DNA from: Methanosarcina sp. MSH10X1
Lineage (GTDB): Archaea; Halobacteriota; Methanosarcinia; Methanosarcinales; Methanosarcinaceae
Direction: 5' to 3'
Length of the DNA: 64,000 bases
NCBI RefSeq assembly: GCF_004099695.1
Contig: NZ_SCHL01000002.1
Span: forward strand, 1 to 64,000
Part shown: positions 1-64,000 of the stretch, in pieces
How positions within the stretch are numbered: the first letter of the stretch is position 1
How the letters are laid out: each line of letters starts with the position of its first letter
The notes under the pieces: model-generated
Told to the model about the DNA's origin: nothing
What the model saw: the letters and a program-made list of their open reading frames with translations, nothing else
Databases searched by the model: none
Position numbers and translations under genes: made by a program

Positions 1-50
1 GGGAAATAAAATAATCACGTTAAATTAAGTAAATTAAAGGAATGGTTTTC

Positions 51-257
51 ATGTTCAGAGAAGAAAGTCGCTCAGTCCCTGTCGAAGAGGGCGAAGTTTA
101 CGATGTAACAATTCAGGACATTGCTCGTCAGGGAGACGGCATCGCTCGTATTGAGGGTTTTGTGGTCTTTGTCCCGGGCACCAAAGTTGGTGACGAGGTT
201 CGGATTAAAGTCGAAAGAGTACTTCCCAAGTTCGCATTTGCAAGCGTTGTCGAGTAA
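51..257 (+). CDS. TRAM domain protein, copy 1
   Basis: A 68-residue protein that is essentially one TRAM domain, a small beta-barrel that binds RNA and is otherwise found fused to tRNA methylases. The motif RQGDGIARIEGFVVFVPG followed by GDEVRIKVERV is diagnostic. Stand-alone archaeal TRAM proteins are reported to act as RNA chaperones analogous to bacterial cold-shock proteins; that role is inferred here. An in-frame ATG lies 9 nt upstream at 42, but the third paralogue has no equivalent, and GGAATGG sits 5-9 nt before the ATG at 51, so 51 is preferred. It is the first of three tandem paralogues. Confidence 0.9.
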   Translation: MFREESRSVPVEEGEVYDVTIQDIARQGDGIARIEGFVVFVPGTKVGDEVRIKVERVLPKFAFASVVE

Positions 258-312
258 ATGCAGGGAAATAAAATAATCACGTTAAATTAAGTAAATTAAA
301 GGAATGGTTTTC

Positions 313-519
313 ATGTTCAGAGAAGAAAGTCGCTCAGTCCCTGTCGAAGAGGGCGAAGTTTACGATGTAACAATTCAGGACATTGCTCGTCAGGGAGACG
401 GCATCGCTCGTATTGAAGGTTTTGTTATCTTTGTCCCGGGCACCAAAGTTGGCGATGAAGTCCGGATTAAAGTCGAAAGAGTACTTCCCAAGTTCGCATT
501 TGCAAGCGTTGTCGAGTAA
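313..519 (+). CDS. TRAM domain protein, copy 2
   Basis: A 68-residue TRAM protein nearly identical to copy 1; the only amino-acid change visible is Val to Ile in the FVVFVPG strand. Leader and ribosome-binding region are duplicated as well, so it can be expressed independently. A patch at 417-462 carries six bases typical of copy 3 instead of copy 1, which suggests gene conversion. Start chosen by the same argument as copy 1 (upstream ATG at 304). Likely an RNA-binding chaperone-type protein. Confidence 0.9.
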   Translation: MFREESRSVPVEEGEVYDVTIQDIARQGDGIARIEGFVIFVPGTKVGDEVRIKVERVLPKFAFASVVE

Positions 520-571
520 ATGCAGGGAAATAAACCATATTAACTTTAATTAAGTTATTGGGAATGGTTTT

Positions 572-778
572 ATGTTCAGAGACGAAAGCAGCTCTGTTCC
601 TGTTGAAGAAGGCGAAGTCTACGATGTAACAATCGAGGATCTCGCCCGCCAGGGAGACGGCATCGCCCGTATCGAAGGTTTTGTTGTCTTTGTTCCTGGT
701 ACCAAAGTTGGCGATGAAGTCCGGATTAAAATCGAAAGGGTTCTTCCCAAATACGGTTTTGCCAGCCTTGTTGAATAA
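572..778 (+). CDS. TRAM domain protein, copy 3
   Basis: A 68-residue TRAM protein diverged from copies 1 and 2, mostly by synonymous changes, with a few substitutions (Glu-Asp-Leu for Gln-Asp-Ile, Lys-Tyr-Gly for Lys-Phe-Ala near the C-terminus). The leader partly matches the 262-bp unit (GGGAAATAAA) and then diverges. GGGAATGG precedes the ATG. It is the last gene of the array and is followed by a strong hairpin. The diverged sequence makes it an older paralogue than the copy 1/2 duplication. Confidence 0.9.
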   Translation: MFRDESSSVPVEEGEVYDVTIEDLARQGDGIARIEGFVVFVPGTKVGDEVRIKIERVLPKYGFASLVE

Positions 779-806
779 ACAGGATATTTCAAATGAAAAA
801 TGCAAG

Positions 807-845
807 ACTGAAGAATCATATCTGTATAATTCTTCAGTTTCTTTT
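807..845 (+). terminator. Hairpin terminator after TRAM array
   Basis: Perfect 10-bp stem ACTGAAGAAT (807-816) with ATTCTTCAGT (829-838), a 12-nt loop, then a T-rich run. It lies 29 nt after the stop of the third TRAM gene and is the likely end of the array transcript. The rest of 846-1153 is AT-rich, and I see no gene in it. Confidence 0.65.
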
Positions 846-1153
846 CTATTCAGATAAATTAAACTAACTTTCGGACCTTTCATTGCGGGAATTAATTTTC
901 TTTAATCAATTCTTTATTTTGATTCTCTTGTTTCAGTCCATTTAATCTGATTATGTTTTTTCAACTTATTTTAAACGGATTGCTTTTTTGTTTACTTTTC
1001 AACAATTATTTCTCTTTTAATTGCTTATTCGTGGCATCTGATAGTGAACATTCGATGCTATTATATAATAGATATTCAATCATATTTTGAGAACTCGATT
1101 GACAAGATTTTTGCAAATGCTTTAGAGAATAAATATTCGTCTTACATCTATAG

Positions 1154-1176
1154 CCGGGAAAGTAGCCCGGAGTGAT
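1154..1176 (+). promoter_or_regulatory. Hairpin overlapping the Shine-Dalgarno of the bactofilin-like gene
   Basis: CCGGG (1154-1158) can pair with CCCGG (1166-1170). The 3' arm overlaps the strong ribosome-binding site GGAGTGAT (1169-1176) that precedes the ATG at 1182. The hairpin could limit translation initiation; the stem is short, so this is a suggestion only. Confidence 0.35.
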
Positions 1177-1181
1177 TTCTA

Positions 1182-1610
1182 ATGATTCGTTTTATCAAGT
1201 ACCACCCCAGGTCCAATACTTATGTGATCGAAAAACGAGCTTTTTTTGAGGAGGACCTTATTCTGGACGGCAATGTAATTGTCGGGCAGGAAGCGAAATT
1301 CTGGAAGAACCTCACGGTAACTGGCAGGCTCGAACTGGGAAAAGGTTCGATTGTACGGGGCGATGTAAAAGCCAGAAGTGCCCTTGTCTGTTCCGGGGCA
1401 AAAGTTCTGGGCAATATCGAAACGACTTCTGAACTTATTCTTCTTGATAGAGCTAAAATAAATATCGCAGCTTGCCAGGGAGATATTCGCGCCAGGCCGG
1501 GATGCACTCTCAATTCCGTAAAAGCAGACGGTACACTTGAGCTTGTTGGAAAAGTTATTGTCAGGAAGGTAGAGCCGTTAACCAAGGTGATTATCCGGGC
1601 TGAAGAGTAA
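1182..1610 (+). CDS. Bactofilin-like polymer-forming beta-helix protein
   Basis: 142 residues with regularly spaced hydrophobic/glycine turns (NVIVGQEA, LTVTGRLELGKGS, IVRGDVKA, LVCSGAKVLGNIETT, CQGDIRA) typical of right-handed beta-helix bactofilins and related polymer-forming proteins. Bactofilins assemble nucleotide-free filaments; whether this archaeal protein does so is inference. No signal peptide or membrane segment, so probably cytosolic. A strong ribosome-binding site GGAGTGAT lies 5 nt before the ATG. Monocistronic: the next gene is convergent. An acyltransferase-type left-handed helix is the main alternative. Confidence 0.6.
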   Translation: MIRFIKYHPRSNTYVIEKRAFFEEDLILDGNVIVGQEAKFWKNLTVTGRLELGKGSIVRGDVKARSALVCSGAKVLGNIETTSELILLDRAKINIAACQGDIRARPGCTLNSVKADGTLELVGKVIVRKVEPLTKVIIRAEE

Positions 1611-1718
1611 TCCGGATTTTTCATCAAGATCTAGTTTTCTTCTCTTCTTTCCCTATTTTCATTCCCTTTGCGTCTCTATAATGCGATTTTATCTACCTTC
1701 CGTCAAAGCCGTAAAAGT

Positions 1719-2483
1719 TTATTTGTGGAACCTTTCCTCCTCCAAAAGTTTCAGGACATGATCCCTTAAACGGTTAGCTTCGGGACTTGTCCTGCATCGT
1801 GGGCGAGGCAGATCCACTGTTACAATCTCTTTTATTCTTCCCGGTCTTGCGGTCATTACCACTATCCTGTCCGAGAGAACTACTGCCTCATCCACGCTGT
1901 GAGTCACGAAAATAAAAGTAACGTGCTTTTGTTCCCATATCTTCAGGAGCTCGTCCTGGAGAATGTTTCGAGTCTGGGCATCCAGCGCTCCAAAGGGTTC
2001 GTCCATTAGAAGAACCTCGGGTTCATTGGTAAGAGCTCTTGCAATTGCAGCCCGCTGCTGCATGCCCCCAGACAGCTCATATGGGTAACTGTTTTTGAAC
2101 TGTTCCAGGCCAACCAGGTCTATATACTTCTCTGCATGCTTTCTGGCTTCAGCTTTATTAATTCCCTGCATCTCAAGCCCAAAAGTGACGTTATCAATGA
2201 CGGTTCTCCAGGGAAACAGGGAATATTGCTGGAAAACCATGCCCCTCTTTGGGTGAGGGCCGGTTATAGGGACTTTATTGAGAGTAATTTCTCCCGAAGT
2301 CTGGGTTTCAAGTCCTGCAATGATACGAAGCAGAGTGGTTTTCCCACAACCAGATGGTCCCAGAAGGCAGATAAATTCTCCATCCTCAACATCAAAGCTC
2401 ACATCGTGTAGGGCTTCCGTACCACCGTTCTCCTCTTTTTTAGTAAAGACACGGGAAACATTTTTTACGCTTACTCTGCCCAT
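1719..2483 (-). CDS. NitT/TauT-family ABC transporter ATP-binding protein
   Basis: ATPase subunit of an importer for a small oxyanion or sulfonate-type solute (nitrate/taurine/alkanesulfonate family). Visible motifs: Walker A GPSGCGKTT, signature LSGGMQQRAAIARAL, Walker B VLLMDEPFGALD, and the switch His in FVTHSVDEA. The ATG at 2483 (protein starting MGRVSVKNV) lies one base after the permease stop; a longer reading from 2525 would overlap the permease by 41 nt. Last gene of the substrate-binding protein/permease/ATPase operon. The substrate cannot be read from sequence. Confidence 0.9.
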   Translation of the reverse strand: MGRVSVKNVSRVFTKKEENGGTEALHDVSFDVEDGEFICLLGPSGCGKTTLLRIIAGLETQTSGEITLNKVPITGPHPKRGMVFQQYSLFPWRTVIDNVTFGLEMQGINKAEARKHAEKYIDLVGLEQFKNSYPYELSGGMQQRAAIARALTNEPEVLLMDEPFGALDAQTRNILQDELLKIWEQKHVTFIFVTHSVDEAVVLSDRIVVMTARPGRIKEIVTVDLPRPRCRTSPEANRLRDHVLKLLEEERFHK

Positions 2484-2484
2484 T

Positions 2485-3273
2485 TTATACCACAGTTCCT
2501 GAAGTCCATCTAAGTAATTTTGCATCTACATAATACCTGAAGAAGCGGTCGATTAAAAGGCCCACGAACCCGAGCAGGAGCATGTAAACCAGTACGAAAT
2601 CCATCCTGTGCAGGTAGTAATTGTGCCAGATCTGATATCCAAGTCCACTATCGCTTACTCCGAACATTTCCGCAGCTACAAGGCACATCCAGCCCACTCC
2701 CATGGCAATCCTGATTCCTGCAACAATTGAAGGCATAGCTGAGGGGATTGCAATGTAGCGTATAAGATCCAGATTCCGGGTACAGCCAAGAACTTTTGCT
2801 GCTTCAACATAGACTTTCGGTACATTTTTAAAACCTGTATAGGTGTTGATAATAATAGGAAAGACCATTCCCACAAATACAACAAAACCCGCAGCCTGGC
2901 GAGCGAGTCCAAACCATATGATTGCAAAAGGAATCCAGGCAAGGGGAGGAATCGGGCGCAGGATTTCTATTACAGGGTCGATTGCTCGATTTGCTTTCCT
3001 GAACCAGCCCATAGCTATTCCAAGCGGAATCCCTATTGCAAACGCAGCAATAATACCGATTGAGAAATGAACTAAGCTTGTCAATGTATCCGTGAAAATT
3101 AGCCCGCTTTCGACAATAGTAGTGAAAGAGTTTACTACATCATAAAAACTAGGCAGAAGAAATTTATTCTGTACTATTCTATCTGCTATAAGCTGCCATA
3201 TCGCAACTGCGACTATGAGAGACACTGCTTCAATGCTATTTTCTTCTATTGTTTTTATGAAACGATTTTTCAT
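2485..3273 (-). CDS. NitT/TauT-family ABC transporter permease
   Basis: 262-residue membrane protein with about six hydrophobic segments and the ABC-permease coupling loop EAAKVLGCTRNLDLIRYI...PSAMPSIVAGIR typical of SsuC/TauC. It forms the channel for the substrate delivered by the lipoprotein encoded upstream. It lies 125 nt after the binding-protein gene, with a hairpin in that gap, and is nearly fused to the ATPase gene downstream (1-nt spacing), so the two are translationally coupled. Confidence 0.9.
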   Translation of the reverse strand: MKNRFIKTIEENSIEAVSLIVAVAIWQLIADRIVQNKFLLPSFYDVVNSFTTIVESGLIFTDTLTSLVHFSIGIIAAFAIGIPLGIAMGWFRKANRAIDPVIEILRPIPPLAWIPFAIIWFGLARQAAGFVVFVGMVFPIIINTYTGFKNVPKVYVEAAKVLGCTRNLDLIRYIAIPSAMPSIVAGIRIAMGVGWMCLVAAEMFGVSDSGLGYQIWHNYYLHRMDFVLVYMLLLGFVGLLIDRFFRYYVDAKLLRWTSGTVV

Positions 3274-3344
3274 GTCTAATTAAAAGAATTCTTACTTTTT
3301 TACCTTTCCGGCAGACCTCATTAATCAGAAAAAAGAGAAGTTAA

Positions 3345-3373
3345 GGTTGCTTCCCTATGAAGTAGAGGCAACC
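3345..3373 (-). promoter_or_regulatory. Intercistronic hairpin in ABC operon
   Basis: GGTTGC (3345-3350) pairs with GCAACC (3368-3373), with a nested CTTC/GAAG inside. It sits between the binding-protein and permease genes, where partial termination or RNA processing often sets a higher dose of binding protein. Role inferred. Confidence 0.45.
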
Positions 3374-3398
3374 GATCTTTATTTTAACTTTGCCTTTA

Positions 3399-4412
3399 TC
3401 ACTCCTGAGTCTGTTCTTCGCTTATTGCTTTCTCATAGAAGCTTGTATCAAAGATTTCTTCCTGTGTCAGGGATTTTGGAATAATACCAAGCTTATATTG
3501 AGTGTTTGAGTAATTGACTGCCGAACTTTCAATCAATGCGGGATCTGTAATCCACTCACCATCCCATTCTTCAATAGACGTCCTTACAGTCTCAAGTTCC
3601 TCTGTAGTTTTATTTGAATAAATCTGAGCAGCTTCGTCAATATTTGCCTGGTTATACTCGGTTGCTTTAATATGGGTCCTTACAATCTGTTCCACAATAT
3701 CCGGGTGCTCCCGGATAAGTTCCCCGCTTACGACAAGTACACAGCAGGCGTGGTTTGCTTCCATCTCTCCAGATTGTACTATGGTACGCCCGTTACCTTC
3801 CCTTTCTACAACTGTTGGAGAGGGGTGGGGCAGGAACACAGCATCAACCCGTTTGGCTGAAATGGCAGTGACGGCATCTCCCGGGGTCATTCCGAGAATT
3901 GTTACATCTGTCTCAGTGGTATTCTCTGTCTCAACATCAAGCCCGTTCTCCGTGAGCCAGTTCTTAAGCAAGGTATCCTGAATTGTCCCTGGCGGATAAG
4001 TGGCGATTTTAAGACCCTTTAAGTCTTCAGGGCTTTTGTATTCGTATTCGGGCCGCAGAACAAGACTTGAGCCGTTTATCTGTACAGGCTCGACAATCTT
4101 TGCATCAAGGCCCTGGCTGAGAGCTGTAATTACAGGGGCTGCGCCAACATAGGCGACATCAATGTCTCCAGCCATCATAGCCTGCATCTCAGGAGCTCCT
4201 GTTGGAAACGGGTGTTCATTGATCTTCGTAATTCCATATGGTTCAAGATCTTCCTGCCACCATCCTTTTTCAGCCGCAGTCATATATGCTATCTGATGGG
4301 TACTTGGCTGATAGCCAATATTTAATTCAGTAAGATCATCGGATGCGCAGCCGGATACGAAGATGGATGCCAGCAGCAATAGAGTAAGTGTGAGTATGCC
4401 TAGTTTTTTCAA
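3399..4412 (-). CDS. NitT/TauT-family substrate-binding lipoprotein
   Basis: 337-residue extracytoplasmic solute receptor, SsuA/TauA-like. The N-terminus is a lipoprotein signal: MKK, a hydrophobic stretch, then FVSGCAS with the lipobox Cys near residue 22. The mature part has the family features NIGYQPSTHQIAYMTAAEKGWW, a ligand-loop GAPEMQAMMAGDIDVAYVG and KGLKIATYPPGTIQDTLL. Start codon is TTG (4412) with AGGTGA just upstream. First gene of the three-gene importer operon and divergent from the COG1709 regulator. Substrate could be sulfonate, nitrate, molybdate-like anions or a thiamine precursor; not determinable here. Confidence 0.9.
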   Translation of the reverse strand: MKKLGILTLTLLLLASIFVSGCASDDLTELNIGYQPSTHQIAYMTAAEKGWWQEDLEPYGITKINEHPFPTGAPEMQAMMAGDIDVAYVGAAPVITALSQGLDAKIVEPVQINGSSLVLRPEYEYKSPEDLKGLKIATYPPGTIQDTLLKNWLTENGLDVETENTTETDVTILGMTPGDAVTAISAKRVDAVFLPHPSPTVVEREGNGRTIVQSGEMEANHACCVLVVSGELIREHPDIVEQIVRTHIKATEYNQANIDEAAQIYSNKTTEELETVRTSIEEWDGEWITDPALIESSAVNYSNTQYKLGIIPKSLTQEEIFDTSFYEKAISEEQTQE

Positions 4413-4445
4413 AGCTTCACCTCGATTATCCTTACAATTGATAAT

Positions 4446-4460
4446 AATACATATAAATGG
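4446..4460 (-). promoter_or_regulatory. Putative TATA box for ABC importer operon
   Basis: On the minus strand CCATTTATATGTATT lies about 35-48 nt before the TTG start of the binding protein, the position expected for a short leader carrying the AGGTGA ribosome-binding site. Confidence 0.45.
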
Positions 4461-4609
4461 TAAACCTCATGCTCTAAATAACATTTTTTGAACAGGGCCT
4501 TCCTGAAAAGTTAACTGATTTCCAGCTTTCTCTTTGTCAGCTTTCCATACACTCCTTTGCGAAGAGTTTATATTTCTCCAGACAAGAATCCCAGTAAAAA
4601 TAAAAAGTA

Positions 4610-4628
4610 AATACCCTTATTGGGTATT
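4610..4628. promoter_or_regulatory. Inverted repeat in divergent promoter region (candidate operator)
   Basis: AATACCC-TTATT-GGGTATT, a perfect 7-bp dyad with a 5-nt spacer between the divergently transcribed importer operon and the HTH regulator. The form suits a dimeric DNA-binding protein; the adjacent COG1709-type regulator is an obvious candidate. Assignment is inferred from position. Confidence 0.4.
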
Positions 4629-4796
4629 AATATTTTTCTACACTTCCTATATATAACTTCTCAAAGAAGCCTTAATTATATCCCAAATGTATTAATACTT
4701 CTGGATATATTTCTCATTAAGGACTAAATCTCCTGTGAAACGTAAATTATTTCTTAAAATTAGATGTTTCTTACTGGATTTAAAAGGTTGAATTTT

Positions 4797-5318
4797 ATGA
4801 ATGTTGCAGACAAGGTTATCAAATCCGCATTTGAATCCGATGAGGTTTTTCAAAAAACGCTTTCCACTGTAATTAAAGAGGACCTTAACCTCACTGCTGT
4901 GGATTTCGCCAAGAAAGCAAATATTCCCCCGAGTACCCTTTATAAGATCCTGTCAGGGAATCGGGACCCCAACATTAAAACCCTCCGCCAGATCGTGAAA
5001 ACTATCCGTGATATTAAGGAATCGGACAGTGGAGATTTTATCGCTGTAATTGCAGCTCGCTCGGTGCTTGACAATATCGTGGAAACGAAGAAAAAAATAG
5101 CTGGCAGGCTGGTCACAATCCGGGAATACTCCGCAACCTCAATGGAAGAAGCTATAATAGCAGCTGTTAACGCCGAAAGGGACGGAGCAAAAGCCCTGGT
5201 CTGCGCTCCCATAGTGAGCCCGACAGTAGAAAAGATCCTGAATATCCCGGTCACAACAATTATCCCCAAGAGCAGCCTCATAGACGCGATTGAACTTGCG
5301 CTCAAAAAGATGGAGTGA
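4797..5318 (+). CDS. COG1709-type HTH transcriptional regulator
   Basis: 173-residue protein with an N-terminal XRE-like helix-turn-helix (residues about 28-75: LTAVDFAKKANIPPSTLYKILSGNR) and a C-terminal domain (REYSATSMEEAIIAAVNAERDGAKALVCAP) of the archaeal COG1709 family, which probably binds a small ligand. The start at 4797 is preferred over the upstream ATG at 4764 because AGGTTGA precedes it and the protein then begins at the conserved region. It is divergent from the ABC importer and may control it; autoregulation through the 4610-4628 dyad is possible. Confidence 0.75.
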   Translation: MNVADKVIKSAFESDEVFQKTLSTVIKEDLNLTAVDFAKKANIPPSTLYKILSGNRDPNIKTLRQIVKTIRDIKESDSGDFIAVIAARSVLDNIVETKKKIAGRLVTIREYSATSMEEAIIAAVNAERDGAKALVCAPIVSPTVEKILNIPVTTIIPKSSLIDAIELALKKME

Positions 5319-5469
5319 TCGTTAGAAGATAAGATAAGGTAGCATTACTTAAATTGAATTCAAATTTTATTTTTGTCGAGTTTGAATTGAGTTCAAACCA
5401 AACCTGATTCAGGTATGAATTAAATAGACTATTTTTAAAAATCGAAAAGAGTTAAATAAAAAATTTTTT

Positions 5470-5545
5470 AAAAATTGAAATAATTTAAATTAACCATTTT
5501 AAAAAATTGAAATAATTTAAATTAACCATTTTAAAAAATTGAAAA
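5470..5545. repeat. 32-bp AT-rich tandem repeat
   Basis: Two full and one partial copy of a 32-bp unit containing AAAAATTGAAATAATTTAAA and TTAACCATTTT; the period is fixed by the G residues at 5477, 5509 and 5541. It lies in the convergent spacer just before the terminator hairpin. No coding potential seen. Confidence 0.75.
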
Positions 5546-5547
5546 GA

Positions 5548-5570
5548 CCCGCGTTAATTTAAAACGCGGG
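5548..5570. terminator. Bidirectional hairpin terminator
   Basis: CCCGCGTT (5548-5555) pairs with AACGCGGG (5563-5570) across a 7-nt AT loop. The GC-rich stem is isolated in very AT-rich DNA between convergent genes, and the minus-strand 3' side is T-rich (TCTTTTCAATTTTTT), so it probably ends the S-layer-like transcript and perhaps the regulator transcript. Confidence 0.6.
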
Positions 5571-5688
5571 AATTCCATTCTATCTTCTTGATTTTATTTC
5601 TCTACTTCTTGCTTCCTTAAATTCGATTTTTTGAAGTTTAATTTCCTTTTGCCTTTATTATTATCTTCTGCTGCTTTCCGCGTCCGGC

Positions 5689-8600
5689 TTACTTCTTAAG
5701 TTCGTTTATCTTTTCTTGAATCATTGCCATATCCCCGCCGCCTTTTGTAAAGAAATAAGCAGCTCCACCTATTATTAGCAGGATAATGGCTCCAAGCGCG
5801 TAAAGCAATAAGGAGGACTTTTCTTTTACAGTGTAGGTTGCGTTTTCTCCTCCAACTTCTACTCTGTAAGTGCCTGGCGTCTCTTCTATGTGCTCAAAGG
5901 TTACAGTGGTATTCTTCCCCATATCCAGGGAAATTTCCTTTGAGTCGGTTACGTTCCCGTTAACAAGCAACTCCACAGTCTTATTACCTGCAGCATTGCC
6001 TGTATTTCCTATATTGATTGAGATTGCTGCATCTTTTCCTGCACTTACTTCCAGAGGCTCAACCACCAGGTTTGAGAATTCGAAGATAGCCTCAAAGTCT
6101 CTGACCCTTATACTTTCTTCCTTATCCAGGAATCCTTCCTTTGTCACGCTCAGTTTAAGAGTACCACTTTTGTCTGTCGTATAAGCAGCTTTTCCGTCAG
6201 ATCCTGTTTTGTTAATAAGGTTTCCATTAATCGAGACATTTGCTCCCTCAATAGCATCGCCGCCTATTGCCCTGACAATCTCAATATCCAGAGTATCACC
6301 GACATAAACCGTCTCAGGTGAAACACTAACTGACATCTTCTCTTTCGGAGGAATGATATTGATGTTCTTGTTTGCAGTTGTGTATCCATCCTTTTGTGCG
6401 GTCAGTTTCAGGGGTCCGACATTCTCTGCCGTGTATTCAACAGTTCCGTTAGCATCGGTTTTACCTGCATTAGTTGTGTTAACTTTTATGCTGGCACTTT
6501 CGACCGGGCTTTCACCTGCAGTTACTCCGATATCAAAAGTATCACCCACAACGATCTCATCAGGTACATTGATCTTGAGCTCTTTGCTGGCTCCGCCTTC
6601 GTTCTGGATATCTACTGCGGGATAGAACCTGAGAACACTGTCATCAGCCGTTTTGAAGCTGATATTGCCCATGATCTCGACTGTTTCTCCTCCATCAAGC
6701 CCGATATCGTCATTATTTTTCATTCTAATGCCGCTTTCGGAGATACTGCTAATTTCCATTTCGCCGAAGCTTTCCCCATTGCTGATCTCAGTGTAATCAT
6801 CCGAAATCTGGAAAATTCCCTGTGTGAAAACAGCCGAGGTTTCAGTACCTGAGAAAACCGTGCCGAAGTGGACTATGATCATGGGTATATTCTCAGCTTC
6901 TCCAATGTCGGCCTCGTAAATATAATCCTGATTGGAGGCAACGAAAGCATCATCTACCACTTCTCCATCCTTTTCGAGCTGCACCCAGACAGTATCCCCA
7001 TTAACATCAACTTCCATAATATTCAGGGAATAGCCATTCTCAAGCACAAGGGCAGAACCTGAGTACATAGATTTCCTGTCATCGGTGTCTGTAAGGACTT
7101 TGGCAAGGATATTGTCCGAGAGAAGGCTCACATCGTCGATTTCTCCGTTAACGGCTCCATCCTGATACCCTGCAAAATACTTGTCTGCCATGAACCCTAC
7201 AACCATGAAATTACCCCAGTTACTATATTCAAACGGAACGCTCTGAGGCTTGGATTCATAGACCAGTTTATCAGATGGAATAGTCTTGCCTTTCAGTTCT
7301 TCGACCTTAAACTCCTCAGTTCCGATTCCCTCATCTATATTGTAATAGAAGCCTTCGAAGTTGAAAGGGTTCCACGCAGGAGTAGAATTTCCGTTTTTAT
7401 CTTCATCGTAAACAGTCCCGCGAAGTTCGTAAGTCCCGGATTCCGAGGTATCAAGAACGGGAGCAAAGCGCAGGACGCCATCATCAGCGACCTGGAACTT
7501 TATCTTACCCATGAGGTCGATAGTTTCGCCTTCATCAAGTCCGATATTATCCTCATTTTCCATTCTTATTTCATTGCTGCTGATGGACTTTACTTCCATC
7601 TCCCCGAAGGAGTCTCCGTTCTGGAGTTCCACATAATTGTCCGAGATCTGGAAGACTCCCTCAACAAATGCAGCCGAGGTTTCGGTACCTGAGAAAACCG
7701 TGCCGAAGTGAGCGATAATTATGGGCACGTCTTCGGCTTCACCAAGTTTAGTCTCATAAACGTAGTCCTGCCCTGAGGCGATGAAGGCGTCATCCACAAC
7801 GTCTCCGTCTTTCTCAAGCTGTATCCAGACGGTGTTCCCGTTAACGTCAACTTCCACTACATTCAGGGAGTAGCCCTCTTCAAGGACAAGAGAGTCTCCG
7901 GCATATGCGGATTTTTTATCATCACTGTCGATAAGGATCTTGGAAAGAATACCGTCAGAAATCAGGCTAACATCGTCCCCTATAACCCGGGAGTTTTCAC
8001 TGCTGTAACCTGCAAAGTATTTCTCTGCCATAAACCCTATTACCTGGTAGGAACCCCACTTATTATATTCAAAATCAGTCTCAGTAGGCCTTGTTATATA
8101 CTTAATATTTCCTGCATCTATACTTCTTTCTATACCCTCAATCTTCATTTCTTCTGAGGAGACCCCTGAATCAAGGTCATAATAGAAGCCTGAATAACTC
8201 TGTGCATTCCAGGTGTAGGTGGTGGACATCCCTTCTTCCCATATTCTGTTCCCACTTGAGGGAGCTTCAACCTTTACAGTCCAGGTCTGTGTCGATGGAC
8301 TATACACGTTGTTGGGGTCACTGGCTACTGCCTTGAGTGTATATTCGGTTGCATTGTTCCCATTAAACTCATATGAAGAGGAAGCCACATTTGTTTCGGT
8401 TTCCTGCTCCTGTTTTGTATCATTGACAAACCATTCGACATTAATATTCTGTCCATTTGTGGAACTGATGCTGAAAGTCTGGGATTTCCCCTTCTCTACA
8501 TTAACCGTTCTCTCAGAGGGGGCAAAATTAACGGGCACTGCATTTGCTGATACTGTCCACGTCCAGGATTTCGGGTCTGCAGTACCGTTTTCATTTTGTG

Positions 8601-9141
8601 CAGCTACCGTGATTGTATGCGTGCCCTGGATTGCAGGGGCGCTTGTATAGGACGACTCAGTTACGGTTGTATTTGTGTAAAGAGAAGTGCCATCAAAAGA
8701 CCAGGTCATATTCGAAGGCTGGCTAACAGTTGCAGTGAATGTTTTTGATTCTGCTACATTACCGTTAACGTTTGATGATGAGGGGTTAGATAGGGTGATC
8801 ACTGGTACGTTCGATCCACCGGTTACATCCCATTTCCTGCTCTCCCCAGTTGATTGAACAGTTGCTTTGACTTCATATGTACCTGGCTCAACAGTGTGCT
8901 GCAGAGTAGAAGTATTTGTCCCGGTATCGTATGATGCTGTGGTATCAGCAACTCCATTAACTAACCAGTCAATAGTTGCTGATTCGTTTGTTTGAATGTT
9001 AAAACTTTCAATATCACCGACTATCTTATTGACAGTCGAATTCTCTGCAGGCGCTATTATTCCCGGAGCTGCTGTTACAGTTCCGCAAAATAGCCCCAGC
9101 ACCAGAATTGCTGTAAATATTTGTAAACTAGCTTTTTTCAT
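5689..9141 (-). CDS. S-layer-like surface protein with two tandem S-layer domains
   Basis: 1150-residue exported protein. A signal peptide covers about residues 1-24 (cut after VTAAP). Three Ig/PKD-like domains follow (about 25-110, 111-200, 201-297), each ending with a Trp-x-Val strand. Next come two tandem copies of the Methanosarcina S-layer domain (DUF1608/TIGR01567; about 300-575 and 585-845, each with GFYY, VVGFMAEKYFAGY or similar, and HFGTVFSGTETSA), then two Big/carboxypeptidase-regulatory-like domains (850-1015), a CARDB-like domain (1020-1110), one membrane helix (about 1113-1135) and a short Lys-rich tail. The duplicated S-layer domain matches the genus S-layer proteins; the extra Ig-like arms suggest an accessory envelope or adhesion role. 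Monocistronic. Confidence 0.85.
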   Translation of the reverse strand: MKKASLQIFTAILVLGLFCGTVTAAPGIIAPAENSTVNKIVGDIESFNIQTNESATIDWLVNGVADTTASYDTGTNTSTLQHTVEPGTYEVKATVQSTGESRKWDVTGGSNVPVITLSNPSSSNVNGNVAESKTFTATVSQPSNMTWSFDGTSLYTNTTVTESSYTSAPAIQGTHTITVAAQNENGTADPKSWTWTVSANAVPVNFAPSERTVNVEKGKSQTFSISSTNGQNINVEWFVNDTKQEQETETNVASSSYEFNGNNATEYTLKAVASDPNNVYSPSTQTWTVKVEAPSSGNRIWEEGMSTTYTWNAQSYSGFYYDLDSGVSSEEMKIEGIERSIDAGNIKYITRPTETDFEYNKWGSYQVIGFMAEKYFAGYSSENSRVIGDDVSLISDGILSKILIDSDDKKSAYAGDSLVLEEGYSLNVVEVDVNGNTVWIQLEKDGDVVDDAFIASGQDYVYETKLGEAEDVPIIIAHFGTVFSGTETSAAFVEGVFQISDNYVELQNGDSFGEMEVKSISSNEIRMENEDNIGLDEGETIDLMGKIKFQVADDGVLRFAPVLDTSESGTYELRGTVYDEDKNGNSTPAWNPFNFEGFYYNIDEGIGTEEFKVEELKGKTIPSDKLVYESKPQSVPFEYSNWGNFMVVGFMADKYFAGYQDGAVNGEIDDVSLLSDNILAKVLTDTDDRKSMYSGSALVLENGYSLNIMEVDVNGDTVWVQLEKDGEVVDDAFVASNQDYIYEADIGEAENIPMIIVHFGTVFSGTETSAVFTQGIFQISDDYTEISNGESFGEMEISSISESGIRMKNNDDIGLDGGETVEIMGNISFKTADDSVLRFYPAVDIQNEGGASKELKINVPDEIVVGDTFDIGVTAGESPVESASIKVNTTNAGKTDANGTVEYTAENVGPLKLTAQKDGYTTANKNINIIPPKEKMSVSVSPETVYVGDTLDIEIVRAIGGDAIEGANVSINGNLINKTGSDGKAAYTTDKSGTLKLSVTKEGFLDKEESIRVRDFEAIFEFSNLVVEPLEVSAGKDAAISINIGNTGNAAGNKTVELLVNGNVTDSKEISLDMGKNTTVTFEHIEETPGTYRVEVGGENATYTVKEKSSLLLYALGAIILLIIGGAAYFFTKGGGDMAMIQEKINELKK

Positions 9142-9333
9142 AGTCTATCCTTCTGAACCTTGTGCATAAATTATATTATTGTGAATTTAGTCAGTTTAGC
9201 CCGAGATTTACTCAGTTTTTGTGATCTTTGGAGGGCTTGTCAATCAGGAATTCTTAATTTTAGTCTCTTTCAGTCCGGGCTTCTGATTTATGGGGGTAAG
9301 TTAATTTTTTAATCAGGAGGATCTGTCAACTGT

Positions 9334-10335
9334 TTAGGCTTTTAGCTGCTGGTATCCTCGCTGTGCTATAATTGTAAGCTCGCACTCGGGGGATTCGAGT
9401 ACAATGCCCGCTTCATACTTCGTGCATTCTCCTATAACAGTTAAGTTACATATATTTTGTACTTTTTTCAGCTTTTCCGGGTCAATTGTAATAAGAAGTT
9501 CAAAATCTCCGCCCGTATAAAGCGCAAGTTCTGTCAATTCTTCTGGACTTGAAGCAAATTCCCGGACTTCCCTGAGGATAGGAAGGGCGTCTTCCCGGAT
9601 CCTGAAGCCCACGCGGCTCTGTCTGGAAAGGTCGTAAAGGGACATTGCTAGGCCGTCACTCGTATCCATCATGGACGTGACTGCTCCGGAGCTGGCCAGT
9701 TGTCTGGCTTCTTTCGTGCGCGGGACTGGCTCAAAAAGCGCCTTCAGGACGGTTTCACTTACTGGTTTTTTCGACTGGAGGGCTTCCAGAGCTGCTCCTG
9801 CCGACCCCGTATATCCCGTAACACAGACCAGATCTCCTGGTCTTGCCCCGCGCCGAAGAAGGAGCTGGCTTTTCTTTACCCTGCCCAGTGCAGTTCCAGT
9901 AATCGTCAGTTCTGCGTGGGTGTCAAGGTCGCCTCCGATAATCGCAGTTCCGCAGAACTCGGCACACGCCTGCATACCTTTTGCAAGTTCTTCAACAAAA
10001 GCAATCTCGGTATCTGCAGGCATTCCGATTGCCATAACAAGCCCTGTGGGTTCTGCACCCATGGCTGCAACATCACTGAGGTTTACAGCTGCTGACATCC
10101 AGCCCATTTGCCAGGGGGTCATTCCCTCCGGAAAATCCGTGGTCCTGTGCAGCATATCGGTAGTAACAACCAGGCAGTCTTCACCTTTCAGGTCAAGGAC
10201 AGCGCAGTCATCTGAGCCTGCGCCTATAAGGATTCCTTCATCTCCTTTTTCCTCGCCATCAGGAGCTTTAAAAATCTTAGATAAAACGGAGATTAAAGCA
10301 CGCTCTCCGATTGAAGATACTCTTGTGTCTTTCAT
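9334..10335 (-). CDS. thiL: Thiamine-monophosphate kinase
   Basis: Phosphorylates thiamine monophosphate to thiamine pyrophosphate with ATP. Family motifs: GAGSDDCAVLD (metal/ATP site), TTDMLHRTTDFP, AAVNLSDVAAMGAEP, IIGGDLD and SMMDTSDGLAMSL. 333 residues from the ATG at 10335, matching usual ThiL length. A longer reading from a TTG at 10398 adds 21 residues; GGAGAGG lies upstream of that TTG but with long spacing, so the start is uncertain. No other thiamine gene is nearby. Confidence 0.85.
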   Translation of the reverse strand: MKDTRVSSIGERALISVLSKIFKAPDGEEKGDEGILIGAGSDDCAVLDLKGEDCLVVTTDMLHRTTDFPEGMTPWQMGWMSAAVNLSDVAAMGAEPTGLVMAIGMPADTEIAFVEELAKGMQACAEFCGTAIIGGDLDTHAELTITGTALGRVKKSQLLLRRGARPGDLVCVTGYTGSAGAALEALQSKKPVSETVLKALFEPVPRTKEARQLASSGAVTSMMDTSDGLAMSLYDLSRQSRVGFRIREDALPILREVREFASSPEELTELALYTGGDFELLITIDPEKLKKVQNICNLTVIGECTKYEAGIVLESPECELTIIAQRGYQQLKA

Positions 10336-10609
10336 GGTCTTTTTTGAAAACGATAGCTTTGCTTTCTTTTCAATAAATGCACATCCTCTGTGAGCCAAGA
10401 TGCACTGAGTTCCTCTCCTTTATTTAATTTGTGTAACTTTATGCGTTACACAAAAATTTAGTAATCAACAGAGACATTTTCGACATCATGAGAGGGCATT
10501 ATTTCAGAAATCCAACGCCCCTCCACGAGCATTGGAGGAATAAATCTCTCAGATAAAATTATTAAAAATTTTATCTGGGTTGAAAAATAATAGCTTAAAA
10601 AGAAAAATC

Positions 10610-10693
10610 GGAAAATATCATCTAATTGGAAAATATCATCTAATTGGAAAATATCATCTAATTGGAAAATATCATCTAATTGGAAAATATCAT
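10610..10693. repeat. 18-bp tandem repeat downstream of nrdG
   Basis: Four full copies (from 10610, 10628, 10646, 10664) plus a partial fifth of GGAAAATATCATCTAATT. The last partial unit overlaps the nrdG stop codon. The array sits between the nrdG end and the upstream region of thiL. The hexapeptide repeat it would encode on the minus strand has no support as a protein. Confidence 0.9.
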
Positions 10694-11472
10694 ATAGAAT
10701 CAGAAATAACTTCTTCTCCATTTTCTTTTGTCCTTATACTCACATTTGCCAGAAAGTTTTTTGCGACTCTTCCGAGATCGTACAGTTCTTCCCTTTCCAG
10801 AACCTGTATTTCTCTCAGATTTTCCTGCAAGCTGTATTCCGGAATTCCCTGCTGCAATACATATTTAACTTCTCTGTTCTTAATGTGTTCCGAAATCCAG
10901 GCAGATATGCTGGCAATTTCTTCCTTACTACCAATAAAATCCCTGATCACCGTTGTCCTGAGTTCCAGACCAGGGACGCAGGAATCTGCAATTTCGAGCG
11001 TTTCTCTTACAGACACAATAACCTGTTCAGGCGTTTTTTTCACGGCTTTATATAGTCCGCAGCCTGCAACCTTTCCGTAAAGTTCAGGATTATCCGGAGA
11101 AGCTTTTATATCAACAAAAAACCTGTCAACGAGTTTCCGCTTAACCAGTTCCCCTGCTCTTTCAGGATGGCAGCCATTAGTATGAATTCCAATGGCGAGC
11201 CCGTTTTCTCTTGCAAATTCTGCAAGAGGGATAATTGCATTCTGCATCAGAGGTTCTCCGCCTGAAAATACGACGGCACTCACAAAGGGCTTGGATTTCT
11301 TAATCTGTTCTTTCACAAAGTCCAGTTCTACAGGATTCGCCCCCTCCAGGTAGGGATGGTTCTGACAGTAGGGGCAGCGAAGGGAACATCCCCGAAAAAA
11401 GATAGTAACCGCTGCTTTCCCTCTCCAATCCAGGGTCGAAAGCGGGACAGTGCCCGCATAGTTTACTTTCAT
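10690..11472 (-). CDS. nrdG: Anaerobic ribonucleotide reductase activating radical SAM protein
   Basis: 260-residue glycyl-radical-activating enzyme. The radical SAM cluster motif CSLRCPYC (C-x3-C-x2-C) is near residues 30-37, followed by FSGGEPLMQ (SAM binding) and TNGCHPE. It uses SAM and a 4Fe-4S cluster to make the glycyl radical on NrdD. It lies 40 nt after nrdD on the same strand and completes the nrdH-nrdD-nrdG operon. Its sequence resembles the NrdG2/PflA-like subgroup more than short enterobacterial NrdG. Its 3' end runs into an 18-bp tandem repeat. Confidence 0.88.
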   Translation of the reverse strand: MKVNYAGTVPLSTLDWRGKAAVTIFFRGCSLRCPYCQNHPYLEGANPVELDFVKEQIKKSKPFVSAVVFSGGEPLMQNAIIPLAEFARENGLAIGIHTNGCHPERAGELVKRKLVDRFFVDIKASPDNPELYGKVAGCGLYKAVKKTPEQVIVSVRETLEIADSCVPGLELRTTVIRDFIGSKEEIASISAWISEHIKNREVKYVLQQGIPEYSLQENLREIQVLEREELYDLGRVAKNFLANVSIRTKENGEEVISDSI

Positions 11473-11512
11473 GGCTTACCGTTTCTTAGATTTATGTAAA
11501 AAGAAGGAACTC

Positions 11513-13948
11513 TTACCTGAGTTCCTGTATACTGTACCGTTTTCTGTCCAGAAGTTCCTGGCGCTTGCCTTTGTTCCAGCCTTCTACAGACTGAAGGTAT
11601 CCTGTAATCCTTGAGAGGTGCTGCACGTTTTCGGACTTGCACTTCGGGCACCTGTCCAGCAAGCCGTCGGCTACATATCCCTCGTCAGTGCAAACAGTCA
11701 TGTCCCGGGTAAAGGCAAAGTAACCGGTCTGGGTATTCTTTGCTATATGCATGGCAAGCTCCTGCAGGCCGTCAGGGTCCGGCTTCCCTTCCCCAAGCCA
11801 GATATGCATTATATTTCCACCGTCCACAATCGGGAAGAAAGTATGTTCGTACTTTATCCTCTCAGGCAGAGACACGTCCGCACCGGGAGGAAGGTGAGTC
11901 CCGTTGGTGTAGTAAATCGGCAGGTCATGCGTCTGGCTCAAGTCCCGTTTTGCGGCTTTTACATTCCCTTTGATCGTGAGCTCGGCTTTATCGGTATATT
12001 GCTTATGCAGAAGGTCCGAAACTGCAAATCTCTGGGCAGTCGTTTCTGCTGGCGTTCTTGCAAGAGCAATTTCCATCCCGGTTTCTCGCGAAAGTTTCTG
12101 AGCATACATTTTCATCTCAAACATAGCCCTGATTGCAAGCTTATATGCATCCGGAGACTCATGGATCTGGTAGCCAGTATGGTACTGAACCATCTCGTTA
12201 ATCCCGACAATTCCTATGGTATATACCAGGCTTTCAAAACCCACAGCCATTGCCCCTGTTTCTCCGGTATTCGGATCTTTGGGACACTGGGCTGCAAACG
12301 GAATCCGGTTTTTCTTGATCAGGCTGTTCATCCATTTTCGCTTGATTTTGAAGACTTCCACACCCCTGTTCATCAGGGTTTTGAGCTCATTAAAGAGTTT
12401 TTCATCACTATGTTCAGCTCTGTATGCTGCCCTCGGGCAGTTTAAAGACAGAACCATCCAGGAGCCCATTGAGAAATGCTTTCCGTCCTTGAAATGAAGT
12501 TTATCATTGAATTCGATGTCATCTGTAGGATTTGCAGAAAATTGATAAGCACAACATTGATAGCATGAAATCCCCTCTCCTGCGCCCCTGTACTCAGGAA
12601 GCTGGTTATCAAAATAAGGAGTTCCGAATTTGGCAGCCAGCTCGAAAGTCATCCTGTACAGCCCTTTGTAAGTCGGAAGCTCAGGGTAAACCCTGTTGAA
12701 TTCTTCGTCTTCTTCCATAAAATCAGGTTCTATAGAGATTTCAGGCTTTGGGAAACTGAAAGGCTTGCCCCAGGCATCTCCTTCAAGCATAACATCCATC
12801 AAAGCTTTAAATCCGAGACGGACCTCTTTTTCGAATTCTCCGTAAGTTCTGAGCGGAGCCTGCTTGCCGTCCCAAACTTTCCCCATAGCAACAATAGGAA
12901 TGTTTCTCCAGAGCTTCGGAACCCCCGGCGAGAGCTGCACGGATGAAAAGACTGTTTGCCCGCCTCTTGCGCACATCATCTGCATCATTTCATAGACGAA
13001 CATTTGCATAAGTTGTTTTATTTCGGTTTCGGACTTGCCTTCCAGATAAGGGGACATAAAAGTCAGAAAATTGTAAAAACCCTGCCCGCCTGCGAAATTT
13101 GTCTGAGCCGAGCCCATAGCTTTTACCGCATGAAGGAAAGCTACCTCGGCATTTTTTGCGGGTTTTGCCACGCTGGACTGGGTTCCCACTCCATCAGGCA
13201 TAAGGCCGTAATAAAAGAAATAACGTAGGTCCCAGTCCTGGCAGAAGGGTCTTGTGCCCATGTATTCAAGATCATGGATATGAAAATCCCCATTCAGATG
13301 TAAATCTGCAAGCTCCTTTGGCATCAAAAGGAGATTCTGCTCCTTGGACATCTTGTCAGCTTTTCTTTTATGTGAGGTCTCGGCATTATTCAGCTGGTTT
13401 GCATTATCATTCGCTTCAAAGCCGTATCCGGAGTCGATTTCATAGGCATCGTAGACCGAAGCCCCGACTCTGGTCATGATGTTTCTCCATTCGACATGCC
13501 CCCTGTCAAGCAGGATGTTGTTCACGATTTCCCGGATAAGAGGGCCAGAGAGGAACTTGATATTCATCTTTTTAATGATCTTTTCCGCGTCCTTTGCAAT
13601 CTCAACGGCTTCTTCTTTTGTAATTGAAGGTTTGTTATAGAAGATTTCGCTTAGCTTTGTTTCTTTCAGGAGCTGGTTTACAATGATGTTCCTGTCCCAG
13701 TTAAGAATGAAGCCTTCGGTTGTCCTTACCCTGGGGAGGGGTGAAACGGACAGTCCGTCAAGGGTCTTTTGCACTGGCTGGTTATCAGATAACTCGACAT
13801 CACTGTGGATAGGAGAGACGGACAACTCTTCAAGCGGCATTTGCGCTGAGTGGCTGTCAGATAACTGGTCATCGGGTAAGAGAATCTCGCCTGTCATTTT
13901 CTCATCTTCATTAACTGTTTTAAGAATTGAATTTGCAGAATTATTCAT
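11513..13948 (-). CDS. nrdD: Anaerobic (class III) ribonucleoside-triphosphate reductase
   Basis: 811-residue glycyl-radical enzyme reducing NTPs to dNTPs. Residues about 74-165 form an ATP-cone (allosteric) domain, then the reductase barrel (HDLEYMGTRPFCQDWDLR; ARGGQTVFSSVQLSPG). The C-terminus has a zinc-type Cys set (CTDEG, CPKC) and the glycyl-radical motif RITGYL at about residue 790. The first 72 residues are an unusual low-complexity extension with an internal duplication (LEELSVSP / LDGLSVSP). The adjacent glutaredoxin-like gene suggests a redoxin, not formate, as reductant. No clear ribosome-binding site; TCAGAATAAA is repeated twice just before the ATG. Confidence 0.93.
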   Translation of the reverse strand: MNNSANSILKTVNEDEKMTGEILLPDDQLSDSHSAQMPLEELSVSPIHSDVELSDNQPVQKTLDGLSVSPLPRVRTTEGFILNWDRNIIVNQLLKETKLSEIFYNKPSITKEEAVEIAKDAEKIIKKMNIKFLSGPLIREIVNNILLDRGHVEWRNIMTRVGASVYDAYEIDSGYGFEANDNANQLNNAETSHKRKADKMSKEQNLLLMPKELADLHLNGDFHIHDLEYMGTRPFCQDWDLRYFFYYGLMPDGVGTQSSVAKPAKNAEVAFLHAVKAMGSAQTNFAGGQGFYNFLTFMSPYLEGKSETEIKQLMQMFVYEMMQMMCARGGQTVFSSVQLSPGVPKLWRNIPIVAMGKVWDGKQAPLRTYGEFEKEVRLGFKALMDVMLEGDAWGKPFSFPKPEISIEPDFMEEDEEFNRVYPELPTYKGLYRMTFELAAKFGTPYFDNQLPEYRGAGEGISCYQCCAYQFSANPTDDIEFNDKLHFKDGKHFSMGSWMVLSLNCPRAAYRAEHSDEKLFNELKTLMNRGVEVFKIKRKWMNSLIKKNRIPFAAQCPKDPNTGETGAMAVGFESLVYTIGIVGINEMVQYHTGYQIHESPDAYKLAIRAMFEMKMYAQKLSRETGMEIALARTPAETTAQRFAVSDLLHKQYTDKAELTIKGNVKAAKRDLSQTHDLPIYYTNGTHLPPGADVSLPERIKYEHTFFPIVDGGNIMHIWLGEGKPDPDGLQELAMHIAKNTQTGYFAFTRDMTVCTDEGYVADGLLDRCPKCKSENVQHLSRITGYLQSVEGWNKGKRQELLDRKRYSIQELR

Positions 13949-13984
13949 TTATTCTGATTTATTCTGATTTTCAGATCGCTTTCA

Positions 13985-14236
13985 TCACAGGATTCCCTGG
14001 ATTTTCTCAGGGCTTACTTCTCCCCCAAGGAAGATCTCTTCATGCGTAAGGAAAGTATCATCGATCTGTAAAACAGGCGCTGTCACTGTGAAAACCCCGT
14101 TGAAACGCAGTTCCGTTAGAGCTTCGGGAGTAGACATATCTGCTACCTCGAAAGCAATTGAGTGTGCTTCCAGGAAATTTTTTAACTTATTGCATTTCGG
14201 ACAGCGTTCCGTTGTGTATATTATTATTTTTGCCAT
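13985..14236 (-). CDS. nrdH: Glutaredoxin-like redoxin (NrdH type)
   Basis: 83-residue thioredoxin-fold protein with the redox motif CPKC at about residues 12-15 and the cis-Pro region TAPVLQID. First gene of the operon, 36 nt before nrdD, so it most likely delivers electrons to the class III reductase in place of formate. GAGGG lies about 9 nt before the ATG. The length and CPKC motif fit the small redoxins linked to archaeal NrdD. Confidence 0.85.
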   Translation of the reverse strand: MAKIIIYTTERCPKCNKLKNFLEAHSIAFEVADMSTPEALTELRFNGVFTVTAPVLQIDDTFLTHEEIFLGGEVSPEKIQGIL

Positions 14237-14398
14237 GCTTTACGTCCCTCTGATTTTTACTCTAATTCTTAATCCGATTTTTAGTTACCGTTTTTTGCGT
14301 GTTTTTGCTTCTGCCTTACATTTTATGTTTATTTTTGTTGTTTGCGGGATGAGCGCGCAGGTACAGAGCGCATTCTAGCAATAAAACAAAACCCCACA

Positions 14399-14440
14399 AG
14401 GGTTACCATTCCTCAGCTAACCCTGTAATCCCTATAAATG
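14399..14440 (-). promoter_or_regulatory. Putative nrdHDG promoter with dyad operator
   Basis: On the minus strand a TATA-like TTTATAGG (about 14431-14438) is followed by a 7-bp dyad, AGGGTTA and TAACCCT (14399-14405 with 14418-14424), centred where transcription should begin, about 25 nt downstream. A repressor bound there would block initiation of the reductase operon. Both elements are visible; their function is inferred. Confidence 0.45.
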
Positions 14441-15033
14441 CATGATTCTTAAGTATCAGTCAGCAATCTCGGAAAAGGGCGCAGATTCTAATAAGTGCCC
14501 CTATGAAGCGTTTTTTCCACTCTATTGAGTGGAGATCACCTTTATTTTAAGGTAAATATTCTAAATGCCCTATCACTTAATAATGGTTTTTCACCTCAGA
14601 TCTGGATACAATAACACTTTTGTTTTGTATGCAAAGATCGTCTCTTTGTTACCAGATCTGATAATATATTCAAGGATTCCTGTTTTTGAGAAACTGCCTT
14701 CGTTAAGAAATCAATTTCAAGTACAGAAGGCTTCAACGGATATCTCTGACCGTTTTGCCGGATACACGTATGGCTAACATGTATAAGGCATTATTCCTTG
14801 AAACCCTTTAAAATATAGCTAAGAGACCGATTTAATTCCCAGCATACTATTTCAAAATCTTTTTCTCTTCTGCCTGAGGCTGAGAATTCCTACCTGAGCA
14901 TTTCTTCCCTGCTCACTTTACCTTTTTTATTCATTTTAGAAAATCTTTATCTTCATAAAAAGGTTGAAAATTACAAAAAAACGTTATATCATGGGCCAGT
15001 TATATTATCAAGCATAAAAAGAGGTGTCACTTC
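14441..15033. other. Intergenic region upstream of radB
   Basis: About 590 nt with no convincing gene. It contains a small hairpin CCACTC-TATT-GAGTGG (14518-14533). The radB leader has a TATA-like CGTTATATCA near 14982 and GAGGTG at 15021-15026. An open frame at 14565-14777 has no ribosome-binding site or recognisable content. Confidence 0.5.
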
Positions 15034-15702
15034 ATAGAGAAATTACTATCTTCCGGCTGCAATTCCCTTGATGAATTTCTGGGAGGAGGTTTTGAGAAAG
15101 GCATCGTAACTCAAATCTTCGGACCTGCAGGAACCGGGAAAACAAATATCTGTATCCAGCTTGCAGTGGAATGCGTAAAGCAGGGACAGAGAGTTATCTT
15201 CATAGATACCGAAGGGCTTTCTCCTACTCGTTTCAAGCAAATTGCAGGGGAAAATGCGAAAGAAATAGCCAGAAGTATCATTATCTACGAACCTATGAAT
15301 TTTGAAGAGCAGTATGCTGCTGTCAGGGAGGTGGAGAAAATAGCCGGTGAGAATATCGGGCTCGTGATTCTGGATTCTGCAACCTCATACTACAGATTTG
15401 AGCTTGAGGACAATGAGACAGGCATGAAAAGCCGCAGAGAACTTGCCAGCCAGATAGGATTTTTACATGCACTTGCCCGCAAATACGGTTTTGCTGCAGT
15501 TATAACCAACCAGGTATATTCCGACATTGTCTCAGGGGGGGTGCGCCCTCTTGGCGGCAGTTCCCTGGAACATATCTCAAAAACAATTATCCAACTGGAA
15601 AAAACAGGCGAAGGAACAAGGCGTGCTATTCTGTACAAACACCGCTCCCGCCCGGAAGGCGCAAGTGCGGAGTTTAGAATTATAGCTGAAGGAATTTGTT
15701 AA
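15034..15702 (+). CDS. radB: DNA repair and recombination protein RadB, apparent AUA start
   Basis: 222-residue RecA/RadA-fold paralogue. Visible: GCNSLDEFLGGGFEKG, Walker A GPAGTGKTN (about residues 29-37), Walker B LVILDSA, and ITNQVYSD. RadB is a euryarchaeal recombination mediator that binds DNA and RadA. The first ATG/GTG/TTG in frame is the GTG at 15166, after Walker A, so it cannot be the real start. Upstream no canonical start occurs before the TGA at 14965. A strong GAGGTG (15021-15026) lies 7 nt before ATA at 15034, giving (M/I)EKLLSSGCNSLDEF, the expected family N-terminus. AUA initiation, or a sequence error at this base, is the simplest reading. Confidence 0.85.
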   Translation: MEKLLSSGCNSLDEFLGGGFEKGIVTQIFGPAGTGKTNICIQLAVECVKQGQRVIFIDTEGLSPTRFKQIAGENAKEIARSIIIYEPMNFEEQYAAVREVEKIAGENIGLVILDSATSYYRFELEDNETGMKSRRELASQIGFLHALARKYGFAAVITNQVYSDIVSGGVRPLGGSSLEHISKTIIQLEKTGEGTRRAILYKHRSRPEGASAEFRIIAEGIC

Positions 15703-15879
15703 ATCTGCAAAAAAATTAGAAAAAATTTTTGGAAAAATTTTCTGCAAATCACTCAGGATAAAAAGATTAAATTCCGGATAGAGATAGAAAAAGCTTAATT
15801 CTTGATAGAAATAACTTAAGATTCCCAGGAGCTTCCGGGACTCTTCGGAGTTTGCTTTTACAGCTATCTCTTCCTGAAC

Positions 15880-16980
15880 TTAACGTTCCCGGGTTCCGGC
15901 TATGAACTCTTCAGTCCGCCTGTAAGCTTCATCGTCAGGGTACTGAATCGCCGGATGTTTCATGAAATAGGAAGCCGGAGAATACAGCACTCCTCCTATC
16001 CCGCGGTCAAGAGCCAGTCTGCAGCAGCGAATGGCATCGATTACCACACCGCCCGAGTTAGGGGAATCTTCTACCGACAGCCGGAGTTCGAGGTTCATGG
16101 GCACATCCCCGAAGAGTTTTCCTTCCATTCTCAGGAAACATACCTTATTGTCCTTTTGCCAGGCTACATAGTCACTGGGGCCGATATGAATATTCTCGTC
16201 CGCAAGCTTTTGAGAAAGCACGGACTGGACAGCTTCGGTTTTCGATTCCCGTTTGGAAGCAAGTCTGTGCCGGTTGAGCATGTTCAAGAAATCCGTATTT
16301 CCCCCGGTATTGAGCTGGTAAGTTCTCTCGAGTTTTACTCCCCGTTTCTCGAACAGGTCTGCAAGAACTCTGTGCGTGATTGTAGCCCCAAGCTGGGCTT
16401 TGATATCGTCGCCAATGATAGGGATATTCTTTTCCTCAAACTTTTTTGCCCACTCAGGATTGCTTGCGATAAAAACAGGCATATTGTTTATGAAAGCCAC
16501 ACCTGCTTCAAGGGCACATTCGGCATAAAAACGGACTGCTTCTTCAGAACCTACAGGCAGGTAATTGAGAAGCATCTCGGCGCCCGAGCTCTTAAGCTCA
16601 TTTACAATATCAGCTTTTGTGGCTTCCGGTTCCTTGCTGATAACAAAAGTATAACATTCCTCATAATTTTCCATATGGTCAGAGACCCCATCAAGGATTC
16701 TGCCCATCTTAACCTTTACACCTGTGGATGGCAAATCAGGACAAAAAACCGCTGTGCAGTTCGGGGGGGCAAAGATAGCCTCGGAAACGTCTTTTCCCAC
16801 TTTCCTGGCATCGATATCAAAGGCAGCAACAACTTTGATATCGCCGGGCTTGTACCCTCCAATTTCCCTGTGCATCAGTCCTATGGGCTCTTTACCTTCG
16901 ATTTTATAGTACTCAATTCCCTGTACCAAAGAGCTTGCACAGTTCCCGATTCCTGCAATTGCTATTTTTATTTTTGTCAT
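15880..16980 (-). CDS. Myo-inositol-1-phosphate synthase
   Basis: 366 residues; converts glucose-6-phosphate to inositol-1-phosphate using NAD, for archaeal inositol phospholipids. N-terminal Rossmann motif IAGIGNCASSLVQG, then the family segments LLNYLPVGSEEA, FINNMPVFIAS, IIGDDIKAQLGAT, THRVLADLF and LNTGGNTDFLNM, and C-terminal SPNSGGVVIDAIR. Length matches the archaeal/actinobacterial short form. Monocistronic and convergent with radB. A likely minus-strand TATA is GATTTATAGAG near 17175-17187. Confidence 0.92.
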   Translation of the reverse strand: MTKIKIAIAGIGNCASSLVQGIEYYKIEGKEPIGLMHREIGGYKPGDIKVVAAFDIDARKVGKDVSEAIFAPPNCTAVFCPDLPSTGVKVKMGRILDGVSDHMENYEECYTFVISKEPEATKADIVNELKSSGAEMLLNYLPVGSEEAVRFYAECALEAGVAFINNMPVFIASNPEWAKKFEEKNIPIIGDDIKAQLGATITHRVLADLFEKRGVKLERTYQLNTGGNTDFLNMLNRHRLASKRESKTEAVQSVLSQKLADENIHIGPSDYVAWQKDNKVCFLRMEGKLFGDVPMNLELRLSVEDSPNSGGVVIDAIRCCRLALDRGIGGVLYSPASYFMKHPAIQYPDDEAYRRTEEFIAGTRER

Positions 16981-17618
16981 AAGCGCTTACTCTCCGCTGA
17001 ATACCCAGATTCTCATAAACCGCATCAATGAAATGACAGATATTTTACGATTTCTGAAATCTACAGATTCAAGGATTTACGGATTCAAGGTCCCTGAAAT
17101 TCAGAAGTTTATATTCCTGAAATTACGACTTTCCGTATCTCAACTATGAATTTTAAATCTTGTCTTATTTGCTCTGTTACTCTATAAATCTATTATATGT
17201 AAGTTTGCCTTTCCGGGGAAATATATAACGTTTATTTATATATACTTAATACGTGTTATTTATCTCTCAAATAAAATTTTTCTTCTGAAAGCTGGTCACG
17301 GGCTGCTTTACCTGCTACAATTTTTCAAGCCATTCTGAGGTCTAAGGCAGATTTTTAAACATAATTTCACTTAATTAACGTAGCTTCACTTTAATTAACT
17401 TAATTCCATTTTAATTATCATAAAATTATTTTAGTTAGCGTAGTTTTATTTCAATTGGCACCATTTATTTTCAAATTTTCCAGATTGTACGGATAATGCG
17501 AATGAGGGAGGTTAACAAAGCCCTGTCAGTTGAATAGGTTTTTATCGGATGGGAAGCTTGAAAGGAAAACCGGAAATTTTTCCGGCAGAACCTGATGCTT
17601 ACATTGGAAAGTGATCTA
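16981..17618. other. Divergent intergenic region (inositol synthase / mtnA)
   Basis: About 640 nt of AT-rich sequence with several TATA-like runs (for example TATTTATATATACTTAA near 17232-17250). Imperfect repeats of TTTTAATTA(A/T)C-type sequence lie at 17366-17455. No gene or RNA recognised. Confidence 0.5.
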
Positions 17619-18638
17619 ATGAGGACAATTGACTGGAAGGAAGAGTCGAATTCCGTGGTGCTGGTGGACCAGACCCTGCTCCCGAAAGAGTACAGGATAA
17701 TAGAATGCAAAACCCTGAGTTCTCTCTGCGAGGCTATCAAATCTCTCAGGATAAGAGGTGCGCCTGCTCTCGGTGCAGCAGGAGGTTTCGGGATTGCGCT
17801 TGCAGCTTTCCTGAGCGGAGCCAGAGATCTCGAAACATTAACAAGAGAGCTTGAGGTTGTCGGAAAAACTCTTAAGTCAACTCGCCCTACAGCTGTAAAC
17901 CTTAGCTGGGGTGTGGACAGAGTCCTGAGAGCAATCGCGGACGCCTTTGATGCTCAGGGAGTCCGGGATATTGCTCTTCAGGAAGCCAGGGATATTGCGG
18001 AAGAAGATGTAGCTACCAACAAGTTGATAGGCAAATCCGGGGCAAAGTTCCTGAAAGATGGGGATACCGTACTAACACACTGCAATGCAGGCAGGCTCGC
18101 CTGTGTTGACTGGGGCACAGCTCTTGGGGTTGTGCGTTCGGCTGTTGCTGAAGGCAAAGAAATCAAGGTTATTGCGTGTGAGACCAGGCCTCTGAACCAG
18201 GGAAGCAGGATCACTACATGGGAACTGATGCAGGATAAGATACCGGTTACTCTTATCTCGGACTCCATGGCTGGATGGGCAATGCAGCAGGGGCTCGTGG
18301 ACAGTGTGCTCGTGGGAGCTGACAGGATTACCCAGGATGTAATTTTCAACAAAATAGGCACTTACTCCCTCTCTATTCTTGCAAAAGAGCATGAAATTCC
18401 CTTTTATGTTGCAGCCCCTATATCCACTTTCGATTTCAATGGCTGGGAAGGCAGTGTAAAAATCGAAATGCGAAACCCGGATGAATTGCGTTTCTTCGGC
18501 TCAGAACAACTAGCCCCGGAAGACGTGGAAGTCTACAATCCTGCCTTTGACGCAACTCCAATGGAAAACGTAACTGCGGTTATTACTGAAAAAGGAGTAT
18601 TTTACCCGCCCTTCCTGCTGGACGAAGTGCTTGTTTGA
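17619..18638 (+). CDS. mtnA: S-methyl-5-thioribose-1-phosphate isomerase
   Basis: 339-residue member of the eIF2B/MtnA family; isomerises methylthioribose-1-phosphate (or a related 5-deoxy-pentose phosphate) to the ribulose form in methionine or deoxyadenosine salvage. Signatures: RIRGAPALGAAGGFG, catalytic Cys in THCNAG, acid residue in LVGADRI, and TFDFNGWEG-type C-terminus. Start at 17619 (MRTIDW) chosen because GTGAT lies 4-8 nt upstream; an ATG at 17595 adds eight residues. A ribose-1,5-bisphosphate isomerase is less likely given the THCNAG and GADRI context. Confidence 0.88.
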   Translation: MRTIDWKEESNSVVLVDQTLLPKEYRIIECKTLSSLCEAIKSLRIRGAPALGAAGGFGIALAAFLSGARDLETLTRELEVVGKTLKSTRPTAVNLSWGVDRVLRAIADAFDAQGVRDIALQEARDIAEEDVATNKLIGKSGAKFLKDGDTVLTHCNAGRLACVDWGTALGVVRSAVAEGKEIKVIACETRPLNQGSRITTWELMQDKIPVTLISDSMAGWAMQQGLVDSVLVGADRITQDVIFNKIGTYSLSILAKEHEIPFYVAAPISTFDFNGWEGSVKIEMRNPDELRFFGSEQLAPEDVEVYNPAFDATPMENVTAVITEKGVFYPPFLLDEVLV

Positions 18639-18927
18639 GGTTGCTCGCTTAAAGAGCGTGATAGACTCTTTCAACCCTTCCGAGTTCTGGCTGCAAAGAA
18701 ATTTCTCTGCTGGATTTATATATCAGAAATGTAAATTATGTGATGATTACCAAATTAACAGGAAATTTAACAGTTATGTTAAATTTTCTAAATTTCAACT
18801 GCCAATTTCCAGATAATTATTTTATCATATACCAGAACAATTAATTTACAGGCAGATATAGCAGCGTAACTTATTCTAATTAAATGAGACTCATATTCTA
18901 ATAAAATGCATTCACAGGTGTTAACAC

Positions 18928-19095
18928 ATGGCTAAAAAATCAGGTACCGGGCTCCAGTCTTCTGCAGGGCTCATGCGCTATTACGAAGCAGATAAAAATG
19001 CAGTTCACATCCAGCCCAAAACAGTGCTGATTGTCGGCGCCATTACCGGCATAGCAGTATTATTCTTAAGTGCTGCAAACGGTTTCTGGCCGTAA
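18928..19095 (+). CDS. secG: Preprotein translocase Sec61-beta/SecG subunit
   Basis: 55-residue protein beginning MAKKSGTGLQSSAGLMRYYE, with a single C-terminal membrane helix (about residues 33-50) and ending NGFWP. The SAGLMRYYE segment before one helix is the hallmark of archaeal Sec61-beta, the small subunit of the SecYE-beta protein channel. AGGTG lies 10 nt before the ATG. Followed closely by an alpha/beta hydrolase gene whose longest reading overlaps its end. Confidence 0.92.
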   Translation: MAKKSGTGLQSSAGLMRYYEADKNAVHIQPKTVLIVGAITGIAVLFLSAANGFWP

Positions 19096-19120
19096 CTACA
19101 ATTTCTTTGGCAGGGTTCCC

Positions 19121-20092
19121 TTGAGCAGGCAGGATTCAGGGAAAAAGGCAAGCAAATACAGGGCTTCTTCAGGGACCAGAGCCTCTAAACCCTCAGTTCT
19201 TCTTCTGGGTTTTCTTCTTGTACTTGTGGGTGTTTTTGGAATCCTACATAACCCGTCGGGCTCAGCAGGCGCTGGAGCTTCCTGGGATATATCGGAAGCA
19301 GGCACTCTAATTTTTCCGGATCGAGAGGAGCCAGTTTTTGCAGTTCAGGAAATCGAAGATGCGTACGCCCATGAAAATTCGGATACTTTAAAACTGCTGT
19401 CCTTTGAAAGCCGGGGGGAAGAAATCCAGGCTCTCTTAAGAATTCCTGCACAATCTTCCTCTTGTCCGGGCGTAGTACTGTTGCCTGGAGCAGGGGTCAG
19501 CAAAGAAGCCGAGCAGGGTCTGGCTGTGGAACTCTCTAAAATGGGGTATGCGACTCTCACTCCCGACCAGCGTAATCTCGGCGGCATAAACATAGAAAGA
19601 GACCTTGAACTTTTCAAAGCCGGCCTTGAGCCTCCTGAATATTCCATGGTTTATGATGCCCTTAAAGCCTCAGACGTGCTTGCAGCCCAGCCGGAAGTCG
19701 ATCCTGAAAGGCTTGCAATCCTCGGGGAAAGTAATGGCGGAAGATTTGCAGTTCTTGCCTGCGCCCTTAACCCCTCCCTTAAAGGAGTTATCGTGATCAG
19801 CACTGCAGGCTACGGCACTGAGAACCCCGGTCCTGCACTTGCAGACGATCCCGAAGCTTACCACTTTTCTCGCTCAGTTGATCCGGATACCTATCTTGCA
19901 ACCCTGCCGCCTGCTAAATTCGTGCAGATTCATTCCTTTAATGATACTATAATCTCCCACGACCAGGCACTCCGAACCTTTGCCCTTGCAAAAGAGCCAA
20001 AAGCAATGTATAACGTTACTGAAGAAACACACGGATATACAGAGTCAATGCGCCCCTATCTTGAAAAAGAACTTGCTCTTCTTTTGAAGTAA
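19121..20092 (+). CDS. Membrane-tethered alpha/beta hydrolase (dienelactone/acetyl-esterase-like)
   Basis: About 323 residues. An N-terminal hydrophobic segment (LLLGFLLVLVGVFGI, about residues 28-42) acts as signal anchor. The hydrolase fold follows with nucleophile elbow GESNGG (Ser about residue 209), a candidate Asp in SFNDTIISHD and His in EETHGY. Substrate unknown; probably an ester or peptide outside the cell. The start is uncertain: TTG at 19121 avoids overlap with secG, while a GTG at 19070 would overlap secG by 26 nt; neither has a strong ribosome-binding site. Confidence 0.75.
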   Translation: MSRQDSGKKASKYRASSGTRASKPSVLLLGFLLVLVGVFGILHNPSGSAGAGASWDISEAGTLIFPDREEPVFAVQEIEDAYAHENSDTLKLLSFESRGEEIQALLRIPAQSSSCPGVVLLPGAGVSKEAEQGLAVELSKMGYATLTPDQRNLGGINIERDLELFKAGLEPPEYSMVYDALKASDVLAAQPEVDPERLAILGESNGGRFAVLACALNPSLKGVIVISTAGYGTENPGPALADDPEAYHFSRSVDPDTYLATLPPAKFVQIHSFNDTIISHDQALRTFALAKEPKAMYNVTEETHGYTESMRPYLEKELALLLK

Positions 20093-20146
20093 AGATATGG
20101 GCTTCTTATGCCCAGCTGAATTTATTGAAACAAAAGTGTCTTGCAT

Positions 20147-22306
20147 ATGAAAAGTATTTTGCGTATGAAAACTTCTCAACCTCTCTCCAGCCTGCGGGAA
20201 ATTCATGGAATTGGTGAACGGGTAGCTGACAGGCTGATTGAACACTTCGGAACTGAAGACGCAGCTCTTCAGGTTATTTGCGAGGGAGATATAGCTTCGC
20301 TTTCCGAAATCAATGGAATCAGCCATAGTTTTGCCCTTTCCCTTGCCAGGGATGCCAGGTCCAGGGCTGAAGGGTGCTCAATTTCCGATTTTCTCAGGAC
20401 AAAAGAAGCAACTGAGCTTTATTCCCGCCTGCTTGAGCTGATAAAAAGTTTTGCCCATACCTCACATGCTAGGGATAAGCTGAACCTTTTTTACCCCCTG
20501 CCCGCCTCGCGTATGGACCTGATTCAGGAGAGACTGGCTTTTGTAGGAGAATATCTGGAACTGGGTTATGCCTTTTCAGAGGATTCCGAATTTCTGGACT
20601 TGCTTGCGAGGGTAAGGAAACTTAAACCGGTTCCAGCAAACCTCAGGGTCAGAGACCGGATAATCCTCTGCGGAGATTCAAAAATCCTTGAAGCAGCCAG
20701 AGAAAGGTTCCAGGCTTTCTTGCCTGTGCAGGGAGTGGAAGACCTCTCGGAATTTGTGGATCTTGCAAGGGGTTATTCAAGTGTGGTTGTTTTTGATGAT
20801 ACCTATCTTGGCTTTGACCTGCCTGAAGATCTCGAACCTGAATATTTCCAGGATATCTCCAGAGCTGAGTTCTGGCAGATTTTACCTGAAAAGGAACTGG
20901 CATTTTTTGCACGCAATCTTGACTGCATCCTCGCCTGCCTGAATATACTCTCGGCTCTGCGTTCCCGAAAATTCGGGTTCTTTGAAGAGTTCCCGGAAGA
21001 AAAACTTAGTATACTCGAGGCAGCTCTTTCGAAGCTCGGAGAAGATGGAAAGCCTGTTGAAGGTTTTGACCCTGAACTTGACAGGCTTGAGGCAGCCCTG
21101 CAAAACCTTGACTCAGAGCTGGCCTCAACCCTTAACGAAGCTAACCAGCGCATGAACCGAACCCTTGAGGCAAGTTCGCTTACCCTGAGCGGGCAGGAGC
21201 TTATCAAGCTTGTAAGCGGGGGAATGGAGATTAAAGACCTGCTTGCAAAGGAACTCAGCCGGATCTATAAAACTGAAATTGAAGCCGTGAAGCAGGAGCT
21301 TGGCGAAAAGCTCGGGCTCCAGAAGCAGGAAAAGCTAATGCTTGAGAGTCTTTTTCCTGATGAGATTTCCTATCCTCTGAGTGCAGACCAGTCCCAGCTA
21401 CAGCTTTTGAGGCAAAAGTTGAATAATAGCCTTGAAAAAACAAGGCTTGCCCGAAAAAGGGAGCTTGCAAAAACGCTCTCAGCCTTTCACAAGCCTGTAG
21501 AAAAACTTGTCAGGGAAATTCTGGATTTCGACCTGGGTTTCTCAATAGCCTGTTTTTCGGCAAAATTCCAATTGAAGCTACCGAAACTGATCTCTGAGAC
21601 CGGAATAGGTTTTGAAGCCGGAGAAAACCTCTTTTTAAAAGCCCGCCACGGAGAAATCGATCCTGTCAGTTATTCCATCGGAAAAACCGGCTTCTCTCCC
21701 GCTGGTCTCGAAAGCAGGGTTGTGCTTCTGAGCGGGGTGAACTCCGGGGGCAAGACTTCCTTGCTCGAACTCCTTGCCCAGTGTGTAATCCTTGGATATA
21801 TGGGGTTTCCGGTTCCTGCAAAAGAACTTGAACTAGGACCTGTTGAGGAATTCTACTATTTCGGAAAATCAAAAGGAACCCTGGATGCAGGAGCTTTTGA
21901 AACTACCCTCAAACAGTTCTCGGTACTTTCCGAAGCCTCAGGAAAACTGGTGCTTGCGGACGAACTGGAATCAATTACTGAACCTGGAGCTTCTGCACGG
22001 ATTATAGCAGGAATTCTGGAATACCTTTCAATAAATGAACAGAGTTTAGGGATTTTTGTTTCCCACCTGTCGGAACTCATCCTGGAAAACACCGGGGCAG
22101 AGGTAAGAGTAGATGGAATTGAAGCTGATGGTCTGGATTCCAATCTGGAACTGATAGTGAACCGTAACCCTGTATACAATCGCATTGCCCGAAGCACTCC
22201 CGAGCTAATTGTGGAACGGCTGCTCAGAAAAACCACCGGAAAGGAGCAGGAGTTTTATTCCCATTTAAAGGATAAATTTAAAACCGGCGCAAAAGTAGAC
22301 TCTTGA
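20147..22306 (+). CDS. HhH-MutS family ATPase (archaeal MutS-like)
   Basis: 719-residue protein. Tandem helix-hairpin-helix near the N-terminus (residues about 12-70: IHGIGERVADRLIEHFG, LSEINGISHSFALSLA), a central clamp/coiled-coil region (320-450) and a C-terminal MutS ATPase with Walker A LLSGVNSGGKTS (about residue 530) and Walker B LVLADELESITEPG (about 600), then SHLSEL. There is no mismatch-binding domain, so this is not MutS1; it resembles the archaeal HhH-fused MutS2/MutS5-like group, of uncertain role in recombination or repair. Starts at TTG 20141, ATG 20147 and ATG 20165 are all possible. Confidence 0.8.
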   Translation: MKSILRMKTSQPLSSLREIHGIGERVADRLIEHFGTEDAALQVICEGDIASLSEINGISHSFALSLARDARSRAEGCSISDFLRTKEATELYSRLLELIKSFAHTSHARDKLNLFYPLPASRMDLIQERLAFVGEYLELGYAFSEDSEFLDLLARVRKLKPVPANLRVRDRIILCGDSKILEAARERFQAFLPVQGVEDLSEFVDLARGYSSVVVFDDTYLGFDLPEDLEPEYFQDISRAEFWQILPEKELAFFARNLDCILACLNILSALRSRKFGFFEEFPEEKLSILEAALSKLGEDGKPVEGFDPELDRLEAALQNLDSELASTLNEANQRMNRTLEASSLTLSGQELIKLVSGGMEIKDLLAKELSRIYKTEIEAVKQELGEKLGLQKQEKLMLESLFPDEISYPLSADQSQLQLLRQKLNNSLEKTRLARKRELAKTLSAFHKPVEKLVREILDFDLGFSIACFSAKFQLKLPKLISETGIGFEAGENLFLKARHGEIDPVSYSIGKTGFSPAGLESRVVLLSGVNSGGKTSLLELLAQCVILGYMGFPVPAKELELGPVEEFYYFGKSKGTLDAGAFETTLKQFSVLSEASGKLVLADELESITEPGASARIIAGILEYLSINEQSLGIFVSHLSELILENTGAEVRVDGIEADGLDSNLELIVNRNPVYNRIARSTPELIVERLLRKTTGKEQEFYSHLKDKFKTGAKVDS

Positions 22307-22541
22307 AATAATTTGGACACCATTCTTAAAATATATTAATAAAGAATTTACCTGAAAGCTTCTAAACCTTCTCTGGCAATCTTCCAGTAATTTTTTTCCT
22401 TTTAACTCAAAGTCTCTTTGTTTTGTCTTTGTAAATAATCGATCTTAAGAGATAACGTTATAAATCTTTAGTTCTATATATTAATAAATAGTAGTGAGTT
22501 GGCGGAGATTCCGTAGAGTCCTGAAAATCCAGCCGATACAA

Positions 22542-22849
22542 AAATTTATATAGGCGTTGGTGTCAATGCATCTCCGATAACTTAATAAGGAGATTGACTT
22601 CCACTATGCAGAGAATTCAAAACTCCAATCGGCTAAAGGGTTGGATGATTAAGGAAAAATTTGCCTGAGGCTACTATCTCAGGTTATTTAAGTACACCCG
22701 GGGGCTATCTCCTTTTCAACCCAGTAAAACCGGGTGACAATAAGGTAATGAAATCAAATTATGAAACGTAGAAATTTTATCTTCAGGTCTTCCATGATTT
22801 TTAAAGACGGATTTGAAAAAGTGCAGAACCCAGGCCACGCGTGATAGTA
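22542..22849 (+). promoter_or_regulatory. Putative structured leader of ppk
   Basis: A TATA-like AAATTTATATAGG (about 22542-22554) would give a transcript with a leader of about 260 nt before ppk. It contains GGAGATT, a 20-codon ORF (22605-22667), a perfect hairpin CCTGAG/CTCAGG around 22671-22690 and a second pairing ACCCGG/CCGGGT (about 22699-22735). An earlier TATA-like TATATATTAA lies near 22475. The long folded leader suggests post-transcriptional control or a separate small RNA; 22307-22541 holds nothing else I recognise. Confidence 0.4.
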
Positions 22850-25036
22850 ATGGAGCGGAACTTCCCCATTCAGTGTGCAGATTTTGATAGGCTGGTTATG
22901 GATAATGTTAAAGGAGCTCGGGCAGAAGTTTCCGGCATGCCTGACCTCAGTGACCCGTGCTTATATACGGACCGGGAATATAGCTGGCTTCAATTCAATG
23001 ACAGGGTACTTGAAGAAGCTTTTGACGAGCGCAACCCCCTGCTTGAAAGAGTCAAGTTCCTTTCGATTTTTGGAAGTAATCTTGATGAGTTTTTCATGGT
23101 CAGGGTTTCAGGCGTCCAGAGAAGAATAGCGGAAGCTCTAAAAGATGACAGGACAGATGAGCTGGCTCAGGAACAGCTTCGTATAATCCGGGAAGAGCTT
23201 CTCAGGCAGCTTCCTCTTAATGACAGTTGCTGGAATGAGATCCTTGAACCTGCTCTCAGGGAAAAAGGAATTAAAGTTCTTAACTATTTTGAGCTTTCCG
23301 GGAGGGAAAGGGAAAAGCTGAGGGATTATTTCGAGAGAAATATTTTTCCCTTACTCACTCCTCTGGGTTTTGATTCGGGGCACCCTTTCCCTCATATTTC
23401 CAATCTCAGTCTCAACCTTGCAGTCTTAATTGATGACCCTGATTACGGGGAACGTTTTGCAAGGGTCAAGATCCCTCCAATGTTCACGAGACTCATAGTT
23501 GTTCCTGAAGAAGACCAGGAGAGAATAACCTCCAGCCTGGAGGAGCTGAAAACAGGGCGTTTTGTCTGGCTCGAACAGCTTATTGCTGCAAATCTCGACC
23601 TTCTTTTTCCTGGACAGCGCATCCTTGGAGCCTATCCATTCAGGATCACACGCGATGCAGACCTCGGATTTGATGAAGATGGGGATAAAGATCTTCTGAC
23701 TGCTGTAAAACAGAGAGTTGGCAGGAACTATTTCGGGTCGGTTGTCAGACTTGAAACCGATTATACAATGCCTTCAAGAGTTTCCGATATTCTGCTTAAA
23801 AATCTGGAACTTAATGCTTCCCTTATGTTCAGGTCTGCAGCTCCTCTGGGGCTTTCGAGTCTTATTAAGCTTGCACAGATTAACTGTCCTGAACTTAAAT
23901 ACGAGCCCTTTGAGCCGAAAAAACATTCTCAACTGGCAAAAACTGGGAAAATTTTTGCGGTCCTGAAAAAGCGAGACGTTCTTCTTCATCATCCCTATGA
24001 CAGTTTCGAATCGGTAATTGATTTCGTGGAAGAGGCTGCCGATGATTCTGACGTTCTGGCAATTAAAATGACTCTTTACAGGGTGGATGACAATTCCAGG
24101 ATTATCCAGGCTCTTATGAAAGCTGCTGACCGGAAGAAGCAGGTAGCGGTTCTGGTGGAGCTTAAAGCCCGTTTTGATGAGGAAAACAATATTGGCTGGG
24201 CAAAAGAACTTGAGCGCAAAGGAGTTCATGTAGCTTACGGCTTCCCGGGGCGTAAAACGCATGCCAAGATGTGCCTTGTGGTGAGGGCTGAAAAGGAAGG
24301 CATCAGGTATTATGTGCACATGAGCACAGGAAACTATAACGCTGTCACAGGAAAGCTCTATACCGACATGGGTTACCTGACAAGCGACTCATTCATAGGC
24401 AAAGACATCTCTGACCTTTTCAATGCCCTTACAGGATATTCGAGAAAGGACCATTATATCAAACTCCTCGTAGCCCCCCAGACTCTCAGGCATCAGATTC
24501 TGGAGCGCATCAGGCGTGAGATCGACCTGCATGAAAAATACGGGGGCGGGCATCTGATCTTCAAGATGAATTCCCTTGTGGACTACCAGTGCACCCGGGA
24601 ACTTTACAGGGCTTCCCGCGCCGGAGTAAAAGTAGACCTTATTGTCCGGGGAATTTGCTGCCTCAGGCCAGGCATTTTCGGGCTCAGTGAAAATATCAGG
24701 GTTACTTCGATAGTCGGCCGCTTCCTTGAACACTCCCGGATCTACTATTTCAGAAACGGAGGAAAAGAAGAGGTCTTTATGGGAAGTGCCGACCTTATGC
24801 CCCGCAACCTGGACAACAGGGTAGAAGTGCTCTTTCCTGCATCTGCCGACTACATCCCCATCCTGAGAGATGTGATCCTTGGCACTCACCTCAAAGATAA
24901 CGTAAAAGCCCGCCTGCTGCTCCCTAATGGCAGGACTGAAAGAATCCACCCGCAGCCCGAAGAAGAAGAACTGGATTCTCAATTGTGGATGCTTGAAAAC
25001 TGTGGAAGCTGGGATTTAGGCTCTCAGAAAGGGTGA
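22850..25036 (+). CDS. ppk: Polyphosphate kinase
   Basis: 728-residue Ppk1; reversibly transfers the ATP gamma-phosphate to polyphosphate. N-terminal domain SWLQFNDRVLEEAFDERNPLLERVKFL; catalytic phospholipase-D-like halves with KARFDEENN, the histidine segments GVHVAYGFPGRKTHAKMCLV, VHMSTGNYN and YTDMGYLT, and the C-terminal RNLDNRVEVLFP. Start taken at ATG 22850 with GTGAT immediately upstream, the same arrangement as ppx; a GTG at 22841 is the alternative. First gene of a polyphosphate locus with ppx and a CYTH/CHAD protein. Ppk1 is scattered in archaea, so lateral origin is plausible. Confidence 0.95.
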   Translation: MERNFPIQCADFDRLVMDNVKGARAEVSGMPDLSDPCLYTDREYSWLQFNDRVLEEAFDERNPLLERVKFLSIFGSNLDEFFMVRVSGVQRRIAEALKDDRTDELAQEQLRIIREELLRQLPLNDSCWNEILEPALREKGIKVLNYFELSGREREKLRDYFERNIFPLLTPLGFDSGHPFPHISNLSLNLAVLIDDPDYGERFARVKIPPMFTRLIVVPEEDQERITSSLEELKTGRFVWLEQLIAANLDLLFPGQRILGAYPFRITRDADLGFDEDGDKDLLTAVKQRVGRNYFGSVVRLETDYTMPSRVSDILLKNLELNASLMFRSAAPLGLSSLIKLAQINCPELKYEPFEPKKHSQLAKTGKIFAVLKKRDVLLHHPYDSFESVIDFVEEAADDSDVLAIKMTLYRVDDNSRIIQALMKAADRKKQVAVLVELKARFDEENNIGWAKELERKGVHVAYGFPGRKTHAKMCLVVRAEKEGIRYYVHMSTGNYNAVTGKLYTDMGYLTSDSFIGKDISDLFNALTGYSRKDHYIKLLVAPQTLRHQILERIRREIDLHEKYGGGHLIFKMNSLVDYQCTRELYRASRAGVKVDLIVRGICCLRPGIFGLSENIRVTSIVGRFLEHSRIYYFRNGGKEEVFMGSADLMPRNLDNRVEVLFPASADYIPILRDVILGTHLKDNVKARLLLPNGRTERIHPQPEEEELDSQLWMLENCGSWDLGSQKG

Positions 25037-25064
25037 AAAAGGGGATTCCTGTCCCTTTTGGGTG
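25037..25064 (+). terminator. Hairpin directly after ppk stop, partly duplicated
   Basis: AAAAGGG (25037-25043) pairs with CCCTTTT (25053-25059). The stretch GATTCCTGTCCCTTTT recurs immediately downstream (25069-25084), so the terminator region is a small tandem duplication. Confidence 0.5.
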
Positions 25065-25273
25065 AAAAGATTCCTGTCCCTTTTATTTCTTCTTGAAAAT
25101 TCTTAATGGAAAAAAATTAATTTCGCTATGGGATGAGACCTTAAAATATATTTGTCGTAGGAAAAATTAGCAAAAACTAAGCACTGATATCTTTTTATTT
25201 TCTTCTTAAACATTGAATGTGCTTATTTTCCTATTTTATCAAAGACTCATCCCAATAGCAGATAAGAGTTTAT

Positions 25274-25459
25274 TTACTTACAGGTGTCAAGCAGACCTTT
25301 CTTTTTACCTCCCCTGCTTTCAGAGGGGTGTATTGGTTCAACTTTAGCTTTTTCTTCCTTTGGTTCTTCTTTTTTTTCTTCGTTATGGTGGGTCATAGAT
25401 TCAACTCCTGGATCAATTAAATTTTTAAGCAATTTTCTTAGGTTTTCCCTTTTGCTCAA
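25274..25459 (-). CDS. Small charged protein of unknown function
   Basis: 61 residues, very rich in Lys and Glu (EEKKEEPKEEKAKVEP) with a C-terminal GGKKKGLLDTCK. It starts at a TTG with only a weak AGGA upstream. I do not recognise the family. The composition is plausible for an intrinsically disordered protein but could be a chance frame. It lies alone in the 1.6-kb spacer between ppk and ppx. Confidence 0.35.
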   Translation of the reverse strand: MSKRENLRKLLKNLIDPGVESMTHHNEEKKEEPKEEKAKVEPIHPSESRGGKKKGLLDTCK

Positions 25460-25734
25460 ATGTCCTACTAACCTTCATGGAATTCCTAATTTTACGTCGT
25501 GTTCCTATTACTTCTGTCAACTTCTCTTTTTACTGGGACTAGAGAAGGATTTATATCCTTTAGCAGTTAGTAAGTAGTATTCTGCGTGGTTCTTTTATTT
25601 TGCAATAATTAATCTTTGGATCCCGAAAATTCTGTTCTTAGATACGTTGATAGTTTTTTCCATCCCTCCTTTTACTGATAAAACATCAATTAATCAATTT
25701 TAAAATATATACGACTTTGAAAAGATTAGAGAGA

Positions 25735-25829
25735 GCCTGGAAGATCTGCTGTTCCTATTACCTATTTCGGCAAACTAATCCAAAAAATAAACACTCAATA
25801 TATTTTTTAGATTAGAACGTCTTCCAGGC
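25735..25829. repeat. 95-bp imperfect palindrome (hairpin element)
   Basis: Outer arms GCCTGGAAGA (25735-25744) and TCTTCCAGGC (25820-25829) are perfect inverted repeats. An inner pair CTAATC (25775-25780)/GATTAG (25810-25815) continues into AAAAAATA (25782-25789)/TATTTTTT (25801-25808) with one mismatch. It could be a structured RNA or a MITE-like element. Confidence 0.6.
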
Positions 25830-25836
25830 AACTCTT

Positions 25837-25912
25837 ATTCACATACCCTACCGGTCACTTCCCCATTTGTGTTGATCCATCCTTTTTTAGCGGTCTGTGC
25901 ATCCGCTTTGGT
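25837..25912 (-). pseudogene. Possible remnant of a small ORF
   Basis: On the minus strand GAGAGGAG precedes an ATG at 25906, but that frame closes after nine codons. One frame over, 24-25 codons read as sensible protein (TAKKGWINTNGEVTGRVCE) up to a stop. A good ribosome-binding site with a protein-like frame shifted by one base suggests a small gene broken by an indel. Family not recognised. Confidence 0.3.
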
Positions 25913-26091
25913 TCATTCTTTTGGGTCTCCTCTCTTATTTTTGTGGGGTTGTAATCTATAATAATTCCCAAACTTATTTAAAATAAATTATATGAAAAAT
26001 TGGCTGTGAACAAATAATATTCACATTTAAAATGTTATTTTATCAGACAATATTTTAAATATAAATTTAATTCACACTCTGTCAAAATATT

Positions 26092-26259
26092 CTATTCCAT
26101 TTCTGATCTTAATTCTGATTTTAACGCCCACACATCTGGCTTTCTCTGGAAAGCACTCTGAAAAGTAACCTGAATAACGCCTTCGCTATTAAAAACGTAG
26201 AGTTTCTGAGGGGTTACACCTTTCCTTTCAAGAGATTCCTGTAAAAATTTCCTGCACAT
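26092..26259 (-). CDS. Hypothetical 55-residue protein or C-terminal remnant
   Basis: The frame reads MCRKFLQESLERKG, then VTPQKLYVFNSEGVIQVT and ends LKSELRSEME; composition and alternating hydrophobicity look like real protein. The open frame continues seven or more sensible codons upstream of the ATG to a TAG, and no ribosome-binding site is visible, so it may be the surviving end of a longer gene. Family unknown. The rest of the 25460-26696 spacer is AT-rich and apparently non-coding. Confidence 0.4.
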   Translation of the reverse strand: MCRKFLQESLERKGVTPQKLYVFNSEGVIQVTFQSAFQRKPDVWALKSELRSEME

Positions 26260-26696
26260 TGGTAATATGTAAGAAGACAGCCGGATAAAATTACTGTTCT
26301 AAGTTTCGAACTCAGGTTTTTCCGCTGAATTTTGCTATTTCATATGATACGGGAGTACAGGATATTTGACCGATAACTGCGGCATAAAAAAATATTTTAA
26401 ATGCAAACAGGATACTTTTTTCCATTAGATAGAGCTTAATTTCTCCCTATAACAAACATACAGAAAAAACCTGAAAAGAGAGCTTTCTTAATACCTTTTC
26501 TCTATTAAGCGCATACATAAGCAATATATCCAATACATAGAAAGAATATGTGCGGAAACAATAACAACTACAAACTTCCAATACACTACCAAATAATCTC
26601 AAATAGAATAAAAATATGAACTAGTAGTGTGAAGCTTATTTTGAGTTTCTCGACTCCTTCGAGAAAAACGAAAGACAGGGCTTTCAGGTGATAATA

Positions 26697-28346
26697 ATGG
26701 AACCCGAGAAAACTTCCGAAGGCAGAGTTGTTGCGTTTATAGATATAGGGACTAACTCGGTCCGGCTTCTTCTGGTCCGGATAAATCCCAATGGGTCTTA
26801 CCTTCCCCTGACCAAGCAGAAGGAAACTGTCCGGCTTGGGGATAGGGAATTCATAGACCGGATTTTGCAGCCTAAAGCGATAGAACGCGCAGTTGTTGTC
26901 TGCAAAAAGTTCATGGAACTTGCCAGGGCTTACAGGGCAGAAGAGGTTATAGCCGTGGCTACCTCGGCAACACGGGATGCAAGCAATAAGGTTCAGCTTC
27001 TCGAAATGTTGAAAAAGGAGGCAAATCTGGAAGTCTGCACAATTTCCGGAACCGAAGAAGCTCGTCTTATTTACCTTGGGGTTTCAAGCGGGATTCGGCT
27101 CGGAAGCTCAAAAGCTCTTTTCATAGATATCGGAGGTGGGAGCACTGAAGTATCGGTTGGGGACCAGACCCAGTGTTATTCTCTCTACTCCCTCAACCTT
27201 GGGTCCATCCGGCTGACAAACATGTTCCTGCCTGACGAGACCGGGCCTGTTTCCGAGGAACAGTATGAGCAGATTAAAGAACACATCCGTCGCAAACTTG
27301 CGGATATAACAAAAGACCTTTCCAGGTACAGCGTAAACTGTTCGATCGGAAGCTCGGGAACAATTGAAAACCTTGCCAGGGTCGCTTTTGTCTACCTGCA
27401 CAAAACATCCCATGAAAGCTTTGAGAAACTTGAATACGAAGACCTGAAGGAAATAGTCAGGGCAATGTGTGCCATGCCTCTTGAAGAACGGCGCAAATTC
27501 CCCGGAATCAACTCACAAAGAGCCGATATTATTATCGCAGGGGCTGCAATTATCGAAACATTCATGGAAGAGTTCGGGCTTTCCGAGGTCAGGGTAAGTA
27601 AACGCGGGCTTCGAGAAGGGCTGCTTGTAGATTACATCTCAAAGAGTGAGTTTTCTTACATGATTACACAGATGTCGGTAAGAAAACGCAGCATCATGCA
27701 GCTCGGACTTACCTGCAATTTCGATGAGGAACATGCCCATACCGTCACAAGGCTTGCCCTTGAACTTTTTGATAGCATTCAGGCGCTTGGAATTTACGAG
27801 TTCGGGGTAGGGGAAAGGGAACTTCTGGAGTACGGTTCAACCCTGCATGACATAGGGACTTTCCTGTCATATGATACCCATCAGGCCTATGCCTATCATC
27901 TTATAAGGGAGAGCAGTCTTCCGGGCTTTCAGCCTGAAGAAATCGAAACCATAGCGAACCTTGCCTATTTCCACAGGAAAAATACCCCTAAGAAGAAGCA
28001 TCCCAATCTTGTAGGGCTTAATAAAGAAGTAGTAAAAAGCATCAGGGTTCTGAGCGCCCTGCTCCGCATTGCCGAAGGGCTGGACCGCTCTCATAACGGA
28101 ATTATTTCCCATGTTCGGTTTTATATCGCCTCTACCGACAACCTGGTGCTTGAAATGCACGCTCAGCGGGAATGCCAGCTCGAGATCTGGGAGGTAGAGA
28201 AACAGAAAAAATACTTCAAGAAAATGTTCGGATATAATCTCCAATCCAAAGTTCTTATAATGCAGGATGCTGGAGTTCCCTTAGTCCTTGAAGGCAGTGC
28301 TGAACTTGAGGAAATTCCGGGTGTTGAGGTTTCATACAAAAGCTAA
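26697..28346 (+). CDS. ppx: Exopolyphosphatase (Ppx/GppA family) with HD domain
   Basis: 549 residues. The N-terminal actin-like ASKHA phosphatase (about 1-305) has the phosphate loop DIGTNSVRLLLV, ATSATRDASN, GTEEARLIYLGV, FIDIGGGSTEVS and SSGTIENLA. The C-terminal HD-type domain (about 315-500) has EEHAHTV, LHDIG and RIAEGLDRSH. It releases phosphate from polyphosphate or hydrolyses pppGpp-like nucleotides; adjacency to ppk favours polyphosphate. Start at ATG 26697, with AGGTGAT 5 nt upstream; an ATA/ATA extension from 26688 is unlikely. Confidence 0.93.
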   Translation: MEPEKTSEGRVVAFIDIGTNSVRLLLVRINPNGSYLPLTKQKETVRLGDREFIDRILQPKAIERAVVVCKKFMELARAYRAEEVIAVATSATRDASNKVQLLEMLKKEANLEVCTISGTEEARLIYLGVSSGIRLGSSKALFIDIGGGSTEVSVGDQTQCYSLYSLNLGSIRLTNMFLPDETGPVSEEQYEQIKEHIRRKLADITKDLSRYSVNCSIGSSGTIENLARVAFVYLHKTSHESFEKLEYEDLKEIVRAMCAMPLEERRKFPGINSQRADIIIAGAAIIETFMEEFGLSEVRVSKRGLREGLLVDYISKSEFSYMITQMSVRKRSIMQLGLTCNFDEEHAHTVTRLALELFDSIQALGIYEFGVGERELLEYGSTLHDIGTFLSYDTHQAYAYHLIRESSLPGFQPEEIETIANLAYFHRKNTPKKKHPNLVGLNKEVVKSIRVLSALLRIAEGLDRSHNGIISHVRFYIASTDNLVLEMHAQRECQLEIWEVEKQKKYFKKMFGYNLQSKVLIMQDAGVPLVLEGSAELEEIPGVEVSYKS

Positions 28347-28370
28347 ATTAACAGGCTTTATTGAAAATAA

Positions 28371-28393
28371 AATGAGTTTAAGTAAAGCTCATT
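28371..28393. terminator. Small hairpin between convergent ppx and CYTH/CHAD genes
   Basis: AATGAG (28371-28376) pairs with CTCATT (28388-28393); the second arm touches the stop codon of the minus-strand gene. Convergent placement suggests a shared terminator. The stem is short. Confidence 0.4.
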
Positions 28394-31034
28394 AATACAG
28401 ATTTTTTATTGCACTTTCAATTCTTTCCCTGAAATTCCTGTTCCTTATCCTTTCCCAGGCCTCGGGAAAAGTATTGAGCAGTGTCTGGAGTTCCTCTTCC
28501 CTGTACGCGAGATAGGCTTCGATTCCCTCTGCGCCTGTCGGGAACTTTTTCTTTTCGGAAGCTTTTTCACTTCCGGCAGAACCCCATTCTCCGGTTTTCA
28601 GGTAAGAGCCCAGCCGATCAACTGCAATTACTGCATCGTGCATATCTCCAAGGTGTTCCTGTAAGGTTTTAAGCTCCTTGACCAGGACTTTTGCATCTTC
28701 CCCAAGCACGCTCTCAAAGAATTCAAGGGTATAACGCATTCCTTTGGCTGCAATCCTTAGCCTGTGCAGACGTTCCACAGGAAGATAAGGTCCATCTACC
28801 CATTCGGAATACGCGTTGATATCTGCTAAACGTGCATAAAGGATTGAAGGGAGAACTTCTCTTACCCTGTGGGGCAAAGCATCATGTTTCCTGTTAATTG
28901 CAGGAAGGCCCAGATTTTCGGGAGAGGCAAGCACATCGGAAAATTCTCTTTTAAAAGCCTGGTATTTCTCGCTGTCCAGATAAGCAAGCATATCTTTCCT
29001 GGCTTCTTCTCGCTCCAGCGTTAGCATTGCAAAAAGGGAGTCCAGATCATGTTCATGCCCCGTAGGCAGGGTTTTCAGGTACTTTTCGGCCTTTTCGCGA
29101 AAAACGTCCAGATCCCTTACTTCCCCGAGCGAACCAAGTGTTATCTTTAGCCCTTTAAGATAAGGTTCAAGCTGTCTGGAATCAAGATAAGCCTCGAAAA
29201 TTTTTGTAGCCGCTCTCATCCTCCGGACTGCAACCCGCATATCATGGAGCTCTTCAATCTCTTCTCCTTTTACGGTTCCTCTTTCGTGGGAAAGCATGCT
29301 AGAAAATTGATAGGAAAGAATCCTGCAGGCAAGCCCTGCCATAGAGTCAGCAGGTCTAACAGTTACTTCCTTACGTTGTCTGAAATTTTTTTTCTCTATT
29401 TTTTCTTCCCTTTCAGCCTTTTTCTCTTCTCGTTTCTTCTCTTCTCCGGCTTGCTTCTTTTCTGGTTTCTTATCTTTCCCTGCCTGTTTCTTTATTCCTG
29501 CTTCATTTATTTCGGATTTATCTTCGGTCAGGTCTTTTTCTTCTTCAGCCCGGGAAAACAGGAGTTTGCTTTCAGAAAGAGTTTTCCAGAGCTTACTCTT
29601 TGTCTCAAATTTTTTTGCAGCTTTTTCATTTAGAGCTCCTATTATCTCTATTTCCAGAGCATCCTCAAGCTGCTTTATCTTCCCGGGCCTGGTACCGGAA
29701 GCTTCGAAAAGGTCTGCAATCGACGTAATGGCTGCAAGCATCAGGGCTTTATTCTGGAGGCCGGGAGGTAGCCTCGTATTGAGACCCTTAAAGATTGAGA
29801 TTACACCTTTTTCGTTTACATACGGATCATGAAGTTCCGTTATCAGGGCAAGCATCAAAGTTTCGTGGAGCCTGAGCCCTTTTATGGAGTGGGTCAGAAG
29901 GATTTCCCTGCTCATACGGTTACTCTCCTCGGGAAAGATAAAATTCCCGGTATCCTTCAGTAAGGCTGCAAGCCCCAGGAGTTTTCTCTCTTCCTGGCCC
30001 ATTCCATGAAATATAAACAGCTCGTCAAAAAGCGTAAGAGCATATTCCCGGGTTTTTTCTGCTCTGTTTGTATTTGCTTCATAGTATTCAAGCAGGCTTT
30101 CGGGGTCCCATCGCTTAAATCCTGCCTCTTTCTTTCCCTTTTTCAAAATATGGTTTTTTCCGACCAGGAGATGAAACTCACAGTCTTTTTCTTTATATGT
30201 TGTAAAAGGAAAAATAGAAAGCCTTTTTTCCTTAAACTTTGAGCGCAGGGCTTTGATTCCGGTTTGAGGGACTTTCAGAAGCTGACTGAGCTCCTCACAG
30301 GTCTGTCCCCTGTCAAGTCCTATTAAAATTTGAGCCTGCTTTCCATACATATTTTTCTGGCTGGCAAGCTGTGCGCAAAAAGCTCTTTCTCTCAGGCTGA
30401 GGAAAGTGTTCTCTGGAAGTTTCTCCATGAAAAGATAGGCTCTCTCGAACTTGGAAAAATGGCTTTCTGCCAGGTTATAGTGCCTGAGCAGGAAGACCCG
30501 CATAATTTCCAGATCTTCCTGGCTTCCTTCACTTTTAAGCTCAATTTCAAATTCATTATAGTGCTTTTCTCTGCCTCCGCTCTTCAGGTTTACCCTATCC
30601 AGGTAAGTCTCGGCTACAAGTCTTTCTCCCATCTTTACCTGGCGTATCATTCTTTTCTGTTTGAGGGACAGGAGCGGGAAAAGGTCAAGCCCTGCCGTAA
30701 GTTCGAAAATCAGATCTCTGATACGAGGGTCAGGGCACTCAAGCACAGATTTTCCTTCAGGCAGGAAACTTACATACTCCTCTCGCCTGTGAGTTCCTCC
30801 TTCAAAACCTCCCAGGCTTTTAACGGTTACCCAGCTTCCCTCTTCGCCATGCGATTTCCTGACCCTCAGGTAATAGCCCGATGCCATAATAGCCCGGTTC
30901 TCAGTATCAAAGAAAATATCCTCATTTAACTGAATTTTTGCCCCGGAGAGAGCGTATGAAGCAAGCTCCGAAAGGCTTTCAAGGGCCTGAAAATCCACCT
31001 CTTCTGTTACAAGAAACTTAGACTCTATCTCCAT
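28392..31034 (-). CDS. CYTH-HTH-HD-like-CHAD polyphosphate-associated fusion protein
   Basis: 880 residues from the ATG at 31034, which has GGAGAG 6 nt upstream and yields the CYTH start MEIESKFLV. Parts: CYTH triphosphate-tunnel domain (about 1-200; ExExK, then LRVRK, KQKRMIR, EIELK); a helix-turn-helix (about 225-275; LDRGQTCEELSQLLKVPQTG); an HD-like domain (about 312-470) resembling the Ppx C-terminal domain but with LKDTG in place of LHDIG, so probably inactive; a Lys/Glu linker (495-558); and a CHAD domain (about 565-880; LHDMRVAVRRMRAATKIFE, LHRLRIAAKGMRYTLEFFE). CYTH binds or cleaves triphosphates and CHAD binds polyphosphate. A longer reading to 31145 translates repeat DNA and is rejected. 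Confidence 0.85.
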   Translation of the reverse strand: MEIESKFLVTEEVDFQALESLSELASYALSGAKIQLNEDIFFDTENRAIMASGYYLRVRKSHGEEGSWVTVKSLGGFEGGTHRREEYVSFLPEGKSVLECPDPRIRDLIFELTAGLDLFPLLSLKQKRMIRQVKMGERLVAETYLDRVNLKSGGREKHYNEFEIELKSEGSQEDLEIMRVFLLRHYNLAESHFSKFERAYLFMEKLPENTFLSLRERAFCAQLASQKNMYGKQAQILIGLDRGQTCEELSQLLKVPQTGIKALRSKFKEKRLSIFPFTTYKEKDCEFHLLVGKNHILKKGKKEAGFKRWDPESLLEYYEANTNRAEKTREYALTLFDELFIFHGMGQEERKLLGLAALLKDTGNFIFPEESNRMSREILLTHSIKGLRLHETLMLALITELHDPYVNEKGVISIFKGLNTRLPPGLQNKALMLAAITSIADLFEASGTRPGKIKQLEDALEIEIIGALNEKAAKKFETKSKLWKTLSESKLLFSRAEEEKDLTEDKSEINEAGIKKQAGKDKKPEKKQAGEEKKREEKKAEREEKIEKKNFRQRKEVTVRPADSMAGLACRILSYQFSSMLSHERGTVKGEEIEELHDMRVAVRRMRAATKIFEAYLDSRQLEPYLKGLKITLGSLGEVRDLDVFREKAEKYLKTLPTGHEHDLDSLFAMLTLEREEARKDMLAYLDSEKYQAFKREFSDVLASPENLGLPAINRKHDALPHRVREVLPSILYARLADINAYSEWVDGPYLPVERLHRLRIAAKGMRYTLEFFESVLGEDAKVLVKELKTLQEHLGDMHDAVIAVDRLGSYLKTGEWGSAGSEKASEKKKFPTGAEGIEAYLAYREEELQTLLNTFPEAWERIRNRNFRERIESAIKNLY

Positions 31035-31103
31035 ACTTTTCTCTCCACAAGCCTTTTCAAAAAAATCCTTGATTGCAAGCCTTTTACAAAAATCCTTGAT
31101 CGC

Positions 31104-31385
31104 AAGCCTTTTGAGAAAAGGCTTGAGCGAAAACCCATGCTTCATCTAAACCAACATAACCGGAGCGTGATAAACCGGCGCAACGCAAGCCTTTTGAGAA
31201 AAGGCTTGAGCGAAAATCCCCAGGCAACGGCGTGATAAACCGGCGCAACGCAAGCCTTTTGAGGAAAGGCTTGAGCGAAAACCTTTTGAGAAAAGGTTTT
31301 ATCGAAAACAACGTAACGGCGTGATCGACCGGCGCAACGGTCGCGGGTCAACGGTTTCGGGTCAACGGTTTCGGGTCAGCGGTTG
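31104..31385. repeat. Cluster of hairpin repeats upstream of the CYTH/CHAD gene
   Basis: Four palindromes of the type AAGCCTTTT-GAG-AAAAGGCTT at 31104-31124, 31187-31207, 31252-31272 (one mismatch) and a variant AAAACCTTTT-GAG-AAAAGGTTTT at 31278-31300. Two lie in a 65-bp repeat containing GCGTGATAAACCGGCGCAAC (from about 31165 and 31230; a third partial copy from 31319). A 14-bp tandem CGGGTCAACGGTTT follows three times (31344-31385). The GC content is far above the surrounding spacer. A partial unit also lies at 31049-31103. Confidence 0.85.
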
Positions 31386-32122
31386 CGCTCAAGTAGAGTA
31401 ATTTATAATTAAAGATATTATATGTGATTATTATGTGGTTAAGAGTGCTGGTTTACAAATTCGAGTACCGCCTCTTTCCATGTTTTTATGGTTGTAAATA
31501 TCAGTTTACCAGGTTAGTGTTTTCCGAAATATAACATCACCATGGCTGCATGGCTATGATTAAACTGAACATACAGATATACGTTTAAGATCACAGTTAT
31601 ATTGGTTGAAGTACTATAAATTTCAGTATTTACGGAGTCGTTTTTTCTGTAATTACCGCCTGACTCTTTATAAATAAATCTAATATTATTCTTTTAGCCT
31701 GTCAGGATTAATCAATGCCTGATATTTTCCAGTTAAGACTTCTGGCTCTTGTTTTGTGATGGAAGGAATGAGTGAAAATTCAAAAAAGCTAAATGCAGTA
31801 AAACATATCTACTAAAAATTTAGAAAAAACGGCTGATATATTTATAAAAATCTAACTCTCTGGAAATTTAGTTTACTCATAGTAAATCCGGGATTTTCTT
31901 ATTAATTAGATTTCATCATATAATATCTGGTCTGAATATCTAGAGATTAATGCTTGACACCATTAAAATTGAAATCACTAAAGGTTATCCATTCAAAGTG
32001 CAGGATAACCTTATTTCTGCCTCTGTAACCCATTAAGCTCCGCTCCAGCCAGAAATAATTTTACAATCCGAGCTTTCATATTATCAATAATAGCAGATCA
32101 ATAATCTATGGAGTAACTTCCC
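31386..32122. other. Intergenic region upstream of cdc6, with long dyad
   Basis: About 740 nt of AT-rich DNA without a convincing gene. It holds a perfect 10-bp inverted repeat AAGGTTATCC (31981-31990)/GGATAACCTT (32003-32012), about 110 nt before the cdc6 start. A dyad plus AT-rich flank next to an Orc1/Cdc6 gene is a candidate initiator-binding or autoregulatory site. Confidence 0.45.
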
Positions 32123-33244
32123 TTGACAGGTAATGACATACTACTCTGGGATGAGACCCTATTTAAGGACCCCTCCGTGCTTGAGCCTGATTATCTTCCC
32201 GATTATTTTCCTCACAGGGAGTCACAATTGAATTCGCTGAAGTTCGCGCTCAAGCCAGCCCTGCGCGGTATGCGGCCTTTAAATTGTTTGCTGGTAGGCC
32301 CTCCCGGAACAGGAAAGACCAGTGCGGTTATGAAAATATTCAGGGAAGTTGAAGCCCACTCATCCGGCGTCGTTACTGTCAAAGTCAACTGCCAGATTGA
32401 CTCCACACGCTTTGCGGTAATGTCCAGGATTTACAGAAAGCTTTTTGGCATCTCTCCTCCCAACTCGGGAATTGCATTCAGGAAGATCTTTGAAACGGTT
32501 GTTAATTTCCTTGTCTCTTCTGAAAAAATTCTGCTTGTTGCTCTGGATGACCTCAATTATCTCTGTTATGAAGGGCATGCCAATGAAGTGATGTATTCGC
32601 TTTTAAGGGCACATGAGCAGTATCCCGGAGCAAAGATAGGAATAATAGGGATAGTAAACGATGCGTCGGATCTCTACTGTCTTGATTCCAGGGTTAATTC
32701 GGTTTTCCTGCCTGAGGATATCCCTTTCCCGAGATATGGAAGCGCTGAGATTCTTGATATTCTCAAAGACCGTGTAAAGTATGGCTTTTATCCGAAGGTA
32801 ATTTCTGACGAACTGCTGGAGCTTATTGTCTCTTATGTAGAAAGGACCGGAGACCTCAGGGTTGGAATTGACCTTCTCAAACGTTCCGGTTTTAATGCCG
32901 AACGCAGGGGGAGCCGCACAATCTCTTCCGAAGATGTGGAGAAAGCTTACGAAGCATCCAAACTGCTTCATCTCTGCAGGGGTATAAGTCTTCTGTCCGA
33001 TCCTGAGAAACGCCTGCTCGAACTAATAGCCAGAAAGCGAGAAATCCAGGCAGGCGAGCTTTATAAATCCTTCCATGAACTGACCCGGCTCGGATATACT
33101 CGCTTTTACGGAATTGTCAACAGGCTCCAGGTGTTTAACTACATAGATGCGGATTTCACAGGCAAGGGTCAGAGAGGCAGGACGAGAATTATAAAAACAA
33201 AATTCGAAGCTGAGGATATTCTTAATTGCCTTGAAAAGAAGTGA
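32123..33244 (+). CDS. cdc6: Orc1/Cdc6-type replication initiator
   Basis: 373-residue AAA+ protein that recognises origins and loads MCM. Walker A VGPPGTGKTSA (about residue 60), Walker B LLVALDDLNYL, sensor region IIGIVNDAS, arginine-finger region DSRVNSVF, and a C-terminal winged helix (from about 300). N-terminal FHRESQ-type motif is seen as YFPHRESQLNSL. Start is TTG with GGAGT 7-8 nt upstream. Methanosarcina species carry more than one Cdc6 paralogue; which one this is cannot be fixed here. Confidence 0.9.
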   Translation: MTGNDILLWDETLFKDPSVLEPDYLPDYFPHRESQLNSLKFALKPALRGMRPLNCLLVGPPGTGKTSAVMKIFREVEAHSSGVVTVKVNCQIDSTRFAVMSRIYRKLFGISPPNSGIAFRKIFETVVNFLVSSEKILLVALDDLNYLCYEGHANEVMYSLLRAHEQYPGAKIGIIGIVNDASDLYCLDSRVNSVFLPEDIPFPRYGSAEILDILKDRVKYGFYPKVISDELLELIVSYVERTGDLRVGIDLLKRSGFNAERRGSRTISSEDVEKAYEASKLLHLCRGISLLSDPEKRLLELIARKREIQAGELYKSFHELTRLGYTRFYGIVNRLQVFNYIDADFTGKGQRGRTRIIKTKFEAEDILNCLEKK

Positions 33245-33373
33245 GCGCAGAATTCTAAAAGAAGCCTCTGGATTTTAGAAAATTAAAAAGTCTGAAAAAA
33301 GGAGATTCACATGGATTTCCGGTGAGAGGCCGGAAGAGAGATTTCAGACTTCAATTTGCAGGGATAAAAGAAG

Positions 33374-33402
33374 GACACGGTCTGAAAACCGTGCCTTTTC
33401 CT
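33374..33402. terminator. Hairpin terminator between cdc6 and thermosome genes
   Basis: CACGGT (33376-33381) pairs with ACCGTG (33388-33393) over a 6-nt loop, extended by G33374-C33395 around a mismatch, and is followed by TTTTCCTCTTT. Convergent genes; probably used by cdc6 and possibly by the opposing chaperonin gene. Confidence 0.6.
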
Positions 33403-33439
33403 CTTTATCCCAGAATGGTTTGTGATTTCTTTTTCCAGA

Positions 33440-35092
33440 TTACATCATTGGAGGCATTCCGCCCATTCCGCCCATTCCACCCATTCCTGGAGGCATTCCG
33501 CCCATTTCTTCTGGGCCTGGGGCTGCACGGGTAGAAGCTATAATATCGTCGATCCTCAGGATCATAACAGCAGACTCTGTAGCTGCATTGATTACCTGGG
33601 TCTTGACTCTGAGAGGCTCGACTACAAAGTCTTTCCACATGTCAACGACTTTCCCTTCAAAAACGTTGAGTCCTGCGGTTTTTATGCCTTTCTCGTGCTG
33701 GGAGCGCAACTCCATGAGCATGTCGATGGGGTCGAGCCCTGCATTTTCTGCAAGAGTTCTCGGAATGATTTCAAGAGCTTCGGCATAGGCTTTTACTGCA
33801 AGCTGTTCTCTGCCTTCGAGGGTTGCTGCGTATTCCTGGAGCCTGAGTGCAACCTCAACTTCAGGGGAACCGCCGCCTGCAACAAGCTTCTCATCCTCGA
33901 TTGCAACGCCAACAACACGCAGGGCATCCTCAAGAGCGCTGTCAATGCTGTCAACTACATGCTCTGTGCCGCCGCGCAGAAGGATGGTTACAGCTTTCGG
34001 GTTGTTGCAGCCTGTGACAAAGGTCATATTGTCGCCGCCAACTCTCTTCTCTTCCACAAGTCCTGCATATCCGAGGTCTTCGGGAGTGATCTCGTCCATG
34101 TTGGTAATGAGTTTGCCGCCCGTTGCTCTGGCAAGCTTTTCCATGTCGCTCTTTTTAACTCTGCGCACGGCAAAGATACCTGCTTTTGCAAGGTAGTGCT
34201 GGGCAAGGTCTTCAATTCCCTTCTGGCAGAAGACAACGTTTGCTCCACTGCCGATAACCTTCTGGACTATCTTCTTCAGCATCTGCTCTTCCTGGTCAAG
34301 GAAAGACTGGAGCTGGTCAGGAGAGGTTATGGAGATTTCCGCGTCGACTTCGGTATCCTTGAGTTCGATTGCGGCGTTGAGGAGAATGATTTTTGCGTCC
34401 TTAATTTTTTCAGGCATATTGGGATGGATTCTTTCCTTATCAATGATCATGCCCCTGATGAGCTCGGAATCCTCTACCCTGCCGCCTACCTTCTTCACAA
34501 CATTGATATTGTCTCTGTCAACGCTTGCCTTTCCGTTTGTGTCCACAACGCTTGTGACGGCATCTACGGCGATTCCGGAGAGAAGTTTTTTGGAGGACTC
34601 TGCACCCTTTCCGGTCATTGCGGTTTCAGCGATGCTGACTAACAGGTCACGATCGGACATTTCTACTGTCATTGCCAGGGAGTTAAGGACTTCTACGGCT
34701 TTTTCGGCTGCAAGCCTGTACCCTGATGCAATAATTGTCGGGTGGATTTCCTGCTCAATTAAATCCTCAGCTTTGCTTAAGAGCTGGCCTGCGACCACAG
34801 CTGCACTGGTAGTGCCGTCCCCTACTTCTTCATCCTGGGTCTTGGCTACTTCCACTACCATCTTTGCTGCAGGGTGTTCGATGTCCATCTCTTTAAGAAT
34901 GGTTGCCCCGTCGTTTGTAATAACTACATCACCCATAGAGTCCACGAGCATTTTGTCCATGCCCTTGGGTCCGAGGGTGGTTCTGACGGCTTCGGCTACT
35001 GCCTTTGCAGCCATAATATTGTTACTCTGGGCATCCCTGCCTCTGGTTCGCTTACTTCCTTCTTTTAAAATGAATATTGGCTGTCCTGCCAT
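33440..35092 (-). CDS. ths: Thermosome (group II chaperonin) subunit
   Basis: 550 residues. A cytosolic double-ring chaperonin subunit with built-in lid. Signatures: [12 protein letters not shown], nucleotide loop [24 protein letters not shown], and the C-terminal flexible GGM tail ([20 protein letters not shown]). GGAGG lies 8 nt before the ATG. Methanosarcina encodes several subunits; this is a complete one. Monocistronic, probably heat-inducible like its relatives, but no specific heat-shock element was identified. Confidence 0.95.
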
Positions 35093-35163
35093 GATTTAAT
35101 CCTCCATTAGTGTGAGTTTGAAATAGCTCTTGAATTAAAATCGCATTTTACATGTTTGTACTT

Positions 35164-35174
35164 CTATATAAACT
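35164..35174 (-). promoter_or_regulatory. Putative thermosome TATA box
   Basis: Minus-strand AGTTTATATAG lies about 75 nt before the ATG at 35092, giving a leader of about 50 nt that carries the GGAGG site. The 35175-35501 stretch shows no other gene. Confidence 0.4.
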
Positions 35175-35501
35175 CATCCCGTTGTCAGTTCAGAATAATA
35201 GGGATTTCGTTTACGGCTTCTCTCAAATAGGAGGCAGGGTAAACCAGTCTCATCCGGCCTTTTCACGGAAAACCGCACTATATGATTGCGGATTTTTCAA
35301 AAAAAGTGAGCTACAAAAAATAGGATACTCACCTGTTCCGACATGCAGCCTCTTTCTAATTTCGGAAAGACTGTCGAGTATATAAACACACACAGATATA
35401 GCACAGCTATAGCACAGATAATTTAGTAAGACATAGTTTTTAGTGATGCTAATTGTTTCAAGTTCTTCATCCCGGAGACTCTGGAGCGCCTACATCAGCT
35501 T

Positions 35502-36245
35502 TTACTTCCTTGTCGCCGGAAGTTTTGAAAGAACCTTTTCTACTTCCTTCATTTTCTCAAAAGAAAGCCCAAGCGGGACCTCAAAATCTCCATATCCGCT
35601 GTGCTTTCTTGAGCCCTTGCATCCGAAAGACAAACCCATGCCCTGCCTGTATGCAAGTACGGTACAGTCCCCACAGATTGAAGCTGCGCCCATTGTATCC
35701 AGTGCTACCCTTTCCCCTTTCGAATACGCACTGGCCTGAACAATACGCATGGCTTTTTCGGGCTTCAGGAAAAGAATCATCACATCGAAACTACCTTTAT
35801 TCAGGGACAGGGGCTCAACTCGTATGAAGCGAAACCTTACTTTCAATCTCGGAAGCGATAAAGCTGCATTTTCCGCAGCCTGAAAATCCTTATATCTTCC
35901 GGAATTCGCGTAATATGCTGCAGGACTTTCCTCCGAGAAGCCCAGCACATAATCTCCAGGAGAGCAACTCTGCCCCGAGACAAGGAATTTTTCTCCCATA
36001 CGGGCTTTCTGCACAAGTTCGCAAAAAAGAAGGCAGGAGTTTTCAGGAAACTTTTCATTTCCTGTGTCGGCTGCATTCTCGGCGGCTTCCCCTTCGATGC
36101 TTTTTTTGATTTCGTGCTCGCTTTCGTTCCCTGCTTCATTGCCGAATTCGTGCCCTTTTTCGAAGGTTACGCACACAGGTTCACCGATTTCTATCAGGCG
36201 GCTGAGCTCAGGGTATTTTGAGAAAGGCATTTGCTCGGAGTACAT
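35502..36245 (-). CDS. DUF169 family protein
   Basis: 247 residues of the DUF169 family, frequent in methanogens and anaerobes. Conserved segments: GEPVCVTFEKG, LLFCELVQKARMGEKFLV, SCSPGDYVLGFSEESPAAYY, ICGDCTVLAYRQGMGLSFGCKGSRKHSGY. Several conserved cysteines suggest metal or cofactor binding; function unknown. A low-complexity acidic insert (residues about 33-65) separates the first strand from the rest. GGGAG lies 8 nt before the ATG. It follows sepS by 28 nt on the same strand, so probably co-transcribed. Confidence 0.8.
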   Translation of the reverse strand: MYSEQMPFSKYPELSRLIEIGEPVCVTFEKGHEFGNEAGNESEHEIKKSIEGEAAENAADTGNEKFPENSCLLFCELVQKARMGEKFLVSGQSCSPGDYVLGFSEESPAAYYANSGRYKDFQAAENAALSLPRLKVRFRFIRVEPLSLNKGSFDVMILFLKPEKAMRIVQASAYSKGERVALDTMGAASICGDCTVLAYRQGMGLSFGCKGSRKHSGYGDFEVPLGLSFEKMKEVEKVLSKLPATRK

Positions 36246-36273
36246 TTAGTCTGCTCCCGTTTTTCCCCGGCCT

Positions 36274-37893
36274 TTACATGAATTCCGCTTTTACGGATGT
36301 GAAAATCGGGCCTCTCATATCAATTTTTTTCTTTTTGCCCGTGATATAGCGCTGGGCTATTGAGCCTATCCTCAGGTTAACTTCCGAAGGAACTTTGGCG
36401 ATTCGTACCCTGACTATATGTTCGTTTGCTCCTGACATTGCAGCCTCTTCGATTTCCCTTGCAGCCTGGGCTGCAAACGCTTCTATGAAACGGATTCCTG
36501 CTCTTGCAGAGTGGTTTTCAAAGGCTTTTTGCCATTTTTTGGTATTCGGAATTCCTAAGAGATCTCCCTGATAGGCTACAACCTCGTTGAAAGCAGCAGG
36601 TCCACAGAGCTTTGTATTCTCCTCGGGCTCGACTACGGAAACTTTTACCTTTCTGCCGCAGACTTCTCCCTCCCAGGCAGGGAATTCACATGGGCTGGGC
36701 TCTTCCCCATGCAATTCGCACTGGGAAACAATTGCAGTTGCAATTGCAAGCCCTTCCGGAGTTTCAGGTACCCTATCTACAAAAACCTGCTTTGCGAGTT
36801 CACTATCTGACATCTCCCATTCAGTATACTGCGGGATCTGCGGGTAGGTAAGAGCCCGGACGTCGGGAGCATCATGCAGGATCATTGCCAGCCTTTCCAC
36901 CCCAAGCCCCAGGTTCATGACAGGATACGGAATCTCATATTCTGCGAGGGCTGTTGGAGAATAAATTCCGAAAGTCGCAACCTCGATCCAGCCGTCCGAA
37001 TACTTTGAGTTAGAGCCCACAAGTTTCGGATGGAAAGCAAACACCTCGGTCTGAGTGTCAGGAATATAGTATTTACTGCGTTTTTCATCGGGTCTGAAAA
37101 GGAATTTTTCAAAACCAAACTGCGAGAGTAGACCTTCAGCGACGGCTTTTCCGTGGTCGACAGTCACCTCCTCATCCATTATCACGCAGGAAGCCGAATA
37201 ATAGGTCATGAGCCTTGAAGCATCCTCCTGCTGTTCTCGCCTGAAACAGCGGTCTATGGAGAAGAAGTGGAAAGGAGGCTCCTGCCTTTCAAGAAGGGCA
37301 CCGAGGGAAATAAACCAGCCACTGGTCATGTGGCTGCGGAGTGTCTTTGTACTTGCCTGGGGCACAAGTTCTTTAAACTCCGGGAAGACCCTGTCAATCA
37401 TATCTGCAACAAGGGCATCCGAAACTCCAAGCAACGCTGAAATCTCGGGCACAAGGTCATCTCCTTCAAGCTTTCCTTTTTTATACGAATGGAGAACCTG
37501 CCTGATTCTGTCTATCCCTTCATCGTCTATGTCCCCGAGAATCTCTTTTACCTGTGCGATGCGCTCATCAGAAATTCCAACATTCGGTCTTGGCAGGCCT
37601 GCAAGATAAAAACAGCGATCCAGAACTGCAAGAGCTTCGCTTCCGAACTGTTTGTGTACCTCTTTATCGTCCACAATCAGGGGGTTCATCATCTCTTCAA
37701 AACCCATTCTTAGATAGGCTTCTCTGAGTTTCTGGATGGTATCGTAAACGGGATGAGTTTTTCCATATCTCAGAGTAGTCCTGGGATAACGTTCGTTCAG
37801 GGTAGGGGTCCTGACCAGTTTTTTACCCTCGTTCCAGGTATGGTCGAAGTTCTCTCTTGCGTCCTTTTTTATTTTTTCAGGATCAAATTTCAT
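36274..37893 (-). CDS. sepS: O-phosphoseryl-tRNA(Cys) synthetase
   Basis: 539-residue class II aminoacyl-tRNA synthetase charging tRNA-Cys with O-phosphoserine, which SepCysS then converts to Cys; the route is used by methanogens. Motif 2 is FHFFSIDRCFRREQQEDAS, motif 3 NLGLGVERLAMILHDAP, with the TSGWFISLGALLERQ segment and PFHFF region typical of SepRS and not PheRS. C-terminal anticodon-binding part ends ITGKKKKIDMRGPIF. GAGGA precedes the ATG. First gene of a probable sepS-DUF169 operon. Confidence 0.95.
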   Translation of the reverse strand: MKFDPEKIKKDARENFDHTWNEGKKLVRTPTLNERYPRTTLRYGKTHPVYDTIQKLREAYLRMGFEEMMNPLIVDDKEVHKQFGSEALAVLDRCFYLAGLPRPNVGISDERIAQVKEILGDIDDEGIDRIRQVLHSYKKGKLEGDDLVPEISALLGVSDALVADMIDRVFPEFKELVPQASTKTLRSHMTSGWFISLGALLERQEPPFHFFSIDRCFRREQQEDASRLMTYYSASCVIMDEEVTVDHGKAVAEGLLSQFGFEKFLFRPDEKRSKYYIPDTQTEVFAFHPKLVGSNSKYSDGWIEVATFGIYSPTALAEYEIPYPVMNLGLGVERLAMILHDAPDVRALTYPQIPQYTEWEMSDSELAKQVFVDRVPETPEGLAIATAIVSQCELHGEEPSPCEFPAWEGEVCGRKVKVSVVEPEENTKLCGPAAFNEVVAYQGDLLGIPNTKKWQKAFENHSARAGIRFIEAFAAQAAREIEEAAMSGANEHIVRVRIAKVPSEVNLRIGSIAQRYITGKKKKIDMRGPIFTSVKAEFM

Positions 37894-38171
37894 GTATATC
37901 CTCTTGTAATAGATTATTGGAATTCTACGTCTTACTGGAGTTCGAAACTAATCTTACTTTAATTCTAAATCATTTAATTTCGCAATTCTGCCTTATAAAC
38001 TTTATACAGTTTAACTGCCAAACAGCTGGATTATTGTTAAAATAATAGGCGGTTTAATAGTTATCGGATAAGCTGTATATTAGTAGGTTGCAGTTTAAGC
38101 TTGATTGTAACTTCTATTATTCAAAAAACGCTGACCTGCTCATTGTTTAAACATTTTTCTATCTAACCTGT

Positions 38172-38804
38172 CTAAAGTCTGGATTCCAGATTCCTCATTG
38201 CAGTTTCAAGTCTCTTTTGGCCTATTGCATTAACAACATCGCCTCGCGTCTTTTCTATTATGGAGCGTGACACGTCGGTTTTTCTTCTCAATCCCCTGGT
38301 TATGGCATCAGGATAATCAAAGTCCATAAGCATTGCATGGATATTTTCCATAACACCTAAAAACACTTCGGCTTTTTCAAATGATTCTTTTCTTATGAGG
38401 TCCAGAACATGCCTTCTAAGCTCTCCTACAACGTCTCCGAGCCCATTAAGGTAAGCCGCGTATTCAACTCTCAAATCTTCCGGGGAGGGAACTTTTCCTT
38501 CTCCCTTCAGCAGGCTACTGAGGACTGAAACCTCTGAATATTCCTGCTGCGCATGTTCTACGAAACCTGCGTGATAAATGTCAGCATGCCCTTTGAAAAG
38601 AACTTCAAGTTTCTCAAGCGCTTTTCCAGCGGTTTTGATGCTTTTGTCTGCCTTCTCAAAGTCCTGCCCATGTAAGGCGAATGACGCTGTCCTGCACTCC
38701 CTTACAACTTCTCGGGAAACCTTCAATCCCTCTTCCCTTATACTGTCCTTAGCCTCAAAATTTTCCCTTATACGGGCTGAAACTTCTTCAAACACAGTTT
38801 TCAT
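38172..38804 (-). CDS. Archaeal translin family protein
   Basis: 210-residue all-helical protein of the translin/TRAX family (COG2178). Characteristic: SREVVRECRTASFALHGQDFEKA, YHAGFVEHAQQEYSE, NGLGDVVGELRRHVLD, MLMDFDYPDAITRGLRRKTDVSRSIIEKTRGDV. Archaeal members form octamers that bind single-stranded nucleic acids, some with TRAX-like RNase activity; activity is not inferable here. Monocistronic; upstream repeats of ATACTTTAT lie near 38868-38885. Confidence 0.85.
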   Translation of the reverse strand: MKTVFEEVSARIRENFEAKDSIREEGLKVSREVVRECRTASFALHGQDFEKADKSIKTAGKALEKLEVLFKGHADIYHAGFVEHAQQEYSEVSVLSSLLKGEGKVPSPEDLRVEYAAYLNGLGDVVGELRRHVLDLIRKESFEKAEVFLGVMENIHAMLMDFDYPDAITRGLRRKTDVSRSIIEKTRGDVVNAIGQKRLETAMRNLESRL

Positions 38805-39061
38805 ACCCCCTCTTATTCTTCTCAGCTTTTTATAAAGTATAGCTTTTCTGCCTAAAAGTAATATACTTTATATACTTTATATATTTTCAGAATACTCCGT
38901 TTCATTTAAGAAACTCTCTTTAAATATATTAGATCTATCTTTCCGCCTATCTATATTTTCCAATCCTGATACTTTTATATTCCTGAGCAAAATTCCTGAA
39001 TTAATCTACTATGGTTTAAGATTCAGGGCTTTAATTTGATCCAGGAAAATATATAAAAAAG

Positions 39062-39081
39062 AAGGAAAATAGTTTTTCCTT
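39062..39081 (-). terminator. Hairpin, probable UPF0147 terminator
   Basis: AAGGAAAA (39062-39069) pairs with TTTTCCTT (39074-39081) over a 4-nt loop, about 235 nt past the UPF0147 stop. The rest of 38805-39315 is AT-rich without a gene. Confidence 0.4.
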
Positions 39082-39315
39082 GTCGATATCCTCTAAACTC
39101 CAGAGAAAATCCCAAAACTGGCTCGTAATAGCCAGCAGAATAGAAAGATTGTTTCCTTTCGGGTCTTTTTTTAGAATTAGTTGGAGTCCGGGATTCTTTA
39201 GCAGGGTCGTCTCAAGAAACGCACCTGAGCTTGCTTATTTTTCTGGAGCCCATCCGTTCTCAGCCTGTGCTCCGGGTAAGTTTCGTTTTTATATTGTTTA
39301 ATCTATCTTTATGGG

Positions 39316-39588
39316 TCACTCGTCTACAGGAATAGTCTCAAGCTGGCTTGAAAGATTCCATATCAAAGTTCTTGTGTGCAGAGGAAGGTTCGGATCGTTG
39401 CTTATATCCTCAAGGATAGAGATGCTTGATGCAGCTCTAAGAAAGAGAGGTTCGGATTCGTTGTTCAGTATGTCCATAATTTCATTCACGGAACGCCTGA
39501 TATTTCTTGGAACTGAAGAGTCACTTGTTATACTTTCTAAGACCTGAAGACATTGTCTGATAACTTCTGCTGAATCATTTGATGACAC
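39316..39588 (-). CDS. UPF0147 family protein
   Basis: 90-residue helical protein, UPF0147 (archaea-specific). Conserved core: [66 protein letters not shown]. Function unknown. Start placed at GTG 39588 because AGGTGAT lies 4 nt upstream and the protein then starts [10 protein letters not shown]; a TTG at 39609 adds seven residues. A TATA-like TTTTATATACA lies upstream on the minus strand near 39655-39668. Confidence 0.85.
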
Positions 39589-39848
39589 TCGAATCACCTT
39601 CGCAGTCAATTAGGATGTAAAAATTAGAGCTAATAGATTAGTCTAAGACAGGCTTTGTATATAAAATATTATCGGTGATTCTCAAGGTTACCTGCCTTAG
39701 AGTCTCCCCGTTATGGTTCAGGATTTATTGATCTTTTCGAGTTGCAGAGGGTTAAATTAGCCTCATACCGGTGAGCTACAGGAAAAATTTTATAAAATAA
39801 ATGAGAAGCAAATGCATTATAAGCTGTGAATAAAGGAAGGTCAGGTAT

Positions 39849-40484
39849 ATGGATTCTGAAAAAGATAGAAAAGTAAAGCGAATAGCACGTTTCCTTGAAC
39901 TAGGGGGCACAATGCTTGCCGAGCACTGTAAAGTCTGCGGTGCCCCAAAGTTTCGTTATCAGGGTACAGTAATTTGCCCTGTATGTGACGTTCAGGAAGA
40001 GGAAGAAGCACAGGAACCAGCCGCAGAAGTCCAGGCTCCTGAGCCCAGGCAGCATACAGAAAAAGACAGATTTTCTTTTGAGACCAAAAAAAGAGTCCAG
40101 ACACACAGGCAAAAACCACGCTTCGGGCTGAGGGCCTCAGAAGCTACCGATGAAGGAGAAAAAGCTGTCGAGCCGATAGAAGAGGAAATTTCCGGAAGAT
40201 TCCCCGAGAAAGAAGAAACTGGAAAGGCTGCCCCTGCAGCTTCTGAAGCCTCTGAAGCCCCTGCAATCCGGGCTGCCCTTGCAGGCAGAGTAGAAAGACC
40301 TGTGGCTGCATCGAAGGTATCCGGAATTCACGGAGAACGGAAAATACTGGAAGACCTTCTCTTTAAAAAGATGGTCAATATTGCAGATTCCCTTCAGGAT
40401 GAGATAGATCCCCGCAGTATTGCCGAAAATCTGGAATTAATTGAAAAAGGGCTCGGGCTTATAGAGCGGCTGAGGCAGTTATAA
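39849..40484 (+). CDS. Autoantigen p27-like zinc-binding protein
   Basis: 211 residues, Sjogren/scleroderma autoantigen p27 family. The N-terminal zinc ribbon CKVCGAPKFRYQGTVICPVC lies at about residues 28-47 within LELGGTMLAEHC. A long acidic, low-complexity middle (50-145) follows, then a helical C-terminal module (LLFKKMVNIADSLQDE, ENLELIEKGLGLIERLRQL). Archaeal homologues are uncharacterised; human p27 binds centromere-associated material. GGAAGGTCAGGT precedes the ATG. Confidence 0.8.
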   Translation: MDSEKDRKVKRIARFLELGGTMLAEHCKVCGAPKFRYQGTVICPVCDVQEEEEAQEPAAEVQAPEPRQHTEKDRFSFETKKRVQTHRQKPRFGLRASEATDEGEKAVEPIEEEISGRFPEKEETGKAAPAASEASEAPAIRAALAGRVERPVAASKVSGIHGERKILEDLLFKKMVNIADSLQDEIDPRSIAENLELIEKGLGLIERLRQL

Positions 40485-40563
40485 AGGTAGGGTAAACGGA
40501 AGATTAGGAGAATAAGGAAGAGAGACAGAAGGCAAGGATAAAGAACGAGAAAATCAAGAAAGA

Positions 40564-40690
40564 AAACAAAAGCAAGGATAAAAATTGAATAAATTAAGGA
40601 AGAAGACAAAAGCAAAGGATAAAAATAGAATAAATTAAAGAAAAGGACAAAAGCAAAGGATAAAAATAGAATAAATTAAAAAAGGGAAAG
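40564..40690. repeat. About 41-bp purine-rich tandem repeat
   Basis: Three copies of a 40-41-bp unit with core GACAAAAGCAAAGGATAAAA and ATAGAATAAATTAA in the spacer between the p27-like gene and the end of hef. Copies differ by single-base changes. The whole spacer (40485-40782) is almost pure purine on the plus strand. Confidence 0.8.
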
Positions 40691-40782
40691 GATAGGGAAT
40701 AGAAGAAAATATCGAAGGAAAGAAAAAGAAGAAGCCCGGAGAAATTTAGCTTTTTCTATTGACTCTCTAACTGATTTTCCAC

Positions 40783-43497
40783 TTACCCTCTATAGGGAGT
40801 TTCAAGGATCTCTCTGATCCTGGCTGCTTTTTTTGACCCTATCAGTTTAACCTTCTTGAGCTCTTTAATATCAGCCTTCATAAAAGCCTCTACCGAGCCG
40901 AAATGCAAAAGAAGATTTCTTGCGGCTTTCGGCCCTATGTCTGCGATCGCAGAGATCAGGTATTCCTGCTGCTCAGGAAGTGTACTGATTAACTTTTTCC
41001 CGTGAGGGTTGACCTCACGCTTATTGTCCGTCTGCTCACGCTTTGCAAGCATTTTTAAAATTGCAGCGGTCTCTTCTTCGTCTCTTGAGTAAAGGATGGA
41101 TACTCCAAAGTCAATAGCAATGGATATCAGGGAACCGTAGATGGCATTCGGGTTGATTCGCCTTGAAGTGAAAAGTTCCGTTCCTTCAATTATGAGAACA
41201 GGTTTCTCATAAACTCTCGTAAGATCGGACAACTGAGCAAAAAGATTGCGTTTTCCATCAATAAGAGAATTTACAAAGTCATCCGTGCGCTTTCTTTCCA
41301 CGGCAAGGCGGTCGCTTACAACGTAGTCTCCGATCTCAAGCGTTGCAAAAACAATTTCCATTCCAAGCTTATCAAGAACATTTGCAACTCCGCTTTTTGT
41401 TTCCCTATAGTCGATTACTATTTTCAGGGATTCAGCCCTGGGTTCTACCCCGGATTCTCCTGAGACTGGTTGAGGTGCAGATTCGGTTTTCTTTCCGAAA
41501 AGGGTTTCGAAATCTACAAGAGTCCTCTGTTTTTCTTTCAGGTTTTCTTCTCTTATTTTTCCCTGATTTTTTTGTTCTTTTCCTTTTCCGGTTCCGTCTT
41601 CACTTCCGTCTTCTTTCCTTTCTCCACTGCCGGCCCTGCAGTCCCAGTCTCTTAATTCTTCATTCATCCTGCCGCAATCGGAGTTTGCTGCCGTACTCCT
41701 GGTTACAGGTAAATCACTGCTGTCTGCAGTCCTATCCCTGCTGTCTACAGGCAAATCATCAATTTCCTGTAGTGGAGCTTGAGGCTTCTGCACTGAGTTC
41801 TCATTCTCCTGCATTAAATCTTCAATCTTCGACCTATTAGCTGTTTTACCTTGGCTTCCAGTTTCATCCCCCTCGTAATCTGAAATTAAAGTTTCAGATT
41901 CAAAATCCGAAAGTTTCAAACCTTGCTTTGAATTTTTAGGAATCAGCAGGGCTTCAAGCCCCTGCATGCTGTTTAACATCTTTTTTTCTTTGTTCTTGCT
42001 GCTCCAGTAATAGGCTTCATCACGCGTGCCCTTTGTTACGAGTACAATGACTCTGCCTTTATGCTGCCTGCCTGTCCTTCCCTTACGCTGGATGCTCCGA
42101 ATTTCCGAGGGAATGGGTTCGTAAAAGAGCACCAGGTCCGTTGAAGGAATATCAAGCCCTTCTTCAGCGACTGAGGTTGCTACAAGTACGTTGTATTCTC
42201 CTGCCCTGAACTTATCTAGGATTCCAACCTGCTGTTTTTGTGTAAGCCCTTTGTCCTTATGGCGCGAAGCCTGTCCCACAAACCGGGTAGGGACAATTTC
42301 CGGAACTCCGGATAGCGCATTTACTACTATCTCTGCCGTATCCCTGTAATTCGTAAAAACAATTACTCTGGAATCAGGGCTTCCTGTCAGCTGCTCGGAT
42401 ACGATTTTCCGCGCGAACTCGAGTTTAGGATGCTCGACTTCACACTCCTTTACCCGGTGAAGGGCTTTTCTCATAAAGAGATCGTCCATTAATCTTTTTG
42501 CAGCCTTGCTTGCATTATTTGAAGAGGCTTCTGCGTCCAGTTTTTCCAGGTATTTCCTGAGGGTTTCAAGCCCCTGGGTTTCAACCATTTCCACAGCATG
42601 GTTTACCTTCATCATTTCAGCAAGCACGGACAGGGCAGTAAAAACTGCAGGATCGCCTCCCATCCGAATCTCGCCCTGGAGCTTTTTCTGGAGAAGCAAA
42701 AGATCTTTTCTTGAAACATATTTACCGTTGCCTACCGAGAAACCCAGACCCCTTATGATTCCGAGCCGATCGTCAAAGATTTTTTCCAGATAGCCCCGGA
42801 TTTCAGCCATCTCGGCAGGGAGCTGGACCTGAAGCCATTCTATCTCTTTTTCCTGCACATAAGGGCGGACATCCCTATCTTTTTCAGTCTTTACCGAGAC
42901 TTTTTCAACATGTAAAGCCTGACAGACCTCGGAGATTTTCTCGTCCGAACTGCCAGGGCTTGCAGTAATTCCGAGTACATGAGGATTTTTTGCGCTCTCG
43001 AAGTACTTTTCCGCAATAAAAGTATAAGCGTAATTCCCGACTGCCCTGTGGGCTTCGTCAAAGGTTATGTGGCATACATTCTCAAGACTGATCCTTTTTG
43101 TAAGAAGGTCATTCTCAATCACCTGAGGAGTGGATACTATAAGTTTACCCTGCGCCCAGAGTTTTTCCCGTTCCGCAGGGGCAATACTGCCCGTAAAAGC
43201 CAGGACTTCTTCCTCGGGAAGCGCCATAACCCTTTTAAAAAAAAGTGCATGTTGTTCTACAAGCGGTTTTGTTGGGGAGAGAATCAGGGCTTTTCCCCCG
43301 AAACGCTGAAGCCTTGAGGCAATTACAAAAAGAGCTATAATAGTTTTCCCGAGTCCCGTAGGAAGCACTACAAGACTGGAGCCTTCGAGAGCCTTTCCTG
43401 CAAGATTCAACTGATAGAGCCTCTGCTCAACAGTATCGGATTTTATCAGCGGGTGCTTCATAAAAGCTGGCTTCTCAGGAAAAAAACTGTCGTTCAT
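40783..43497 (-). CDS. hef: Hef-type helicase-nuclease (XPF/FANCM family)
   Basis: 904-residue protein processing stalled forks and flaps. N-terminal superfamily-2 helicase: YQLNLAGKAL, Walker A PTGLGKT, DEAH in FDEAHRAVG, GITASPG, and motif VI QRKGRTGR (about residue 470). A variable linker (about 520-680) follows. The XPF nuclease has GDYVVSDRLAVERKRTDDFV (about 720-740), and a C-terminal double helix-hairpin-helix occupies about 845-900 (IADIGPKAARNLLLHFGS). All catalytic acids of ERKxxxD are present. Complete fusion as in other euryarchaea. Confidence 0.95.
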   Translation of the reverse strand: MNDSFFPEKPAFMKHPLIKSDTVEQRLYQLNLAGKALEGSSLVVLPTGLGKTIIALFVIASRLQRFGGKALILSPTKPLVEQHALFFKRVMALPEEEVLAFTGSIAPAEREKLWAQGKLIVSTPQVIENDLLTKRISLENVCHITFDEAHRAVGNYAYTFIAEKYFESAKNPHVLGITASPGSSDEKISEVCQALHVEKVSVKTEKDRDVRPYVQEKEIEWLQVQLPAEMAEIRGYLEKIFDDRLGIIRGLGFSVGNGKYVSRKDLLLLQKKLQGEIRMGGDPAVFTALSVLAEMMKVNHAVEMVETQGLETLRKYLEKLDAEASSNNASKAAKRLMDDLFMRKALHRVKECEVEHPKLEFARKIVSEQLTGSPDSRVIVFTNYRDTAEIVVNALSGVPEIVPTRFVGQASRHKDKGLTQKQQVGILDKFRAGEYNVLVATSVAEEGLDIPSTDLVLFYEPIPSEIRSIQRKGRTGRQHKGRVIVLVTKGTRDEAYYWSSKNKEKKMLNSMQGLEALLIPKNSKQGLKLSDFESETLISDYEGDETGSQGKTANRSKIEDLMQENENSVQKPQAPLQEIDDLPVDSRDRTADSSDLPVTRSTAANSDCGRMNEELRDWDCRAGSGERKEDGSEDGTGKGKEQKNQGKIREENLKEKQRTLVDFETLFGKKTESAPQPVSGESGVEPRAESLKIVIDYRETKSGVANVLDKLGMEIVFATLEIGDYVVSDRLAVERKRTDDFVNSLIDGKRNLFAQLSDLTRVYEKPVLIIEGTELFTSRRINPNAIYGSLISIAIDFGVSILYSRDEEETAAILKMLAKREQTDNKREVNPHGKKLISTLPEQQEYLISAIADIGPKAARNLLLHFGSVEAFMKADIKELKKVKLIGSKKAARIREILETPYRG

Positions 43498-43639
43498 TCT
43501 GTTTCAGGATCATTTATTTCGGATTAATTATATCAAGATTATCTGGTTTCAAAGTCTTAATTCTACTATAAAAATATAAAGAATTAAAATTTTGCTGCAG
43601 GTTTTAGCCCACAGCTAAGAATCTGTCAGTTTTTCGGTT

Positions 43640-45445
43640 TTAGAAGTTAAAGGGCTTGCCTGCGGATTCAAAAGCCCTGTTCCGGTAAATAAGTTCGTAG
43701 AGCACGTTTTCAAGCCCATTTATCGGAGCCCGGATCTGGCGCATGGAATCCCTGCCCCTGATAGTTACGGTTCCGTCTTCAAGGGTATCATAGTCTACAG
43801 TAACGCAGTAAGGCGTTCCGATTTCGTCGTTTCTCCTGTAACGGCGCCCGATAGTCCCCGAATCATCATAATTTGCAAGCAAGGTTTTTTCCCTGAGTTT
43901 TGCAATGATATCCTTTGCAGGATCTGCAAGCTCTTTACGGGTAAGGAGCGGAAGAACCGCAACCTGTACCGGGGCAACGGCGCTTGCGAAGTGCATAACA
44001 AGGCGGGCTTCCTCTTCTCCTTCGGTTTCACCCTCCTCCTTCCCGGCCTCTTCCGTGCCTTTAAGCCCTGACTCGGCAGCCTTCTGAGCTACGTTCTCCT
44101 CATCATAAGCGTGTTCCATGACGCCGTAGAAAATCCTGTCGATCCCATAAGAAGGTTCGATTACGTGAGGAATGACATTTTCTCCGCTGACCTTTACGAT
44201 TTCTTCTGCAAACTCCACAGCGTCCGAGCTGACTGTCAATTCTTCCCCGTCCACGGTAACTTTTATCTCCTCTTTTGAGAGTTCCTCTTCGGAGAGCTGT
44301 TTTAAGGCGTCTGCAACGGCTTTTGCCTTGCCCTTAAAAACAGGCCCGAGCTTGCCCATGTTCGGCTTTACAGCAAAGCGAGTCACCATTTTCGGCTCCT
44401 CATATTCTACATACACATAAAGTTCGGTCTTGCTCACTCTTGCATGGGCTTTAAGGTCGTAATCCGTCCTGTCGGCTATTCCTACAATCTCAACCCAGCC
44501 GAACCGGTCGGTCTCGATCTCGGCATCCCAGCAGTCGATTGCATAGTGTGCCATTTCGTCGGTCAGATGCTGCCTGAACCTGAGTTTTGCAGGATCAATC
44601 CCTACCTTTGTCAGGAACTCGTTGGTAAGTGCGATATTGTAGCCCAGGGTCTCGTGTGCAATAACTCCAGTCTCCACAGCTTCCCGAACCGTCATCCTGA
44701 AGGATTCTCCCTTTATCTGTCCCTTCTGGGAATAGAGTACAAGTTCTTTATCTGCAAAGCGCTCGAAGTTGGGATGTTTCTTGTTCCGCGGGTCAACGAA
44801 AATTTCACATTCTGCCTGCGTGAATTCCCTGAGCCTTATTACGCCCTGCCTCGGTGCAATCTCGTTCCTGTAGGACTTCCCGATCTGCACCGCCCCGAAA
44901 GGCAGCTTATCCCTGTAAAAGCGGGACAGCCTCTGGAAATCGACAAACATCCCCTGCGCCGTTTCCGGCCTGAGATACCCCTGCCGTCCTGTACCGGGCC
45001 CGATTGTCGTTTTAAACATCAGGTTAAATTCGTAAGCTTCCCCGAACTCGCCGCCGCACTCCGGGCAGCAGATTCCTTTCTCCCTTATAACCTTAGTAAG
45101 ATCCTCTGCACTCAGAGTTCCTGCCGCATCCGTTACATCTTCTACAAGGTGGTCAGCCCGGAACGCTTCTTTACAGTTCATGCACTCACATAGAGGATCG
45201 GAAAAGCCTCCTACGTGCCCGGACGCAACAAATACTTCCTCGATCCCGATTGTCGGGCACTCAATCTCCATAAACCCTTCCTGGATAACGTAAAACTCTC
45301 TCCAGGTCTGCTCTATCCGCCTCTTCAGCGTGCTTCCAAGAGGCCCATAATCATAAAATCCCCGGCTTCCGCCATACAGCTCAAAGGAGTTCCACAAAAA
45401 CCCCCGGCGTTTAGCCAGCTCGAATACTTTCTCGTATTTGTCCAT
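43640..45445 (-). CDS. glyS: Glycyl-tRNA synthetase
   Basis: 601-residue class II, archaeal/eukaryotic dimeric GlyRS. Start region FELAKRRGFLWNSFELYGG and YDYGPLG; motif 2 region SYRNEIAPRQGVIRLREF; motif 3 SYGIDRIFYGVMEHA; anticodon-binding C-terminus (VQVAVLPLLTRKEL). Cysteine pairs CECMNC and CCPECG near residues 88-130 look like a zinc-binding insert. An acidic low-complexity insertion (about 450-470) interrupts the C-terminal part. GAGGA lies 9 nt before the ATG. Confidence 0.95.
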   Translation of the reverse strand: MDKYEKVFELAKRRGFLWNSFELYGGSRGFYDYGPLGSTLKRRIEQTWREFYVIQEGFMEIECPTIGIEEVFVASGHVGGFSDPLCECMNCKEAFRADHLVEDVTDAAGTLSAEDLTKVIREKGICCPECGGEFGEAYEFNLMFKTTIGPGTGRQGYLRPETAQGMFVDFQRLSRFYRDKLPFGAVQIGKSYRNEIAPRQGVIRLREFTQAECEIFVDPRNKKHPNFERFADKELVLYSQKGQIKGESFRMTVREAVETGVIAHETLGYNIALTNEFLTKVGIDPAKLRFRQHLTDEMAHYAIDCWDAEIETDRFGWVEIVGIADRTDYDLKAHARVSKTELYVYVEYEEPKMVTRFAVKPNMGKLGPVFKGKAKAVADALKQLSEEELSKEEIKVTVDGEELTVSSDAVEFAEEIVKVSGENVIPHVIEPSYGIDRIFYGVMEHAYDEENVAQKAAESGLKGTEEAGKEEGETEGEEEARLVMHFASAVAPVQVAVLPLLTRKELADPAKDIIAKLREKTLLANYDDSGTIGRRYRRNDEIGTPYCVTVDYDTLEDGTVTIRGRDSMRQIRAPINGLENVLYELIYRNRAFESAGKPFNF

Positions 45446-45584
45446 TTTATATAATCCTCGTGAAATTGATTGGGGGATATCAGATAATTGTAAATTTTTG
45501 ATCTATAGGAAATACTAGATGGATAACGGTATCATTATATTAAATTTGCACTGCTCCGTGTAAGTTGCAGATTCCTGTAAACTA

Positions 45585-45656
45585 ATGGACGAAATTTGCA
45601 GGCGGATTGTTGAAAGGGTTGAATTTGGTCTTCTGGGGAGTCCGGTAGAAAAATAA
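45585..45656 (+). pseudogene. Possible remnant of a MNT-type gene N-terminus
   Basis: 23 codons reading MDEICRRIVERVEFGLLGSP then VEK and stop. The pattern (amphipathic helix, then a hydrophobic strand ending GLLGS) recalls the N-terminus of MNT nucleotidyltransferases (ILFGSxARG). It lies 220 nt before an intact MNT gene. Very short; tentative. Nothing else recognised in 45446-45875. Confidence 0.25.
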
Positions 45657-45875
45657 AAACGAAGTTGCAAAATCGACTGAAATTCACTTAGCTTTAAAAG
45701 ATGCCGTTGGAGTTTTCTTCGCTTTATCAGGGTCTTTGCGTTCCAGCCACGCCAGGCGCGGGACAAAACAGGTTTGAGACGACTACTAGTGCTGCCCTGT
45801 TTTTGATTTCTTAATCTTTTATACCCTATTCCGGTTTCAAGACAGATATTTAAAGATTGAAGCCGAGTATTTATT

Positions 45876-46160
45876 ATGGATACCATCTTGACTTTGAAGG
45901 AGCATGAAAAATTTATCCGTCACAAATTCGGGGTCAAAAGAATTGGAATATTTGGTTCTTTTGCGAGGGGAGAGGAAAAAGAAAGTAGCGATCTTGATGT
46001 GCTTGTGGTGTTCGAAGAGGGGCAGAAAACTTTTGATAATTACATGGACCTCAAATTTTACCTCGAAGATTTGTTTGGACGGGAAGTTGACCTTGTTACC
46101 GAAAAGGCACTCAAGCCACAATTAAAAGACATCATTATGAAGGATGTCGTTTATGCCTGA
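45876..46160 (+). CDS. mntA: MNT-domain nucleotidyltransferase antitoxin
   Basis: 94-residue minimal nucleotidyltransferase. The active-site motif GSFARGEEKESSDLDVLV has both metal-binding Asp residues; a third acid follows in REVDLV. In MntA/HepT systems the MNT protein AMPylates a Tyr of the HEPN toxin and so neutralises it. It overlaps the HEPN gene by 8 nt, the standard layout of the pair. A TATA-like TTTTATACCC lies near 45816-45825, giving a short leader. Confidence 0.85.
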   Translation: MDTILTLKEHEKFIRHKFGVKRIGIFGSFARGEEKESSDLDVLVVFEEGQKTFDNYMDLKFYLEDLFGREVDLVTEKALKPQLKDIIMKDVVYA

Positions 46161-46527
46161 GAAAATTTCTACTTTTTATTTTGAGGACATCCTCGAATCG
46201 ATTGAGAAAATTCGAAGATATCTGGGCAAAGCTTCTTTTGATGAATTTCTTGAAAATGAAATGTTAATAGATGCAGTAATCAGAAATCTTGAGATAATAG
46301 GTGAAGCTGCCGCACATATTTCCCCTGAGATTTGTGTTAAATATTCGGAAATCGAATGGAAAAAGATTGTGGGCTTGAGAAACATCCTGATTCATGATTA
46401 CTCTGGAATTGACATTGAAATTGTATGGGATATAATACAAAACAGACTTGACCTATTGGAAGCAGAAATCAGGCAGGCTCTTAATAAAGAGAAAGGTTAC
46501 GAAGATCAATCTTCCGAAATATCTTGA
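46153..46527 (+). CDS. hepT: HEPN-domain ribonuclease toxin
   Basis: 124-residue HepT/DUF86-type HEPN protein. The catalytic/AMPylation motif R-x4-H-x-Y is intact as RNILIHDY at about residues 77-84; also IRNLEIIGEAAAHIS. HEPN toxins cleave RNA. Start at 46153 gives an 8-nt overlap with mntA; an ATG at 46144 adds three residues. With mntA it forms a type II/VII-like toxin-antitoxin module, which may stabilise the locus or act against phage. Confidence 0.87.
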   Translation: MPEKISTFYFEDILESIEKIRRYLGKASFDEFLENEMLIDAVIRNLEIIGEAAAHISPEICVKYSEIEWKKIVGLRNILIHDYSGIDIEIVWDIIQNRLDLLEAEIRQALNKEKGYEDQSSEIS

Positions 46528-46906
46528 AAGGATAAACAATAAGCTATATAATCTGATTGAAATTCGATATTGATCATGGAAACGACGGTCCATTCTTTTT
46601 CTCTTCTTCGGGGTATCTGTACTTTTATTCGTCTTGCAGGGCACAGGAAATTAACTGAAGAACTCTTTTTATTGCCTTTTGTTTTCGACCTGTGGCTTAT
46701 ATACTCTACTGTGAGCTGATGATTTACTGCCTTTTATTATCAATACTCAGATTCCCTCTCTATCCTAACAACTATGACATTTATCGAAGCATTCGATTAT
46801 TATCTACGCGTTCATATAAAATTCTCTTATACAGGGTCAACAGCTTTTAATATGACGAGCTTGTAAAGCTAGAGTCGGTGGGGTAAATAATGCATTTTCG
46901 CTATGA

Positions 46907-47085
46907 AGATGCTTCTTTGAGATAACGTCGGATAGTGTATACTATGCAGGACATTTTCGAACATAGAGTGCCTGTTTGAGATATCGTTGGATTTTATAGG
47001 GTACGTATTCAGAGCGTTTTCTAACAAGAGATGCTTTGAGAAAATACCAGATAGAATACATTATGAGTGGGGTTTTGATAGAATG
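46907..47085. repeat. Degenerate tandem repeat of about 60 bp
   Basis: Three diverged units begin near 46907, 46965 and 47027, each with the sequence TG(C)-CT-x-TTTGAGATA-x-CGT-x-GGAT followed by a TATA-rich half. Similarity is partial. No coding role seen. Confidence 0.5.
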
Positions 47086-47964
47086 ATGTTAAAGAGTTTA
47101 AAAGAAATCTTAAGAACCGTAAAAGGAAAAAAAATTTTACATTCAGACAAGCTTATAGAAACGACTCACTGGCTCCATAACCTGGAGTTTTTGGTTGTAA
47201 GATTGATGATGTTTGCCATAGGTGTTCACCACCTCTATGTGTACACCGTAAAAACCGTGTTCTGAGTCTGGAATCTGAACTCAGCCTGCAGCGCAAGCAG
47301 ATCTGTTTCCTTTCCTGCACGAAGAATCTTTTTGCCACCAGAAATCCGGGTCAAACCAGGGGAGTTCAATGGGGAAGGTGGCAGGGATCAGTTTAAAACC
47401 AGGAGAAGATTGCCAGCGCGTAGTACTATCGGGATTTATGCAGCTTTTATACAGCCGAACCGGGAACTGCAAACCTGAGCTCCATATTGTGAAGGCATAG
47501 AGCTTTCCCGAAGTTCGGGAAATCTGGATTACCCGGTTTGGTTCTTAGCTGCATAATCATATCATAAAAGAAGAAGGATTGGTTTCATAGATCCTTCATG
47601 TCCCAGCAAATACCTGATGACTGACTAAGTGCCCTTATTTAATGCTTCACCAGTTTCAAATGCCATCGGGTTAAAAAATTACTCTCAAATCATAAAGGAA
47701 CCCTTTAATAATATCGTCTGCAGACAAAACACGTTATAGGGAATCCTTTTCAAGTTCAAAATAGGGCTCGGAACTGCTAGAAAGCAGCCCTTAATTGACT
47801 TTTCTTTTTGTGGCATTTTTTATTTATTTTTGCCACTTTATTTTTACGGTTTACTACCTTTATCCGCCTGTTGCCTGTATTACATTTATTTTTGTATTTG
47901 CTTGCTGTTTATGTATGATTCCTGCTTGCGTTTAGCTTTTTGTACTTTATTTCTGCTCTTTTTC
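47086..47964. other. Intergenic region with probable gene remnants
   Basis: About 880 nt. On the minus strand 47280-47549 is an uninterrupted frame of about 90 codons without an ATG (contains PGFKLIPATFPIELPWFDPD). On the plus strand a frame at 46987-47265 ends near 47265. Neither has a ribosome-binding site or a family I recognise. Decayed genes are the likeliest explanation. Confidence 0.35.
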
Positions 47965-48555
47965 TCATATTGGAGCGACCGTTCTTCCGAATGCATCATT
48001 CAGTACTATTGCAAGGGCGGTATACAGGGCTGAAAGACCCATGATGAGACCAACATAGCCTGCGACCACGAGCAGGCCGGTATTTCCTGTAGCGTTTACA
48101 ACAGCCAGAAGTATGAATAGCAGGAATAGCGTCAAGAAGATAAACATTATTGATTTAGTGCCCAGCTTCAGCGTTGCTATAAGCATTATGAAAGTGTACA
48201 CTCCCCAGAGGAAGAGATAGGCTGCGGTAGATATCGGATTCGGGGCTTCAATCAGGCCCGCCGTCGGCAGAAGAATAAGGCCTGCGAGAGAGAACCAGAA
48301 AAGCCCGAAAGCACAAAATGCCGTGCCTCCAAAAACGCTCCCTTTTTTCCAGGCCATAAGGCCTGCGAATACCTGGGCAAAGCCCCCAAGGAATATTGCC
48401 ATGGAAACGATCATCGAGTCCACAGGGTATAAGCCTATATAGCTAAGACTCAGGAGAACTGCTGACAGGCCAAGACCAGTAAATCCCAGAGGTGTCGGGT
48501 TTGCGGTCCTGTCCATTACATGCACATCTGTTACTATTTCCCTTGTTTCCGCCAT
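47965..48555 (-). CDS. GPR1/FUN34/YaaH (acetate transporter) family protein
   Basis: 196 residues with six membrane helices and the family signature NPTPLGFTGLGL near the N-terminus. Relatives are acetate/succinate channels or permeases; in an aceticlastic genus, acetate import is the likely job. Start at ATG 48555 with GGAGTGGT 5 nt upstream (a GTG at 48564 adds three residues). Monocistronic, divergent from surE. Confidence 0.85.
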   Translation of the reverse strand: MAETREIVTDVHVMDRTANPTPLGFTGLGLSAVLLSLSYIGLYPVDSMIVSMAIFLGGFAQVFAGLMAWKKGSVFGGTAFCAFGLFWFSLAGLILLPTAGLIEAPNPISTAAYLFLWGVYTFIMLIATLKLGTKSIMFIFLTLFLLFILLAVVNATGNTGLLVVAGYVGLIMGLSALYTALAIVLNDAFGRTVAPI

Positions 48556-48783
48556 TAATACCACTCCCCATATTTCTAGAATCTAAATTATTTTTTATAA
48601 AGCCTATTCTCATTCCAGTTTTTGATCCCTGTTTATTTCCACCCCGAAGATCTACCTTTATTAATAATTATATTGCTTCTTATATATTATTCTTGTTTGT
48701 ATATTAATATTTGAAATAAATTGACTTATCTGAATTTTCACTTCATGCGGCCATTCCATTAATTTTAAATTATCCGACAACTT

Positions 48784-49587
48784 ATGGGAAAGCAGATGGT
48801 CCCAAAAATTCTTGTTACCAATGATGACGGTGTTTACTCCACAGGGTTGAAAGCTGCTTTTGACAGCGTTTCGGATCTTGGGGAAGTTACAATTTCAGCT
48901 CCTGCTGTCCAGCAGAGCGGTGTCGGGCGCTCTATCTCTATCTTTGAGCCTCTCCGAATCACGAAAACGAATGCAGGGGGCATACCTGCTTACTCTGTGG
49001 GAGGTACTCCTACCGATGCCGTAATTCTGGGCATCTTCACAATCCTCAAAGAAATGCCTGACCTGGTACTTTCAGGTTTCAATATTGGGGAGAATATAAG
49101 CACGGATACTATCACTACCTCAGGAACCATCGGAGGAGCCCTTGAAGCTGCAAGTTATGGCGTGCCTGCAATTGCCGCTTCCATGCAGGTGCTTGACGAA
49201 GGCCAGAAATTCGACGATCCCAGGGATTACCATAGAGAACGGTTCGAAGTCGGGATAAAAGTAGTGAACAGGGTCGCCCGAAATGTCCTCAGGCACGGTA
49301 TGCCGGAAAACGTGGATCTCCTTAACATAAATATTCCTTATCATGCTGAAGAGGACACCCCTGTAGAGATAACTCGCCTTGCAAGAAAAATCTTTAAAAC
49401 GGATGTCGAGGAAAGGCGCGATCCCAGGGGCAGGCCATATTACTGGATTGCAGGGGACCTGATTCGGGAAGAAGAGGAAGGGACCGATGTACATGCTATC
49501 ATGCAGAAAGGATATGTCTCAATAACCCCGATTTCCCTGGATTCAACTGCCAGGATCGAGTTTTCGGAAATAGAAAAGTACCTCTAA
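48784..49587 (+). CDS. surE: 5'/3'-nucleotidase SurE
   Basis: 267 residues. Metal-dependent phosphatase of nucleoside monophosphates and short polyphosphate. Signature at the N-terminus ILVTNDDGVYSTGL (metal Asp-Asp), then APAVQQSGVG, GTPTDAVILG, and LSGFNIGENISTDTITTSGTI (metal Asn). There is no ribosome-binding site before the ATG at 48784, and a TATA-like TTTTAAATTATCC lies about 25 nt upstream, so the mRNA may be leaderless; the internal ATG at 48796 is an alternative start. Confidence 0.92.
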   Translation: MGKQMVPKILVTNDDGVYSTGLKAAFDSVSDLGEVTISAPAVQQSGVGRSISIFEPLRITKTNAGGIPAYSVGGTPTDAVILGIFTILKEMPDLVLSGFNIGENISTDTITTSGTIGGALEAASYGVPAIAASMQVLDEGQKFDDPRDYHRERFEVGIKVVNRVARNVLRHGMPENVDLLNINIPYHAEEDTPVEITRLARKIFKTDVEERRDPRGRPYYWIAGDLIREEEEGTDVHAIMQKGYVSITPISLDSTARIEFSEIEKYL

Positions 49588-49733
49588 GAATCTCAGACAT
49601 CGTAATGCAAAATTTCCGAGAATTGTAAAACTGCTGGAGATTCCAGAACGACGAAGAAACTGAACTATTCAAAAGAAAAGATTTCGGTACCTGAAAAAGC
49701 CGATCTTCTTTATCCAGTAAGACTCTTTTATTT

Positions 49734-49898
49734 TTATTCTTTTATTTCATCTTTTTCAATATGAATGGAAATTTCCTTCCATCCGCTGCCGATAGTATGC
49801 AACGTTTCTACCATTGCTTTAATGACGTTTACCACGATGTTCTGGACAAAGTCATTCATAGGGATCTTTCTTCCATCAACTAAAAGTTCAATCTTCAC
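49734..49898 (-). CDS. Small conserved protein linked to moaA
   Basis: 54 residues starting MKIELLVDGRKIPMNDFVQN and ending with KEISIHIEKDEIKE. Start is GTG with a strong GGAGGG 7 nt upstream. The IELLVDGxxIPMNDFVQ core is, from memory, found in short archaeal proteins of unknown function. It follows moaA by 49 nt on the same strand, so co-transcription is likely. Function unknown. 49588-49733 shows nothing else. Confidence 0.7.
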   Translation of the reverse strand: MKIELLVDGRKIPMNDFVQNIVVNVIKAMVETLHTIGSGWKEISIHIEKDEIKE

Positions 49899-49947
49899 CT
49901 TTTACCCTCCTTATTATGGTATTAATTCCTGGACCTGGTTTTCCTTT

Positions 49948-50946
49948 TTAAACCTTTTTCCTTTGCTCTGGTACACTGACAGGAAGGCAGTACGGTTTCC
50001 TTCGGCTTACAGCAAGCCTGAGCAATTTTTCGATCTCTTCGGGGGTTTTTGCCTCACTGACATCCACAAGGTTGTCGTTTACCAGCAGGCATGGCTTGAA
50101 TCTCCCGTCGGCTGTAACCCTGAGCCTGCTGCAGTGGGCACAGAACTCCGAGTTGTCCATAGGACGAACAAATTCAACTTCCACCCCGTCGATAATATAT
50201 TTTTTCCGGTGGTGCAGGTGCCGTACCCGGACTTCGCTCGCCCTTTCAGCCAGACTGCTTTCGAGGGTCTTCGAATCAATCATGTACTTTGAAAGCCCTG
50301 GATCTATGTCCATAAGCTCAATGAGTTGCAGAATTACTTTCCCTTTGTACAGCCGGACAAAATCCATCATAGAACTGATTTCGTTATCGTTTATACCTTT
50401 CAGGAGTACCATATTAAGCTTTACAGGAGTCAGTCCAGCTTCAACTGCACTGTCAATACCCCTGATAACCTTCTCAAGCGAGCCCGCGGGCGCTCCGGTA
50501 ATCGCTTCGTATTTTTCAGGTACAAAGGAATCCAGGCTTATGTTTACTCTGTCAAGCCCTGCAGCTTTCAGAGCTTTTGCGCGTTTTTCAAGCAGGATGC
50601 CGTTTGTCGTCGCAGAAACTTCTTTTAATGGAGGAAGGCAGGAAAGAATTTCCTCGAAATCTTTCCTGAATAATGGTTCGCCTCCGGAGAATTTTACTTT
50701 GCTAATCCCGAATTTTGCAGCTTCCCTGACAATCCCGCAGATTAATTCCGGTTTCATTTCATTTCCTACCGGACCGCAGGTGCAGCAGTCGGCACCTTCA
50801 TTATGGCAGTATATACATGAAAGGTTACACCTATCAGTTATGGATATCCGAAGCCCGGTTACCCTTCGCCCATAAGGATCCTCCAGAATTTTACCTGGGC
50901 TTTCTTTCATAACTTCAGGAGTCCTTTTTGGATTTCTCTGCTTCAT
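49948..50946 (-). CDS. moaA: GTP 3',8-cyclase (molybdopterin biosynthesis)
   Basis: 332-residue radical SAM enzyme for the first step of molybdopterin (tungstopterin) synthesis, needed for formylmethanofuran dehydrogenase. N-terminal cluster CNLSCIYC, FSGGEPLFRKD, TTNGILLEK, NISLDS; C-terminal second cluster FCAHCSRLRVTADGRFKPCL. The usual C-terminal Gly-Gly tail is replaced by a basic/Pro-rich end. An internal Cys-rich loop (ADCCTCGP) after the first cluster is unusual. Start at 50946 or the ATG 12 codons later. Confidence 0.9.
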   Translation of the reverse strand: MKQRNPKRTPEVMKESPGKILEDPYGRRVTGLRISITDRCNLSCIYCHNEGADCCTCGPVGNEMKPELICGIVREAAKFGISKVKFSGGEPLFRKDFEEILSCLPPLKEVSATTNGILLEKRAKALKAAGLDRVNISLDSFVPEKYEAITGAPAGSLEKVIRGIDSAVEAGLTPVKLNMVLLKGINDNEISSMMDFVRLYKGKVILQLIELMDIDPGLSKYMIDSKTLESSLAERASEVRVRHLHHRKKYIIDGVEVEFVRPMDNSEFCAHCSRLRVTADGRFKPCLLVNDNLVDVSEAKTPEEIEKLLRLAVSRRKPYCLPVSVPEQRKKV

Positions 50947-51713
50947 GGCTGGTTAAAATCCCCTGTTGAGTATTTGGCATGCAGTTCTCAATCGCCACTC
51001 CAGGCTAACTTATCCCACGATAGCCCTTTTGTATCACTTTGCGAGACAATGTTTCGTACCTGGAACGGTCTCGTCCACAATAACCCTTACTTCAAATTAA
51101 CTGACACTTCTTAGAAAAGCCCGGACTGGGGCAATGGTTTGAATTGAATGAGTATACAGTATGGAGTGAATGTTTATAGTAATATTAATTTATTGTTTAT
51201 GGTGAGGTTAATTGAACTTTTAATATGAAGCGAACTAGTGCTGTATGAGGATGTTAATTTAACGTGATGATATGAACGTATGATTACAGGAGCCGGGAAC
51301 CAATTATATCAGAAATTATTATATAAGTAATGTAACAAACTGGAGAGTTTATCCACTTATTCAGCAGGGTCTCTTCTCCCGCGATTTCCTGAAAATCTGG
51401 CTGTTCTTACCTCAAAGTAGGTATAACCTTTTACTTAAGGTTAATGTGCACAGATGCAGATATTAAGACTTTAAGACGGTTAGATTTTTCAAAAAAGTAA
51501 TCATTAAGCATACAGGTATATCACATATAGTTTCATTTACAGATTACATGCCATTAAAGCCGGAAGTTCAGCATAGAGGTATATTTTTAATAAACAGAAC
51601 CGTGTCGTAGAAATTCAGATATCTGAATTCAGTACTCCCGGAACTCCGGCGAATTCCTCTTTTATAACCAATCAGAAGAGTTATCTGCAAAACTATCAAT
51701 GCTAATATTTTGT
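50947..51713. other. Long AT-rich spacer
   Basis: About 770 nt between moaA and the first Cys-rich gene terminator. AT-rich with several TATA-like runs. An 18-codon frame at 51445 lacks support. No gene, tRNA or clear repeat recognised. Confidence 0.5.
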
Positions 51714-51736
51714 CGGAGAGCAGTGTATCCTCTCCG
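51714..51736 (-). terminator. Hairpin after first Cys-rich gene
   Basis: CGGAGAG (51714-51720) pairs with CTCTCCG (51730-51736) over 9 nt. A very similar hairpin lies after the second Cys-rich gene, which supports a shared origin of the two units. Confidence 0.6.
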
Positions 51737-51791
51737 GCATCGTGATTATATTTTTTGCTGTTAACTCTACTTCTGAAATGGTCCGATATAT

Positions 51792-53498
51792 TTATTCCGA
51801 GCTTGTAAGATCTTCAGAACTCATCTGCTCAGGGCTCGCTTTCTCAGATTCTGTCTGTTCAGGGTTTGCCTGTTCAGGGTTTGCCTGTTCAGGGTTTGCC
51901 TGTTCAGGGTTTGCCCCCTCAGAGTTTGTCTGTTCAAGCTCTGCCTCTTGAGATTCTGTCGGTTCAAGGCTCACCTGATCTGCTTTTGCCTGTTCAGAGA
52001 CGGTTTGCTGGAATTCTGCCTGTTCAGTTTTAATTTGCTCAGTTTTAATCTGTTCATTGTTTACCTGTTCATTGTTTACCTGTTCAGCTTTTATTTGATC
52101 AACGCTTACCTGTTCTGGGTTTATTTGTCCAGAATTTTTCTGTTGAGGGTTTGCCTTTTCAAAGTTTCTCTGTTCAGGTTTTATCTGTTCTGATGTTACC
52201 TTTTCTGGATTTACCTTTTCAAGGTTTGTAAGGTTTACAGGTTCTGGATTTTCTGAGTTTTGCTGCTCAGGATTTGCCTGCTCAGGATTTGCCTGCTGAG
52301 GGATTACCTGCTCGGGATTCGCCTGCTGAGGGATTACCTGCTCGGGATTCGCCTGCTGAGGTATTGCCTGCTCAGGATTCGTCTGCTGAGGGACTACCTG
52401 CTGAGGTATTGTCTGTTTGACGTTTACCTGTTCTGGTTCTGCCTGCTCAGAAGTTGCCTGTACGGGGTTCACCTGCTCAGGAGCTACCTGTTTAGAGTCT
52501 GGCTGGTCATATTCTTCAGTGCAGTTATCGTCACAGTCCGTTAAGTCGCAGTTGCTGTTGCAACCTGTCGGTTTACAGTCACCGTTACAGTCCGTTAAGC
52601 CGCAGTCTCCGGCACAGCCGGTTTCTTCATCATAGTTTCCAGCAGAACTTTCCTGGGTATAACCTTCAGTACTCCCGGAATCTGCCTGCCCCAAATTGTC
52701 CTGTGTACAGCCTGAAGATTCTCCTATGAGTCCGTTATCTTCAAAATTTTCAACAGAGCTTTCCTGTGTACAACCTACGAAGTTCCCTGAAGTTGTCTGT
52801 TCTGAATTCTCCTGCGCACAGCCTGAAGACAGGTCACAACTTACATCTTCAGAACATGACTGTTCGAAGTCTGTAGTGCAAGTTTCCTGATCCGAGCTTG
52901 CTGTACATCCTGCAGGCTCACAGTATCCTGCACAGTCTGTCTGGCTGCCGCCCACAGTACAATTTGACTCTATGTAATCTCCAGGGCACCCAGTCTGATT
53001 ATAATTTTCGGTACAGTTGGTCTGTCCACAATCCGTAACAAAATTTGTTTGATTGCATGCATCTGTATAATTTGCCTGTCCACAATCTGTAACAAAATTT
53101 GTTTGATTGCATGCATCTGTATAGTTCGTCTGTCCGTAGTTTATATCATAGTTTGTCAGCTCGCAGCCTTCAATACTTTCATCCGACTGCTCGAAATCTT
53201 CCTGTCCATAACCTGCAAACGACTCGGAGCCTGCAAAAGAGTTACAGCTTGATTGACCATAACCTGAAGATAAATCACATTCTGTAAAATCAGAATTTTC
53301 AAACGAATCGCAACTTGCCTGCTCATCCGTTTGCTCAGGGTTTGTAAGATTATCTGGACATACCTGTTCGGAATTTGTTTCAACAGAATTGACAAGAGCA
53401 TCACAGGCAATTGCTCCTGCCGTAATTAAAGTTGATAGCATAAGTACAATAGAAACAAATGCCAGAATTTTTATAATAGACTTTCCACTTAAGTTCAT
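51792..53498 (-). CDS. Secreted Cys-rich, Gln/Pro repeat protein (paralogue A)
   Basis: 568 residues from ATG 53498 (GGAGG 7 nt upstream). Signal sequence MNLSGKSIIKILAFVSIVLM...LITAGAIAC, with cleavage or lipid attachment expected at the Cys. The first half is rich in Cys, Asn, Thr and Gly with 17-residue repeats (NYTDACNQTNFVTDCGQ). The second half is made of five-residue units of the form (E/Q)Q(A/V)xP with almost no Cys. No known domain. Signal and flanks match paralogue B. Possibly a cell-surface or matrix protein, with Cys for disulfides or metal. Function unknown. Confidence 0.7.
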   Translation of the reverse strand: MNLSGKSIIKILAFVSIVLMLSTLITAGAIACDALVNSVETNSEQVCPDNLTNPEQTDEQASCDSFENSDFTECDLSSGYGQSSCNSFAGSESFAGYGQEDFEQSDESIEGCELTNYDINYGQTNYTDACNQTNFVTDCGQANYTDACNQTNFVTDCGQTNCTENYNQTGCPGDYIESNCTVGGSQTDCAGYCEPAGCTASSDQETCTTDFEQSCSEDVSCDLSSGCAQENSEQTTSGNFVGCTQESSVENFEDNGLIGESSGCTQDNLGQADSGSTEGYTQESSAGNYDEETGCAGDCGLTDCNGDCKPTGCNSNCDLTDCDDNCTEEYDQPDSKQVAPEQVNPVQATSEQAEPEQVNVKQTIPQQVVPQQTNPEQAIPQQANPEQVIPQQANPEQVIPQQANPEQANPEQQNSENPEPVNLTNLEKVNPEKVTSEQIKPEQRNFEKANPQQKNSGQINPEQVSVDQIKAEQVNNEQVNNEQIKTEQIKTEQAEFQQTVSEQAKADQVSLEPTESQEAELEQTNSEGANPEQANPEQANPEQANPEQTESEKASPEQMSSEDLTSSE

Positions 53499-53519
53499 TC
53501 CGTTCCTCCGTGTTTTTTT

Positions 53520-53560
53520 GATCTTACCCAACTAGTTCGAGAAGATCAGGAACCAAAAAA
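53520..53560 (-). promoter_or_regulatory. Conserved upstream element of Cys-rich gene A
   Basis: The plus-strand stretch GATCTTACCCAACTAGTTCG, AGAAGATCAGGAAC and AAAAA aligns with 55698-55738 upstream of paralogue B, including the dyad-like GATCTT...AAGATC. It is likely a duplicated leader or operator. Confidence 0.5.
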
Positions 53561-54131
53561 ATATTGAATAAAAATTAATTAATGTATAATAAATGTTAGC
53601 ATTTATTAATCCTGTGCCAGTCAAAATTTATCTTTGAAAATATGATTTATTCATATTATTTCTATAATTATTCGCAAATAATTTAATTTAAATCCTTACA
53701 AAAAGTTGCATTTGTAGTAGCAGAAGTACCATGAGCTTTTGATTAATAACTCTACAAAAGCTGAAAATTCAACGCGTTTTTAAAGATTTTTAATCCACAG
53801 GAGGCTGCAACTGCTAAATTAAATTGTGCAAGAATCTTTCTTATAGTAAATTTATAAAAGTTTTATTTCCAGAATGCTCCTGTCGCAGTCAATACCGTAG
53901 AAAAATCGGCTTAAAAATATAAGACTCTTAAGTAAAACTCTTAAAGGGTAGTAAAATTAGCAATCCTATCAAGATCCAGTTATTCTCTTTTTATACATTG
54001 TTCTCACAAATTAAGAGTTAATGTGCAATGTATTTTTATAAGCATCTGGGCAAAAATAAAATTTAAAGATCTACAATCCTGAAAAAATGATCGAAAACTA
54101 GTTGAATCTAATGTTAAATCTTAACATTGTG
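53561..54131. other. AT-rich spacer between the Cys-rich paralogues
   Basis: About 570 nt with no convincing gene. TATA-like runs occur near 53650-53690 and 53985-54060. Confidence 0.45.
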
Positions 54132-54154
54132 TGGAGAGTTGGGTATACTCTCCA
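54132..54154 (-). terminator. Hairpin after second Cys-rich gene
   Basis: TGGAGAG (54132-54138) pairs with CTCTCCA (54148-54154) over a 9-nt loop (TTGGGTATA). Equivalent in form and place to 51714-51736. Confidence 0.6.
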
Positions 54155-54181
54155 GCACATGTGTTATTTTCCCATCCTAAT

Positions 54182-55663
54182 TTATTTGCATTCTACTGGA
54201 ATGTCGACACACTCTTCCTCTTCTACTGGAGTATCAACACATTCTTCTTCAATTACTTCTTCAGGAGTGTCAACACATTCTTCCTCTTCTACTGGAGTAT
54301 CAACAACGTCTTCTTCAATTACTTCTTCAGGAGTGTCAACACATTCTTCCTCTTCTACTGGAGTATCAACAACGTCTTCTTCAAATTCCTCTGGGGCTGT
54401 TACAACATCATCACATTCTTCCGGAACGTCTACTACTTCATCTACAGTGTCTTCTGGAATGTCAACAGTTTCCTCTTCAAACTCCTCTTCTGGAGCTTCG
54501 ACAACATCATTGCATTCTTCTGGAAAGTCTACTATTTCTTCTGGAGCTTCCTCACAGACATCTTCTACTTCTTCAGCGCCGTCACATACTGGTTCTTCTT
54601 CAACAACTTCCTCTTCGCAGTCTTCGGGAACGTTTTCTACTTCCTCTGGAGCTTCACATACTGGAGCTTCCTCTACTTCTTCTGGAGTTTCGCATACTGG
54701 AGCTTCCTCTACTTCTTCTGGAGTTTCACATACTGGAGCTTCCTCTACTTCTTCTGGAGTTACACATACTGGAGCTTCCTTTACTTCCTCGGGAGTCTCG
54801 CACACCGGTGCTTCTTCAACCTCTTCACAGATATCTTCTACCGGTGCTTCTTCAATAATTTCTTCTTTACACTCTTCTGGAACTTCTCCAATATCGTCAC
54901 ATTCTTCTGAAGCTTCTGCAACATTATTACATTCTTTTGGAACATCTACTTCTTCTGGAGTTTCGCATACTGGAGCTTCCTCTACTTCTTCTGGAGTTAC
55001 ACATACTGGAGCTTCCTCTACTTCTTCTGGAGTTACACATACTGGAGCTTCTTTTACTTCCTCGGGAGTCTCGCACACCGGCGTTTCTCCACAAACTTTT
55101 TCCGGAGCTTTTTCAGTATTTTCACATTCAACTGGAGTTTCTTCAATATTACATACTACCGGGACTTCTTCAATCTCTTCTTCACATTCTTCTGGGGCCT
55201 CTACAGTATCATTACAGTCTTCTGGAGCTTCTACAACAAGCTCGGAGGCGTCTCCTTCACAGTTTACGATGGATTTACAGCTACAGGATTTGCAGTCACA
55301 TTTTGCCTGATCGCACTCTGCAACAGATTCGCAGTTACAAAAATCGCAATTTCCTTCGTTGCAGTCTGCAAGGTCTTCAGAACTTTCCTGCTCACAGTTA
55401 TCCTTTTCACTGTCTATAATGGAATTGCAATCGCATAGTTCGCAGTCACAGTTTGCTTGCTCACAGTCTGTAACAGATTCGCAATCACATGAGGTACATT
55501 CACTATCACAATCAGCAAAGGCGTCACAGGAAGTTGCAGAATCTTCTGCAGGCTTTGTAAGATTATCACAGGCAACTGCTCCTGCAGTGATTAAACTTGA
55601 GATCATTAACATAGCAAAAATAGATCCCAGGATTTTTATAATTGATTTTTTACTTGAATTCAT
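54182..55663 (-). CDS. Secreted Cys-rich, acidic repeat protein (paralogue B)
   Basis: 493 residues, extremely acidic. Signal sequence MNSSKKSIIKILGSIFAMLM...LITAGAVACD, like paralogue A. Residues about 30-150 hold dense Cys pairs (CDCESV, CDFCNC, CSCKS). After that come 12-residue repeats EEVEEAPVC(E/V)TP in two blocks of four and five, separated by a different acidic region, and a C-terminal DTPVEEEECVDTPEEV block. One Cys per repeat is held at fixed spacing. GGAGG precedes the ATG. No known domain; a metal-binding or disulfide-linked extracellular polymer is one idea. Function unknown. Confidence 0.7.
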   Translation of the reverse strand: MNSSKKSIIKILGSIFAMLMISSLITAGAVACDNLTKPAEDSATSCDAFADCDSECTSCDCESVTDCEQANCDCELCDCNSIIDSEKDNCEQESSEDLADCNEGNCDFCNCESVAECDQAKCDCKSCSCKSIVNCEGDASELVVEAPEDCNDTVEAPEECEEEIEEVPVVCNIEETPVECENTEKAPEKVCGETPVCETPEEVKEAPVCVTPEEVEEAPVCVTPEEVEEAPVCETPEEVDVPKECNNVAEASEECDDIGEVPEECKEEIIEEAPVEDICEEVEEAPVCETPEEVKEAPVCVTPEEVEEAPVCETPEEVEEAPVCETPEEVEEAPVCEAPEEVENVPEDCEEEVVEEEPVCDGAEEVEDVCEEAPEEIVDFPEECNDVVEAPEEEFEEETVDIPEDTVDEVVDVPEECDDVVTAPEEFEEDVVDTPVEEEECVDTPEEVIEEDVVDTPVEEEECVDTPEEVIEEECVDTPVEEEECVDIPVECK

Positions 55664-55697
55664 CTTTATTCCTCCGATTGTTCCTCTGATTTCATGT

Positions 55698-55738
55698 GAT
55701 CTTGCTCATATAACTCGAGAAGACCTGGAACTAAAAAC
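55698..55738 (-). promoter_or_regulatory. Conserved upstream element of Cys-rich gene B
   Basis: GATCTTGCTCATATAACTCG, AGAAGACCTGGAAC and AAAAA aligns with 53520-53560 upstream of paralogue A. It begins 35 nt before the ATG. 55739-56129 is AT-rich with no gene. Confidence 0.5.
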
Positions 55739-56129
55739 TATCCATTCAATTATATATATAACAATACTTACATTCACAGCGTGAAATGAAAATTTCAGAA
55801 ATGCATCTAAAACTTTATAAGCCGGAATAATACGGTAAAAATAGATTTAAAGCTTTATAATGCTTTATTTAATTTTATAATTATTTCGAATGTATTAAAA
55901 TAAATTTAATTGATTTAATTTAAGCCCTTTGCTAAATGTTTAAATCATCTAACTCCGTTATACCCACACCTGTCCTTAAGAGTTTAGCACTTCCATATTA
56001 TTTACCTCGAAGCCTCAGAATTTTTTCCTTTTGATCCCTTGGTCCTTTTCTCTTTAATACAATTACACACTGTTTAAGGCAGCAGCGTTAATAGCTTTAA
56101 TATATTTTAACGGCAACAATATCCAGCAG

Positions 56130-57449
56130 ATGACAAAAGGAATAGTTATTGCAGGAACCCACAGCGGGGTCGGAAAAACGACAGTCTCTATGGGTATCAT
56201 GGCTGCCCTCAAACACAGGCAGCTAAAAGTCCAGCCTTACAAGGTAGGGCCTGACTATATCGACCCTTCTCACCATACTGCAATTTGCGGGCGTCCCTCA
56301 CGGAATCTGGACACATACATGATGGGCACCGATGGAGTTGGACAGACGGTAGCCCGGACGGCTGAAGATGCGGATATTGTGGTAGTGGAAGGAGTTATGG
56401 GACTCTTTGACGGAATCGACTCTACGGAAATTGCAAGCTCCGCACATGTTGCAAAAACCCTTGACCTGCCGGTAATCCTGGTAATTAATGTGCACGGCAT
56501 GTCCAGAAGCACGGCAGCCCTCCTGAAGGGGTACTCTGAGTTCGACCCCGGAGTCAGGGTTGCAGGTATCATCCTGAATCAGGTAGGCAGCCCAAGGCAT
56601 GCCGAGCTCGTTAGGAATTCGCTTTCCGGGAACATTCCTATTGTAGGGACGATCCCGAGAAGAAAAGATATCGAGGTTCCCTCCAGACATCTCGGGCTGT
56701 ATATGGCACATGAAAAGGACTACAATACTGAAGAAATGGCGGCTTTCATCGAGGAAAATGTTGACCTCGATGCCGTGCTTGAACTTGCCGAACCCTTTTC
56801 AGTACCGGAGATCAGGGAGATCCAGAGACCCGAAGCAGATCTCAGAATAGGAATTGCCAGGGACCCGGCTTTCTGTTTCTATTATCAGGATATGTTTGAC
56901 GCTTTCAGGGACCACGGGGCTGAAGTCGAATTTTTCAGCCCGATGGCAGGAGATGTTCCGGACGTCGATGGAATTTACCTCGGAGGGGGTTATCCCGAAC
57001 TCTACGCAGAAATCCTTGAGAAATCCGAAACGACCCGAAGACTTAAGGGTCTTGCAGCTGACGGTTTGCCCATTTACGCGGAATGCGGCGGTCTGCTTTA
57101 CCTCTGCGGGAGATATGAGGTAGAGGACAGGATCTATAAACTTGCAGATGTCGTGCCTGCAAATACACGCATGACAAACCGGCTTAAAGCCCTCGGATAT
57201 ACTGAAGCTCGCCCTCTGGACAAAAATTTTTCTTCTAATAATGTTCGGGGTCATGAATTCCACTACTCGCTTACAGAATGCGACCGCGATGCAAAATTCG
57301 CATATGAAATGCTCCGTGGAAAAGGTATACAGGATGGATATGACGGCCTTATTGAGCACAACACCCTGGCAGGCTATATGCATTCTCACCCCGTTACTTT
57401 CCCGGTGAAGAGTTTCGTGGAAAAATGCAGGGAATATAAAAGAAGGTAA
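56130..57449 (+). CDS. Cobyrinate / Ni-sirohydrochlorin a,c-diamide synthase family protein
   Basis: 439-residue CbiA/CfbB amidotransferase; amidates the a and c side chains of a tetrapyrrole with Gln and ATP. N-terminal dethiobiotin-synthetase-like ATPase: GTHSGVGKTTVSMG, KVGPDYIDPSHH, VEGVMGLFDG. C-terminal class I glutaminase-like part: GGYPEL, catalytic Cys in YAECGGLLYL (about 318), GHEFHYS, YMHSHP. The substrate cannot be decided between corrin (CbiA) and F430 precursor (CfbB); isolation from other cfb genes leans to CbiA. No ribosome-binding site; a TATA-like TTTAATATATTTT about 30 nt upstream suggests a leaderless mRNA. Confidence 0.88.
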   Translation: MTKGIVIAGTHSGVGKTTVSMGIMAALKHRQLKVQPYKVGPDYIDPSHHTAICGRPSRNLDTYMMGTDGVGQTVARTAEDADIVVVEGVMGLFDGIDSTEIASSAHVAKTLDLPVILVINVHGMSRSTAALLKGYSEFDPGVRVAGIILNQVGSPRHAELVRNSLSGNIPIVGTIPRRKDIEVPSRHLGLYMAHEKDYNTEEMAAFIEENVDLDAVLELAEPFSVPEIREIQRPEADLRIGIARDPAFCFYYQDMFDAFRDHGAEVEFFSPMAGDVPDVDGIYLGGGYPELYAEILEKSETTRRLKGLAADGLPIYAECGGLLYLCGRYEVEDRIYKLADVVPANTRMTNRLKALGYTEARPLDKNFSSNNVRGHEFHYSLTECDRDAKFAYEMLRGKGIQDGYDGLIEHNTLAGYMHSHPVTFPVKSFVEKCREYKRR

Positions 57450-58014
57450 ATCATTATAGAATAAAGATTAGCTACGAAGTAGGAATCCAGGTTATGTAGA
57501 GATTCCGGATCATAAAGTTGCTTGCTTTGCAAGTAGCTTTTAAATTTTATATTTCCTGAAATATACGCTGGAGGTAGCAGGATTTTTACTGGTTTCTTCT
57601 CGTACCCGCTATCAGTGAAAATTACTTCTGATTTTACTTTTTTTATCCTTTTCCATTTTGCAGAAACCTGTCTGAACTTATTCCTGGACTATTGTAATTC
57701 CCTGTAGATTTTCAGCTTCAATACTGTGTAGTTTGGAATTCCGGCTCAGGTTTGTATCTTTACCTGAATTTTCTGAAAATAGTTTCAGTCTGCTAGGTTT
57801 TGATTAATAAAAACCGAAGTAAATTTATAGAGATCAGAGAAATCTTCCAGAGCAGTTTTTTCGGGACAGTGGCGAAACACTGGAAAAATAAGCTAAACGG
57901 AATATACTGCAAAAAGGATCCTGAAGAATTGTTGAATATATTCGATAATTTTTCATAAACAGCTTGAGTAATAGTTTGTGTTCAACTTTATGTTTACTCA
58001 CAGGAGGGAATAAA
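57450..58014. other. Intergenic region
   Basis: About 560 nt, AT-rich. Near the end AGGAGGG (58002-58008) serves the next gene. No RNA or gene recognised. Confidence 0.45.
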
Positions 58015-58479
58015 ATGAGATTTATATGTCCGCTTATTGTCGTTAACAACATAGAAGCTTCCAGAAACTTTTATGAAAAAGTCCTTAATCAAAAAGTACA
58101 GTGCGATTTCGGTGAGAACGTATCATTTGAGGGCGGCTTTGCCATACATTTGAAATCACATTTTTCGGATTTAATAGCTATAAACAAAGATAATATCATT
58201 CAAAAATCGAATAATTCCGAACTATATTTTGAAGAAGAAGATTTAGATAGTTTCCTTCAAAAGCTGAAAGGTATGGATTCCATTGAATATGTGCATGAAA
58301 TGAGGGAACAGCCCTGGGGGCAGCGGGTAATAAGGTTTTACGATCCTGATATGCATATCATTGAGGTTGGTGAACCCATGGAAAGCGTTGTAAAAAGGTT
58401 CCTGGGTAAAGGCTTATCTATTGAAGAAACCGTAAACCGCACCTTAATGCCAGAAGAGTTTGTCAGACAGTTTTCGTAA
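58015..58479 (+). CDS. VOC/glyoxalase superfamily protein
   Basis: 154 residues with one vicinal-oxygen-chelate module: IVVNNIEASRNFYEKVLNQKV, GGFAIHL, ELYFEEEDLDSFLQKL, and the DPDMHIIEVGEPM strand carrying a metal-ligand Glu. A helical C-terminal tail (SVVKRFLGKGLSIEETVNRTL) is added. Substrate unknown; glyoxalase, dioxygenase or resistance roles all occur. Start at ATG 58015 with AGGAGGG; the longer frame from 57964 is not needed. Lower GC and Asn/Lys-rich codons hint at a different history from neighbours. Confidence 0.8.
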   Translation: MRFICPLIVVNNIEASRNFYEKVLNQKVQCDFGENVSFEGGFAIHLKSHFSDLIAINKDNIIQKSNNSELYFEEEDLDSFLQKLKGMDSIEYVHEMREQPWGQRVIRFYDPDMHIIEVGEPMESVVKRFLGKGLSIEETVNRTLMPEEFVRQFS

Positions 58480-58578
58480 ACAAAATCGGAGAATTTTTAT
58501 AGACAAAACTTGACATTCTATCTACAGGTGTATAAGCTTTAGATTGAAAAACTACTTCTCTTTTAATTTTTTTGAATT

Positions 58579-59685
58579 TTAACTCTCCTTTTCCTTTTCT
58601 TTTCCACTTTTCTTCTTTTCTTCCTTTCCGGCCTCTTTTTTCTTTTCTGTCTCCTTCTCTTCTTCCTTTTCCCTTTCTCTGTTTTTCAGATAGATTTTCT
58701 TCTCGTAATAAGCCAGAGGATGATTTATCTTTTCACATAACCTGTCTTTTCCTACGCAGTTGCCATAGGTTCTCATGGTATCGCACGCAGGAGGCTTGTA
58801 TACGTTTCCGGTGGCACCTGCAATATGTTCTATCTGGTAAAGGGTCTTTTCCGCGTCAAAATCTGGGGAGATATTGAAGAGATTAAGTATTTCATCCACC
58901 GACATACCTACACTGAGCAGGAAGGAAGTCATGGCAAACCGCATAGAATGAGCTAGATTCACCCCACCCTGTGCGTTTGCAAGGGCATGGGATATGCAGG
59001 GAGGAAAGAGTTCAGGTTCCACTGTCCCAAAGTCCGTTGCTCCGAATTTTTTCTTCTGGATTTCAAACTGGTCTTTTATTTCGGCAACATAAGGAGCGCA
59101 GAAACTTGTCACCTCTGCCGGGATTTCAGGAATTGGAAAGGACTGTTCAATATGCTCTCTAACCGCTTCTTCGAGCAGCCTTGCAAATTCTTCCCTGGTA
59201 ATTTTTACTTCTCCAGCCCTGAACTGGCGGTTTGTCAGTTTCCAGGCAGGGTCTTTCAGGGAATTCGAAAAGCGGATATAGTCCGTAAAATGCATATTGA
59301 AATAAGAAGTTTTAAAGTCGGCTGAGATCCCGAAATCTTCCCCTATTTTAAGTAAAAAAGCCGGATTTTCGTTTCTAAGAAGAGTGTAGGCGGCTTTTGC
59401 CTCTGCCAGAGCATAACGCCTGGTAAAGAGCTGGTCGTCCACACAGGCAACTAGCATTCTCGCAAAAGGATAGGAAAGAAGTTCAGATAGGATCTGGGCC
59501 TCTCCAGAGACAGGGGGTTTTCTAATTTCCCCTTCCAGAGCTTCCTTTACCCTTTCTATCCCCCTGACTCTTGCCGCCCGGTAGGCCCGGGAATTAAGCA
59601 GACTATCCAGGGAAATACCCAGATTTTCAACATGGGTAGATGCTTCTGAAATAAACGGGTAGTACGCAAGTTCGTCAGCCTGCAT
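58579..59685 (-). CDS. priL: DNA primase large subunit
   Basis: 368 residues. Regulatory iron-sulfur subunit of the archaeal/eukaryotic primase. N-terminal helical domain (MQADELAYYPFISEAS), and the C-terminal 4Fe-4S domain with Cys in FPPCISHA, PPACDTM, YGNC and RLCEKINHPLAYYEKK. The last about 35 residues are a Lys/Glu-rich tail. Start taken at ATG 59685, 4 nt after the pcn stop; the longer frame from 59754 would overlap pcn by 65 nt. Operon pcn-priL. Confidence 0.92.
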   Translation of the reverse strand: MQADELAYYPFISEASTHVENLGISLDSLLNSRAYRAARVRGIERVKEALEGEIRKPPVSGEAQILSELLSYPFARMLVACVDDQLFTRRYALAEAKAAYTLLRNENPAFLLKIGEDFGISADFKTSYFNMHFTDYIRFSNSLKDPAWKLTNRQFRAGEVKITREEFARLLEEAVREHIEQSFPIPEIPAEVTSFCAPYVAEIKDQFEIQKKKFGATDFGTVEPELFPPCISHALANAQGGVNLAHSMRFAMTSFLLSVGMSVDEILNLFNISPDFDAEKTLYQIEHIAGATGNVYKPPACDTMRTYGNCVGKDRLCEKINHPLAYYEKKIYLKNREREKEEEKETEKKKEAGKEEKKKSGKEKEKES

Positions 59686-59689
59686 AGGA

Positions 59690-60427
59690 TTAGTCCGACT
59701 CAATTCTCGGAGCCAGGAGATAAGAAATTCTTCCTGCACCGTTTGCAATTTCAAAATCTATGAAGATCGGGAAATCTTTTCCAAGGGAAAGAGTAACCTC
59801 ATTGACTTTATTAGTGGGCTTGACTATGTCGGTCAGATAGTCCAGAGAGAAAAGCGAACAGGCTTCACCTGCTTTCAGATCAATTAACTGGTCCCTGCCC
59901 ATTTCCAGACGAACCTGGTCGGTATCACCTTTTGCTTCCATATAGAAAGTATCTTCGGAAACTCCCATGAGCAGATGGTCGCTTATTTTCTCTGCAGCCT
60001 TGACAGCGCGCCTTAGATCCGCACCGTTCAGGACAACTTTTGCAGGTAATTCTAACTGGGGAACTCTTGGCTCTGCCCGAATTGTAGAAGGATCGAGAAG
60101 AGAAAGTGTGTAAGACAGCCCTCCGACATCAATCAGGAGTTTGTGATTACTTTCTTCAAGTTCCATCCGGACTGTGTCGCTTTTATCCGCAATTCCCAGC
60201 AGGTCCATAATCTTGTTAAGGTCGACTCCTATTTCAGATTCATCCGCGCTATATTCCTCAAAAGCAGATGATCCTAGCTCAAAAATTCCCATTGCAACAT
60301 TCGCAGGATCAACTGCTTTTACCGAAATACCTTCCGGCTTTATCTTAAATCTGACCTCATCTACAATTACAGCCAGTGCGGCAATTGCGTCTCTCAGAAG
60401 CTCTGCATTAATTGCTGCCTTGAACAT
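59690..60427 (-). CDS. pcn: Sliding clamp PCNA
   Basis: 245 residues; homotrimeric processivity clamp. Recognisable: MFKAAINAELLRDAIAALAVIVDEVRFKI, VDPANVAMGIFELGSSAFEEY, LNKIMDLLG, interdomain loop with LELPAKVVLNG, YLTDIVKP and C-terminal YLLAPRIESD. GGAG lies 8 nt before the ATG. It heads an operon with priL. Confidence 0.96.
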   Translation of the reverse strand: MFKAAINAELLRDAIAALAVIVDEVRFKIKPEGISVKAVDPANVAMGIFELGSSAFEEYSADESEIGVDLNKIMDLLGIADKSDTVRMELEESNHKLLIDVGGLSYTLSLLDPSTIRAEPRVPQLELPAKVVLNGADLRRAVKAAEKISDHLLMGVSEDTFYMEAKGDTDQVRLEMGRDQLIDLKAGEACSLFSLDYLTDIVKPTNKVNEVTLSLGKDFPIFIDFEIANGAGRISYLLAPRIESD

Positions 60428-60477
60428 AATTTTTCTCCAATAAATATATTTAAATCTTAAACTCTCTATTACCCTTG

Positions 60478-60491
60478 AGATATATAAATTT
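60478..60491 (-). promoter_or_regulatory. Putative pcn TATA box
   Basis: Minus-strand AAATTTATATATCT lies about 57 nt before the pcn ATG, predicting a leader of about 30 nt that includes GGAG. A second TATA-like GGTTTATATAGTT is at about 60596-60608. Confidence 0.5.
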
Positions 60492-60726
60492 CTTTACAGA
60501 TTCGGAAGTCTTCACTCTATTTGAGGAACGAACTCTCCGAATAAGGTCTAATGGGTTTCTGGAATCGGAAAAATTATTAGATTCAAACTCCCGGCAACTA
60601 TATAAACCTTGGTCAGAAAACAGGGCGGCTTCAGGCTCTGCAAAAGCAGAAAGGAAGCTGTAGCCTGATAAATCTTTTTCTCCGGGAAATTTGCTTTTCA
60701 AGGGTGGATAGAAGAGCAATTAAATC

Positions 60727-61041
60727 TCAGTCGTATTCTCTCCAGGTAAATCCGCACTTGGTACACTTAAAGAAGCGTGTTTCGGATTCGTCGGCAGACC
60801 TGAGCTGTCTGAGCCACCAGGCTGCAGTATTATTTCCACACTCTGGGCATTTTGCGCTTGTTGTCGGCAGACCTGAAGTCTGTTCACCTTCCAGAACCAC
60901 TACTTCATGGTCATCAATCTTGGCTTTGGAGACAAAATTTTTTGCGTTACCTTTTATAGGTATTATGTTTCCGCATTTTCTACATTCGAAATTGCCGTTT
61001 TTAGGAAACATCATACTTTTGCATTTGGTACAGAATTGCAT
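60727..61041 (-). CDS. tfs: Transcription factor S (RPB9/TFIIS-like)
   Basis: 104 residues; stimulates RNA cleavage by stalled archaeal RNA polymerase. N-terminal zinc ribbon FCTKCKSMMFPKNGNFECRKCG; C-terminal ribbon KCPECG...FFKCTKCGFTWREYD with the acidic tip RSADESETRFF containing the catalytic Asp-Glu. Start at ATG 61041 with GTGAT 5 nt upstream. Its 5' end overlaps the upstream nudix gene by 41 nt, so the two are translationally linked. Confidence 0.93.
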   Translation of the reverse strand: MQFCTKCKSMMFPKNGNFECRKCGNIIPIKGNAKNFVSKAKIDDHEVVVLEGEQTSGLPTTSAKCPECGNNTAAWWLRQLRSADESETRFFKCTKCGFTWREYD

Positions 61042-61435
61042 TAATATCACTTTTTGCGTCATTTATAATTTTGTTGTGGTCAAAAGCCAGATCAGGAACC
61101 CAATCAAGCTCAAAAAGCTCGACGGAATCAGCATCAGAACCTGACTTTAGCTCCCCGGATCCCTTTGCAAGATAGCATATCGAAACCGTATGCCCTCTGG
61201 GGTCGCGGTGAGGATCGGAATAGACCCCTACAAGTTTGATGATCTCTACCGAAAGGCCTGTTTCTTCAAAAGCTTCCCTGGCTGCTGCTTTTTCTGTAGT
61301 TTCCCCGATTTCCACAAAGCCGCCAGGAAGGGCGAATTTTCCCTGATATGGGGGATTTTTTCTCTTTACAAGCACAAGCTTGTTTTTAAAGAGGATTAGG
61401 GTATCGACGGTTAAACTGGGAGTCTGAGGTTTCAT
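61001..61435 (-). CDS. NUDIX hydrolase (ADP-ribose pyrophosphatase-like)
   Basis: 144 residues. The Nudix box GGFVEIGETTEKAAAREAFEETGL-type motif (G-x5-E-x7-REAFEETG) is complete at about residues 38-60, followed by the GVYSDPHRDPRGHTVS segment typical of ADP-ribose or dinucleotide pyrophosphatases. It removes toxic or signalling nucleotides; exact substrate unknown. First gene of a nudix-tfs pair with a 41-nt overlap. Confidence 0.87.
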   Translation of the reverse strand: MKPQTPSLTVDTLILFKNKLVLVKRKNPPYQGKFALPGGFVEIGETTEKAAAREAFEETGLSVEIIKLVGVYSDPHRDPRGHTVSICYLAKGSGELKSGSDADSVELFELDWVPDLAFDHNKIINDAKSDINAILYQMQKYDVS

Positions 61436-62045
61436 AAAACGCCTTCACGTTTATTTTCCGGGAGATCTATTTTCCGCCACCAATCTCTTTCTGAATTAGC
61501 TTTTCCGGCAGGAACGCCAGAATAAAATAATATTATTATTGTGCATAACGTAGAAACTCGTCATGGTATTTCAATTTTGACATTATAAGTCAAGTTTCTG
61601 TCAAGCAGAAAAATCCCTTATGCAGTAGCTTCTCTTAAATGTTTCTCTTTTGTCGAAACCAGACGTCTCCTTTTATTCCTCAAACTTTTGATTCTCACAT
61701 TTTTATATAAATGAGGACATGTTTGTAACGTTATTCTTCTATAATAGGAATCTATTATCTTATTTGCAGGCTCAATTACTCGGCATCTCTATCTAGACGG
61801 AGGTAATAATTCTACACATCACTGGTAAATAAAGCAAAATCCATAACCTTTGAATTCCTTAGTACTAATGATATAAACTACTGAACTTATTAGAAACTTC
61901 TATGGTAATCTATTAATTATTTTAAATGATTTCATATGTCACTTTCCGGAAACTTCATAACTTGCCCGAGCCTTCCTGAACTCTCAGGAGCAGAGAATAA
62001 AATCTAGGACTAAACTTTACCTCTGGCAAAAAAGGTGCGTGAAAA
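61436..62045. other. Intergenic region upstream of archaeosortase
   Basis: About 610 nt, AT-rich. GGAGGTAATA at 61799-61808 is a strong ribosome-binding motif with no ATG behind it (only seven codons from ATT to a stop), so it may be a relic. Near the end AAGGTG precedes the archaeosortase ATG. Confidence 0.45.
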
Positions 62046-62915
62046 ATGATAGAAAGTATACTCTGGCTCGCAGTCGGGTTAATGGTTGCGTCATCCGCCA
62101 TCCCCAGAACCCTCAGGGGTCGTAAACTGGTCGGAGGGATTGGGTGGGGTGTATTTTCCATCCACTGGAGTTATCAGCCTCTCCATTATCTCGAGATTCA
62201 GGACTATGCTAATGTGCTCCTCACAATAGTAGTAACCCTGTTTTGTCTACTTGTAGCGTATATAATGTTTCAGGAGTACAGGGAAGGCCCTCTCCATATA
62301 AGAAATAATAGAGAAGTGCTGCATTCTAAATTTTCAAGTCAGGGTGAAGCCGGTTCCCTTGATATAACCTCGATGCTTACCAGTGCCAGTGCACTAGGAG
62401 CTCTTGTCTATTTCCCATTTGCGAATCTCCCTGCTCTAAATACCTGGATTATAGGAGGGGTTACTTCCCAGGTTCTCTGGGTTCTCCAGTATTTCGAGAT
62501 TCCTGCGTACATGAAAGCCTGGAATATGATAACACTTAACGGCTATACAGTTGAGATTATCCTGGCCTGTACGGCAATTGAAAGCATTGCCCTTTTTATG
62601 GGGCTTATAGGTGCGGTAAGAGCTCCCCTCAACCGCCTGGCTATGGCTTTTATCGCGTCCGTGCCAGTTATTTATATACTTAATCTTATCAGGGATATTT
62701 TCGTGGTAGTTGCCTACGGGGAGCAATGGTTTGGAGCTGACAGTTTTATAATTGCACATAATTATATTGCAAAGGCTGGCTCAGGCATTGCCCTTTTTAT
62801 AATTTCATATGTAGTGCTCAGGATTCTGCCCGAACTATTCGGAATGATTGATGGGCTCTGGGTAATATTTTCTCAGCAATTGAGGTCCCTTCTGCACAGA
62901 TCCGGGGGGGATTAA
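62046..62915 (+). CDS. artA: Archaeosortase A
   Basis: 289-residue membrane protein of the exosortase/archaeosortase family, with about eight hydrophobic segments. The catalytic Cys is in LACTAIES (about residue 177), the conserved Arg in LNLIRDIF (about 218), and a His in IIAHNYIAK. It cleaves PGF-CTERM-type sorting signals and transfers the protein to a lipid. It is followed directly by the two enzymes that make archaetidylethanolamine, as in Haloferax, which strengthens the call. Start ATG 62046. Confidence 0.88.
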   Translation: MIESILWLAVGLMVASSAIPRTLRGRKLVGGIGWGVFSIHWSYQPLHYLEIQDYANVLLTIVVTLFCLLVAYIMFQEYREGPLHIRNNREVLHSKFSSQGEAGSLDITSMLTSASALGALVYFPFANLPALNTWIIGGVTSQVLWVLQYFEIPAYMKAWNMITLNGYTVEIILACTAIESIALFMGLIGAVRAPLNRLAMAFIASVPVIYILNLIRDIFVVVAYGEQWFGADSFIIAHNYIAKAGSGIALFIISYVVLRILPELFGMIDGLWVIFSQQLRSLLHRSGGD

Positions 62916-62920
62916 GGCTA

Positions 62921-63544
62921 ATGCTTGCAAAGGGCTCGGAACCCTGGCTTTTTACTGCTGCGCTTGTAACCACAATGTTTGCAGTGCTCTCCAGGGCAAT
63001 GAACAGCTCCCATCTAACCCACGCTGCTTACATAGCAATGGCACTGACTTTCTTTATGGTTCTTTTTTTCAGAGATCCTGAAAGAAAGGTGGAAGTTTCG
63101 GACACTTATATGATTTCCCCGGCCGATGGCACTATCATAGACATTCGAGGCCGGAAAGTCTGTATTTTCATGTTTCTGCAGAATGTACACGTAAATAGGG
63201 CTCCGATTTCGGGAAAGATCAGGGAAATAACTTACAGGAAAGGAGGATATCTTCCTGCTTTCTGTAAAGACTCTGAAAGAAACGAAAGAAATGAGTTTAT
63301 TATTCACAGCAAGTATGGGGATGTCAGTGTCACGCAGATTGCAGGCACGATTGCCAGGCGAATTGTCCCCTATTCTCGGGTAAATGATATCATCGAACAG
63401 GGACAGCGTATCGGAATGATTCGTTTCGGATCAAGAGTTGATGTGACGATTCCTCATGACTTTGAAATCATAGTACGGAAAGGAGAGCGGGTACTTGCAG
63501 GCAAGACCATTATAGCAACAATAAAAAATGACAGGGATTTTTGA
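62921..63544 (+). CDS. asd: Archaetidylserine decarboxylase proenzyme
   Basis: 207 residues; short (PSD-A type) pyruvoyl-dependent decarboxylase making archaetidylethanolamine. Two N-terminal hydrophobic segments, then FFRDPER, SPADGTI, CIFMFLQNVHVNRAP and the self-cleavage site IRFGSRVD (between Gly and Ser, Ser becoming pyruvoyl). It starts 5 nt after artA and ends 2 nt before pssA: a tight operon. Confidence 0.9.
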   Translation: MLAKGSEPWLFTAALVTTMFAVLSRAMNSSHLTHAAYIAMALTFFMVLFFRDPERKVEVSDTYMISPADGTIIDIRGRKVCIFMFLQNVHVNRAPISGKIREITYRKGGYLPAFCKDSERNERNEFIIHSKYGDVSVTQIAGTIARRIVPYSRVNDIIEQGQRIGMIRFGSRVDVTIPHDFEIIVRKGERVLAGKTIIATIKNDRDF

Positions 63545-63546
63545 GC

Positions 63547-64000
63547 ATGAACGTATTTCAAATGTTAAGACTCCCGGACCTGGTCTCTCTTTTGAACCTT
63601 ATCTGCGGAATTAGCTCAATTGCGGTAGCTGCCCAGGCTGCAGTCCAGGTTGCCACACTTCAAACTGCGGCGGCCCAGGACAGTTTTGCTCTGGCTTTGA
63701 TCTTACTTCTTGTTGCAGCAATTGCAGATGGAGCGGATGGATATATTGCAAGGCGATTTAAAGGAGGGGAACTTGGGGAACAACTTGACTCCCTGGCAGA
63801 TGCAGTCTCTTTCGGGGTAGCTCCTGCTCTTCTCATATACCTGCAGTTCGGACGAATAAACCCGATTGTCGGGGAACCGGACCCTCTTGTGGCGGTATTT
63901 CCTGCGTTTTACGCTGTTTGCGGCGTACTCAGGCTTGCACGTTTCAATTCCATGGCTTCCCGTAAAACAGGATTTGAAGGCCTTCCCATAACTGCAGGCT
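63547..64000 (+). CDS. pssA: Archaetidylserine synthase (partial at window end)
   Basis: The first 151 codons are present; the rest lies outside the window. CDP-alcohol phosphatidyltransferase signature DGYIARRFKGGELGEQLDSLAD with the metal-binding Asp residues, preceded by LRLPDLVSLLNLICG. It joins serine to CDP-archaeol. The ATG at 63547 is 2 nt after the asd stop. Third gene of the artA-asd-pssA operon. Confidence 0.9.
   Translation, partial: MNVFQMLRLPDLVSLLNLICGISSIAVAAQAAVQVATLQTAAAQDSFALALILLLVAAIADGADGYIARRFKGGELGEQLDSLADAVSFGVAPALLIYLQFGRINPIVGEPDPLVAVFPAFYAVCGVLRLARFNSMASRKTGFEGLPITAG

Follow-up and report, generated by a model that had tools for sequence, protein, structure and literature searches.

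An intact open reading frame in Methanosarcina sp. MSH10X1 encodes a protein of 880 amino acids in which a CYTH domain, a trihelical helix-turn-helix (HTH) module, an HD fold, a charged linker and a CHAD domain follow one another in this order. It lies on the minus strand of the window, by which we mean the whole stretch of 64,000 nucleotides that was analysed. The HD module is a diverged domain III of the Ppx/GppA type and, judged from its residues, is predicted to be catalytically dead. We consider the fusion to be probably a CYTH enzyme that is anchored on polyphosphate and carries a non-catalytic middle.

The four-module order proposed in an earlier note on this DNA, which gave no strand for the gene, was recovered by Pfam, profile searches, AlphaFold and Foldseek (Table 1). 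Translation starts at the ATG at 31034; a second in-frame ATG occurs at 31145, within three tandem repeat arrays (periods 27, 27 and 14) that prolong the open frame to that codon. The charged linker varies in length across species in the alignment. We also considered that the window copy might be a decayed gene or a frameshift artefact, and rejected this because the frame is open, dN/dS is well below 1 and the gene is kept genus-wide.

Table 1. Coordinates of the fusion gene, its parts and its neighbours in the window
Feature	Position	Strand	Basis
Whole gene, CYTH-HTH-pseudoHD-CHAD, 880 aa	28392..31034	-	ORF, Pfam, full-length relatives in the same genus
CYTH / triphosphate tunnel domain, residues 1-205	30420..31034	-	Pfam, invariant residues
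HTH-like three-helix module, residues 229-274	30213..30350	-	AF2, few Pfam HTH matches
Degenerate HD, Ppx/GppA domain III type, residues 311-495	29550..30104	-	Profiles, AF2, Foldseek, tree
R324, first HD metal-ligand histidine column	30063..30065	-	Alignment; R/K in 25/30 fusions
K360-D361, replaces the HD motif His-Asp pair	29952..29957	-	Alignment
Charged low-complexity linker, residues 497-556	29367..29546	-	Alignment; pLDDT ~25
CHAD polyphosphate-binding domain, residues 557-880	28395..29366	-	Pfam, CtCHAD alignment
Short tandem repeats directly 5' of the start codon	31048..31387	.	Create an alternative 5' extension
Ppx exopolyphosphatase, convergent neighbour	26688..28346	+	Own domain III
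Polyphosphate kinase 1	22841..25036	+	ORF list, Pfam

At the N-terminal end, Pfam CYTH (PF01928) matched residues 2-200 with an E-value of 5e-24 (85.5 bits against a cut-off of 23.2). The ExExK motif (E2, E4, K6) and residues R57, R59, K72, E85, R128, E163 and K195 are invariant in 23 relatives. The domain gave a weak PDB match to E. coli YgiF (5a60), and Foldseek with the full-length model listed 6yp4 and 2een for the CYTH part, itself of low pLDDT. Because this part of the model was poorly predicted, we argue for an intact CYTH tunnel from sequence only. A recent origin from the other CYTH gene of the genome was discounted, as the fusion CYTH profile had no match there at E 0.01.

At the C-terminal end, Pfam CHAD (PF05235) matched residues 572-808 (E 3e-55; 187.9 bits against a curated cut-off of 25.6), and the region aligns with the polyphosphate-bound CtCHAD structures 6qv7 and 6qva. 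Residues H597, R600, R640, H757, R760, K764 and R767 are invariant in the 23 relatives and R604 is kept in at least 90% of them. In the alignment, H597, R600, R604 and R640 are the conserved counterparts of H253, R256, R260 and R296, through which CtCHAD contacts polyphosphate (PMC6537752). CHAD domains bind polyphosphate, and those tested did not bind nucleic acids (PMC6537752). The polyphosphate link drawn in the earlier note is supported both by the CHAD domain with its contact residues and by a conserved ppk/ppx neighbourhood. The fusion is the sole CHAD protein of its genome.

The kinship of the HD module emerged from several lines of evidence. Pfam Ppx-GppA_III (PF21447, HD superfamily) matched residues 313-407 at E 7e-4, below the curated cut-off; a profile made of fusion sequences alone reached PDB exopolyphosphatases at E 1.6e-5, and a family-wide profile, to which relatives had been added, reached them at E 2.9e-19. 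Since the full-length AlphaFold model was poor in CYTH, the middle (residues 205-505) was modelled alone from 54 sequences. This AlphaFold2 model (mean pLDDT 87, pTM 0.85) has an HD-type bundle at 311-495, the earlier note having placed the HD fold at 312-470. Its best 26 Foldseek matches were all Ppx/GppA chains, including 3rf0 with a TM-score of 0.72 on the target, and the full-length model again matched Ppx/GppA as well as CHAD and triphosphate-tunnel folds. Pfam, the fusion profile, AlphaFold and Foldseek thus confirm the homology to Ppx domain III that had been seen by eye, while the register of that alignment was off by two residues: the ligand column is occupied by R324, not E326. Pfam found no match to PF02541, the ASKHA-type catalytic domains I-II of exopolyphosphatases, in the fusion protein.

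In a tree of HD domains, which has no outside root and drew a treekit warning that long branches meet, the degenerate HDs form a single clade (support 99/96), which falls with the CYTH-HD and stand-alone HD proteins of the same family and separately from every Ppx domain. We rejected the other origin considered, descent from the domain of the adjacent Ppx: the Ppx domains form a clade of their own, and the fusion profiles score far more strongly on CYTH-HD and stand-alone HD proteins than on Ppx.

We aligned 71 HD domains over the seven metal-ligand columns (H, H, D, H, H, H, D). The 25 stand-alone, CYTH-HD and phosphoesterase-HD proteins retain every one of these ligands. Among the 16 Ppx copies, six columns do not vary and the remaining one holds His or Gln, the Ppx beside the fusion having its HD residues intact except for Gln at one of two adjacent His columns. 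Not one of the seven columns is invariant among the 30 fusion proteins, in which the first is Arg or Lys in 25, the second Lys or Gln in 19, the H4 column Gln in 23 and the last Glu in 17; D361 and H402 are the only ligand-column residues left in the window copy. The loss of HD catalytic residues claimed in the earlier note is borne out by this alignment, and no conserved His/Asp set that might re-form a metal site elsewhere in the domain was found in it. Values of dN/dS of about 0.16-0.50 in the HD domain, compared with 0.07-0.45 in CYTH and CHAD, indicate purifying selection.

In the mechanism that we favour, which is also the simplest, the CHAD end would hold the protein on polyphosphate, as its homologues with demonstrated binding suggest, and the CYTH end, its catalytic signature intact, would cleave tripolyphosphate, the ends of polyphosphate or a nucleoside triphosphate. 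The HTH and the degenerate HD may position the two ends, dock a partner such as Ppx, or bind an anionic ligand at the former metal site. In a rival reading, the HD would be an allosteric sensor of phosphate or polyphosphate, whose basic residues at the former metal site bind an anion and switch CYTH on or off. The Arg/Lys and Lys/Gln prevalence at the first two ligand columns and the purifying selection on the domain are consistent with such a sensor, but the remaining columns hold Ala, Lys, Gln or Glu with no single fixed pattern, and dN/dS tends to be highest in the HD domain, which suits a scaffold equally; we regard the sensor as rather unlikely. That the middle is a passive spacer, its sole role being to link CYTH to CHAD, seems to us improbable. 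The decayed HD ligands, the dN/dS of HD somewhat above that of CYTH and CHAD, and the lack of any such insert between CYTH and CHAD in E. coli YgiF all speak for a spacer, whereas the retained fold and the many invariant residues in the HTH and HD modules (for example Y230, G231, K232, W309, F336, D337, H382 and K385) speak against it.

The HTH module bears on a further reading, namely that the protein is a polyphosphate-responsive transcription regulator in which CHAD, CYTH and the degenerate HD sense polyphosphate while the HTH contacts DNA, for instance near ppk-ppx. AlphaFold2 places helices at 229-241, 246-253 and 257-274 with a pLDDT of about 95 for the module, and Pfam HTH_23 and HTH_29 matched few members (best E 4e-4, with HTH_23 in 2 of 20), so the three-helix fold proposed in the earlier note stands. 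Its proposed DNA-reading role is not supported: although helix 3 is basic (+5) in the window copy, its median net charge over 23 relatives is -1, as in PEPEIEALLSRFEKERL, which argues against a conserved role in reading DNA. A conserved basic recognition helix was not found in these 23 sequences, the helix being near-neutral and unconserved. Moreover, the nearest PDB sequence matches include the helix pair of an adaptor protein and not DNA binders alone, the kept CYTH signature points to an enzyme more than to a transcription factor, and the tested CHAD domains lack nucleic acid binding, as cited above. We therefore hold a regulator of this kind to be very unlikely.

A bolder reading, a four-module polyphosphate switch, appears doubtful to us: CHAD would grip polyphosphate, the former metal site would read its state, and the reading would gate CYTH or an HTH contact with DNA or with a partner such as Ppx. 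If true, it would give methanogens a built-in polyphosphate-responsive controller. Polyphosphate regulation in archaea is poorly understood, and a 2019 study of M. mazei calls for further work on the regulation of ppk and ppx (PMC6864096). The fusion is an obvious knock-out target, because it is the only CHAD protein of the genome, has ppk and ppx as neighbours, and contains a dead enzyme module that is under selection.

The combination is unusual, yet it is built of known polyphosphate parts. The passage of PMC8233210 that cites Iyer and Aravind 2002 already reports that CYTH occurs fused to HD hydrolase, exopolyphosphatase and CHAD domains. Neither an experiment on this protein nor an account of its HTH, its HD ligand loss or the four-part order came up in the open-access papers searched, a result that cannot show absence. 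Like the CYTH-CHAD inorganic triphosphatases of the E. coli YgiF type, whose structure 5a60 it matches in the PDB, the fusion has CYTH first and CHAD last, both recognised by Pfam; unlike them, it carries the HTH, the degenerate HD (about 290 residues together) and the charged linker between these ends, and the closest kin of its CYTH are CYTH-HD proteins of neighbouring genera. With Ppx/GppA domain III it shares fold and detectable sequence kinship, but it lacks the metal ligands and the Ppx catalytic domain and falls outside the Ppx clade. The CYTH-HD proteins (L067, L068, L095-L100) are its nearest CYTH and HD relatives by profile; they differ in having intact HD ligands, no HTH, and CHAD in a separate gene, which in the one examined has an N-terminal DUF7139-like part. 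CHAD-HD and CHAD-phosphoesterase-HD proteins of other orders (L116, L117, L115) likewise unite CHAD with an HD of this family in a single polypeptide and adjoin ppk, and in L116 and L117 also ppx, but have CHAD first and neither CYTH nor HTH; the HDs of L115 and L116, unlike that of the fusion, score above the Pfam HD and Ppx-GppA_III cut-offs. The series of separate genes, CYTH-HD, CHAD-HD and four-module fusion points to repeated re-wiring of polyphosphate parts, and the family series also shows an HD enzyme becoming a pseudoenzyme.

The full-length gene was present in nearly all same-genus genomes searched, with a few copies incomplete or broken. The 23 full-length sequences aligned share 51-77% identity, and the named relatives are all Methanosarcina. 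Some genomes have a second copy, about 80% identical and truncated or with stops (L101:2035-2913 in G002, L138, L139, G016:C544, G020:C80, G018:C57); G002, G016 and G020 also keep another copy at full length. Within the same family, the four-module order was found in genera g1, g14, g15 and g16, and g18 has a divergent form in which only the family profile picks up the HD, so that the search beyond the genus suggested in the earlier note places the fusion in three or four other genera. One divergent fusion of 1024 aa (L064:2473-5544), which adjoins ppk, has its CYTH and HTH separated by an extended stretch of (I/D)xKTN-type repeats.

Genera g21 and g22 have instead a CYTH-HD protein of 416-450 aa that keeps all HD ligands, and where enough of the locus was read, ppk, a Ppx-type protein and a separately encoded CHAD protein lie within a few kb of it. 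The fusion profiles scored best on these genes of neighbouring genera: CYTH on CYTH-HD (1e-37 to 9e-33), CHAD on the separate CHAD (6e-103 to 5e-98, against 3e-32 or weaker elsewhere) and HD on CYTH-HD (7e-32 to 2e-26, against 1e-21 or weaker). Because the closest scores are to these genes, we infer that CYTH-HD and CHAD genes were most likely joined in an ancestor of part of the family, with gain of the HTH and loss of HD catalysis. Since the HD is degenerate, the fused state is taken as derived, and fission is judged less likely than fusion. Loss of HD function may, at a guess, have been tolerated thanks to the separate intact HD gene found in most of these genomes, including those of g1, g14 and g15; in our search none was seen in g16 or in the genera whose fusions have diverged most. 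In the window's own genome, this stand-alone HD of 217 aa, of the Ppx domain III family and with all seven ligands, lies in the G000:C16:4990-5643 region (L002:1504-2154, minus strand), near a histidine-phosphatase-like gene, and a similar gene occurs in nearly every same-genus genome searched.

The fusion gene is convergent with ppx in most g1, g14 and g15 loci with enough flank, and in loci that extend far enough, ppk precedes ppx. A single ppk-ppx operon has been described in M. acetivorans (PMC6821655); the fusion gene, being on the opposite strand, stands outside it. In other parts of the phylum, genes for CHAD and the HD family are again found together with ppk and ppx, either as neighbours or joined in CHAD-HD and CHAD-phosphoesterase-HD fusions. 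Shuffled CHAD-metallophosphoesterase-HD, CHAD-HD and metallophosphoesterase-HD genes were seen adjacent to ppk or ppx at L115:3368-5797, L116:3042-4739, L117:5575-7284, L070:1733-3256 and L075:3081-4472; ORFs of 508 aa in other orders, considered as CYTH-HTH-HD candidates, were assigned by Pfam to metallophosphoesterase-HD. In two of the g21 and g22 loci (L129:9486-10409 and L130:8092-9012), the Ppx-type protein has 307-308 aa and lacks domain III, and in these genomes the HD is instead fused to CYTH. Finally, an ORF of 406 aa at 33422-34642 on the plus strand of the window runs antisense to a thermosome-like chaperonin gene (33440-35092, minus strand) and is probably no gene but a mirror of its coding sequence.
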